Shown: positions 1 through 34,247 of the stretch, piece after piece | Layout of the letters: every line of letters begins with the position of its first letter | Numbering within the stretch: the first letter of the stretch is position 1 | IMG/VR virus record: IMGVR_UViG_3300047586_000126 | Span: 1 to 34,247 of that record | DNA from: a virus | Strand: one strand, 5' to 3' | DNA: 34,247 bases | The notes under the pieces: generated by a model | Told to the model about the DNA's origin: nothing | Database searches by the model: none | Seen by the model: the letters and a program-made list of their open reading frames with translations, nothing else | Program-made: the position numbers and the translations under genes

Positions 1-365
1 GACATCCTCGCCGTAGTCATGTTCCCGGAGCAGGACCGAAGGATCACGGCCGTTATGATGCAGGACTTTCCGGCCGGGCAGGTGTAGAGCGTCGTGAGGA
101 GCGGCGTCCCCCCGGCTGCGTTGAGATCGACCTGAACGGAGCCTAGACGGGTCTCCACAAACTCCGCCGAGTCGGTCTCCTGAAGGATTCGCTTCGAGGC
201 CGCGGCCTGCCGGTGGTAGAGTTTCTCATCATCAGAATCGGAGAAAAGCATGCCTGGCTGAATCGAGGCCGGCTCCGTCGATAGCCGATAGTTGTTCTTG
301 ATCTCGTTAACGTCCTGGTATCCTAGTTTATCCCCGCTGATAAAGTTTGCACCGCTAGCTGGCAT
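1..365 (-). CDS. Partial structural protein downstream of the tail-tip gene
   Basis: The reading frame is open from the ATG at 365 to the window edge, giving about 121 N-terminal residues (start MPASGANFISGDKL). A strong SD (AAGGAGG) lies about 5 bases upstream and fixes the start. The gene follows the tail-tip gene after a 10-base gap, where phages usually encode fibre, baseplate-wedge or tail-tip accessory proteins. The visible part has no signal peptide, membrane segment or known motif. A tail-tip or fibre-associated role is inferred from position only. The 3' end is outside the window. Confidence 0.7.
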   Translation of the reverse strand, partial: MPASGANFISGDKLGYQDVNEIKNNYRLSTEPASIQPGMLFSDSDDEKLYHRQAAASKRILQETDSAEFVETRLGSVQVDLNAAGGTPLLTTLYTCPAGKSCIITAVILRSCSGNMTTARM

Positions 366-375
366 TTTATCCTCC

Positions 376-3300
376 TTAGAAATTATTCCGGTCGGCCAGG
401 ATCTTGCCCGGCTGCCCGTCCGCGAAATACCCGGTAGTCCTATCACAAAGGTACGCAAACATACGGTCTGACTCGTCGGCCGTCGCCCAGTTGTCCGCGA
501 TGGACCCCCTGTCACCGAGGACCAAGTAGGCCCTCAGGACCCACTGATAATCGCGGGCGACGACATCAATCTTATTTCCCTGGATATCGACCGCCATCGA
601 CTCGACATAAACATAATGGCCCATTTCGCCGACCCCTCCGGCGTCGGACCCGAACGGGTCCTGGAGCCGTATGTTGGCAAAAAGGTCCAGGTCGTCGAGC
701 CAGGACAGCGGCACCGAGAAACTCACCTTCCGGTCGCCATAGCCAAGCTTGAGCAACTCCTCCGACAACCGCCGGTCGACCATAGCCGGCAAGGTCGTCC
801 ACGGCAACTCCATCTCGGACCCCATCTCCGACCCGAAGTCCGAGACTGAGGCGTCGTATCGCATTCGCTTTGACTGGCAATAGACTTCGGGCGCCGGGTA
901 CCAATTGAACCGGCCCTTAATGTAGTTGATCGCGTCCTTCATGTTGTAGAGCCATTCCGGCGGCCCGAGCGTGTCGATTTGGGCGAAGATGTTGACGTTT
1001 GTCGAGAAGTCGGCGATTCCCTTCCGGCCCAACGCATAACGGCCGTCCTTCGCGATATAGCCGGTATCGCCGTAGGTTGTGTCGAGCTCCTGCAGGACTT
1101 CCATGCATTCCTTCTCGTCGTTTAGGATCAGATACCCGCTTTCGTCCTCGCCGATTGACTCGTAAAAATCCGCCATGCCATCGAAGGAGTCAATGTCCAT
1201 GAACGCCATCGGAAGGCCGATGATCATGTTCAGTAGATAGGCCCGGATGTAGGCCGGGTTCTGAATGTAGCCGTTGGGAGAATTCCAGGGATCGTAGGCA
1301 ACCCCGGTCGCGTCGAATGTGATCTTCCTCTCGCCTTGGTCGGCCGCGAAAATGATATAAACCCGGCCGTTGATCCCGGATACTATGGAATATTCGCTGA
1401 TTGAAGACTTGATAAGGCCGTCGGCGTAAACGGCCGTGATCGTGAGCGGATGCGCCGCGGCCAGATACCAGAAATTCACCTTGTCGACGTAGAGAGCCGG
1501 GACCGCGCCGTTGGCCGCGACCGCACTATAAACGCACTGCCCGAAGACAACCGGGATCGGCTTCCCGTCAGCATCGGTGTGGATGTTCGGGTAATCCTCC
1601 TTCGTGGCGATTTCCCTTGGTATCTTCGCGCCGAAGTATTTTTGGGTGATATCCCGGACGGTCATCTTGAAAACGTCCCCCGCCAGCGAGTAGTCGTCGA
1701 TGATCCCGGTGAAGACGGTTGACTTCTCGCCCTCAGGCCCATCCTTCCAGGCGCAGAAGGTCTCGATGGTCTGGTTCTTAAGCAGTTCCGTGGCCAGTTT
1801 TACCGAGAAGTGCCGGTCAGCGTTGGCCAGTTCGATGTTCATGTCGGCGATCGTGCCGGCCGCGCCGCCCTCCGAAAGCGACCGGGCGATGGCCGAGTGA
1901 CCCAGGATTCGGCCGTCGTAAAACGCCGACCCCTTTGAGAACATCACCTCGTCGAAGAAGGCCGTCTTGCTGGCCTCCTCGACCCCGAGCGATATGTAAA
2001 TATCGGAACTAGTCGCGACGAAATTGATGGCGTAAAAGGTCCAGTCGGCATCCGCCAGACCGGTCCAGGCCTTATATTCCGAGCCGCCCTGCGTCGAGCC
2101 GATCTTGATGAACCCTCCGGAGGCCGTCCCCTTTTTGAACCATTCCTGGAAGTGATAAGCGGCCCCCAGGACGCATGAGCCAACCCTATCATAGATATAT
2201 TGCCCGGCCCCGCCCGCCGGGGTCGTGACCCTGCCGCAATTACCACCGGATACGCCGCCGGCGACCGAGGCAAGTGTCGGATTCGGGGTATTCGATACGT
2301 CCCAATCGGTGGCCAGATTAAACGACCCATTTTGGATGAGGCTCGCCATGCCACGAACCCGTATATCGATCGGGGCGTATTCCCCGGCGATCATCAGCCC
2401 CGTCCCCCTGGCTCCCACCGGGCCGACGGTGAAGACGATCCGTTTCCCTTTCGAGACCCGACCGTCTGCGGCTACCTTCCAATCCCCGGCCCAAGCCTGG
2501 ACTGGAACCCCAACGTCATAGATGAGATGGGTCTTGAGCCGGATATTGTAGGTCCCCTCGGCCATCGCGGGCATTGAGGCGATCGTTATCTGCAGATTTG
2601 AGTCGAGGGTGAAATCCCCCGGATAAGTCAATTTGTATTGGCCCTGGCCCTGAAGTCCCTCGAAGTAAATATATTGAATGTAGTCGGCCCAGGTTCCCAT
2701 CCCCGGTATCCCGCCGCCGTTTCGGGTCATGTCGGAGATTTCGGCGTCCAGATTGTTAAACCCCATGCCATTCAACTTGAGCTGAACGCCGCCCGCCGCC
2801 AGCATCGAATACCGGGAAAGGGAATTCACGACGGGGTTGAAATACCGGACCTGAAGCCTGGACGGGGTCAGGTTGTATTTCCAATATTCCCCGGCTAGCC
2901 CGAGCGTCCCGTTCGGCTGGTTTACACTCGCCGCGATATGGCTTACAATCTTCATCCCGTCCTGGAAGGCCCACTGCCGGCTTTTCCAGGAGACGGCCCC
3001 GCCCCCGCCCGAATTCTCCACGAGCGAATAGAAGGCGACCCGCTCCCTGAGCCCTAACGTCGCCCAGGCCGCACAGTTATATTTCGCCCCCCAGGTCCAG
3101 AGTTTGCACAGGAAGTCGACACCTGTCGCGATGGGGTAAATATCCCACTGGGCAACGCCATTCTTATAACGGCCTGATACGAGGGCCGGGTCCCAGGTTC
3201 CGAGGGCTGGGTCGGCGAGGATATAGATGAGGAAATACGGAGCGGCCAGCGAATCGGCCGGCACGCCCCGCGTAATGATGTGCTTGTCGACTAGGGAGAT

Positions 3301-3567
3301 GTCCGCGTCGAGGAGGAAGTCGATCGGGTCGGACATCCCATCCTCGAGCTCGAAGTCCGCGGCCGACGGCTTCAGGATGATCTCCCAAAAGTCTACCGTG
3401 TATGGCGGCACACCGCCGGTGATAAAACTCGCCCCGAGTGTGGAGGACGCGAGATGGTCCGTCGTCCAGAGGGTCGGGTCGTTATTCGACAGGATGTCTG
3501 CGTAGGTTCCGTGAGCCTTGATGGTCCGGACGGTAAATTGAGTCCATTCGCGATAGGGTATCGTCAT
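376..3567 (-). CDS. Tail-tip / central hub protein with inserted carbohydrate-binding-like domain
   Basis: A 1063-residue protein, the largest after the tape measure, located where siphophages encode the tail-associated hub or host-specificity protein. Residues about 408-545 look like a separate jelly-roll carbohydrate-binding module: they open with SLIQNGSFNLATDW and end with a FFDEVMFS strand, as in CBM4/9-type domains. Residues about 550-700 resemble phage baseplate hub segments (IDDYSLAGDVFKMTVRD), followed by a conserved-looking PIPVVFGQ stretch. The C-terminal third is beta-rich and typical of hub proteins. The start ATG is 4 bases past the stop of the upstream gene, with only a weak SD, so translation is probably coupled. 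Role inferred: distal end of the tail tube and receptor engagement. No peptidase or lysozyme motif was seen. Confidence 0.75.
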   Translation of the reverse strand: MTIPYREWTQFTVRTIKAHGTYADILSNNDPTLWTTDHLASSTLGASFITGGVPPYTVDFWEIILKPSAADFELEDGMSDPIDFLLDADISLVDKHIITRGVPADSLAAPYFLIYILADPALGTWDPALVSGRYKNGVAQWDIYPIATGVDFLCKLWTWGAKYNCAAWATLGLRERVAFYSLVENSGGGGAVSWKSRQWAFQDGMKIVSHIAASVNQPNGTLGLAGEYWKYNLTPSRLQVRYFNPVVNSLSRYSMLAAGGVQLKLNGMGFNNLDAEISDMTRNGGGIPGMGTWADYIQYIYFEGLQGQGQYKLTYPGDFTLDSNLQITIASMPAMAEGTYNIRLKTHLIYDVGVPVQAWAGDWKVAADGRVSKGKRIVFTVGPVGARGTGLMIAGEYAPIDIRVRGMASLIQNGSFNLATDWDVSNTPNPTLASVAGGVSGGNCGRVTTPAGGAGQYIYDRVGSCVLGAAYHFQEWFKKGTASGGFIKIGSTQGGSEYKAWTGLADADWTFYAINFVATSSDIYISLGVEEASKTAFFDEVMFSKGSAFYDGRILGHSAIARSLSEGGAAGTIADMNIELANADRHFSVKLATELLKNQTIETFCAWKDGPEGEKSTVFTGIIDDYSLAGDVFKMTVRDITQKYFGAKIPREIATKEDYPNIHTDADGKPIPVVFGQCVYSAVAANGAVPALYVDKVNFWYLAAAHPLTITAVYADGLIKSSISEYSIVSGINGRVYIIFAADQGERKITFDATGVAYDPWNSPNGYIQNPAYIRAYLLNMIIGLPMAFMDIDSFDGMADFYESIGEDESGYLILNDEKECMEVLQELDTTYGDTGYIAKDGRYALGRKGIADFSTNVNIFAQIDTLGPPEWLYNMKDAINYIKGRFNWYPAPEVYCQSKRMRYDASVSDFGSEMGSEMELPWTTLPAMVDRRLSEELLKLGYGDRKVSFSVPLSWLDDLDLFANIRLQDPFGSDAGGVGEMGHYVYVESMAVDIQGNKIDVVARDYQWVLRAYLVLGDRGSIADNWATADESDRMFAYLCDRTTGYFADGQPGKILADRNNF

Positions 3568-3570
3568 GAT

Positions 3571-4377
3571 CTACCCGAGGAGCGAGATCCCCTTCGTGAG
3601 CGCCTTCAGTTGGAAGTTCCATTGACGCAGGTCAGCCGTGGGGCCGTGAACCAGCCGCGAGGCGTAATCGGCCAGGTTCTCGATGATCACGTAATAGGCA
3701 AAGGGCTCATTATCGTCGGGAATGAAGATGAACTTTCCGGCATTCCTCTGAACCGCCCGGAGCCACACGGCTACCTCATCGACGACCGAGGGGTCGGTAA
3801 TGTCCTTGATTGAGATGGCGAACCGCTCCGCCTCGGATAGGTAGGCTGACCAGTCCTGGCCGTAATAGGTCTGTTGGCGGGCCATGAAAAAGGCCGGCCC
3901 ATCGGTGCGGGCGGGTTGAAGGTAGACCTTCGAGGAGAAGGCCGTTGCCAGGCCCAGGAAGAACTCTCCGATCTCAATATTGTCCGGGTTGGACCCGTCG
4001 TCGATGTCGAGTACCCAGTAGCGGTAGGTCTTCGAGAACCTAAGGAATGAGTCGTTAAAGTTGGCCGTGATCGGGATGGCGGAGTTCCAGTCCGGAGAAT
4101 CCCAATCACCGCCCGCCGGCGGGTTAGCGGCCGCGGCCTTGATTTTGAACTGGCCGGCGCCGGACGTTAGGTTATGGTTGAACACGCCGACCATCGTGAC
4201 GAGTGTTGGCGCGCCCAGATCGACCAGGATCTGGTTGCCCGACTTCGCCGTGAACCTGAATGGGTATGAGGGCCGCTGGTTATAGAGGTGGTCCTTGGTG
4301 AAGATCGGGTCCTCCGAGGTGACGGAGAGCAGGGTGGCCAGGTCGACAAGATTCATGATCGAATATTTGAGTCCCAT
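3571..4377 (-). CDS. Distal tail-like protein with discoidin-like fold
   Basis: A 268-residue protein between the tape measure and hub genes, the position of Dit-type or minor tail proteins. Residues about 50-135 resemble an F5/8-type (discoidin-like) beta sandwich, with a VDLGAPTLVTMVGVFNH strand pair and later a YRYWVLDIDD strand. The C-terminal half is a beta-rich segment with FIFIPDDNEPFAYYVI, as in phage proteins that join tube and hub. The start follows the tape-measure stop as TAA-ATG, with an upstream GGAGGGG SD. The function assignment rests on synteny and fold impression rather than a catalytic motif. Confidence 0.65.
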   Translation of the reverse strand: MGLKYSIMNLVDLATLLSVTSEDPIFTKDHLYNQRPSYPFRFTAKSGNQILVDLGAPTLVTMVGVFNHNLTSGAGQFKIKAAAANPPAGGDWDSPDWNSAIPITANFNDSFLRFSKTYRYWVLDIDDGSNPDNIEIGEFFLGLATAFSSKVYLQPARTDGPAFFMARQQTYYGQDWSAYLSEAERFAISIKDITDPSVVDEVAVWLRAVQRNAGKFIFIPDDNEPFAYYVIIENLADYASRLVHGPTADLRQWNFQLKALTKGISLLG

Positions 4378-7224
4378 TTATCCCCTCCCGACTCCGAGCG
4401 CCAACTGAACCTTTCGCCGGAAGACATTGGAGGCGAAGGCATCCGTGATCTCGGGCAGAAGGCGTCCCCGGACCCAATCCCGGTCTGTAATCACCTGGCC
4501 GTTGATGTTGACGTTCACGGTGATGTTCCCGCCCCCCGGCGTGATCTTGTGCGGGTCTATGATCGGGACCGCAGAGAACGGGATTGAAGCCGAGGCCTCC
4601 TTTCCGGCGGCGGTCTTCAGGCCGAGGATTGACCAGAGCGATTCGACCGGCTCTTCGGCCTGGTAGGAGCCGACGTGGCCCATCTGCGTCGGCGTCCCTC
4701 CGCCCTTCAGAACATTCTTGGGAAGTGAGGTGAGGAGCCCCCCGGTAGCGACCCACTTATCCCATTGCTCCTGGTGCCACTTGTCCCAGGAGTTGTAGAT
4801 CGCCTGTTCGAGTTTTTTCCCTTTGTTGAGCATAGAAACGAGGGTGCCGACCCAAAGGCCTACGAATCCGACCACCAGGCCCCAGGGCGTCCCGGCTGCA
4901 GCCGTCGTTAGGAGTGCGTTTCCGGATAGTGCCGCTGTGCCAGCCGCTGCACCGCCAAGTGCTGCTGTTCCCATCGTCTCCCCGGCGGCTCCGCCGATTC
5001 CGGCTGCACCGGCAACGGTGCCCCCGACCAGGGCTGAGGCCGCTGCCTTGCCCGCGGACCCGAAAAGGCTGACGACCCCGCCGAATATCGCGCCGACGAT
5101 GGAGTCAATCGCCTTGAGGAGGCCCGTCTTGATGAGGATCTGTTTGATGAATTTCGTAACATAGTCGGCGACCATCTCAGCGAGAACCTTCGCGAACGCC
5201 GATTTAATCGCATTCCAAAAGCCCTTCCAGAAATCAGAGAACTTCTTCGCGCCGGTGATGATGTCCTCAAACAGTGTGGAGAAGCCGCTCTTCATTCCGC
5301 TCCAGAGATCGCCCCATTTGATACCGAATACCCCGAGCTGTAGGTTGAGGTCCACCAGTGCGTCCTGCAGGGCCGTGATTTGATCAGGCGTCATTTGGCC
5401 CTGGAACTTCGCGAGCATGAGGGTAATGTCGCCGATCTTCCTTTTTATTTCGTATCCGAACGTAACCCCGAGTTCATCCTTAAGGAAGGCGAGCGGATTC
5501 TGGAGCCGCTCGAGTTGGAGTTCTAGTCTCCTAACGTCCTCGGGCGTGAGTGTTCGTTTAGCGTCTCCCGCTGATTCCGAATATTTCTTCAATGAAAGGG
5601 TTATGTCATCGATCTTCCGGGCGATGTCCGAGATGAACGTGAGGCCGAGTTCAGTCCGGAGATAGTCCGTGTCGTCCTTGACGTGTTCTAACGCGAGGCC
5701 AAACCGGCGGAGCGTCTCTGGATTCATCTGGCCCTGGAACGCCGCCATCGCCCTCGTCATCTTATCGATCTGCCTTTGGATATCGGCGTTGGTGATGATA
5801 TTGAATTCGTCTTTGAGGAAAGTGAGTGGCTCCTCAAGCGCTATTAGCGCATCGTGCAATTTCTGAAATGACTCCTCCGTTGGCTGGTCCCCGTAAATCT
5901 TCAGGGCCTTTGTGATGTCGGCGATCTTCTCGGCTACATCAGATTTGAACTCGATGTGCAGTTTCGTCTTGAGTGCGAGGTCCGGGCCGAATGCCGTCGC
6001 GATCTTCGCCCCGGCTTGCTTTCCCTCATCGCCCGCCTTACCGAAGCCGGTCTTGAGTTTGTTGAGCGTTTCGATGATGACGTCAAAGGCTTCAACTACA
6101 TCGGAGGCCTTCTCAATATTCTCGTCGGCCCCCTTCTTCAGCGCCACAGACGCACCGCGAGCCCCCTCCGCCTGCTCCTTGAAAAAAGTCTTCCATTTTC
6201 CGCTCAGGCCCTCGTCCGGGCCGAGTTTAGACAGTTTCTCGTAAATCGGGGCGAGAACGTCCTGCGTCCAGGCGAGGCCTTTTCCAATCACAGCCTTGAC
6301 CGTCGGGACGACGAGCATCAGACCCTCAACTGCTCGGACCATTAACTTGAACGCCTCGATGAATACCCGGGCCGTTTCCGTCGCCCAGTTCGCGAGCTGG
6401 CCCGAGGCGGCGAATGCGTCAATCTTTCCGCGGAGGAAGACCAGGGCATCGGTCAGGCCTCTAACAAATTGATTAGCGACCGGAATGAGGGCATTCGCGA
6501 TAGAGTTTCTGACACCTTGGAGTCCTGTATCCATTTCCTTCATAGATACGATGAATTCGTGCGCACCCTTCGCTGTCTTTGCGGTAAACACGACGCCAAG
6601 TTTCTCAGCCAGTGCGGCCAAATCCTTTAGTCCTTGAGATCCCAGGTTGAAAAAGGGGATGAGTTCAGTCCCGGATCGGCCAAATATCTTAATCATGAGG
6701 GCTGATTTCTCGGCCCCGTCCGCCATCCCGGAGAACCGATCGGCTAAGGTCAGGATCATTTCGTTGATCGGCGGGAGTTGATCGCCCCAACTAGCCGTCG
6801 AGATCCCGAGTTCCTGAAAGTTGGTCCTGGCCAGTCCGATCCCACGACTCGCATCCAGCATATTGCGCGACAGGAACCGGATACCGATTGCCAGACCCTC
6901 TAACGAAGATCCGGTCTCCTCTGTCGCCAACTTATAACTTGACAGCAATTCGACCGAGACCCCGGTTTTCTGCGAGAGTTCATATAGTTGGTCGCCGGCC
7001 TCGGCTGTTTTCTTAACCATCACCGTTAGGGCGCCGGCCGCGGCGACCCCGGCGATGGCCGCCATCTTGCCGATCTGAATAAACCCTTCGCCGATACCCC
7101 TTGTAATCCCGGCGAGTGAGCCTTGGCTTCTCTGGATATCGCGGATGGAATTGTCCCACCCGGTCTTGTCCATCAGGAGTTTTGCAACGATCGAGCCGGC
7201 TACGAATCCGCCTACTTCGCTCAT
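4378..7224 (-). CDS. Tail tape measure protein
   Basis: A 948-residue protein with the hallmarks of a tape measure: an N-terminal region with a hydrophobic Ala/Gly helix (about 53-70), long helical stretches, and hydrophobic Gly/Ala-rich segments near 705-800. The N-terminal motif around GDQLYELSQKTGVSVELLSSY is frequent in tape measures. Residues about 418-634 contain four imperfect repeats of 52-59 residues, each with a pattern like DITxxLxKFxGQxTPE and a PLxFLKDEL turn. Length usually scales with tail length at about 0.15 nm per residue, suggesting a tail near 140 nm (inference). The start ATG overlaps the upstream chaperone stop as ATGA and has an AGGAG SD. Confidence 0.93.
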   Translation of the reverse strand: MSEVGGFVAGSIVAKLLMDKTGWDNSIRDIQRSQGSLAGITRGIGEGFIQIGKMAAIAGVAAAGALTVMVKKTAEAGDQLYELSQKTGVSVELLSSYKLATEETGSSLEGLAIGIRFLSRNMLDASRGIGLARTNFQELGISTASWGDQLPPINEMILTLADRFSGMADGAEKSALMIKIFGRSGTELIPFFNLGSQGLKDLAALAEKLGVVFTAKTAKGAHEFIVSMKEMDTGLQGVRNSIANALIPVANQFVRGLTDALVFLRGKIDAFAASGQLANWATETARVFIEAFKLMVRAVEGLMLVVPTVKAVIGKGLAWTQDVLAPIYEKLSKLGPDEGLSGKWKTFFKEQAEGARGASVALKKGADENIEKASDVVEAFDVIIETLNKLKTGFGKAGDEGKQAGAKIATAFGPDLALKTKLHIEFKSDVAEKIADITKALKIYGDQPTEESFQKLHDALIALEEPLTFLKDEFNIITNADIQRQIDKMTRAMAAFQGQMNPETLRRFGLALEHVKDDTDYLRTELGLTFISDIARKIDDITLSLKKYSESAGDAKRTLTPEDVRRLELQLERLQNPLAFLKDELGVTFGYEIKRKIGDITLMLAKFQGQMTPDQITALQDALVDLNLQLGVFGIKWGDLWSGMKSGFSTLFEDIITGAKKFSDFWKGFWNAIKSAFAKVLAEMVADYVTKFIKQILIKTGLLKAIDSIVGAIFGGVVSLFGSAGKAAASALVGGTVAGAAGIGGAAGETMGTAALGGAAAGTAALSGNALLTTAAAGTPWGLVVGFVGLWVGTLVSMLNKGKKLEQAIYNSWDKWHQEQWDKWVATGGLLTSLPKNVLKGGGTPTQMGHVGSYQAEEPVESLWSILGLKTAAGKEASASIPFSAVPIIDPHKITPGGGNITVNVNINGQVITDRDWVRGRLLPEITDAFASNVFRRKVQLALGVGRG
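5323..5973 (-). repeat. Four internal repeats in the tape measure gene
   Basis: The segment encodes residues about 418-634 as four imperfect units beginning at about residues 418, 470, 522 and 581. Shared positions include the LKDE(L/F) opening, a DI.RKI.DIT core, an FQGQM(T/N)P turn in two units, and an LxxAL helix. The protein pattern is clear while the DNA has diverged, so this is an old duplication series. Confidence 0.7.
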
Positions 7225-7535
7225 GGTATTCTCCTGATCTTCCTGCCCGCCCTCCGGTTATCCGACGGTCTCTTCCCGCCAGCCTTTCGCCTCAACTTTG
7301 CCTCTCGCTTCCGCTCTTTCGCACGTGCGATGAGATCTGCATTTTCGAGGTCCGCTGTTTCCGCCTTCTCAGCGGCCTCTTCTCCCATCGCCTCAACGCT
7401 CAACTCATCCATCACCATTCTAATTGTCGCTGCGCTCTGGTATGGCAGAAGGGTAGCGTTGTAGGCCGACATCATGCGAGCAACACTCTTCAACTTCGCC
7501 GTCGACGCCCAGAAAACTATGTCCCGGACGTCCAT
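7221..7535 (-). CDS. Downstream frame of the tail assembly chaperone, probably made only by -1 frameshift (fusion 7906..7221)
   Basis: Taken alone this frame gives 104 residues from the ATG at 7535. The same frame stays open upstream to 7616, where a slippery site in the preceding gene (A AAA AAC) would place ribosomes in it. The fused product would be 228 residues: 97 from the upstream frame through the slip, 27 linking residues, then these 104. This is the layout of lambda G/GT and most siphophage tail chaperones, which lie just before the tape measure. The C-terminal half is strongly basic and Ala/Lys/Arg-rich. The ATG at 7535 has no convincing SD, supporting expression as a fusion. The stop overlaps the tape-measure ATG (ATGA). 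Confidence 0.82.
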   Translation of the reverse strand: MDVRDIVFWASTAKLKSVARMMSAYNATLLPYQSAATIRMVMDELSVEAMGEEAAEKAETADLENADLIARAKERKREAKLRRKAGGKRPSDNRRAGRKIRRIP

Positions 7536-7588
7536 CGCCAGAAGTTCGCGGAACGAGAACAGGCCAGGGAATTCCCCGGCGACCAGGG

Positions 7589-7906
7589 CTATGACTTGGC
7601 CCCTGGCCCGGACCCGTTTTTTTCTTCAAGCCCCGCGCTGATCGACTTTTCGACCAGGATTGTGATGAGGTCCTTGATCTTGCCGATCGGTACGCTCAGC
7701 AGAGGTGCGACATCGCCATCGACGAGGTTCTCAAGTGCCTCACGTATCGCCTTTGCGGACCCGGCCGCCAGGCCCTCCTGGAGGTTTTGAATCCGCTCTA
7801 GCGAGCTGAGAGTGATCTGTTTGATCTTGAGCAGCTGGCCGTCGATCTCGATTTCATTCGGCTCGAAGAGCGTTGCCTTCGTATCTAATCTAAGCACGAC
7901 GGTCAT
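7589..7906 (-). CDS. Tail assembly chaperone, short form (lambda gpG-like position)
   Basis: A 105-residue protein between the tail tube and tape measure genes. The N-terminal half is beta-rich and the rest acidic and helical, as in the G-type chaperones that coat the tape measure during tail assembly. The family assignment is by synteny and by the frameshift signal at codons 95-97. In-frame reading passes through the slippery heptamer and stops 9 codons after it at 7589. A fraction of ribosomes should shift to -1 and make the longer GT-type product. The start ATG at 7906 has a modest AAGGT SD and sits just after the tail tube gene. Confidence 0.85.
   Translation of the reverse strand: MTVVLRLDTKATLFEPNEIEIDGQLLKIKQITLSSLERIQNLQEGLAAGSAKAIREALENLVDGDVAPLLSVPIGKIKDLITILVEKSISAGLEEKNGSGPGAKS
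7616..7622 (-). other. Programmed -1 ribosomal frameshift slippery heptamer
   Basis: On the minus strand the heptamer reads A AAA AAC in the zero frame of the 7906 gene, where the codons are GAA GAA AAA AAC. This is a canonical X XXY YYZ site. After a -1 slip both tRNAs can re-pair on AAA AAA, and the next codon is CGG. The new frame has no stop through 27 codons and joins the 7535..7221 frame. The zero-frame stop TAG is about 27 bases downstream of the site. Position between the tail tube and tape measure genes matches the conserved site in siphophages. Confidence 0.85.
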
Positions 7907-7927
7907 GGTAGACCTTGCCGTGCCGCG

Positions 7928-8470
7928 TCAGATACCGAACTCGGTCGAACCGGAACCCATCCCAATCTGCCCGAATTCACCCTCCTCGCCGCTTTCCTGG
8001 GAGACGAAGACTTTGAACGTGACCGGGAAGATTCTCTGCGTTTCCTTGTCGAAGGTCAGGTCAAGGCCGGCAACCGGATAGGTCTTGTAGAGCTCGATCC
8101 AGGTCGCCGGGTCCTGAGAGACGATGTTCCCGCAGAGCGGCTTGATGACCAGCACCTTCGCCAGCGAGTAGAGCGAGCATCCGATCTGGTTGATGATGGG
8201 GATGATGTTTCCGCTCGCCGGGGTGTTGAGGATGAGGGCCAGTTGGGCCACGCTCAGCCTGGTCAACGGCACGGAGATCTCAAAGGTCGATCCGGTTAGA
8301 ACAGCGTCAACCGCCGCGTCGCCGGCCTGGTCCTCGTTGATGTCCGATGCCTTCGAGGCCATCGCCAATTTGACCGCGCCCAGGGTCTTCCCCAGGTAGG
8401 CGGCTCCCGACTCTCCGTAGCCCCAGACGAGTTCGCAGGGGCCTTTGTCAAACATTGGACTTACGGGCAT
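7928..8470 (-). CDS. Major tail tube protein
   Basis: A 180-residue, mostly beta-strand protein placed directly before the tail chaperones, the standard slot of the tube subunit. The N-terminal region (CELVWGYGESGAAYLGKT) and the later strand EISVPLTRLSVAQLALIL resemble tube proteins of non-contractile phages, and TFKVFVSQESGE near the C-terminus fits the closing strands. The start has a strong AAGGAGG SD 5 bases upstream. Expected to polymerise as hexameric rings around the tape measure. No Ig-like extension is present. Confidence 0.83.
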   Translation of the reverse strand: MPVSPMFDKGPCELVWGYGESGAAYLGKTLGAVKLAMASKASDINEDQAGDAAVDAVLTGSTFEISVPLTRLSVAQLALILNTPASGNIIPIINQIGCSLYSLAKVLVIKPLCGNIVSQDPATWIELYKTYPVAGLDLTFDKETQRIFPVTFKVFVSQESGEEGEFGQIGMGSGSTEFGI

Positions 8471-8488
8471 TTTGCCCTCCTTAATGAA

Positions 8489-8911
8489 TTAGATGGAGCC
8501 GGACTCTAAGCACGAGCCCTCCTCCATCCTGAATATATAATTCGTTGAGAAAAGGTGGCGCCTATTGTCGTCCTCGCCGAGATAGGCCGGCGCCGCGATC
8601 GCCTCCACGGTCATCGCCAGATAGTCCGGCCCGGATCCGTCGATCCGGGGCAGGTTCCAGTTGTTCGTCCCGTGGAGTGCGTCGAATACGGCATAGGCGT
8701 CCTCGCGGGCCTCGTAGTAGGTCGGTGCTCGGCAGAGCGCCTGAATCTGGACGTCGATCATGTCCGGGCAGTAAAAATTCGTCGCGCCGCCCGTTTCGGA
8801 GATCAGGACGCAGCGCTCCGGCTTGTCCTGCATCCAATGGCCGGCCTGTAGCTTTGCCCCGATCGCGAATCTGGTCAGTGCCTCGATAAGCGTACAGATT
8901 TCACGAAACAT
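8489..8911 (-). CDS. Tail terminator-like protein
   Basis: A 140-residue protein between the gp10-like neck gene and the tube gene, the expected place of the terminator that caps the tail tube and joins it to the head. The sequence has the usual pattern of an N-terminal helix, a strand with RCVLISETGG, then a helix rich in aromatic and acidic residues (YYEAREDAYAVFDALHG) and a C-terminal strand pair. The start overlaps the upstream stop (TAATG). Identification is by synteny and overall pattern. Confidence 0.7.
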   Translation of the reverse strand: MFREICTLIEALTRFAIGAKLQAGHWMQDKPERCVLISETGGATNFYCPDMIDVQIQALCRAPTYYEAREDAYAVFDALHGTNNWNLPRIDGSGPDYLAMTVEAIAAPAYLGEDDNRRHLFSTNYIFRMEEGSCLESGSI

Positions 8912-9315
8912 TATGTCCCCCCAAGGACCTTCCTGAGATAGTCGCCGATGACCTTAATATAATCATCCCGGAACATAGGGATTTTCGACTCGAGATACTT
9001 CCGCCCGGATCCGGATAGGGTCCAGTGAATCCTTGCATCCTCGGCCGGCGTGAGTTCATGCCAGCGGGCCGCGTAGGCAATGTTGAAGCCGGCCGCGACC
9101 CCGCTGCCCTTTGCGGCTCCGGCGGGGCGCACTACGCGGCGGGATCTCCAGAGGTGACCCTCGCGGAACGGGGCCCTCGGGGTCCATTGCCCGGCATCGT
9201 CGAGGAGCAGGTTCCCGGCGATAAAGAGCGCCTTGTCGATCTCGGGCGGGACGGAACCATTAACGAGCCGCTTGAATCCCTTATCGAAGTCGCTGAAATC
9301 AACCGTCATGCTCAT
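8911..9315 (-). CDS. HK97 gp10-like neck / tail completion protein
   Basis: A 134-residue protein. The central region around FREGHLWRSRR and the later IAYAARWHEL match the common signature of HK97 gp10-type (minor capsid/tail completion) proteins, where YA...HE follows a beta hairpin. The C-terminal helix carries KYLESKIPMFRDDYIKVIGD, also typical. ATGA overlap with the upstream stopper gene. A second in-frame ATG six bases downstream is an alternative start. Expected role: neck assembly between head and tail. Confidence 0.78.
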   Translation of the reverse strand: MSMTVDFSDFDKGFKRLVNGSVPPEIDKALFIAGNLLLDDAGQWTPRAPFREGHLWRSRRVVRPAGAAKGSGVAAGFNIAYAARWHELTPAEDARIHWTLSGSGRKYLESKIPMFRDDYIKVIGDYLRKVLGGT

Positions 9316-9647
9316 GCCAGGTAAACCTCATAGTGGGGATGGGAAAAGTCCTTCGGCCTCCGGATATCGATGATGGCCCGGTCGAACGGCTGGTCAAGGA
9401 GCACGATTCGGTCCTCATGCAGGAGTTCACGGCCCAGATAGGCGGCCCGCTCGATTTTGTGCGGAAGGTAGACCATCGCCGAGGAGATGACGTTTTCGCC
9501 CTGGAGGTTTCGGACGAGTTGGGTCTTCCAGACGATATATCCCTTGACGTCAACCATCGACCCGGACACCGGCTCACCCCAGGAGTCGTTCCCGTTCCAC
9601 ATGATGATCGTCATCCGGTCGACGCAATAGGCGTTGATCATGCTCAT
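9312..9647 (-). CDS. Head closure / stopper-like neck protein
   Basis: A 111-residue protein starting MSMINAYCVD. The start at 9647 is chosen because an AAGGGGG SD lies about 7 bases upstream and the ATG overlaps the previous stop (ATGA). The frame extends 50 codons further upstream but only as a shadow of the gpF-like gene. The content is beta-strand rich (MTIIMWNG, YIVWKTQLVR, AMVYLP), like stopper proteins that close the connector after packaging. Assigned by position between the gpF-like and gp10-like genes. Confidence 0.68.
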   Translation of the reverse strand: MSMINAYCVDRMTIIMWNGNDSWGEPVSGSMVDVKGYIVWKTQLVRNLQGENVISSAMVYLPHKIERAAYLGRELLHEDRIVLLDQPFDRAIIDIRRPKDFSHPHYEVYLA

Positions 9648-10507
9648 CCGCGTTCCCCCTTGACGGCGATCGCCTCCGGGCTGGTTGGCAGAAGCCCGCA
9701 CTCGCAGTTCGGATGGACCGGCGGCTCGTCCTCGAGCGGCGGGTAATCCGGGTCGTTGCCGGAGATCGAGTAGACCTGGCCGACGTGCGGCGCGCACTCC
9801 TCACAAGGGTTCAGGGGGTTGTCCCATTGGACGAGGTCGTTCTCATATTCTGCGCAGAGGTCGAGCGTCGCCGCCGTCGCTGCGTCAGCGAGCGTCGTCC
9901 GGGCCACAAGGTCGGCATACTTTTTCATCTGATATGTCCGAATCGCCCCATCGACGCAGGCGATCTCGATAAAGGCGTCATCGTGGACGAGGCCCCAAAG
10001 GTAGTCTCGGAGCTGGGAGGAAAGACTCCCCCGGCTGAGTTCGTTTCTCACGGCGTTGTCCGCTATCCGCCCGATGTCGGCCGCGGAATCGGCGTACAAA
10101 TACTCGCGGACCTGGGCTGTCCGGGCCGTCCTTGCGGCCAGGGCCACGGACGCGAGGTATTTATCGACAGTCCCCCGGATGGAGTTGTTCGCCCGCAGCA
10201 ACATGATCATCAGGTCATCGGCGAGCCGGCGCCGTTTGTCGTCCCATGTCCTGCGCCTTGGCTTCCGACCGAGGATCTGGAGCGAGGTCTTCGCGATCCT
10301 GGCTGATTTCGCGTAGGCCTTTCCGATGGACTCCGTGGTCCAACGGTCGGCGGCGACGTTCAGACCTCTCACCATCTCGCCCGTCTTTGCCCGCGCGTCT
10401 GCGGCCCGGGCGTCCGAGTAATTCGCCGGGTCGATGACGAGCAGGACCCGCCGGAGTTCGCGCCCGGTCGCGCCGTAGATCCCCTGAAGCCGCTGTATAT
10501 CATTCAT
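9644..10507 (-). CDS. Minor head protein, Mu gpF / SPP1 gp7-like
   Basis: A 287-residue protein with a long helical N-terminal part and the diagnostic C-terminal putative metal-binding module: C235xxC238, then VGQVYSISG, then PPVHPNCEC with H265, C268 and C270. This pattern defines the phage Mu F-like / minor capsid protein 2 group, which acts in head morphogenesis and is packaged in small numbers. The start has an AGGGCGA SD close upstream. Unusually, it sits downstream of the connector gene and far from the portal, separated from it by the capsid and glycan genes. Confidence 0.85.
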   Translation of the reverse strand: MNDIQRLQGIYGATGRELRRVLLVIDPANYSDARAADARAKTGEMVRGLNVAADRWTTESIGKAYAKSARIAKTSLQILGRKPRRRTWDDKRRRLADDLMIMLLRANNSIRGTVDKYLASVALAARTARTAQVREYLYADSAADIGRIADNAVRNELSRGSLSSQLRDYLWGLVHDDAFIEIACVDGAIRTYQMKKYADLVARTTLADAATAATLDLCAEYENDLVQWDNPLNPCEECAPHVGQVYSISGNDPDYPPLEDEPPVHPNCECGLLPTSPEAIAVKGERG

Positions 10508-10512
10508 TCGCC

Positions 10513-10989
10513 CTAGAACTTGCCGACCTTCGCCTTCGCCGATTTATTTTCGTTCCGCCCGATATCGACGATCCCGAACTCGTTGTAGTCTACGAGCCAC
10601 GGATAAAGGAGGGCCTGGACGGCCGCCGGGACCGGAAGGTCGTCGAGCCGGTTCGGGTCGTACCATTCCTTGACGATCTCGGCCTTGATGACGCCCTGGG
10701 CCTCGAGGCCCTTCCTCCGGTCCTCATCCTCGAGGTGGACGCAAAGATAGTAGGCCTCCTCGGCCTGGGCCTTCGTCAGGATCACCAGGTCGGCCGCGCT
10801 CGCCTGCGCGTAGGTTGGGAGCGCCCATCGCGGGTCGTAGTAGAGCCGGTTATAGGCCTGGAGGAGCACCTTGTCCTTGTACGGTATCCCGGACCCGCTC
10901 CCGAGGCCGTCCCAGCATTCGGTTTCAAGTCGTTCGTCTGTGAAGTAATCATTCGCCTCGTTCACGTCAACGAACCATCCTATCGGCAT
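10513..10989 (-). CDS. Head-tail connector (DnaT-like / gp6-like adaptor)
   Basis: A 158-residue mainly helical protein. The N-terminus (GWFVDVNEANDYFTDERLETECWDGL) has the form seen at the start of many phage connector adaptors, where the motif V..A..YF....W is followed by helices carrying AYNRLYYDPRW. It is the first of the neck genes after the accessory insertion. Strong AGGAGG SD. Expected role: adaptor ring bound to the portal. A ssDNA-binding function suggested by the DnaT-like family name is not supported by anything here. Confidence 0.72.
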   Translation of the reverse strand: MPIGWFVDVNEANDYFTDERLETECWDGLGSGSGIPYKDKVLLQAYNRLYYDPRWALPTYAQASAADLVILTKAQAEEAYYLCVHLEDEDRRKGLEAQGVIKAEIVKEWYDPNRLDDLPVPAAVQALLYPWLVDYNEFGIVDIGRNENKSAKAKVGKF

Positions 10990-11008
10990 GATAGCCTCCT
11001 GTCTGCGC

Positions 11009-11239
11009 TCATAAGAACTGCCTGAGCCTCAGGGCCTCCTCCGCGAATCGGCCCCCGCTTCCATCCCGCGCGGTCCTCAGTATGCCGAAGAACGTCTCCG
11101 AGTCGAGGTGCCAAAAGGCGTCGAGAAACGCGACGAGCGCGGACTTCCTCTTGAGATCCTCAGGATGAAGCGGCGTATGCTTCTCCGCAATCGCCCAAAG
11201 GCTGTCGATCATCGCCTGTGCCGAGTCGGACGCCTGCAT
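11009..11239 (-). CDS. Hypothetical small helical protein
   Basis: A 76-residue, apparently all-helical protein with a central FLDAFWHLDSETFFGIL segment. It starts immediately after the upstream stop (TGA then ATG) with a GAGGGG element about 9 bases upstream. No family recognised. It lies at the boundary between the accessory cassette and the neck genes. It has no signal peptide or membrane segment, so a cytoplasmic or virion role is possible. Confidence 0.6.
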   Translation of the reverse strand: MQASDSAQAMIDSLWAIAEKHTPLHPEDLKRKSALVAFLDAFWHLDSETFFGILRTARDGSGGRFAEEALRLRQFL

Positions 11240-11668
11240 TCAACTGCCCCTCGCATACCCGTAGACCTTGAGGAACAGCGCATCGATCCGCGCCTCAATC
11301 TGCGCCTGCTGGCTTGCCGTCAGACCTCCATGCCGTTCAACGAGAATGTTCCGCACCAACTCGAGATAATCGGACGTGGGGTCATGGTACTGTATCGCCC
11401 CCATTGACGGATGGGCGGGGTCGACGGGCAGACCGTAAAAGTCGGTGGTCAATCCGTCTATGTGCTCGCCCGCGCTTTTGCATGGCGACTCGGGCGTGAG
11501 CATAAACCCCATAGAGTCGTAGGTGTCTGCAGGCACGATACTTATCAATTGTCTCGATGATTGCTGGGCGGAGACAAAGATGGACGTAGCTATAGCCAGC
11601 AGAAGGATTCTTATCCTGCGCAACTTTTTTCTCCTCCTCCTATCCTTCCGCGCCTGCGTCTTTGTCAT
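11240..11668 (-). CDS. Secreted protein with choice-of-anchor-Q-like C-terminal segment
   Basis: A 142-residue protein with a very basic start (KDRRRRKKLRRIR) followed by a hydrophobic stretch (about 21-33), consistent with a signal peptide or signal anchor. The middle part, ESPCKSAGEHIDGLTTDFYG followed by LPVDPAHPSMGAIQYHD, closely follows the pattern SP.(I)DAG....D..G.PR....DIGAYEY that ends beta-helix proteins with the choice-of-anchor Q domain. Here it is present without the beta helix. The C-terminal 50 residues are helical. It follows the PKD lipoprotein by 13 bases, so both may act together outside the cytoplasm. SD weak. Confidence 0.6.
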   Translation of the reverse strand: MTKTQARKDRRRRKKLRRIRILLLAIATSIFVSAQQSSRQLISIVPADTYDSMGFMLTPESPCKSAGEHIDGLTTDFYGLPVDPAHPSMGAIQYHDPTSDYLELVRNILVERHGGLTASQQAQIEARIDALFLKVYGYARGS

Positions 11669-11681
11669 CCCAGTCTGGCTA

Positions 11682-12479
11682 TTACGGGATCATCCTCGAC
11701 ATCGACATCGAGGCTTGGGTTCCGAGCGCGTTCCATACCGTCAGGTTAACGTTGTAACTCCCGGCGACTGTGAATGTATGGGTCGGATTCTGCAGGGTCG
11801 AGGTAGCCGTCCCGTCGCCGAAGTCCCAGAGCCACCTCACCGCGCCTCCCGTCGAAGTGTCCGTGAACTGGCAGACTTGTCCAACTGCGGGTCTATTCGG
11901 ACTCCAGGTAAAATTCGGGACAAGGGCAGGGGCAACCGTCAGGGACAAGGGAGAAGACGTATTCGTCCCATTGGCGTTCGTGACCTTGAGCGTCACGGCA
12001 AACGTCCCGGCCGCAAACTTGTGACTCGCGGCCTGGGTCGCGGCGGTAATGCCATCGCCGAACGTCCAGAGCCAGGCCGTGGGGGTCCCGACCGAGGTGT
12101 CCGTGAAAACGACCGTCGTATCGGCGTCGATAAAGGCCGGCGAATAGCTGAACGAGGCCTTCAGGGCCGCGACGACCGTGATGGTCTGCATAGACGTTTT
12201 CTGTGAACCGTCTGCGCCGGTGATCGTCAGGGAGACCGGAAAAATTCCTGGTCCGGCGAACGTCCCCTTTGGATTCTTCTCCGTGATCCCGGAGACCGTA
12301 TTGATCGCCCAGGTCCAATGGGCGGGATTCCCCGTCGATTGATCGAGGAACTGTACGGTCTCGCCGACCATCGGCGTTTTCGGCGTCCAGGTAAAGGCCG
12401 CCCTGAGTGCCGAGGGGTTCGGGCAGGCGATCATGACCGCGACGGCCAGGATGGCCAGGAGGACGAGTTTCTTTTTCAT
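11682..12479 (-). CDS. Lipoprotein with three PKD domains
   Basis: A 265-residue protein. Residues 1-19 form a lipoprotein signal (KKK, hydrophobic core, lipobox-like MIA-C19). Three PKD-type beta sandwiches follow: about 28-104, 107-184 and 188-260. Domains two and three carry the FGDG motif (140-143 and 220-223), while the first lacks it. Each begins with a F(T/S)(W/Y)(T/S)P strand and ends with a VTL.V..A.G.. strand. PKD domains are usually extracellular adhesion or spacer modules. A lipoprotein in a late phage operon suggests a protein displayed on the infected cell, for example for superinfection exclusion or adhesion (inference). SD AAGGAG is strong. Confidence 0.82.
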   Translation of the reverse strand: MKKKLVLLAILAVAVMIACPNPSALRAAFTWTPKTPMVGETVQFLDQSTGNPAHWTWAINTVSGITEKNPKGTFAGPGIFPVSLTITGADGSQKTSMQTITVVAALKASFSYSPAFIDADTTVVFTDTSVGTPTAWLWTFGDGITAATQAASHKFAAGTFAVTLKVTNANGTNTSSPLSLTVAPALVPNFTWSPNRPAVGQVCQFTDTSTGGAVRWLWDFGDGTATSTLQNPTHTFTVAGSYNVNLTVWNALGTQASMSMSRMIP

Positions 12480-12494
12480 GAATTTTCTCCTTTG

Positions 12495-12812
12495 CTACTT
12501 GGTTCCATAATTCTCTTTCGGTGAATAGGCCAGGACGATGGATAGGCCGCCCGGATACGCGAGATGGGTCCGAAAGTCCTCACCCCGCGCCCCCATCCGT
12601 TGAACTCTGGACGGACTCTCCGGCATCGCCCTCTTGATTGCCGCCAGCAGATTCGGCTCCGCCTGCAGCCGCGGGTCGAAGTACCGGACCATCATCGCGG
12701 AAGTTTCCGGGCTGTATTTCGTATCGATCATGTTCCCGAAGATCTCGAATATGTATTTCTCAACGCTCAGTGCGCAGAGAAGATTATCGAGATTTTTCTT
12801 ATTCAAATTCAT
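12495..12812 (-). CDS. Hypothetical protein following the methyltransferase
   Basis: A 105-residue protein starting MNLNKKNLDNLL. The start at 12812 is preferred over an ATG at 12845 because a perfect AAGGAGG lies 5 bases upstream; the longer form would overlap the methyltransferase stop as ATGA. No family recognised. Predicted mixed helix/strand, with a conserved-looking MMVRYFDPRL segment. It lies between the glycan genes and the PKD lipoprotein. Confidence 0.6.
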   Translation of the reverse strand: MNLNKKNLDNLLCALSVEKYIFEIFGNMIDTKYSPETSAMMVRYFDPRLQAEPNLLAAIKRAMPESPSRVQRMGARGEDFRTHLAYPGGLSIVLAYSPKENYGTK

Positions 12813-12841
12813 AACGGCCTCCTTCGCTTTGCCGTGGTCAA

Positions 12842-13381
12842 TCATGCCGCGCTTCTCGGGTTAAGGACGATATGGAAAAAGAACTCGCCCTTGTCGATAT
12901 TCGCCTCAAGACCCTTGAGGAGCCGGCTCATGCTCTCGTCGTCGTAGATCCGCAGGTGGCCGGGGTCGCGCCGGTCCGTCGTGGGCGTGGTGAGGACGAT
13001 CCGCATCCGCGCCATCCTGACCAGGCCCGCCATGAAAGCGGCATCGTCCTCGACGTGTTCAATCACCTCGGAGCAGACGACGGTGTCGAACTGTAAATCC
13101 GCCCCATCCCTGATGTCCCTGAGAAAGATAAATGGGATATCGGGGAAGAAGTGCCGGGCCTCCGCCACTGTTTCCTCCGAGAAGTCGACGCCGCTCCAGT
13201 TGCCCGGGTGGAATCCCCGCATGATATTGGTCGAATGGCCAAAAGCGCATCCGAGATCGAGGAACGTCTCCCCGACGCACTGGTCGGCGCACCATTTCAG
13301 CCGGTCCTGGTGCTTCGGCCATGCCAGGTGAGTCCAGACCTTCTTGCCCCGCCAGTGCTTTAGGTATTCGGAGACGTTCAT
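12842..13381 (-). CDS. Class I SAM-dependent methyltransferase
   Basis: A 179-residue protein with motif I LDLGCAFGHS (about 41-50), the acidic motif II position SGVDFSEE (63-70), and a motif IV-like VVCSEVIEHVEDD (101-113), as in small cytosolic methyltransferases of the UbiE/sugar-methylation type. The start is at 13381, where ATG overlaps the previous stop (ATGA); the upstream extension of 58 codons is a shadow of the glycosyltransferase gene. Placed in a glycan cassette it most likely methylates a sugar or a glycan end, but the substrate cannot be read from the sequence. Confidence 0.82.
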   Translation of the reverse strand: MNVSEYLKHWRGKKVWTHLAWPKHQDRLKWCADQCVGETFLDLGCAFGHSTNIMRGFHPGNWSGVDFSEETVAEARHFFPDIPFIFLRDIRDGADLQFDTVVCSEVIEHVEDDAAFMAGLVRMARMRIVLTTPTTDRRDPGHLRIYDDESMSRLLKGLEANIDKGEFFFHIVLNPRSAA

Positions 13382-14049
13382 CTTTTCCCTGCATAGTTCT
13401 TGAGGTAATATTCTCGGTAGAAGTCCTGGCGCTGGCCCCGGAGTTTCGGATTCCGGTACATCGCCGTCCCGTCGATGGCCGAGGCCAAGTTCCTGAACCG
13501 CTTCGTCGCCACAACATGCTTCGGCAGCTGTGGATGGGCCCTCATCGCCAGCCAAAGGTCATCGCAGTTTCGCGGGCACCCCCGGACGTCGAATCCGAAG
13601 ACCTCGCGGGCGGCGAGGAGAACGACCCCGCAAAAGTCAACACGGGTCGTCTCCGGCAGGAGATCGCCCCGGAAGAATGTCGTATTTACCCGATAAACCG
13701 GTCCCTGGAACGTATGCCCGAGGGTACCGACGATTCCACCCTTCTCTTTCCAGGCGCCATAAAGGTCCTCGAGGAAGCCAGTGGCCGGGAGGAGATCATC
13801 ATCAGCCAGGCAAACGAGATCACCCTCCGTAAGCAGGGCAAAGGCATAGTCCATCTTCGTCCCAAGGTCCCGGGGCATGGAGAAAATAAGGAGCCGGGGA
13901 TCCTCTGCCCTGGCCTTGAACTTTCCACTGCCGTCGAGTACCCATACCTCGTCGGCCGGCTGCGCGAGCCAGCCGACGATAACGGCGTCAAGCGTATCGA
14001 AGCGGCAGTAGGTCGTAATCAGGACCGAGATTTTCTTTCCGTCGATCAT
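13378..14049 (-). CDS. Family 2-like glycosyltransferase (A)
   Basis: A 223-residue GT-A protein: N-terminal ISVLITTYCRFDTL, an acidic VWVLDGSG segment, and the metal/nucleotide-binding acidic triad at 83-85 (LADDDLLPATGF). Shorter than a typical full GT2, with the acceptor region compact. No membrane segment, so it acts in the cytoplasm. It overlaps both neighbours by the ATGA arrangement and has a GGAG SD. The sugar and acceptor are unknown. Confidence 0.78.
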   Translation of the reverse strand: MIDGKKISVLITTYCRFDTLDAVIVGWLAQPADEVWVLDGSGKFKARAEDPRLLIFSMPRDLGTKMDYAFALLTEGDLVCLADDDLLPATGFLEDLYGAWKEKGGIVGTLGHTFQGPVYRVNTTFFRGDLLPETTRVDFCGVVLLAAREVFGFDVRGCPRNCDDLWLAMRAHPQLPKHVVATKRFRNLASAIDGTAMYRNPKLRGQRQDFYREYYLKNYAGKR

Positions 14050-14846
14050 GGCACCATCTCCGGCAAGATCCCAAACGGCTCGAGAGTCTTCTCGATGATT
14101 TCCCTCCCAAAGTAGAGGCGGACATCCGGGTTTCTTTTCCTCAGGAGCCGTTTGTGCGCCTCGATCTTCGCCTCTGTGTCGAGCACCGGCCAGGTCTCGC
14201 CGAGTTTGAGGACACTATGATTCCATCCATGCTTAACGACGCAGATCCGGTTCCTGCTCAGCGGGGTGGCCGTATGGTCGCCGGCTCCGCCGATTCCTTG
14301 AGGGACAAAGTGCTGGGCCAACATCAGAGGCCAGTTCTTGTATATCGATCTCGGGAGAATATGCGTGAAGAACGGCGAGGAAGGCCGGGAATGGTCACTC
14401 GTGACGTAACGATTGATATAGTCCCAAACGATCCGCGTCTTCCAGGCGAGGACTTCCCGGTTGTTCGAGAACCGAAGCCGCGAGCGGACCTCAGCTAGAC
14501 AATCCCTGTGGAAGAGGTCGTCGCTGTCGATCCGGGTCGTGACGAGGTAATCAGTGTCAATCTTCGCGTATTCCTCCTGGCCGTTGAACCAGCAGACGGT
14601 GACCTCGGGACTCCAGGGATAAGCCTCGAGCCTCGGCCGGTGACGCTCTCCGCATTGGACGAAGATCGCCGCCGGCTTGAACGTCTGATTCCGAAGACTC
14701 TTGAGCGTGAACCGATGGAACCAGTCGAGCCGGAAGTCGATCCATTCCGGCGTGACGAGCTGGTCGGGCCGGTCATAGCCGAGGTAGGTCTCGACGATGA
14801 ATGTCACGCTATAGTCCTTATGCCGGCCAACGATCATCTCAGGCAT
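14046..14846 (-). CDS. Putative rhamnosyltransferase-like glycosyltransferase
   Basis: A 266-residue protein. The strand TTRIDSDDLFHRDCL (about 103-117) contains the acidic cluster expected to bind the nucleotide sugar, and the N-terminal part (WFHRFTLKSLRNQTFKP) resembles the family annotated as putative rhamnosyl transferases. A later conserved-looking HGWNHSV segment may form the acceptor site. The start overlaps the deacetylase gene by 8 bases. No membrane segment. The donor sugar assignment is only a family-level guess. Confidence 0.72.
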   Translation of the reverse strand: MPEMIVGRHKDYSVTFIVETYLGYDRPDQLVTPEWIDFRLDWFHRFTLKSLRNQTFKPAAIFVQCGERHRPRLEAYPWSPEVTVCWFNGQEEYAKIDTDYLVTTRIDSDDLFHRDCLAEVRSRLRFSNNREVLAWKTRIVWDYINRYVTSDHSRPSSPFFTHILPRSIYKNWPLMLAQHFVPQGIGGAGDHTATPLSRNRICVVKHGWNHSVLKLGETWPVLDTEAKIEAHKRLLRKRNPDVRLYFGREIIEKTLEPFGILPEMVP

Positions 14847-15438
14847 CGAGCACTCCCATCGGATAGAAATAGACCCGGTCGGCGTATTTGTAGATCACTC
14901 GAAGTCGCTCAAGTATCGGTTGGTGCAGATAAACAAAGGCGGCCCCCTTCCCTCGGACCGTGTTTTCTAACAATCCACGATGATCGTTCCTCATGCAGTT
15001 CCCTTGGAAAACCCTCATCCTTTTGATCTGGACCGGAGAATAGGTCTTGTCGCCTCCCACCCCGCGCAGGGTCCGGAAGATGTCCAAAAGCACGTCATCG
15101 CTCTGGACTGTCCGGTTCCCCCACGGATATGAATAGTGAAGCGGGGATCGTAACCCATGCTCCCCGAAGAGCCGGAGTCCGGGCATGATCTCGTCGGCCA
15201 TAAAACGGGAAGGGCCTCGCGCCGCGACCTCGGCACCGGCCCTGATATGGTTGAGGCCGTGGAATCCAATGGTGTGGCCGGCGTCCTCAAGCGCCTTCAA
15301 CTTCTTCCAGCCATCATCGGTGAGGTTGGCTAGGTTCGAGGAGTAGAATGTCACCTTGATCCTGCTCTCGGCGAAGGTCGCGTACCATTCGTCAATCCAG
15401 AGATCGTCGAAACTCAGGAAAATAGCCGGGAACATCAT
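14839..15438 (-). CDS. Polysaccharide deacetylase-like protein (NodB homology)
   Basis: A 199-residue protein with NodB-type motifs: SFDD at 9-12 (motif 1), GFHGLNH with H60 and H64 (motif 2, HxxxH spacing) and SYPWGN (a motif 3-like segment). These are the Asp and two His metal ligands of CE4 enzymes that remove N-acetyl groups from sugars. The start at 15438 overlaps the previous stop (ATGA) and has a GGGGGA SD. An upstream ATG at 15480 would add 14 residues. It has no signal peptide, unlike most CE4 enzymes, so the substrate is probably cytosolic. Small for the family. Confidence 0.8.
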   Translation of the reverse strand: MMFPAIFLSFDDLWIDEWYATFAESRIKVTFYSSNLANLTDDGWKKLKALEDAGHTIGFHGLNHIRAGAEVAARGPSRFMADEIMPGLRLFGEHGLRSPLHYSYPWGNRTVQSDDVLLDIFRTLRGVGGDKTYSPVQIKRMRVFQGNCMRNDHRGLLENTVRGKGAAFVYLHQPILERLRVIYKYADRVYFYPMGVLDA

Positions 15439-16094
15439 GCCGTCCCCCATGTCTGGCCGGCCCTTGCGCGCTCCCGGCATAGCAATAGGTCCTGGTGCCG
15501 GAAGGTCCTGGCCTCCTTATGCGTTCGGTCTGGACGCAAACCCAACATGGACGGATGATAATGAGTGAGAATCGCCGCCGGCTCCCGGTGCATCTTGCCG
15601 AGTGACTCGGCGAGCCATTCAATCTCCTGGCAGGCAAAGTGATGGTAGCCGGGATAATAGATCTTCTTCCCAGGATAGCGGAGAAGGAACTTCTGGCCCA
15701 TCAGGACGACCCCTGACCAGGAGAAGTTTGGCAGGTTGGCCTGGTTGAACCCAACAACCCCATTGCCGTCCGGGAAGTGCGACTCATGCGCGGTCACGGC
15801 CGCATCGATCGAACCCGGGGCGAACTCGATGTCATCGACCGCCATAAGGACCGCGTCCTCGGACATCGGCGTCACGACGTTGCGGGCCGCGACGGACCCG
15901 ACCCGGCTCGGGGTGAAGAAGATCTGGGCGATTCTCGGATCATGCTCGTAGATTTCGCCCGTCTTGAAGTCGCCGTCGAATACGATCTTGATGTTGATCG
16001 GCTTCCCGCCGGCCGAGGTGGGGACAGAGTCGAGCATCCGCCCGAGTTTCTCCGCCCGGTTCCGCGTCGCGACGATCAGGTCAATGTATGTCAT
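15435..16094 (-). CDS. Family 2-like glycosyltransferase (B)
   Basis: A 219-residue GT-A protein. The N-terminus YIDLIVATRNRAEKLGRML is the classical GT2 opening, and the VLMAVDDIEFAPGS segment (82-95, D87/D88) supplies the metal-binding acidic pair. The downstream WSGVVLMGQKFLLRY and CQEIEWL segments resemble the acceptor-side ED motif. No membrane helix. It overlaps the upstream transferase by 14 bases and the deacetylase by ATGA. Confidence 0.8.
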   Translation of the reverse strand: MTYIDLIVATRNRAEKLGRMLDSVPTSAGGKPINIKIVFDGDFKTGEIYEHDPRIAQIFFTPSRVGSVAARNVVTPMSEDAVLMAVDDIEFAPGSIDAAVTAHESHFPDGNGVVGFNQANLPNFSWSGVVLMGQKFLLRYPGKKIYYPGYHHFACQEIEWLAESLGKMHREPAAILTHYHPSMLGLRPDRTHKEARTFRHQDLLLCRERARAGQTWGTA

Positions 16095-16737
16095 GGGTCG
16101 TTATCACTCTGAAGGGTTGCCTCTCTGATGGTCCAGTCCACCGATCGATCTGCCGCCTGTAGATCCTCGACTTCTGATACTGTTCGATAACCGGATCCCG
16201 GACGGCCCTCATCGTGTCGAATATCTTGAAGTAGGTCTCGGGGAGGCCAGCGATACGGAGGCCCGCCGCTTGCCTGTCGAGCACTCGCTGGAGGTTCTTC
16301 TGGTCCCAAACATCGGGGTAGAGTTCGTTCTCCGCAATCCAGGCCATGATGAGTTCCCTGGTTGCCTCATTGTTTTTGAGGTAGATCGTCGAACTCACGA
16401 GTTCCTTCCGCGGCCGCGGGGTCCGGTAGTATTTCGATTGGTCGAGGAAGGCGAAGGCGCAATCCACGTCGAGCGAATCGAAGAGCGAGGGATAGGCCAG
16501 GAATATAGCGTCGGCGTCAACGTAGACGATCGGTCGGCCGGCCACCCGCGGATCGTCGAACTTCCAAAGCAGGAAGTGCGCCTTGAACTGCGTATTCTTC
16601 TGCCATGAACCGAGGTTTGGGACCTCGTCGATCAGATAGTCGATTCCGAAGAGCCGGAGGGACGCCTCCAGTTTCGCGGCCTCGGCCTTGTATCCGGTCC
16701 CAGCCGTGTAGTAGGCGACGATGATGAAGGGCGTCAT
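16081..16737 (-). CDS. Nucleotide-sugar transferase with DxD motif (GT8-like)
   Basis: A 218-residue protein with strand-helix opening FIIVAYYTAGTGYKAEA and a clear DxD strand, VYVDADAIF at 71-79, preceded by KAHFLLWKFDD. This order (lysine-rich helix, then YVDADAI) is seen in cytosolic GT-A transferases close to GT8 and related families. The start at 16737 is set by the ATGA overlap with the cupin gene; 67 further codons upstream are a shadow. The SD is weak, so translation is probably coupled. Donor and acceptor unknown. Confidence 0.75.
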   Translation of the reverse strand: MTPFIIVAYYTAGTGYKAEAAKLEASLRLFGIDYLIDEVPNLGSWQKNTQFKAHFLLWKFDDPRVAGRPIVYVDADAIFLAYPSLFDSLDVDCAFAFLDQSKYYRTPRPRKELVSSTIYLKNNEATRELIMAWIAENELYPDVWDQKNLQRVLDRQAAGLRIAGLPETYFKIFDTMRAVRDPVIEQYQKSRIYRRQIDRWTGPSERQPFRVITTHDIH

Positions 16738-17105
16738 GGAAGACCTGCCTTGCCGTGCATTCCGCCGGTCGTCCGCCGTTCGATGTCCTCCTCGACCGGG
16801 GCCGCCTCGTAGAGTTCTAGGCAGACCGTCGGCTGGATCGCTGTGAACGAGTGCCAGATGCCGACCTCGATCGTCATCGACTGCCCGGCCTCGAGCGGCG
16901 TTGTGTCGGGTTGGTCCTGCTCGGCCCCCGCCGGCCACTGGTGGATGAACAGCCGGCCGGAGAGGACGTGGAAGTGGTTCCGCTTCCGGTCGTGCCGGTG
17001 CTCGGAGCAGTATCCGCCGCCGTCAATCCGGAGCAGATGCAGCGAGAAAAACGGGCTCTGGAAGAGGGAGCTCGTCGTGCCCCAGATTTTCCTTTGCTGG
17101 TCCAT
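16734..17105 (-). CDS. Cupin-fold protein of the sugar-isomerase/epimerase type
   Basis: A 123-residue single-cupin protein. Candidate metal ligands in motif 1 are H36, H38, H44 and H46 in EHRHDRKRNHFHVLSG, and GIWHSF near residue 84 fits motif 2. The N-terminal KIWGTTSSLF resembles the KPWG strand of mannose-6-phosphate isomerase type II cupins, so a role in nucleotide-sugar supply is possible. A GAGGT SD lies 6-7 bases before the ATG, inside the preceding gene, which it overlaps by 83 bases. Confidence 0.75.
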   Translation of the reverse strand: MDQQRKIWGTTSSLFQSPFFSLHLLRIDGGGYCSEHRHDRKRNHFHVLSGRLFIHQWPAGAEQDQPDTTPLEAGQSMTIEVGIWHSFTAIQPTVCLELYEAAPVEEDIERRTTGGMHGKAGLP

Positions 17106-17898
17106 TCAATACCTCGTCGATCGTTGAGAATGGAAACATCCTGAGTCCGCTTCTGGGGTTCAGGTTTATAATCCCGCCCCGTCCCTTGAGGGGCTTGAAT
17201 GCCCTTTCAAAGTCGCGGATGAATGACTGGGCGACGCGCTCAGGCTGTGGCGCGCCGTAGCCGTCATGGAAGTGGGAGCGCCCACCCTCGTGCCGCATAT
17301 CGTATCCGAGCAGGTAGATCGGCCTGGCGCCCATGCAGAGCGCGAGGCCGAGAGCCCCCGTCCCGGAGTTGTTGCCGTGGTAGATTCCGGCCTTGAGCGA
17401 CCCCGATATGCCGTGCCGCCCGAGCGACCGGACTGAATAACAGTCTTCGACCTTCCTTCCCATCAGGTTCAGGAAGATCTTGTATCCCTTGAACGCCTCC
17501 CACTTCGCCAACCGCGCCGGATCCTCATGGCACATCTTGTAGAACTTAAGGTCCATGAAGAACAGGATGTCCGCGAAAGGCGCATACTCGAAGGCCCGGT
17601 TGATGGCGATGACGCGCCCGCGCCCGCGAAGGCGCTCGAAGTCGAATCCGATGAGCGACGGCCCCCCGCCGAGGATGAAGCAGGTCTCGCCCCGCCAGGC
17701 CCCGTCGGCGAGGACCGCGTGGGCCGGATTGTAAGGATCCACAACCCGCCGGGCCGCCTCTTGGTTCTCGGCCAGCAGCCGCGCCCGGTCTTCATGGATC
17801 TCCTTCACCGTCCGGCTATTCGTCGTCAGCAACATGTCCATCATCTCCAAAAGAGCAGGACAAGGGCGGAGGATTTTCGGCTCCGCCCCCGCCTGCAT
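17023..17898 (-). CDS. DUF115/MptE-like protein with Rossmann-like GGGPSL motif
   Basis: A 291-residue protein with the nucleotide-binding motif CFILGGGPSL at 73-82, then VIAINRAFEYAPFADILFFMD and a later GNNSGTGALGLALCMGA and YLLGYDM. This arrangement is typical of the DUF115 group and related phage proteins compared with sialyltransferase-like folds. It probably handles a nucleotide-activated sugar. The start at 17898 has an AGGAAAG SD. It is the first gene after the capsid gene and therefore opens the accessory cassette. Its last 83 bases overlap the cupin gene in another frame. Confidence 0.68.
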   Translation of the reverse strand: MQAGAEPKILRPCPALLEMMDMLLTTNSRTVKEIHEDRARLLAENQEAARRVVDPYNPAHAVLADGAWRGETCFILGGGPSLIGFDFERLRGRGRVIAINRAFEYAPFADILFFMDLKFYKMCHEDPARLAKWEAFKGYKIFLNLMGRKVEDCYSVRSLGRHGISGSLKAGIYHGNNSGTGALGLALCMGARPIYLLGYDMRHEGGRSHFHDGYGAPQPERVAQSFIRDFERAFKPLKGRGGIINLNPRSGLRMFPFSTIDEVLNGPAKENLGHDELPLPEPVFLAASAPD

Positions 17899-17943
17899 TT
17901 CACTTTCCTAAGTCATCCCCGGATCATTGGTATCCGAGGCCCC

Positions 17944-19110
17944 TCAGGTCCCCTTGTGGACCGCTGGGGCGAAAGGGGCGTTGAGATCCTCCAGGGATCC
18001 CACTTCCTTGCCGCAAACGTCCGTGACCTTGGCGCATGCCCCGATCGGGGCCGCGGCCATGTTCGGGCAGGAGCCGCTCTGCGGTTCGAATTCGACGCAC
18101 GCGATCTGGTCGAGGTCGCCGATGCACCCGCCGTGGCGCATCCAGCCGGCGACCGTGTCCGTGTAGGACAGGATGTCGAAGTCGTCGAACAGCGTGAGGT
18201 CCATCCGGTAGCCGATCTTGAGCGTCTTCTTGGGAAGGATGACCATGACCCGGTTTGGGTTGGTCAGCATGAGCGAGGTGATCTGCTGGAAGTTGTAGTC
18301 GATGACCGGGGCGGAGCCGGGGAACGGCTGGTTGACGACGCCGAGCGCCTGCTTCACCCGGCCGCGCATCTGAATCGGGGTGAGGACGATGAACTGGGTC
18401 GTTTGGGGGTTGAGGTTGTAGCCGCGGCCGGCCGTATTCAGGAGGATCGACATGGCCGCGAAGTTGAGGGAGTCGGCGATCGAACGGGCGTCCGCCGAGC
18501 AGTCGGAGCAGTCCGACTGAACGACCTTGCAGCAGCCGACGGCGTCGGCCGCGGCCTCGAGGAGCGCATAGTAGATGCCCGCCCGGCCCCCGTAGGCCGC
18601 CGCGCGGAACTCGATCGCGTTGTCCTCGATCGTCCACCAGTCTCCGTCATCGAAGAGCTGGCGGTGCCAGCCGAGCGCGCCGCCGTAGTAGCAGAAGTAG
18701 CAGCGGTACTTGTCGCCGGACATTTCGTAGACCTTGAGCTTTTCCCCGGGCTTGATCTCCTTGAAGGTCAGGCCGCTCGTCACGCCGGCGACGTCGAACC
18801 CGGAGGCCTTCGTGCCCGCGTAATCGTTGACCTGGAAGATCTGCTCGAAGCTCGTGTCGTACTCGCCGACCTGATGGAACCTCTCCACGACGTCGATGGC
18901 CTTTTCATTCGGGTAGCCGTCCGACATCAGCGTAAACTCGTGGACCTGCTTGTGCCTCTTCACGAACTCCTGGACCTTCTTGAGACGGTCCGGGATGAAC
19001 GGGTTCGGCATGGCCAGGAACATCTGGAGGGCGCCGGCGAGCTGGAGCCGCTGCTCCTTGTCCTTGTAGTTGAACTTTTCCCAGTCGAGATTGAAGATTC
19101 TGCTTTTCAT
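17944..19110 (-). CDS. Major capsid protein
   Basis: A 388-residue protein immediately after protease/scaffold and decoration genes, the standard slot of the HK97-fold capsid subunit. The middle portion (LGWHRQLFDDGDWWTIED, then AGIYYALLEAAADA) resembles the Mu gpT/long capsid group, with a helix carrying the YY pair before the spine helix. It has 11 cysteines (137, 140, 193, 194, 201, 204, 329, 338, 348, 359, 366), including two CxxC pairs and a CC, which is unusual for a capsid. Strong SD AAGGAG 6 bases before the ATG. A long opposite-strand ORF here is an artefact of codon bias. Confidence 0.88.
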   Translation of the reverse strand: MKSRIFNLDWEKFNYKDKEQRLQLAGALQMFLAMPNPFIPDRLKKVQEFVKRHKQVHEFTLMSDGYPNEKAIDVVERFHQVGEYDTSFEQIFQVNDYAGTKASGFDVAGVTSGLTFKEIKPGEKLKVYEMSGDKYRCYFCYYGGALGWHRQLFDDGDWWTIEDNAIEFRAAAYGGRAGIYYALLEAAADAVGCCKVVQSDCSDCSADARSIADSLNFAAMSILLNTAGRGYNLNPQTTQFIVLTPIQMRGRVKQALGVVNQPFPGSAPVIDYNFQQITSLMLTNPNRVMVILPKKTLKIGYRMDLTLFDDFDILSYTDTVAGWMRHGGCIGDLDQIACVEFEPQSGSCPNMAAAPIGACAKVTDVCGKEVGSLEDLNAPFAPAVHKGT

Positions 19111-19120
19111 GGCTTACTCC

Positions 19121-19528
19121 TTAAGGCCTGACGGCCGCACCTGCGCCGTCAAGGTCGATCTCGACCAGGGCTTCGGACGCGGCCGCCGGCTCGGTTGCGA
19201 TACCGATCCGGTAATAGCCGCTGTCGATGCCGGGATGGACGAGACGAGTGGCGGGGTCCCAGTAGACCACGTCCCCGACTCCGAAGACGTCCCCGGAATC
19301 GATGCCCTTCACGACGAGAATCTTCTCGGCGTGATAGATGAGGACTCCCTCATCGCCCACGTCGGCGGACTCGAGGAGCGCCCCGACCGAATCCCCCACG
19401 AGATAAAGCCAGGGTTCCCCGGCAGCCCAGGAGGCTTTCCCCCCGAGCAGCCCGCCCGACGTGATACACGTGAACTTGAACGACCGCCAATCGCCCATCG
19501 GCGTGGCGGTTCTTAGCATGTTGGGCAC
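19121..19528 (-). CDS. Capsid decoration-like protein (DUF2190 type)
   Basis: A 135-residue, Gly/Val-rich beta protein starting at a GTG with AGGAGTAAGCA SD. The pattern of short strands with WAAGEPWLYLVGDSVGALL and VVYWDPATRLVHPG, then GIATEPAA and VEIDLDG near the end, is characteristic of phage decoration proteins that trimerise on the capsid surface. It lies between the scaffold and capsid genes as expected. A second in-frame ATG is at residue 4. Confidence 0.75.
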   Translation of the reverse strand: MPNMLRTATPMGDWRSFKFTCITSGGLLGGKASWAAGEPWLYLVGDSVGALLESADVGDEGVLIYHAEKILVVKGIDSGDVFGVGDVVYWDPATRLVHPGIDSGYYRIGIATEPAAASEALVEIDLDGAGAAVRP

Positions 19529-19589
19529 TGCTTACTCCTATTTTTTAGATTTTCTCTTTCCGCTTTTTCACGGCTGGTCCGCCGGCCCC

Positions 19590-20750
19590 TCAGTCGAGCT
19601 TGATCATCGGGTTCTTCGCCGGGTTCAGGTAATCGCTTTGGGAGTCTCCGGCTTGCGTCTCGTCCGGCTCCGCGCCGGCCTTCTTCTCGCCGCCGTTGCC
19701 GCCCTCACCTTTCTCCGGCCCGATTCCGAACACATCTTTCGCGAGCCGCCCGCACTCATCGATCTCCGAGTCGAGGTAGGCATTGAATTCCTTCTCGACG
19801 TCCTCGACCTTCGAGGGGGCGAACCGCTGGAGACGCGCCAGGACGAATTTTTCCTGCTGTTCGTTGAGCTTCCGGGCATCCTTCTGCTTCGCGAACAACG
19901 CCGGGACCTGGGCCTTCGCGGCATCGAGCCGCAACCGGCCGACCTCGGCCTCTTTCGCCTGGACCTTCTTCTCGAGCTCATCCCGGGTCTTGTCGAATCC
20001 CTCCTCGGTGCGCTTCCTGTGGGCATACTCGCCCGCGACGGCGCTCCGCTTCTGATTCTCGACGAAACCCGTGACCGCGGGATCGCTGGTCAAATCTTCC
20101 ACTCCGAACACGTCGGATGGCGCTACTTTTTCCGCCTTGAGGAACGCCTTGACGTCCTCAATCGTGATGTCCATAAATTCTTCTCCTTCGATGTGCTTAT
20201 TTTTCGCGAATGCCTGGACCTGGCCGAGGAGCGTTGCGCCGGTGAATCCAGGGGTTTCAACTGCCGAATTACTGAGCGCGATAGCCGTCACCTCGCCTAC
20301 GTCGGCGACGTAAAGCCCGCGCGCCCTATCCTGCTCGAGGTCGACCGATGCCTCGATGGAGGCGATATCGAGCGGCAGGTGCCGATACTCCGGGAAGATG
20401 TGGCAGGCGACGACGGTCGAGACCCGGTCCCCAATCCTCATCAGTTTCTTCCCGACGACCTCGCCGATCGCCATCCGGCCGGCCTGGTCGTTGGTGTCGC
20501 CGTGGCCATGAAAGATCTTGAGGCCCATCTGGATCGCCTCGTGGAGCTTCACGACGGCGGACCGGAACCATCGCTTGACGATGTTCCCGACGCCGACGAG
20601 GTAGCCCGCCGCCTCTCCCTCGTGACCGACGACAAACGCCTTGAATATCGGGTGCGGGTCGGTGCGCTGGATCTCCCGGATCCTCGCCGGGCCGACCATC
20701 GCGGTGATCTCGCTCGACGCCATCTCCCGAACCCGCGCTTGGATTCTCAT
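19590..20750 (-). CDS. Prohead protease-scaffold fusion
   Basis: A 386-residue protein. Residues about 1-190 look like a prohead protease of the Mu gpI type: GLKIFHGHGDTNDQAGRMAIG with candidate H81/H83, and VTAIALSNSAVETPGFTGA with candidate catalytic S160/S162. Residues 193-386 are a scaffold-like part: a short helix, long coiled coil (about 245-290) and a Gly/Lys/Glu-rich tail. An internal ATG at codon 193 has its own SD, so a separate scaffold is likely. The last 14 residues (DYLNPAKNPMIKLD) match the C-terminus of the small protein at 21.5 kb. The start has SD AAGGGG. Confidence 0.85.
   Translation of the reverse strand: MRIQARVREMASSEITAMVGPARIREIQRTDPHPIFKAFVVGHEGEAAGYLVGVGNIVKRWFRSAVVKLHEAIQMGLKIFHGHGDTNDQAGRMAIGEVVGKKLMRIGDRVSTVVACHIFPEYRHLPLDIASIEASVDLEQDRARGLYVADVGEVTAIALSNSAVETPGFTGATLLGQVQAFAKNKHIEGEEFMDITIEDVKAFLKAEKVAPSDVFGVEDLTSDPAVTGFVENQKRSAVAGEYAHRKRTEEGFDKTRDELEKKVQAKEAEVGRLRLDAAKAQVPALFAKQKDARKLNEQQEKFVLARLQRFAPSKVEDVEKEFNAYLDSEIDECGRLAKDVFGIGPEKGEGGNGGEKKAGAEPDETQAGDSQSDYLNPAKNPMIKLD
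20172..20188 (-). promoter_or_regulatory. Internal ribosome binding site and ATG for a separate scaffold protein
   Basis: On the minus strand an AAGGAG SD (20188-20183) lies 8 bases before an in-frame ATG (20174-20172) inside the protease-scaffold gene, within the codons for EGEEFMD. Initiation here would give a 194-residue scaffold lacking the protease, as lambda gpNu3 is made within gpC. The spacing and the match at the domain boundary support use. Confidence 0.7.
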
Positions 20751-21046
20751 TACTTCCCCTTCTTGGGCCGCCCTTTCGCGGCCACCTTCTTCTGGGCCGC
20801 TGCCTTGATTGCCTGCATCCGCTTGGCCTCTTCGATCCGGACCGCCCGCGTCTTCGCCGCGGCGATATCCCGGAGCTGGTTCGTGAAGATCACGCCCTGC
20901 GTGTGCTTTGGCTTCGGCTTGACGCCGGCATACCGGCCGCCGTTAAAGTTGAAGGCGCCGCCGACCTTGACGGCCGACGAGAGGATGACCCGCTTCGTCT
21001 GCGGTGTGTCATTGAGTTTTGGCTTGACTATATTCGTTGAAATCAT
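20750..21046 (-). CDS. Small basic protein in the head module
   Basis: A 98-residue protein starting MISTNIVKPKLN; the ATG at 21046 is chosen because AAGGAG lies 5 bases upstream, while an upstream GTG at 21052 would overlap that SD. The C-terminal third is a highly charged helix ending in AAAQKKVAAKGRPKKGK, suggesting nucleic-acid or acidic-protein binding. No family recognised. It is immediately before the protease gene (TAATG). Possible head-interior protein, by position only. Confidence 0.62.
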   Translation of the reverse strand: MISTNIVKPKLNDTPQTKRVILSSAVKVGGAFNFNGGRYAGVKPKPKHTQGVIFTNQLRDIAAAKTRAVRIEEAKRMQAIKAAAQKKVAAKGRPKKGK

Positions 21047-21080
21047 GCTCACTCCTTATCCGACGCCAACCATCTTTCGC

Positions 21081-21335
21081 TCATTTGGGTCCCCTGCTTT
21101 CGGTGGAAGGATCCGGCAGCGGACACCAATCTGGTATATTCGCGGGCCTAAAGCAGTCCATCCCATAGTCGAAGGCCCTCGGAGGATCTGTCTTCCCGCA
21201 ACCGGTATAAATCCGAGACTGATCGGGTCGGAGACATTCGTCTTCGGTGACGGTATGCCCAACATTCATTCTGTACCTTGCGTAGGGGCAGGCCTTGCAC
21301 TTTGAGAATTCCGCGACCTTCCATCTTTCGGGCAT
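21081..21335 (-). CDS. Small Cys-rich hypothetical protein
   Basis: An 84-residue protein starting MPERWKVAEFSKCKACPY. A GGAAGG SD is 5 bases before the ATG at 21335. It has six cysteines arranged as CxxC, then two more singles, then DCFRPANIPDWCPL near the end, a pattern often seen in small phage proteins with a zinc or iron site. No family assigned. Overlapping frames at 21056..21265 and 21148..21357 lack this pattern and are considered shadows. Confidence 0.62.
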   Translation of the reverse strand: MPERWKVAEFSKCKACPYARYRMNVGHTVTEDECLRPDQSRIYTGCGKTDPPRAFDYGMDCFRPANIPDWCPLPDPSTESRGPK

Positions 21336-21337
21336 GT

Positions 21338-21517
21338 TCACCTTCCTTTTGGTTCACCAGAAAGACGACCGTTTTTGTCTAGCCTCCTGGCCTCAACAAA
21401 AAATACATACCGCATGGTTCTATTGAAGGCCGTGGCCGTTGCGGATAGGTTGGGATCGTCTTCCATCTTCTGCTGAACCTTGACGTACGCCTCAAACATT
21501 TTCTTCTGGATGCCCAT
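21338..21517 (-). CDS. Short hypothetical protein (59 residues)
   Basis: Reads MGIQKKMFEAYVKVQQKMED at the start and ends in GEPKGR before TGA at 21338, which is 2 bases before the start codon of the next gene. A GAGGAG SD lies 6 bases before the ATG. Predicted mostly helical with a Lys/Gln-rich first helix and a FNRTMRYVFFVEARRLDK helix. The gene is only 180 bases and fills the gap between two better-supported genes. No family recognised. Confidence 0.65.
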   Translation of the reverse strand: MGIQKKMFEAYVKVQQKMEDDPNLSATATAFNRTMRYVFFVEARRLDKNGRLSGEPKGR

Positions 21518-21520
21518 CGG

Positions 21521-21826
21521 TCACTCCTCTCCGATCTTGATGATCAGGTTCTTTTTGGGGTTCAAGTGGTCGGGCAGTTCTGTCTCCTGGACCGCCCCGG
21601 ATGCGGCTGCCTCGAACTTGCCCTTATGCTTCCGGCAGTCCGCCGACGCCTCCGCCGCCGTCCACGATGACTTCGGGTAGCGGATCGCCTGGGCCGTCGT
21701 CTTCGGGTCGCCCTTGAGCTTCCCGATGATCATCGAGACCTTGCCGCTCGCTATCCGCCGGAACGAGTTCGGCTGGAATTCCCCCGGCTCTCTCAGCCGG
21801 CACGAATGTTCCGCTTGGTATGGCAT
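21521..21826 (-). CDS. Small head-module protein with protease-associated domain and shared C-terminal motif
   Basis: A 101-residue protein starting MPYQAEHSCRLREPGEF; the ATG at 21826 is fixed by AGGAGG 6 bases upstream. The pattern EHSCRLR, then GKLKGDPKTTAQAIRYPKSSW, then CRKHKGKFEAA, is one I recall from proteins or domains linked to phage prohead proteases. The C-terminal DHLNPKKNLIIKI closely matches the end of the protease-scaffold gene (DYLNPAKNPMIKL). A common binding partner such as capsid or portal is an inference. It partly overlaps the zinc-ribbon gene in another frame. Confidence 0.72.
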   Translation of the reverse strand: MPYQAEHSCRLREPGEFQPNSFRRIASGKVSMIIGKLKGDPKTTAQAIRYPKSSWTAAEASADCRKHKGKFEAAASGAVQETELPDHLNPKKNLIIKIGEE

Positions 21827-22040
21827 TTGTTCCTCCTGAATGTCTTCGATTGATGCGGTGCCGCATGACGAGGCCCATCTGATGGCCACAGGCCGCGTTG
21901 AGGCACTTCGCGCACAGGGCCCAGCCCTTGCGACGGAACGGGCACTTGCAGGGGATCTTGAACATCGGTCCCCCGCACTTCGGGCAGGGGCTTGGCGCAA
22001 TCTCAATCCCGGCCACTCGGCGGCCTGAGTGCATGACCAT
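21624..22040 (-). CDS. Zinc-ribbon protein after the portal gene, with long out-of-frame overlap
   Basis: A 138-residue frame starting MVMHSG in a TGATG junction with the portal stop, with a GGAGGGG element a few bases upstream. The first about 60 residues are clearly patterned: CPKC at 19-22, CKC at 31-33 and CAKC at 43-46, with a further C51, as in a zinc ribbon. The remaining about 70 residues overlap the next gene (21826..21521) in a different frame by 203 bases and look like shadow sequence (GGIPAELVPADSERQ). Either a C-terminal stop was lost or the tail has no function. A zinc-binding role is inferred; substrate unknown. Confidence 0.55.
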   Translation of the reverse strand: MVMHSGRRVAGIEIAPSPCPKCGGPMFKIPCKCPFRRKGWALCAKCLNAACGHQMGLVMRHRINRRHSGGTNAIPSGTFVPAERAGGIPAELVPADSERQGLDDHREAQGRPEDDGPGDPLPEVIVDGGGGVGGLPEA

Positions 22041-23584
22041 CAGGCCCCCCCTCCGCCAGCAACGATCGTCTTCGAGGCCGCGTCCTGGCGCATCCGCTCG
22101 AGGTCGAGTTTCGCCTGCTCTAAATCGGATGATGCCGCCGCCTGCTGTTTCTTCGCCTCCTCCTCCATGTCCACGCCCGGGATCTGGCCCGCGACGTATT
22201 CCTTCGAGATGATCCCGCCGAGCGCCGCCGGGATGAGCACCTTCTCGATGTTCGTCCACTGGTCCTGGGAGATGACGGGGATTTCGACGCCGATCTTCTC
22301 CGGGTCGAGCTTCGTCGTCTTCTGGCCGAGGCCCGACTTCTGGTTGTACATCGCCATCGCCTTATCGATCAGTTCCTCGAAGGCGCCGACCCAGATCATC
22401 CGCTCCCGGGTCGTCGCGGCCATGACCAACTCGCGTGTGTTGTCGCCCGTCGCCCGGTTCTTGAGCAGATCGAGCAGGCCGAGGTAGTGGATCGGGACGC
22501 CGGTCGTTCCGGAGATCATCTTGACGTTGAGTTCGATCTCGGCGATGAGGTTCGTGACCCCGGCAGAGTCGGGCGAGATCATCGCAAAATCTCCGACGTG
22601 CGCGATCGCCTTCCCGATCTTCCAGTTCGCGTTCTCGAGATGGGCGAGCAGTTGCGTCGCCTCCTGCGCGGTCCCGACCTTGAAGTCTGGGGTCGGCGAG
22701 GCGAAGAGATGGTTGATCTCGCGAAGGTCCCGGAGCGCCTTGTCGAGGCGGTCGATCTGCGTCAGGCATTTCATGACCTTCGGCTGCGCGGCGTTTGCGT
22801 CATTGATCCGGCCGCCGAACTTCTTGTAGACGAATTCGGGCTCATCCACGAACCCGGCAGGGTACGTCTGGGCCGTCGTGAGCGTGTTCCCCGTCGAGCC
22901 GTAGCCGCGGGGGGTGCTCGTCGACCCAGCCGGCCAGGACAGTCGCTTGTACCAGAGGTAGTCGTTCGGGTCGACCTCGACGATATACTTCTTCGAGAGC
23001 CAGGACAGGAACCGGACCGAGACCATCCCGGGCCGTTGCTGGCCCGCGGGGTCCTTGCCATAATCAGCGAAATCCTTTGGGTTGTTGTCCCAAAAGAGAC
23101 GGAGCGCGATCTTGCCCTCGATCTCCGCCTCCTTCGCGAGTTCCTGGGCCATCTCGGACTCGAGGCCGTTGTATTCGAGGAACCGCTTTGCCCAGTCTAT
23201 CTCGTCCACGGCCTCTTCCTTCGTCTCCGTCTTGTGGACGACTTTGAGGCCATCGCCCAGGATGAAGGCTGCCCGGAGATCGATGACGGCACCCGTCTGC
23301 AGGCAGCCCCACTCGGCAAGCGAGTTATACTTGTCGGAGATCGCCTGCACCGCGATCTGATAGTCTTGGTACTCATTCCCCTTATAGCCACGGCCGATCT
23401 CCTGGAGCGAAAGGATGTCCTTGACCAGAAGCTCCTGCGTATCCTTGTATGCACCGATCCTGGCCTGAAGCCCGTCGCGCTCATCGGTGATCGAAGCCAT
23501 CTTCTTGAGTTCGGCGGCGATGGTTTCCTTCTGTTTTATCGTCTCCCGGAGCTGCGCCCTGGTCTTGCTATCGAAGATGCTCAT
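22040..23584 (-). CDS. Portal protein
   Basis: A 514-residue protein following the large terminase, the position of the portal. The N-terminal region is helical; the central part (RFLSWLSKKYIVEVDPNDYLWYKRL) and a long helix carrying DRLDKALRDLREINHLF fit portal wing and stem regions. The segment ISGTTGVPIHYLGLLDLLKNRATGDN matches the phage portal C-terminal motif in which a PxxYLG stretch precedes helices. The C-terminal tail is acidic and Ala/Gln-rich, ending in glycines. Start ATG with AGGAG SD. Confidence 0.85.
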   Translation of the reverse strand: MSIFDSKTRAQLRETIKQKETIAAELKKMASITDERDGLQARIGAYKDTQELLVKDILSLQEIGRGYKGNEYQDYQIAVQAISDKYNSLAEWGCLQTGAVIDLRAAFILGDGLKVVHKTETKEEAVDEIDWAKRFLEYNGLESEMAQELAKEAEIEGKIALRLFWDNNPKDFADYGKDPAGQQRPGMVSVRFLSWLSKKYIVEVDPNDYLWYKRLSWPAGSTSTPRGYGSTGNTLTTAQTYPAGFVDEPEFVYKKFGGRINDANAAQPKVMKCLTQIDRLDKALRDLREINHLFASPTPDFKVGTAQEATQLLAHLENANWKIGKAIAHVGDFAMISPDSAGVTNLIAEIELNVKMISGTTGVPIHYLGLLDLLKNRATGDNTRELVMAATTRERMIWVGAFEELIDKAMAMYNQKSGLGQKTTKLDPEKIGVEIPVISQDQWTNIEKVLIPAALGGIISKEYVAGQIPGVDMEEEAKKQQAAASSDLEQAKLDLERMRQDAASKTIVAGGGGA

Positions 23585-23593
23585 CGTTCGCTC

Positions 23594-24862
23594 CTATGCC
23601 GGCCTCACGTCATGCTTGATGACGCCGAGATAGGCCTGCGCCTGCTTCATGTGCGTGACGATCGCGTAGCGGATCGCATCCATCGCATGGTCATTGAACT
23701 TCATCGGCTCGGGGAGCTCGGCACCATTCTTGTCGGCCTTCCAGCAATAGCCGCGGTGCTCTTTGACGATATTCTCCGACCCGTCGACGATCGTTATCTT
23801 CTGCGCCTTAAGGAAGTCGATGCCGGCGCGGACCGAGTCGGGCCCTTTGCCCGAAGGGATGATATTGAGTCCCATTTCGTAGAGTTCCTGGATTGACTTC
23901 GGCTCAGCTGAATCGAAATATACGGGGTCCATTGTCTTGACGCCCACCTCGATCATCTTCTTGCCGAGCGCCTGGTTGGTCAGCCCCGGCTGATAGATCT
24001 TCTCCTGAACCCAGAAGCGATCGGCCTTCCGATAGATCTTCACAAGTACCGAGGGATTGACCGAGTAGCCGAAGTCGCCCCCGTAAAAGATCTCATCTGG
24101 CTTGAACCCGTTGCCCGGCATGGGCCCGGTCTCCCAATGGAAGATCTGGCCGGCAAACATCTCGAATGACGCCTCGTATTCCTGGCGGAAAGATTGATCG
24201 TCGAGATCTCGGCGCGCCTGGGCGATCTCTGCGGGATCGAGCGTCCCGGCCTCGCTGGTCTTGATATGAAATGTCTTCCACTGGGCAGGATCCTTCTTCT
24301 CCATCTCGCAGAGGTCGAAAAAGTAGTTGTAGCCCTTCGGGGTGCCGATGAAGACGGTGGGCGCCTTGTAATCCGAAGTTGCCGGCCGGAGGACGCGGAG
24401 CCAGACATCCCGATTCATTAGGGCGATCTCGTCGATGCCCAGGAATCCGAGTCCTCGGCCGCGGAGCGAATCCTGGTTATCGGCTCCCTTGAGATGGATC
24501 GATGAGCCATTCCGGAAGTCGACCTTGAGTTCTGTCTCGTAATATCTAGTCACGAGTCCTGCCCGGAGCAAATCGGCCGTGAAATCCTTGAGCAAGCCCC
24601 AAGCGATATCCTTCGCCATCCCATAGGTCGGTGCGACATACCAACAGGGCAGGCCGGTGGCGTAGGTCAAGGCCGCCTCGATCTCGAGGTCGCAAAGGAG
24701 GTGTGTCTTGCCCGACCTTCGGCCGGCGTGAATCGTCCTATTGCGATGGCGGTCGGCCTTGACTGCCTCCTGCCACGGCAATAGCTCATAGGGGAGCCGG
24801 ACGATCTCTTCGCGCTCAACCGATTGGCATTCCATTCTTCTGCGCCTTTTGCGTCTTGTCAT
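23594..24862 (-). CDS. terL: Terminase large subunit
   Basis: A 422-residue DNA packaging motor. The ATPase has Walker A GRRSGKTH (47-54), Walker B FLGIDEIAL (D144, E145) and coupling motif TVFIGTPKGYNYFF (169-182). The nuclease domain has D263 in YGGDFGY, a second acidic strand VYFDSAEP (D317) and HAMDAIRYA (D395), the expected three acidic positions. The length is normal for the T4/PBSX-type family. The start could be 24862 (overlap of 47 bases with terS) or the ATG at 24835 (MECQSVE); neither has a strong SD, so coupling to terS is likely. Confidence 0.95.
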   Translation of the reverse strand: MTRRKRRRRMECQSVEREEIVRLPYELLPWQEAVKADRHRNRTIHAGRRSGKTHLLCDLEIEAALTYATGLPCWYVAPTYGMAKDIAWGLLKDFTADLLRAGLVTRYYETELKVDFRNGSSIHLKGADNQDSLRGRGLGFLGIDEIALMNRDVWLRVLRPATSDYKAPTVFIGTPKGYNYFFDLCEMEKKDPAQWKTFHIKTSEAGTLDPAEIAQARRDLDDQSFRQEYEASFEMFAGQIFHWETGPMPGNGFKPDEIFYGGDFGYSVNPSVLVKIYRKADRFWVQEKIYQPGLTNQALGKKMIEVGVKTMDPVYFDSAEPKSIQELYEMGLNIIPSGKGPDSVRAGIDFLKAQKITIVDGSENIVKEHRGYCWKADKNGAELPEPMKFNDHAMDAIRYAIVTHMKQAQAYLGVIKHDVRPA

Positions 24863-25370
24863 AGATGATTCGATAGATGACGTTGGCTTTCAGGTCGATC
24901 GGCTCCTTGAACATCCCGAGGTGCTTGCCGAGAAGTTCCAGGGCAGGGATTTTCGAGTGCAACTTAAAAGTGACTTTTTCATTGATGATAGAATCCTCGC
25001 CCTTGGAATCCTCCCGGATCATCCTATCTTCCCGTATCATCTCCAGGGCACGGCTTGAATTACCGGGCATCTCTTCGAAACTCTTGGCCCGGATCGCTCC
25101 CGTATCCTCGTTGATTTCGAGGTGATTCTTGAGGTCTGAGAATCCGATAATGGCGAGCTCCTCCAGAACTCGGGTCTGGGTGATCCCGGTTTTCTCCTCG
25201 CGTTTTTTCATCGCCTTGGCGATAGCGGCCGCGACGCTAATATTCGCTAACAATCTCGATCCTTGGACATGCGGCTTTTTATATCTCGCCCGCCTGGCCG
25301 CCTGGGTAGCATTCAAGTCTATGAGGTACTCATGGACGAATAGGCGCTGGCGGGGCGTGAGCTTCTTCAT
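24816..25370 (-). CDS. terS: Terminase small subunit
   Basis: A 184-residue protein with the N-terminal pattern LTPRQRLFVHEYLIDLNATQAARRARY and ARRAR/SVAAAIAK helices that identify the terminase small subunit family (DNA-recognition helix-turn-helix plus oligomerisation helices). It lies directly before terL and overlaps it. ATGA overlap with the preceding membrane-protein gene. A weak GAAGAAGAA element precedes the ATG. Confidence 0.88.
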   Translation of the reverse strand: MKKLTPRQRLFVHEYLIDLNATQAARRARYKKPHVQGSRLLANISVAAAIAKAMKKREEKTGITQTRVLEELAIIGFSDLKNHLEINEDTGAIRAKSFEEMPGNSSRALEMIREDRMIREDSKGEDSIINEKVTFKLHSKIPALELLGKHLGMFKEPIDLKANVIYRIIYDKTQKAQKNGMPIG

Positions 25371-25693
25371 TTCTTCTTCTTCCCGCCTTTACGGACGATG
25401 AGGGCGAGGATCGCGACAACTGCAGGGGAGAATTTGCTCAGGATCCCGCCCCAGTCGTTCAACTCGCCCTTGATCTTCTGGTATTGCGTCAGAGTCGGCG
25501 GGACCGTAGGCGCCGGGGTGAATTCCTTGTAGTGGGCAGGCGGAAGGCTCTTGTCGAACAGGAGCCCCTTACCCGACCATTCTTTTAGTTGGGTGACGGG
25601 CGCGGCCTTCGTTTGGAGCATAGGCCGGATCCAGACGAGGCCAACGAGTGCCAGGGTCAGGGCGACGAGAGCCCAGACGATCGTCTCTCTCAT
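25367..25693 (-). CDS. Small two-transmembrane protein, lysis-region candidate
   Basis: A 108-residue protein with an N-terminal membrane helix (about 4-22, WALVALTLALVGLVWI) and a second hydrophobic helix near the C-terminus (about 86-100), ending RKGGKKKK. The Pro-rich loop between (PAPTVPPTLTQ) probably faces the periplasm or outside. A basic tail after the last helix is common in holin-type or accessory lysis proteins. It overlaps terS by ATGA. Function inferred from topology and position, no family match. Confidence 0.6.
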   Translation of the reverse strand: MRETIVWALVALTLALVGLVWIRPMLQTKAAPVTQLKEWSGKGLLFDKSLPPAHYKEFTPAPTVPPTLTQYQKIKGELNDWGGILSKFSPAVVAILALIVRKGGKKKK

Positions 25694-25700
25694 TTCGTTT

Positions 25701-26057
25701 TTACTGCCTTTGGCCCTGGACTAAACGCTGAAGCAGGTCGACCTGCTTATCGCTCGAGATGACCAGGCGGTCCATCGTTCCGCCTACCTTTGCGAGCAAT
25801 TCGCGGTTCGCCTTCGTATTTTCCTCGATCCTGGTGACCGCGGAGCGCTCGTTGATCGAACCTTCAAGGTAGAAACATGGCGGACGGCGTTGACGTTCAA
25901 CCTCGCGATCATCAGCCTGTTGGTCAGTCGTCTTCAGGCGGCTGGAGGCCTTGACTGCCTTGATAATCTGCAGGATTAGGTAGACGACGACCGCCATTAG
26001 AAACAGGATGACGACGCCGGAGCCCAGATCGATAAGGGCCTTCGGGACCGTAGGCAC
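25701..26057 (-). CDS. Single-span membrane protein with C-terminal coiled coil
   Basis: A 118-residue protein starting at GTG with GAGG SD upstream. Residues about 14-33 form a hydrophobic helix (VVILFLMAVVVYLILQII), followed by a basic stretch and a linker rich in charged residues, then an amphipathic helix (about 79-116, RIEENTKANRELLAKVGG onward). The layout resembles small spanin-like or holin-accessory proteins of lysis regions. No family recognised. Neighbouring genes are also membrane proteins. Confidence 0.58.
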   Translation of the reverse strand: MPTVPKALIDLGSGVVILFLMAVVVYLILQIIKAVKASSRLKTTDQQADDREVERQRRPPCFYLEGSINERSAVTRIEENTKANRELLAKVGGTMDRLVISSDKQVDLLQRLVQGQRQ

Positions 26058-26065
26058 GGAAAACC

Positions 26066-26389
26066 TCAGACGGCCGGAGGCGTATTCGCGGCGACGGCGT
26101 CGGTGATGGCTTGGGCCTTGACCTTCAGCGAGTCAGCAAGGGCCTGGATTGCGACCGGATCTTCCTTTGCGGCGGTCAGTAGGGCCGAAAGGCCGTTGCA
26201 CAGGGCGATGATCGAATCGGCCTGTGTTTCGATGTCCGTGACTTCCGCGGTTAGGTTGTCGAGTTCTTTTGTCACTTTGTCCTCCAGATTTAAGACTTCA
26301 TTCAAGATTCGGGTAAGGCCGGTCTTGAGTTCCGCAAACTCCCGGCCTTCGATTCCGTGGTGGTGGAAAACATCTATGCGTATCCGCAT
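26066..26389 (-). CDS. Hypothetical protein with coiled-coil character, frequent in phages
   Basis: A 107-residue protein starting MRIRIDVFHHHG, followed by a long amphipathic helix with heptad-like spacing (LTRILNEVLNLEDKVTKEL, DIETQADSIIALC) and ending with VAANTPPAV. The sequence style (short beta opening with HHH, then helix bundle) is one I recall from hypothetical genes in many phage lysis or tail-fibre regions, but no function is assigned. Only a weak SD is seen. No membrane helix. Confidence 0.6.
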   Translation of the reverse strand: MRIRIDVFHHHGIEGREFAELKTGLTRILNEVLNLEDKVTKELDNLTAEVTDIETQADSIIALCNGLSALLTAAKEDPVAIQALADSLKVKAQAITDAVAANTPPAV

Positions 26390-26404
26390 AGGGAGTTTCC
26401 CGGC

Positions 26405-26686
26405 TCAGGCCGCCGGCGTTGTTTTGAGCAGTCCGGCGAGATGATAGAGGCCGGACGCCTCACCGAAAACGGCGGCATCGTAGATGACGAAGGTCCACAG
26501 GATGAATGGGGGTGCCAGCACCAGGAAGTAGAACGCCGTGCATCCGGTGCAGACCAGGGCCGTCAAGACAAGGGCGGCGATCCCCGAGAGTTTCAGAGCC
26601 TTCTTGATTAACTGGGTCAGGGCACTAACGGCACCGCCGGTCACGATGGCCACGATTACGGCCACAATCACTGGACTGATTGTCAT
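26405..26686 (-). CDS. Putative holin (three-span membrane protein)
   Basis: A 93-residue protein with hydrophobic segments at about 5-25, 33-52 and 55-72, separated by a short Lys-rich loop (LIKKALKLSG). Size, three close helices and location in the lysis region favour a class I-like holin. AGGAG SD 6-7 bases before the ATG. Contains a Cys pair (VCTGC) in the second helix. Other small membrane proteins in this region could be the holin instead. Confidence 0.55.
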   Translation of the reverse strand: MTISPVIVAVIVAIVTGGAVSALTQLIKKALKLSGIAALVLTALVCTGCTAFYFLVLAPPFILWTFVIYDAAVFGEASGLYHLAGLLKTTPAA

Positions 26687-26695
26687 AGGTTTCTC

Positions 26696-27391
26696 CTATT
26701 TGAAAATAAGACTGAGGATCCGGTCGGCCAGGATACCGATCCCAACGTCCCGGGCTTCCTTCCATAGGTTTGCTTTCTTGAGGGCGCCGATCGTCGCGTC
26801 TCGGCCGGCGATCTGCTTGTCCTTCTCGCCCTCGATCGCGGCGTGGTTCGCGATCTGAATCCCTTGATTCGAGATGATGACCGCCTTCGTCGCGTTCTGG
26901 CCCTCGGAGATCCGGAGTTGTTCCTGGAGGGACGGAACGAGGGTGAATTTCAGGAATTCCCTGTCGGCCAGGGCGTCGGCGTTGAGCCGGAAGGCGGCGA
27001 GAGAGAAGACGGCCTCGACCTGATTTGCGGCATTGGCCCTCAGCCAGATTTCCTGGGTGCTGAGCCATTTCTGGGTTGCGACCAGTACGGTCTCAGGTGG
27101 GGCCGTCTTCAGATCGGCACGTAGTTTGTTGTTCTCGGTGGTCTTGGCGGCGAGATCGGATCGGAGCCGGGCTTTCTCGACCTCGGCCGCGGCATCCTTC
27201 GCCCGGAGCGTCATGTTCTCGGCGGTAAGTACCTGGTTCGCGGTTTCCTTCGCGGCGATTGTCGTTTTCGCCTGTTCATCGATCGCCTTGAGGTCCGCCT
27301 TTAACCCGTGGAGCTCGCGCCAGAGCGCATACCCGCCGACAACAAGGGCCAGGGCCAGGAGAACGACGAAGACCTTTCCGAGCAGTTTCAT
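26696..27391 (-). CDS. Membrane-anchored coiled-coil protein (i-spanin-like)
   Basis: A 231-residue protein with an N-terminal membrane helix (about 3-21, LLGKVFVVLLALALVVGGY) and a long, Ala/Lys/Glu-rich coiled coil (about 25-95) facing outward. The start at 27391 overlaps the previous stop (ATGA), with 9 further codons upstream being less likely. The architecture is that of Rz-type inner spanins, though longer; no outer lipoprotein partner was found overlapping it. Alternatively a structural anchor. Function inferred. Confidence 0.6.
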   Translation of the reverse strand: MKLLGKVFVVLLALALVVGGYALWRELHGLKADLKAIDEQAKTTIAAKETANQVLTAENMTLRAKDAAAEVEKARLRSDLAAKTTENNKLRADLKTAPPETVLVATQKWLSTQEIWLRANAANQVEAVFSLAAFRLNADALADREFLKFTLVPSLQEQLRISEGQNATKAVIISNQGIQIANHAAIEGEKDKQIAGRDATIGALKKANLWKEARDVGIGILADRILSLIFK

Positions 27392-27681
27392 GCCGGCCCC
27401 TGCTTTCCAGATTCGCATGAGATGGGCTGCAAGGCCTGGACCTTGATCTTGTTCAATTCGTCTCCGAATCCGCCCCGCGCAGCCTCGATATCCTTCTGGT
27501 TGTCGGCGTTTTTCTTGAGTAGGTATCCGCTGAAGGCGCCGACCATTCCGGCCAGGGCGACGGCAAAGACTCGCTCAACGGCCGGGAGGAATGCCGCTAG
27601 CACCACCAGGGCAAAAAAGCATGGGATGAAAAGTGCCAGGGCCGCGCCGGAATTGATGTTGACGTCTATCTTCAGGCTCAC
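27388..27681 (-). CDS. Small membrane protein, holin candidate
   Basis: A 97-residue protein starting at GTG in a GTGA overlap with the amidase stop. Hydrophobic segments at about 12-32 (ALALFIPCFFALVVLAAFL) and 36-54 (VERVFAVALAGMVGAFSGY), then a charged, partly helical C-terminus ending with CESGKQGPA. Two spans immediately after the endolysin gene, which commonly marks a class II-like holin. No family match to confirm. Confidence 0.55.
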   Translation of the reverse strand: MSLKIDVNINSGAALALFIPCFFALVVLAAFLPAVERVFAVALAGMVGAFSGYLLKKNADNQKDIEAARGGFGDELNKIKVQALQPISCESGKQGPA

Positions 27682-28097
27682 AGCAATGCCCTCAGTCGTT
27701 CGATGTCAAAGAGTGCGCCCGGGCAATCGGTCTGGTTGAAATGGTCATGCCGATAGATCTCGGTCCTCGCGATCTTATAGAACCGCATCCATTCGGGCAG
27801 GAACTTGGCCCCGGCAAGGAGTTGAGCGGCCGGGACCTCATGAGCCTGGAAATCGCCGACAAAGCAGAAGCCGAGGGATTTATCGTTCTGCCCGACGCAA
27901 TGCGCCCCCTCCATGTCCCAGGGCCGGCCATAGATAACCTCGTACCGTCCGAGGACGAGTTCGCAGCCGGCGTGGTATCCGATGTCGAGCCAGCCATTGT
28001 GTTCGACATGCCACTTCCGGATCGCAGCCCAATTAAACGAGGGATCATCATCGGTCGCTGAGGCATGAATGATGATCTTGTTCGGCTTATTCGGCAT
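27678..28097 (-). CDS. N-acetylmuramoyl-L-alanine amidase (endolysin)
   Basis: A 139-residue amidase_2/T7-lysozyme-type enzyme: H11 in IIIHASA, Y41-H42 in GYHAGCELV, and H117 and C125 in RHDHFNQTDCPG, the expected zinc ligands and catalytic tyrosine. It cleaves the bond between muramic acid and L-alanine in peptidoglycan. It carries no cell-wall-binding domain or signal peptide, so a holin must release it. No SD is visible before the ATG; a hairpin (28121-28138) and A/T-rich run lie upstream instead. Confidence 0.9.
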   Translation of the reverse strand: MPNKPNKIIIHASATDDDPSFNWAAIRKWHVEHNGWLDIGYHAGCELVLGRYEVIYGRPWDMEGAHCVGQNDKSLGFCFVGDFQAHEVPAAQLLAGAKFLPEWMRFYKIARTEIYRHDHFNQTDCPGALFDIERLRALL

Positions 28098-28104
28098 CGT
28101 GGTT

Positions 28105-28138
28105 AAAAAATGGCTCTTCCGGGAAATAGTCTTTTCCC
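28105..28138 (-). terminator. Possible hairpin with T-run before the amidase gene
   Basis: On the minus strand GGGAAA and TTTCCC form a 6-base stem around a 6-base loop (28121-28138), followed some 10 bases later by six Ts (28105-28110) and the amidase ATG. It resembles a weak intrinsic terminator or an attenuator, but the gap between stem and T-run is longer than usual, so the call is tentative. Confidence 0.3.
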
Positions 28139-28195
28139 ATGCTGACCATAGGATAAGGGGTGGTTTTTGGGGGGAATTCAGAAAAGGGTCAAAAG

Positions 28196-28234
28196 TGTCC
28201 TGCCGGGACGCTAGCTATACGTCTCGTAGGGACA
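28196..28234. other. Structured inverted-repeat element in the gap before the lysis region
   Basis: Nested inverted repeats: an outer TGTCC...GGACA pair (28196-28200 with 28230-28234), an inner GACG/CGTC pair (28207-28210 with 28220-28223) and a competing GTCC/GGAC stem (28197-28209). The 154-base gap 28098..28251 holds this, the hairpin above and no credible promoter or gene. It could be a regulatory RNA or a protein-binding site. Confidence 0.35.
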
Positions 28235-28251
28235 GATTCGTGGGGGAAATA

Positions 28252-28506
28252 TTACTTGACAGGATTTATTTTTGCGAGAAGATGTCGAAACAATTTCTTT
28301 ATGGCCCCACAAGGGGCGATCTTAAGGACTGCCTCATGGAATTCGTGGACCGCTTTTTGAAAATTAGTCAGGGCCTCGTCGTAAGTCTCCGAACCTTTAT
28401 TGATTTTATAACCAGAATCGAGAGAGACCTCCGGCCCCCAAGTGGGACCTTTTTTTATGTCAGATGGATAAAACCTTTTTGAGCCGGACTCGGATTTTTC
28501 ATTCAT
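28252..28506 (-). CDS. Small hypothetical protein
   Basis: An 84-residue protein starting MNEKSESGSKRFYPSDIKK. The ATG at 28506 overlaps the previous stop (ATGA) and has a GGGAGGTGAGAGA SD region 6-12 bases upstream, preferred over a longer form. A helical centre (EALTNFQKAVHEFHEAVL) and a basic end (KKLFRHLLAKINPVK) are the only features. No family recognised. Confidence 0.58.
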   Translation of the reverse strand: MNEKSESGSKRFYPSDIKKGPTWGPEVSLDSGYKINKGSETYDEALTNFQKAVHEFHEAVLKIAPCGAIKKLFRHLLAKINPVK

Positions 28507-28778
28507 TCTCTCACCTCCCGAATCTCGAATCCTGTTTCCTTCTGGCAGAATATCTCCCGGGCGCAAGCCGTGGGCGATTCATAGCCTTGCACCGATTTTA
28601 TGTCATCCGGCGTGATAAGGTCAATCACAACCCGGACGAACCGAATATCTGTTAGGCGGGTGGCGGTGAATGTGAACGGGCGGTCATCAGACATGATGAT
28701 TCTATAACTTTTGCTATAGTGCTCGATGGCCTTCGCCTTGGCCCGGCCTTGCCGCTTCTTGATCGCCGAATCGGTCAT
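28503..28778 (-). CDS. Small hypothetical basic protein
   Basis: A 91-residue protein with a basic helical N-terminus (KKRQGRAKAKAIEHYSKSY) and a beta-rich middle (FTFTATRLTDIRFVRVVID), then a helix with CAREIFCQ near the end. SD GGAG sits 6 bases before the ATG, and an array of pentamer repeats begins about 25 bases upstream. No family recognised. May bind nucleic acid on charge grounds only. Confidence 0.55.
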   Translation of the reverse strand: MTDSAIKKRQGRAKAKAIEHYSKSYRIIMSDDRPFTFTATRLTDIRFVRVVIDLITPDDIKSVQGYESPTACAREIFCQKETGFEIREVRE

Positions 28779-28802
28779 TTAATTCTCCGGTTGATTAAAT
28801 TT

Positions 28803-28887
28803 CCCTGCCCTACCCTACCCTACCTTGCCTGGCCTGGCCACGCCAGACCCGATCTAACCCAACCTGGCCCCGCCACACCCTGCCAGG
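28803..28887. repeat. Degenerate pentamer array A (CCNNR, 17 units)
   Basis: On the plus strand 17 consecutive 5-base units, nearly all of the form CC-N-N-R: CCCTG, CCCTA (three times), CCTTG, CCTGG (twice), CCACG, CCAGA and so on, with a single TCTAA. No unit is gapped, so the 5-base phase is exact over 85 bases. In the transcript this reads YNNGG, giving GG every 5 bases, including telomere-like GGGTA. It sits in the leader of the 28778 gene. Confidence 0.85.
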
Positions 28888-28906
28888 TTCATGTTATGAT
28901 TGCGTT

Positions 28907-29017
28907 CCTTACCTTGCCTCGCCCAACCTTACCGCGCCCCGCCATGCCTTGCCTCACCATGCCAAACCTGGCCCGACCCCACCCCGCCCGGCCCGGCCCC
29001 GCCCACACCTCGCCCGG
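28907..29017. repeat. Degenerate pentamer array B (CCNNR, about 22 units)
   Basis: Nineteen units in exact phase (28907-29001: CCTTA, CCTTG, CCTCG, CCCAA, CCTTA, CCGCG, CCCCG, CCATG and so on) followed by about three more with one inserted base. A 19-base AT-richer spacer (TTCATGTTATGATTGCGTT) separates it from array A. It begins 2 bases after the stop of the 29019..29549 gene, so it is the 3' side of that gene. Confidence 0.85.
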
Positions 29018-29018
29018 G

Positions 29019-29549
29019 TTATTTCCACTCGGTAACGATGAAGCGACCGAACGGACCTTTCTTTTCCGGCCTGAAATCGAGCAAGCCGACCCGCGATCCG
29101 GCATCGTCGACGATCTGCCGGACCTGTCTTTCCGTCAGGAGAGATTCGTCATACTCGATCTCAAATTTCGCCTTCCATTCGTCGAGCCGGGGCCGATGGC
29201 GGATGATGCGGCCCCGTGTCGTCGGATTCACAATGGGGCGGCTGTCAATGACATAATCCTTGACACCCAAGCCCACGCGGTCTGGGAATACGAACATGGA
29301 AGCCGCCGTCTGCTTTTGGAGCGATGCCCGCCCCTTGCCCTTGGAGTAGGCCGCCGCCCCGATGAACGACCGCTGGATGGCGATGCCCGGAATGTAGAGC
29401 ATCCCCGTCTCCGGGTCGCGATAGGCGGCGAGTTCAGCCTGTTCCTCGATGGACCGTTTCTCGATGGGCGGATTCTCAATCGGCACCATCGGGAATGCGT
29501 GCATCAGCAACCCCGAAATTCCCTTGACCTCACACTTGATTTTTTTCAC
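29019..29549 (-). CDS. Phage protein, possibly RAMP-fold-like, flanked by pentamer arrays
   Basis: A 176-residue protein starting at GTG with AAGGAG SD 6 bases upstream. The first strand (KIKCEVKGISGLLMHAFP), a LYIPGIAIQRSFIGAAAYSKG segment, and a C-terminal VGLLDFRPEKKGPFGRFIV are a pattern I recall from a conserved phage/bacterial hypothetical family. The LYIPG-(S/I)-x-I turn followed by a helix and the Gly-rich end resemble RAMP/Cas7-type RNA-binding folds, but this is impression only; no catalytic motif was found and it is not a CRISPR gene here. Three pentamer arrays surround it. Confidence 0.62.
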   Translation of the reverse strand: MKKIKCEVKGISGLLMHAFPMVPIENPPIEKRSIEEQAELAAYRDPETGMLYIPGIAIQRSFIGAAAYSKGKGRASLQKQTAASMFVFPDRVGLGVKDYVIDSRPIVNPTTRGRIIRHRPRLDEWKAKFEIEYDESLLTERQVRQIVDDAGSRVGLLDFRPEKKGPFGRFIVTEWK

Positions 29550-29557
29550 CTTTTTCT

Positions 29558-29624
29558 CCTTGCCTTAGATTTTTCCAAACCCTGCCTTGCCTGGCCATGC
29601 CGAGCCACGCCGCGCCACATCCGG
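29558..29624. repeat. Degenerate pentamer array C (CCNNR, about 12 units)
   Basis: Two units (CCTTG CCTTA, 29558-29567), a 7-base gap, then ten more from 29575: CCAAA, CCCTG, CCTTG, CCTGG, CCATG, CCGAG, CCACG, CCGCG, CCACA, TCCGG. The first two units contain the SD of the GTG-start gene (AAGGAG), so the array merges with its ribosome binding site. Together with arrays A and B it brackets one gene. Confidence 0.82.
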
Positions 29625-29638
29625 TTTTGATTTTTTTT

Positions 29639-30115
29639 TCATCGACTTTCTTTGGCGCGGTCCCACTTATGCCAATTGCCGTGCTTTTTCCTTGCATCGC
29701 CCCCAGGCTCAGGGCAGGATTTCGTCGGCCCGGGACCCTTATCGAACGGCCTAAATTCACATCCGCAGGTAATGCACTTTATTTCCAACCTGGGGATCGG
29801 CGTCTCGATATAATGGTAATTCGCCGCCTGGCAATGAGGGCAGATCGTGCGGATGGAACCGAAGGGACGACCGTCGCCGGATCGGATAGGTTTATCCAGA
29901 TCGTTGAGAATTGGCAGGCCGTCAGGGAAATATTCGGTAAGAATGTCCAAAAGGCTATCCATTTTCCCGGCTCGTGGCCTGTTTTTCCCTGTCTCATAGG
30001 CGCTAATCGAGACCTGATTCACGCCGAGTTTTTCCGCGAGCTCCGCTTGCGATAGTCCCGCCTTCTTCCGGTAAGCCTTGAGGTTCCGGATGATCAGGTC
30101 GGCGCGAAGTTCCAT
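29639..30115 (-). CDS. XRE-family regulator with C-terminal zinc ribbon
   Basis: A 158-residue protein. Residues about 6-66 are an XRE/Cro-type HTH (NLKAYRKKAGLSQAELAEKLGVNQVSISAYE), the recognition helix being QVSISAYETG. Residues 92-119 form a four-Cys zinc ribbon (C92, C95, C114, C117). A Ser/Pro/Lys-rich tail follows. It could be a phage repressor or early regulator; the ribbon suggests protein or DNA contact in addition. The ATG follows the upstream stop by 3 bases and the SD is weak. Operators could not be identified. Confidence 0.78.
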   Translation of the reverse strand: MELRADLIIRNLKAYRKKAGLSQAELAEKLGVNQVSISAYETGKNRPRAGKMDSLLDILTEYFPDGLPILNDLDKPIRSGDGRPFGSIRTICPHCQAANYHYIETPIPRLEIKCITCGCEFRPFDKGPGPTKSCPEPGGDARKKHGNWHKWDRAKESR

Positions 30116-30118
30116 CGA

Positions 30119-30493
30119 TTATTCCGCCGCTCGCCAAACGCGGAACACGCCATCCTTATGAATTTCCGTTACTCGGTAGCAGAAATCCTCGGTGTTGAAA
30201 TCCTGGTCGCCACGGCCGGGACGCCAGGTGCCGATGTTGATCTCTGAACTGATAGACGGACCTGCGCGGCCGCATCCTGGGCTGGAAGGGATAATCACGT
30301 CGAAGAGATGGACTCCGAGGTCATTGTTCAAGAATTGGTATGGCTCGGTTCGGATCTGCGCCGCACTCAGTGTTTTCCAAGCGAACGCCTTGCTGAAATC
30401 GTCATGGGCTTTTAGGGCCCTCATCACCTCGTCCCGAATCTCTGGGCGCAACAGGCCGGCGAACTCTCTGACTCGACTCGCTTTGATTCTCAT
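30119..30493 (-). CDS. Hypothetical protein
   Basis: A 124-residue protein with a basic helical start (RIKASRVREFAGLLRPEIRDE), a middle region with LGVHLFDVIIPSSPG, and aromatic strands near the end (FCYRVTEIHKDGVFRVW). Strong SD GAGGAGG. No family recognised. It lies between the ParB-like gene and the XRE regulator; the early region suggests a regulatory or DNA-handling role, which remains unproven. Confidence 0.6.
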   Translation of the reverse strand: MRIKASRVREFAGLLRPEIRDEVMRALKAHDDFSKAFAWKTLSAAQIRTEPYQFLNNDLGVHLFDVIIPSSPGCGRAGPSISSEINIGTWRPGRGDQDFNTEDFCYRVTEIHKDGVFRVWRAAE

Positions 30494-30504
30494 TTCGACC
30501 TCCT

Positions 30505-32103
30505 CTATTTTTTATCCTTCAGGATCTCCGCCGGGACCTTTCCGACCAGTGCGGCTCCATGCGCAAGAACGAGTTTGACGAGTTCGGACTTCTTGAGGTT
30601 CGATGCGTTCTTTACCTTGAGAATCTTGAAGTTTTTGCCGAAGGCCAGGATCTCGGCTTTGGTCTTCTTCTCCAGGTAATCCTTATCGACCGAGAACTCC
30701 TTGGCCAGGTCGATCCCGAGATACTCCGCAACACGCCGGCGGCCGTCCGTCCCGAATGAGCCCCAGTTGCTTCCGTGGTTGCCTATGTGCTGGCCAGATA
30801 GGATGACCTTCTCGACGACCGTCTTGAAGGCCTTCCGGAGCTCCGTGGCCGGTTTGCCAAGAAGGTTTGCCGGTAGGTCCCTATGACCGATGGTGGAACT
30901 GTTCCCGTGGACCGCGCAGACGAGGAGCAGGACCTTGATCTTCGGGTCGTCCGGATCGATGCCGGCCAGGACCTCCGGGATCCGTTTCGAAAGGAACATA
31001 TCCCGGAAGTATTCGCCGTGCCAGGGCGACCTGGGCGCCTCGGGATCCCGGTCGCCGGTCTCGCGTTCCTTGGAGCTCCTCGGGCTCGTGATGGCGCCAT
31101 AGCAGACCTTCCCGCCGGCACAGGCCTGCCCGGTGTGAATTTTCCCCGACAGGTCGAAGACCGTCACGAAATCCGGGCACTCCCGGCATTTCTTCGCGGC
31201 CGGCTGGCCGTACTCGTAGAACTGATGGACGTCATCATAGCCAACATCCTCATGGAACCGGAAGCCGTTCGTGCCATGCTTTTTCGCGGCGGCCGACGCC
31301 TTCCAGTTCGCCGTGAGCCATTCAGCCTGGTGCTTCTTGAAGCATCCTGGGCTGAGGCAACGGGCCCCGGCCGACTCGATCCCGAAGAGATCCTTCTGGA
31401 CCATAGAGTTCGACGGGCATTTCGCGCAGACATCCTTGGTCCCGAAGAGCGCCCCGGAGAGCGCCGGCGATTTGTCGTCGATTTCCCTGGCGAGTTCCTT
31501 GATCGTCAGGGGCCCTTCCCAATCGTTGTGTATCCGCTCGAGGGCCCAGTCGATCATCTCCTTGAGTTCCTTCTCATCCGTCACGCGAAGGAGCTGATGC
31601 AGGTGCCCGAAGGCAAGATCTCCTTTCTCCCAGGCCTTGAGGACCGCGGTCGGCAACGCCAGGATCCGGATCCGGCTCCGGATGTAGGCCTGCGAGATCC
31701 CGATCTTCTCGGCGAGTATCTGGACGCCCATCTCGCCGCTCCGATCGACCCAGGCCTTGAAACTCTCCGCCTCCTCCCGGTCCGTCAGGTCTTCCCGCTG
31801 TAGGTTCTCGATGAGCATGAAATCGTAGGCCTCATCATCGGTTAGTTCGCGGACGATCGCCGGGATCGTCGAAAGACCCGCGATGCCGGCAGCCTTGAAC
31901 CGTCGCTCGCCGGCGACGACCTCATGGGACGCCTTCTTTCCCTTTACCGGCCTCACGATGATGGGTTCGATGACGCCCTTCTGCCGGATCGACGCGACGA
32001 GCTCATCGAATTTCGGACCGGCAATGCGCTTTCGGAGATTCATCGGGCATGGCGCGATCGCCGCCAGCGCGATTTCCAGGACCGCTCCTGCTCCAGCAGC
32101 CAT
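30505..32103 (-). CDS. ParB-like protein with two Cys clusters
   Basis: A 532-residue protein. ParB/Srx N-terminal domain: LEIALAAIAP...NLRKRI opening, GERRFKAAG (65-73) and LIENLQRED (97-105), the CTP-binding motifs. A ParB-type HTH follows at about 128-148. Residues 226-254 (CAKC, CLSPGC) and 306-334 (CREC, CAGGKVC) give eight cysteines in two likely zinc sites, uncommon in standard ParB. The C-terminal 150 residues are Lys-rich. No ParA gene or parS site is visible. The start at 32103 overlaps the previous gene by 64 bases, lacks an SD, and is kept because the N-terminal strand matches the family. Confidence 0.82.
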   Translation of the reverse strand: MAAGAGAVLEIALAAIAPCPMNLRKRIAGPKFDELVASIRQKGVIEPIIVRPVKGKKASHEVVAGERRFKAAGIAGLSTIPAIVRELTDDEAYDFMLIENLQREDLTDREEAESFKAWVDRSGEMGVQILAEKIGISQAYIRSRIRILALPTAVLKAWEKGDLAFGHLHQLLRVTDEKELKEMIDWALERIHNDWEGPLTIKELAREIDDKSPALSGALFGTKDVCAKCPSNSMVQKDLFGIESAGARCLSPGCFKKHQAEWLTANWKASAAAKKHGTNGFRFHEDVGYDDVHQFYEYGQPAAKKCRECPDFVTVFDLSGKIHTGQACAGGKVCYGAITSPRSSKERETGDRDPEAPRSPWHGEYFRDMFLSKRIPEVLAGIDPDDPKIKVLLLVCAVHGNSSTIGHRDLPANLLGKPATELRKAFKTVVEKVILSGQHIGNHGSNWGSFGTDGRRRVAEYLGIDLAKEFSVDKDYLEKKTKAEILAFGKNFKILKVKNASNLKKSELVKLVLAHGAALVGKVPAEILKDKK

Positions 32104-32228
32104 TTATTAAATTGCGCTCGGTTCTTTTCTGTGCGCCGTTTCTTAACCCGCGTCGCCACATTCCAGCAGAGCGCGGAGATGATGAGTACAGCCGCGGTTA
32201 AGAGCGCGATGATTTGGAAATCTGTCAT
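32040..32228 (-). CDS. Small single-span membrane protein
   Basis: A 62-residue protein starting MTDFQIIALLTAAVLIISAL; the ATG at 32228 overlaps the upstream stop (ATGA) and has GAGG 4 bases before. One membrane helix (about 4-23) and a very basic C-terminus (VKKRRTEKNRAQFNKW and a final RWRRSRHAR). It overlaps the ParB-like gene by 64 bases. No family recognised. Confidence 0.55.
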   Translation of the reverse strand: MTDFQIIALLTAAVLIISALCWNVATRVKKRRTEKNRAQFNKWLLEQERSWKSRWRRSRHAR

Positions 32229-32818
32229 GGTTCCTCGATAATTCTCTTGAACGAGATGACCCAACACCACGGATTTTCCGCCCATCCATAACCGCGCTTG
32301 GCGTTGAGGGAATCCCAGAGGGTTATAAATCGCAGGCGGGGAGATGATTCTATTGGCGTTCCATCGCGGCGAAGATGGCCCTCGAAGGGATCCTTGTCGC
32401 CTTCCGCCTTCGCGTCCTCCTCGCTGATGTCCTGCACTCGCTCGACTCGGACCTCGGTTATCTCAAGCATGATGCGGGAGGCCCAGCGAGGCATGAAGAT
32501 GGAGGACTTCCAATGCAGGTCCGGGATATAGCCCACGCCCTCAGCGGGCCGCCGTGCTTTATAAAGAACTCTCGGCCCCCAAGTGAATATCCGAGGAGCC
32601 CACGTCTCCCGCACCCAAAGCCGGTCTCCGGCCTGGCCGTAGGGGCATTTCCAGAATTCCCGTTCTATGGGATAACTACCTGGACTCGATTGACACCAGA
32701 TGCCCCGAAGGTCCAAGAAGGCTTGCGGCTTGATGACACGCCGCGTCATGGTCTTTTGCCCGTCGAGGATGGCCCGGACCATCGGGCCAGAGAATAAGAT
32801 CGGATGTTCTTTTACCAC
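32225..32818 (-). CDS. ASCH-like phage protein
   Basis: A 197-residue protein. The GTG at 32818 overlaps the upstream stop and is the start most consistent with the conserved opening (VVKEHPILFSGPMVRAIL, then DGQKTMTRRVIKPQ). Later segments (PYGQAGDRLWVRETW, SIFMPRWASRIMLEITEVR, LWDSLNAKRGYGWAENPW) match a protein common in phages and compared to ASCH RNA-binding-like folds; its exact role is unknown. A 57-codon upstream extension is a shadow of the neighbour gene. Confidence 0.72.
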   Translation of the reverse strand: MVKEHPILFSGPMVRAILDGQKTMTRRVIKPQAFLDLRGIWCQSSPGSYPIEREFWKCPYGQAGDRLWVRETWAPRIFTWGPRVLYKARRPAEGVGYIPDLHWKSSIFMPRWASRIMLEITEVRVERVQDISEEDAKAEGDKDPFEGHLRRDGTPIESSPRLRFITLWDSLNAKRGYGWAENPWCWVISFKRIIEEP

Positions 32819-33150
32819 GGCAACCCCGGCTGGCGTTCGTCCGAACTCCGCAGTCTCGGATAAAATGATAGGATGATCTTCACCCGGCGGTCGGCGATGA
32901 TCGGACCACTTTTCTTCGTGAGATATTCCCTGAATTCCTCGACCTCGCGGATTGTCCTGGCCAAGAATAATCCCTTCGCGCAGGCGCAAAGTGGGAGGGA
33001 GGCATAGATGTCCCGGAATCTCCGATCATCCAGTTTCTGTTCATAACCCTGAAGATGGAAGAGCACGCGCTCGCGAGGAATCGCATTCTCGCGACCGCGG
33101 TGCTGGTTCATATACTCCATCAAGCGGGTCCGGAGAAAATCGGCGTTCAT
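32812..33150 (-). CDS. Hypothetical early-region protein
   Basis: A 112-residue protein with an N-terminal helix (FLRTRLMEYMNQHRGREN), a second helix VLFHLQGYEQKLDDRRFRDIYASL, a short strand with CACAKGLFLAR, and a C-terminal helix ending in LSFYPRLRSS. The helix-helix-hairpin order suggests a winged-helix DNA-binding fold, but that is only an impression. The start has AGGAAG about 9 bases upstream; the ATG overlaps the previous stop. Confidence 0.6.
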   Translation of the reverse strand: MNADFLRTRLMEYMNQHRGRENAIPRERVLFHLQGYEQKLDDRRFRDIYASLPLCACAKGLFLARTIREVEEFREYLTKKSGPIIADRRVKIILSFYPRLRSSDERQPGLPW

Positions 33151-33593
33151 AGCCTGGCTTCCTTTATCCCTTCTGGAAGCATTTTGAACTCGCCGCTTTT
33201 GATGTGTTCATAAAATGTCCGCTGGCCATCGAAGATATAGGGCAGGAAAATTTGAACGAACTCGGCCTGTTCCATTTCGATCATGCTCAATTGGACCTCG
33301 ACGAGATCCTGCATGATCTTCCAGGTCGTCCGGCGGGCCTGGGCCTGGAGGCGCTTCTCGGCTGTCGCGGAAAGAAACCTATCGCCCTTGAGGACTTTGA
33401 AAACAGCCTCCGGGTTGGCCGGTAATTGGACGCGCACTACTTTCCCGGTAGGAAGCGCTATTTGAAAAGTCAGCCCGGTTACCTCTCCGTCTTTGTATTC
33501 CTTTGCCACGCGGGAAGCGCCATATTTGACGAGATCCCGCTCAATCCTCATGATCGTTGTATCGACCGGGACCGAACTGGTGTAATTCTTCAT
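33147..33593 (-). CDS. Conserved-type phage hypothetical
   Basis: A 148-residue protein starting MKNYTSSVPVDTTIMRIERDL, with a beta segment (GLTFQIALPTGKVVRVQLP) and long helical C-terminus (TTWKIMQDLVEVQLSMIEMEQ), ending with FYEHIKSGEFKMLPEG. I recall this pattern from many phage genomes without assigned function. ATGA overlap with the preceding short gene. Cytosolic, no membrane helix. Confidence 0.65.
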   Translation of the reverse strand: MKNYTSSVPVDTTIMRIERDLVKYGASRVAKEYKDGEVTGLTFQIALPTGKVVRVQLPANPEAVFKVLKGDRFLSATAEKRLQAQARRTTWKIMQDLVEVQLSMIEMEQAEFVQIFLPYIFDGQRTFYEHIKSGEFKMLPEGIKEARL

Positions 33594-33730
33594 GGCGCCT
33601 CCTGCCCGAGGCCCTCGGCGGCTGCGTCCTGGACGTAAGACGATCGCTCCACGAATGCACAGACGCCAAGGCCCAGCACGATCAGCCCGATCACGGCGAC
33701 CAGGAGAGTCCGCCGCGTCGACGGGTTCAT
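33590..33730 (-). CDS. Tiny membrane protein (46 residues)
   Basis: Starts MNPSTRRTLLVAVIGLIVLG and ends AAEGLGQEAP before TGA at 33590. One membrane helix (about 8-25) with a Cys at residue 24 and an acidic outer tail. It overlaps both neighbours by ATGA, which supports that it is a real gene. Function unknown; it is one of three consecutive membrane miniproteins. Confidence 0.6.
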   Translation of the reverse strand: MNPSTRRTLLVAVIGLIVLGLGVCAFVERSSYVQDAAAEGLGQEAP

Positions 33731-33882
33731 CGTTGGACCTCTGAATAGGCGGCCCGGGCCTTGATTTGCTGATCGATCCGGTTCGAGATCTTATCGATAG
33801 CGTGAAGTGCGATGAGCGCCATGACCGTGATGGTCAAAATGATGAGGATGGCCTCGCCAACCCAGGATCTGGTGATCTTCAT
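33727..33882 (-). CDS. Small membrane protein (51 residues)
   Basis: Starts MKITRSWVGEAILIILTITV with a membrane helix (about 10-27) and a charged C-terminus (IDKISNRIDQQIKARAAYSEVQR). The ATG at 33882 overlaps the previous stop (ATGA) and has SD GAGGAG 6 bases before. The SD and start context (GGAGAAGCCATGAAG) matches that of the next upstream gene, suggesting local duplication. The longer frame upstream is a shadow. Confidence 0.62.
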   Translation of the reverse strand: MKITRSWVGEAILIILTITVMALIALHAIDKISNRIDQQIKARAAYSEVQR

Positions 33883-34067
33883 GGCTTCTCCTCTCGATAC
33901 GTCTTGTCGTGCTCCTGTCGTTCGCGCAGGAACATCCGCTTCCGCATCTGCTCCAGCGCCTCGTCGGCCATCGACGCGGCCCGGAAAATTACCCAGAGAA
34001 TGAAGCACACGCCGACGACCGTGACGATGGCAAAGAGGGGCCAGGTCTCGTTGAGGAAAACCTTCAT
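33879..34067 (-). CDS. Small membrane protein (62 residues)
   Basis: Starts MKVFLNETWPLFAIVTVVGV with one membrane helix (about 10-30) followed by a charged helix (DEALEQMRKRMFLRERQEHDK). SD AAAGGAG lies 6 bases before the ATG. The ATG overlaps the preceding stop (ATGA). Function unknown; a holin-like or membrane-stress role is possible but unsupported. Confidence 0.6.
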   Translation of the reverse strand: MKVFLNETWPLFAIVTVVGVCFILWVIFRAASMADEALEQMRKRMFLRERQEHDKTYREEKP

Positions 34068-34247
34068 GGCTTCTCCTTTGGCTTTGTCGGTTCGATATGG
34101 TCATGCCTGATTTTCGGGTCGTAGCTCTCGCATTTCCCCGGGCCCGGGCAGGGATTTTTATAACCCGGTTCGCACTCGGCGATTTCTTCACGGTCGCACG
34201 GCGCCAGGTTATCGAGAGAGCATCCGCAATCCGTCGAACAGAGGCCG
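34064..34247 (-). CDS. C-terminal part of a Cys-rich protein (partial)
   Basis: The frame is open from the window edge for 60 residues to TGA at 34064. Seven cysteines are spaced as C, C, C, C, C, C, C within about 40 residues (LCSTDCGCSLDNLAPCDREE, then ECEPGYKNPCPGPGKCES), followed by a Lys/Pro tail (IEPTKPKEKP). The stop overlaps the next ATG. The pattern suggests a zinc-binding or disulfide-rich miniprotein; the N-terminus is outside the window. Confidence 0.5.
   Translation of the reverse strand, partial: GLCSTDCGCSLDNLAPCDREEIAECEPGYKNPCPGPGKCESYDPKIRHDHIEPTKPKEKP

Follow-up and report, generated by a model that had tools for sequence, protein, structure and literature searches.

Maf is a cytosolic protein O-glycosyltransferase that is often encoded beside its structural acceptor. 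In the literature that we found, glycosylation of phage virions is described mainly for mycobacteriophages (PMC12363180, PMC12619734); in Che8, Corndog and Myrna, phage glycosyltransferases modify capsid and tail-tube proteins (Freeman et al. 2023, as cited in these two articles). Searches on Maf-type enzymes in phage head modules and on Aminicenantes phages returned nothing relevant from a literature in which subscription journals were thinly represented. Here, we describe a locus in a 34,247-base IMG/VR virus record (the window, meaning the whole stretch analysed) whose glycosyltransferases also lie in or near structural genes. We propose that it is probably a virion-glycosylation locus, in which a Maf-type enzyme starts a glycan on a virion protein while this is still in the cytosol, and the chain is then extended by enzymes that vary between phages.

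Eight glycan-modification genes lie between the capsid and neck genes

The late genes of the window, including every window gene located below, are on the minus strand and run from terminase, portal, a protease/scaffold-like protein and a decoration protein to the major capsid protein (MCP), the cassette, the neck and the tail. We infer that 17944-19110 (PHROG 24071) encodes the MCP from this gene order, a decoration-protein match upstream and Foldseek matches that are weak, were obtained with a low-confidence AF2 model (pLDDT 49) and are nearly all HK97-fold capsids. Five of its cysteines (Cys194, Cys201, Cys204, Cys329 and Cys338) are invariant in 18 closer relatives and not in distant ones, possibly as a metal site or disulfides. 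Elsewhere in the head module, the proteins at 19590-20750 and 21521-22006 end in a similar motif (DYLNPAKNPMI and DHLNPKKNLII), also present in relatives, that is possibly a scaffold-type docking tail.

The original prediction of eight adjacent, mostly overlapping genes between MCP and neck proved accurate: all are real, share the minus strand and have Pfam or PHROG support. They occupy 12842-17898, with neighbors overlapping by 4-83 nt and a sole gap of 45 nt separating the MCP gene from the first enzyme. This conserved anchor gene (17023-17898), recognized by PHROG 4603, its AF2 model and synteny, encodes a DUF115-like glycosyltransferase of Maf/GT42 fold with an N-terminal 'LLTTNSRTVKEI' tag. 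An 83-nt overlap joins it to a cupin gene (16734-17105; Cupin_2), a possible sugar epimerase or isomerase, and a similar overlap occurs in the related loci L003-L005. Next are a Nucleotid_trans-type DxD glycosyltransferase (16081-16737; PF03407, E 2e-7, above cut-off) and a GT2-like glycosyltransferase (15435-16094; PF00535, E 0.002, below the Pfam cut-off, and PHROG 14945 glycosyltransferase, E 8e-4). The NodB-type deacetylase (14839-15480; PF01522, Polysacc_deac_1, E 3e-8) has Asp-Asp and His-x3-His motifs whose residues Asp25, Asp26, His74 and His78 are invariant in four homologues; searches of PDB sequences with this protein and the cupin gave no match. The cassette continues with a rhamnosyltransferase-like glycosyltransferase (14046-14846; PF11316, Rhamno_transf, 22.5 bits against a cut-off of 23.0) and a GT2 glycosyltransferase (13378-14049; PF00535, E 6e-6, above cut-off), and it ends with a SAM methyltransferase (12842-13381; PF08241, Methyltransf_11, E 5e-10), possibly a glycan cap. 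As had been claimed, the deacetylase has no signal peptide and none of the eight proteins has a transmembrane stretch, their highest 19-residue hydropathy being 1.44 against the usual cut-off of 1.6.

The cassette was originally drawn to begin at 11682, which also takes in two further genes. One (12495-12845) overlaps the methyltransferase gene by 4 nt and encodes a 116-residue protein without assigned function. The other (11682-12479) encodes a protein with three PKD domains (PF18911, E 1e-36) and an N-terminal export signal (hydropathy 2.15, over the cut-off) and is not a glycan enzyme; locus L003 carries an exported relative. Together with the product of 11240-11668, whose hydrophobic N-terminal segment nearly reaches the cut-off (1.57), it forms a pair of probably exported late-operon proteins between cassette and neck. 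The first conserved neck-side gene (10513-10989), which is kept in relatives ahead of a MuF-type minor head protein, marks the end of the variable region. Opposite the 250-nt gap at 10990-11239 of the window, the close relative L002 has three extra genes (17887-20471; 85, 125 and 624 residues), a difference that marks a recent gain or loss beside the cassette. Candidate promoters or terminators separating the cassette from the MCP gene matched at chance level only.

The first enzyme has the catalytic fold of Maf

The DUF115-like enzyme matches PHROG 4603 over residues 77-266 (E 1.4e-30); the name of that family, 'alpha-2,3-sialyltransferase', is an annotation and not a tested activity. Against Pfam PF01973 (MptE-like/DUF115) it scores 24.2 bits, short of the gathering cut-off of 34.6, and we therefore do not file it as a DUF115 member. 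Its AF2 model (pLDDT 85.7) has the fold of the Maf catalytic domain, the closest structure being Maf of Magnetospirillum (PDB 5mu5; Z 15.2, 193 residues, rmsd 3.6), followed by Cst-II and Cst-I (Z about 11) and HPPK (10.7). Foldseek ranks Cst-II first. A PDB profile search likewise puts Cst-II on top, though at a marginal E of 0.07; GxGPSL, an Asn and SG...IYLxGxD align. Conserved residues of the enzyme include Asn100, Asp116 and His211. In distant relatives, the DUF115 domain is joined to a GT2 or GT9 domain in one protein. A nonulosonic acid donor would call for NeuB, which was detected in one of three host metagenome-assembled genomes (MAGs); the other two may be incomplete.

The anchor gene accompanies the capsid gene

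Searches with the MCP and then with an MCP profile yielded 71 viral contigs, nine of which break off no more than about 100 bases from the MCP gene. In 61 of the 62 with at least 350 bp downstream of it, several of them near-identical pairs and so not all independent, the DUF115-like gene comes first after the MCP gene, counting L071, L084 and L094, where it is second behind a cupin gene. This synteny reaches down to an MCP identity of about 33%. The exception, L088, has a methyltransferase gene first and then the contig ends. Related MCPs occur at seven loci in bacterial genomes, and the enzyme accompanies six of them. At the seventh, L191 in an Acidobacteriota genome, the MCP is the most distant and is followed by large unassigned proteins with no DUF115 gene; this locus is possibly an outgroup or a remnant. 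Comparison with related phages lacking the cassette, a check proposed at the outset, was possible with L096 and L097, which keep the DUF115-like gene alone between MCP and neck. Judged by gene order, the first enzyme belongs to the core genes of these phages and is no insertion; the description of the cassette as inserted fits the variable block.

The first four genome matches were all MAGs of Candidatus Aminicenantes. One MAG holds two prophages with related MCPs in contigs of 415 and 189 kb with flanking cellular genes, and one of those MCPs is about 36% identical to that of the window. Closer MCP matches (84% and 70%) are only short contigs in MAGs, so the host is inferred: the virus probably infects Aminicenantes bacteria.

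The other cassette genes vary among relatives. The MCP-neck intervals of relatives hold 131 further proteins, mainly GT2 enzymes, methyltransferases and cupins. Distance correlation with the MCP is highest for the decoration protein (0.81) and portal (0.76), followed by the neck genes (0.64) and the DUF115-like enzyme (0.60), and falls through the cupin (0.44), the Nucleotid_trans enzyme (0.42) and the first GT2 (0.33) to the second GT2 (0.18). We also compared dS and dN between the window and L002, whose MCP is 98% identical. Here, dS is 0.13-0.18 for the MCP and DUF115-like genes, 0.30-0.35 from the cupin to the first GT2 and 0.67-0.92 from the NodB gene to the methyltransferase, before dropping to 0.05-0.08 in the next two genes. 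The protein at 12495-12845 is 99% identical in L002, the cassette enzymes 80-87%. By this pattern, recombination exchanged the block for chain extension and decoration but left the MCP gene, the DUF115-like gene and the two genes that follow the block in place. Exchange is not limited to the cassette, since divergence is also high (dS 0.70) in the neck-side gene 10513-10989. With dN/dS between 0.05 and 0.32, the genes are under purifying selection and therefore encode working proteins. On these comparisons the DUF115-like enzyme evolves with the MCP and the later cassette genes are shuffled, and we suggest that this replacement resembles that of surface-glycan loci.

Collagen-like Gly-X-Y proteins lie between MCP and neck in two relatives (L009, 16910-18250; L012, 14515-16098) and are candidate head fibers or glycan acceptors.

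A short N-terminal peptide is common to the enzyme and a head-module protein

The peptide [MVI][IL]TT-x-[DNS]-[IL] occurs near the N-terminus of the DUF115-like enzyme, of some other cassette enzymes and of small zinc-finger-like proteins. A small head-module protein repeats the motif two or three times; in the window this protein is Lys/Pro-rich and has three copies (20750-21052; MISTN, VILSS and VIFTN). We trained a motif on this protein of the portal-protease gap only, so that 34 of 39 such proteins matched by construction, and scored others for a match of at least 10 within the first 60 residues; related proteins are non-independent samples. The tag was found in 22 of 57 DUF115 proteins against 0.16 expected from shuffles, and in 12 of 259 other cassette proteins against 1.2. 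Among controls, the score was reached by 6 of 2091 antisense reading frames and by 5 of 632 further proteins, core or unclassified (3.3 expected); this last set leaves out protease/scaffold proteins and the rest of the gap proteins, which were tallied separately. The clearest tagged proteins other than DUF115 are in L091, L066, L068, L048 and L100. In distant DUF115 fusions the motif is looser and occurs two or three times; at many of these loci no separate small protein is visible.

We tentatively suggest, as the best reading of the motif's distribution, that the tag may be a docking peptide that recruits glycosyltransferases to the assembling head, the enzyme often having several copies where a separate small protein is not seen. 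A glycosylation sequon is disfavored because distant members have Ser/Thr/Arg-Met/Ile in place of Thr-Thr. Nor is the tag a general feature of the enzyme family, as DUF115 proteins of other phage groups do not have it. Small CxxC zinc-finger-like proteins that open with a MITT-type tag were seen in the portal-protease gap of L009 (61 residues) and behind the MCP in L048, L100 and L017 (72-73 residues).

Related enzymes recur in other head modules

The search of other phage late operons that had been proposed showed DUF115-like enzymes in head modules whose capsid or portal proteins are unrelated. In Pseudomonas phage D3, which can be grown in the laboratory, the PHROG 4603 homologue orf7 (31% identity) lies between the major head protein and a head-tail adaptor, and in Tetraselmis viridis virus S20 the homologue has the presumed capsid gene on one side and head closure on the other. 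Others follow a head-closure gene (L030) or a portal and head-morphogenesis gene (L031), or lie downstream of an HK97-type major head protein (L032). In a second group, the homologue is preceded by a capsid-like PHROG 1623 protein and a head-tail adaptor or, in L166, by an SPP1-type portal. Because the MCP of the window has no match in 50,697 phage records, a single capsid lineage does not account for the association of enzyme and head. Jumbo phages of Caulobacter and Brevundimonas carry the homologue beside tail and lysis genes, and the acceptor therefore need not be the MCP.

The D3 reading frame (L033, 4990-5558) starts upstream of the annotated orf7 start and overlaps orf6.5, so the annotated gene seems truncated. 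Our literature search, largely outside the subscription journals, found no study of virion modification in D3.

Discussion

The original prediction took a virion-protein glycan as the simplest reading, and it gains support from the synteny with the MCP gene, the recurrence in unrelated head modules, the Maf/Cst-II fold and the co-inheritance with the MCP. In this model, synthesis would begin in the host cytosol, where the DUF115-like enzyme would attach the initial sugar to a head protein encoded in the same operon. This protein would most likely be the MCP or one displayed on the head, and the MCP probably serves as acceptor or as docking partner. The chain would be lengthened by the Nucleotid_trans, GT2 and rhamnosyltransferase-like enzymes, in an order of action that we leave tentative, the cupin may supply or epimerize a sugar, and the deacetylase and methyltransferase would modify the chain. 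The result would be a changeable coat on the particle, whose variation may serve escape from particle-binding factors or adhesion.

A variant in which not the MCP but other virion proteins, for example head fibers, carry the glycan seems to us possible but on balance doubtful. PKD, collagen-like, LamG-like and other large proteins share the intervals, but they vary or are absent, as in L096 and L097, whereas the DUF115-like enzyme stays constant beside the MCP. That the cassette instead modifies host surface glycans, as in serotype conversion, or makes a released glycan is unlikely. Surface-glycan loci often contain methyltransferases, deacetylases and GT2 enzymes, and two exported proteins come after the cassette. 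However, the absence of a flippase, noted at the outset, extended to 21 phage records, some of them fragments: searches whose controls were positive found no GtrA or Wzx-type flippase in any. The lack of membrane segments, the tie of the anchor enzyme to the MCP and the late-operon position also speak against a surface role.

Two further readings would place the activity elsewhere. Tagged enzymes might travel inside the head and be delivered into the next host to act there, since the tag is common to the DUF115-like enzyme, other cassette enzymes and the small head-module protein and is reminiscent of the T4 capsid-targeting sequence; most cassette enzymes, however, including seven of the eight in the window, do not have it, and we consider packaging very improbable. 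Still harder to credit is glycosylation of hypermodified phage DNA. Phage glycosyltransferases that act on DNA are known (cited in PMC12619734), but the same records, some of them fragments, held no thymidylate-synthase-family or hydroxymethylase homologue (0 of 21, controls positive), and both the late structural operon and the Maf/Cst-II fold point away from DNA.

In a virus group with prophages in uncultured Aminicenantes, a Maf-type enzyme is the near-constant partner of the capsid gene. If virion glycosylation is right, tailed phages would generally coat their particles with variable glycans, a trait so far overlooked and open to immediate testing, and genes now annotated as sialyltransferase would acquire a function.

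The locus shares with D3 a homologous enzyme in a head module after the major head protein, but D3 has a single gene, with a methyltransferase a few genes on, and another capsid family. Like gtr serotype-conversion cassettes, it consists of glycan genes carried by a phage; unlike them, it has no GtrA flippase or membrane protein. For mycobacteriophages, one or two glycosyltransferases are named, whereas the window has a Maf-type anchor fixed beside the MCP and a long variable cassette; phage lineage and host phylum also differ, and the likeness described is that the glycosyltransferases are phage-encoded. The Maf flagellin glycosyltransferases have the same fold as the window enzyme, which differs from them in lying beside a capsid gene, in having the central domain only and in its Pfam score under the cut-off.

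Follow-up and report, generated by a model that had tools for sequence, protein, structure and literature searches.

The window, by which we mean the whole stretch of 34,247 nucleotides analysed here (IMG/VR record IMGVR_UViG_3300047586_000126, positions 1 to 34,247), very probably carries a VIPR system in a tailed-phage genome fragment, and we put the probability of this reading at about 0.9. On this reading its three pentamer arrays would be vrRNAs serving in DNA silencing, as in their relatives. VIPR systems are related to CRISPR and combine a RAMP protein of ~20 kD (Vipr) with vrRNAs of 9-16 YNNGG units, the repeat that is their defining guide-RNA motif, and staggered arrays have also been described for them (PMC13142463). 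In the vrRNA the GGY letters are constant and the NN letters variable, and DNA is read as NNxNNx with a 1-nt skip, leading to repression (PMC13142463). The first-pass annotation of this DNA took the function of the arrays to be not known; they match the vrRNAs of VIPR systems, and the gene that they bracket is a Vipr homologue (PMC13142463). The assignment draws on array structure, on the protein's homology and predicted fold, on the linkage and strand bias of gene and arrays, and on the turnover of NN against a conserved protein, all of them observed here. This kind of system is already described, and what is new is this phage member and, with it, an uncultivated phage clade.

Structure of the arrays

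The minus-strand unit is YNNGG, the complement of CCNNR, and three in-phase arrays of it flank the gene at 29019-29549. The features of the locus are as follows.

28503..28778, minus strand: downstream gene, 91 aa; no conserved link to vipr seen
28779..28802, minus strand: 24 nt on the 3' side of array A, reaching to the next gene's ATG
28803..28887, minus strand: candidate vrRNA array A, with 17 units, the seventh of them broken (TTAGA for YNNGG); ends TAGGG TAGGG TAGGG CAGGG
28888..28906, minus strand: spacer between arrays B and A, 19 nt; no structured tail recognised
28907..29006, minus strand: candidate vrRNA array B, 20 in-phase units, directly behind vipr
29007..29018, minus strand: 5' extension of array B, with CCCGG, CGAGG and TGTGG; single extra G between them gives phase shifts
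29019..29549, minus strand: vipr gene, 176 aa, GTG start; predicted RAMP-fold guide-RNA-binding protein
29550..29574, minus strand: 3' flank of array C and vipr leader, with an AAGGAG ribosome-binding sequence at 29556-29561
29575..29619, minus strand: candidate vrRNA array C, 9 YNNGG units, upstream of vipr

When CC every 5 bases was scored, the in-phase runs were found at 28907-29006 (20 units), at 28803-28887 (score 14; this is array A, with 17 units and one break) and at 29575-29619 (9 units), and no comparable run was present on the opposite strand. It had been proposed that the case would fall if such runs arose at random rates, and this does not hold, since 200 order-2 shuffles of the window produced no run above 7 (99th percentile ~6); runs of 20, 17 and 9 units are therefore far above chance. 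The array coordinates first given were essentially right, apart from the size of array C, which has 9 clean units (by direct reading TGTGG CGCGG CGTGG CTCGG CATGG CCAGG CAAGG CAGGG TTTGG) and not about 12. In array B, for which about 22 units had been claimed, 20 are in phase and 3 more stand at single-base offsets (28907-29018); its length would be long enough for one long vrRNA or two overlapping vrRNAs. A search of the window and its relatives against Rfam gave nothing over gathering scores and, below them, only implausible weak matches, and promoter and terminator scans were uninformative.

Could the arrays be a functionless low-complexity microsatellite, or translated low-complexity coding sequence? 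A plus-strand open frame of 303 aa does span them, but the units are degenerate rather than slipped copies of each other, they keep their phase, and they go together with a single gene family and a single strand, while the plus-strand frame is antisense to a conserved vipr and is explained by the CC-rich 5-mer. On such an origin, contigs lacking vipr should have arrays at comparable rates, and the contrary was observed. We consider this origin very improbable. The frame itself (28719-29630, plus strand) is an annotation trap and not a gene.

The protein encoded between the arrays

The 176-aa protein matches phrog_4652 (E 4e-18), a family that is also hit by the gene of SUSP1 (2e-98). A profile built from 17 relatives and searched against the whole PDB matched a single chain, 36pp_D, the 'SUSP1 Vipr protein' (E 8.7e-12), and Pfam, PADLOC and NCBIfam gave no match to the Vipr protein of the window. 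The AlphaFold model is confident, with a pLDDT of 88.6, and the best Foldseek matches listed for it are Csm3/Cas7-type subunits of type III CRISPR complexes. With its length, the 36pp match and the predicted fold, the protein falls among the Vipr-homologous RAMP-fold proteins of about 20 kD. In RAMP proteins a glycine loop follows the last helix and precedes the last strand. The window protein has a glycine-containing loop at this place, and the motif D-F-R-P-E-K-K-G-x-x-G is invariant in the 17 homologues between H140-154 and E170-175.

Linkage of arrays and vipr across viruses

A blind search of IMG/VR with a pattern of eight CCNNR units returned at least 120 loci, in which Vipr was sought with an iterated profile, and 62 viral contigs that had been fetched for unrelated patterns served as controls. 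The expectation that the arrays are tied to one gene family was confirmed, a homologue of the 29019-29549 gene being encoded by 88 of the 120 array loci listed and by 1 of the 62 control contigs (Fisher p 2.5e-23, a value that is indicative, since the loci are phylogenetically non-independent). When whole records were searched with phrog_4652, 39 of 50 were positive. Of 336 arrays within 3 kb of vipr, at a median distance of about 200 nt, 332 shared its strand. The earlier view that the minus-strand transcript is the relevant one was right. Tandem YNNGG arrays adjoin vipr in the window, and among close relatives of its protein they were found in 19/20, in all of these on the vipr strand.

In 32 of the loci L009-L128 (e.g. 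L018, L036 and L078) the fetched stretch has YNNGG arrays but no Vipr that was recognised; these may be loci cut short, loci with a more remote type of Vipr, or array-only elements.

Selection on the frame and turnover of the NN letters

Between the window and its relative L129, Vipr is 87% identical with a dN/dS of 0.12, and the NN letters of their arrays align well in no register. Conservation of the protein together with turnover of NN is the pattern that would be expected of guides. The units themselves tell the same story. It had been argued that CC and a purine at the fifth position persist, with selection acting on phase and on GG..Y and leaving NN free, and this is borne out by the 991 units of the clade: 960 of them have C or T at position 1, G stands at position 4 in >96% and likewise at position 5, and the letters at positions 2-3 are a mixture.

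These properties bear on two other explanations. GG recurring every 5 nt fits two-quartet G-quadruplexes stacked in the transcript, as was originally offered, yet such structures would not account for a pyrimidine following GG, for the hypervariability of NN, for arrays lying almost exclusively on one strand or for the link with a RAMP-fold protein, and we hold them to be highly unlikely. The arrays could instead be cis-acting RNA, with a Vipr-like protein binding its own leader (array C) and that of the next gene (array A) and so autoregulating translation, with no DNA targeting. The layout of the window suits this, since C directly precedes the vipr ribosome-binding site and A directly precedes the ATG of the 28503-28778 gene. 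In relatives, however, the arrays vary in number, sit both before and behind vipr and reach up to 80 units, clusters of seven occur in Chloroflexota, and hypervariability of NN would not be expected of a fixed regulatory site. A purely cis-acting role is thus unlikely, if less so than quadruplexes, and it could be compatible with a guide function. Taken together, the conserved Vipr, the linkage of arrays to it and the turnover of NN lead us to a phage VIPR locus with vrRNA arrays. The suggestion of a periodic register read by a protein was correct in so far as such a register exists, and its version as a protein-binding register on DNA is superseded by the guide-RNA reading.

Proposed action and target searches

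For this locus, processing and binding of the RNA, the skip rule and silencing are inferred by analogy with the published systems (PMC13142463). The minus strand would be transcribed and arrays C, B and A would yield vrRNAs, along which copies of the 176-aa Vipr might line up, gripping the GGY letters. The NN pairs left exposed would then recognise target DNA in the pattern NNxNNxNNx, skipping 1 nt each time, and transcription would be blocked by the complex once bound. The likeliest targets would be genes of competing phages, satellites or prophages, and by this analogy the vrRNAs are probably used for silencing genes of such competing elements.

Target searches gave no candidate of this kind. 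The full guide C had no exact NNxNNx match in viral contigs, and 8-unit seeds of A and B had 8-51 matches there, which extended at background rate. Guide A had no self target in its own record. When every array was compared with every fetched locus on a small scale (2.9 Mb, both strands, mostly unrelated viruses), matches with a 1-nt skip were not enriched over shuffled guides. One contig, L222, had a contiguous (0-skip) match of 22/24 to the 3' half of B, which is probably due to chance, having no extension and violating the skip rule. The lack of targets is weak evidence, because sampling of the community around this phage is very thin.

Array length, 3' ends and accessory genes

Arrays of the phage clade have a median of 17 units and reach up to 80. 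As counted on the DNA, the window has 9 units in C, 17 in A and 20 in B, the last two exceeding the published 9-16 per vrRNA. In L144, about 80 and 78 YNNGG units (3561-3960 and 4644-5033) flank vipr, far above published vrRNA length.

The 3' flanks of A, B and C differ from one another, have no common sequence and fold no better than shuffles; that of A has a weak A/T hairpin whose stability is not above shuffles (z 0.80). A structured tail of the SUSP1-clade type was not found on any of the three, which counts against the SUSP1-clade subtype and not against VIPR, because the pseudoknot tail of the vrRNA is tied to the SUSP1 clade (PMC13142463). The arrays do show a bias in their last units. 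CAAGG or CAGGG occupies the last three units at frequencies of 0.50, 0.47 and 0.33, compared with 0.10 internally, and is found at the fourth-last unit in 0/36 arrays. The bias is also seen in Chloroflexota genomes and, weakly, in other Vipr loci, and in the window it is partial, CAGGG being the final unit of A, with the final unit of C preceded by CAAGG CAGGG and that of B by CAAGG.

No neighbouring gene family is common to the phage clade once shadow ORFs of vipr and the arrays are set aside. A vap accessory gene is typical of VIPR, though not universal. The long arrays, the lack of a recognisable tail or a conserved accessory gene, and the CAAGG/CAGGG bias may mark a variant. More tentatively, this could be a distinct form of VIPR with vrRNAs lacking a structured tail, where at most three nearly fixed CAAGG/CAGGG units act as a cap in its place, overlapping guides are cut out of long uninterrupted arrays of 17 to 80 units, and no accessory gene is conserved; we think this form of the idea rather doubtful.

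Neighbouring genes and host

Directly upstream of array C lies a gene for an HTH_3 regulator with a C-terminal zinc-ribbon-like region (29639-30115, minus strand). It has no homologue in the fetched loci and so is not conserved beside vipr. Elsewhere in the window, the protein of 17023-17898 (minus strand) matches phrog_4603, alpha-2,3-sialyltransferase (E 1.4e-30). Positions 1-25000 have no DNA relatives among named phages, and the terminase of the record is distant from those of all named phages. The Chloroflexota relatives of Vipr do not establish the host of the phage.

Comparison with known systems

VIPR has a published phylogeny with seven types. Among the closest known systems is that of the Escherichia phage SUSP1 (type II; PMC13142463; KT454805 28474-29061), its Vipr being homologous to that of the window (profile E 8.7e-12 to 36pp) with about 32% identity across the best-matching C-terminal stretch. 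Like the window, SUSP1 has same-strand YNNGG arrays both up- and downstream of vipr. Unlike it, SUSP1 has an adjacent vap1 gene, none being found in the window, and its arrays are shorter. YNNGG arrays with a common tail are present in SUSP1 and wV8, and this conserved tail of the SUSP1 vrRNAs (GTGGATGGTAGTAGCCACGTT... in L154 and wV8) was not found in the window.

Closer relatives are seen in Chloroflexota/Anaerolineae, where the loci L155-L157 have a Vipr 60-61% identical to that of the window, YNNGG arrays, and the same CAAGG/CAGGG 3'-end bias as the window clade. They differ in that their arrays are short and seven in number, with a repeated spacer between them that folds strongly (z -3.9 in L155) and is absent from the window. 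These arrays lie behind vipr (L155:6711-7496, L156:6713-7510, L157:6713-7582), and the repeated spacer, of ~58 nt, reads CACTCCCTGACGGAGA...GCCTTTTGG...CCAAAGGGC. It has no Rfam match, and is possibly a processing ribozyme or a vrRNA tail. In one 1.5 Mb Chloroflexota genome (L272; genome G101, contig C1 at 246655, 269013 and 816425) there are three equal-scoring Vipr homologues, which suggests a repeated mobile element.

VIPR is a newly described form of RNA-guided DNA recognition, to which the present locus contributes a clade of uncultivated phages that has close relatives among Chloroflexota genomes. The arrays of this clade, differing from studied systems in length and 3' end, should help in asking how the ends of guides are set when there is no structured tail. 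That arrays can be found from the phase of the sequence alone, with GGY marking the strand, offers a simple way to locate VIPR systems and helps to avoid annotating arrays as low-complexity proteins.

A wider comparison is with Class 1 CRISPR. No identical repeats with unique spacers, as in CRISPR-Cas Class 1, are present at the locus, and the 20 window proteins scanned gave no match to cas families; the repeats are of the GGY/NN kind, as against the spacer-repeat guides of Class 1 CRISPR. VIPR has been proposed to precede CRISPR. The RAMP subunits of Class 1 systems (Csm3/Cas7) have the predicted fold and the glycine loop seen in the window protein, and the logic of oligomeric RNA-guide binding would be alike, the window protein, by analogy, forming oligomers as they do.
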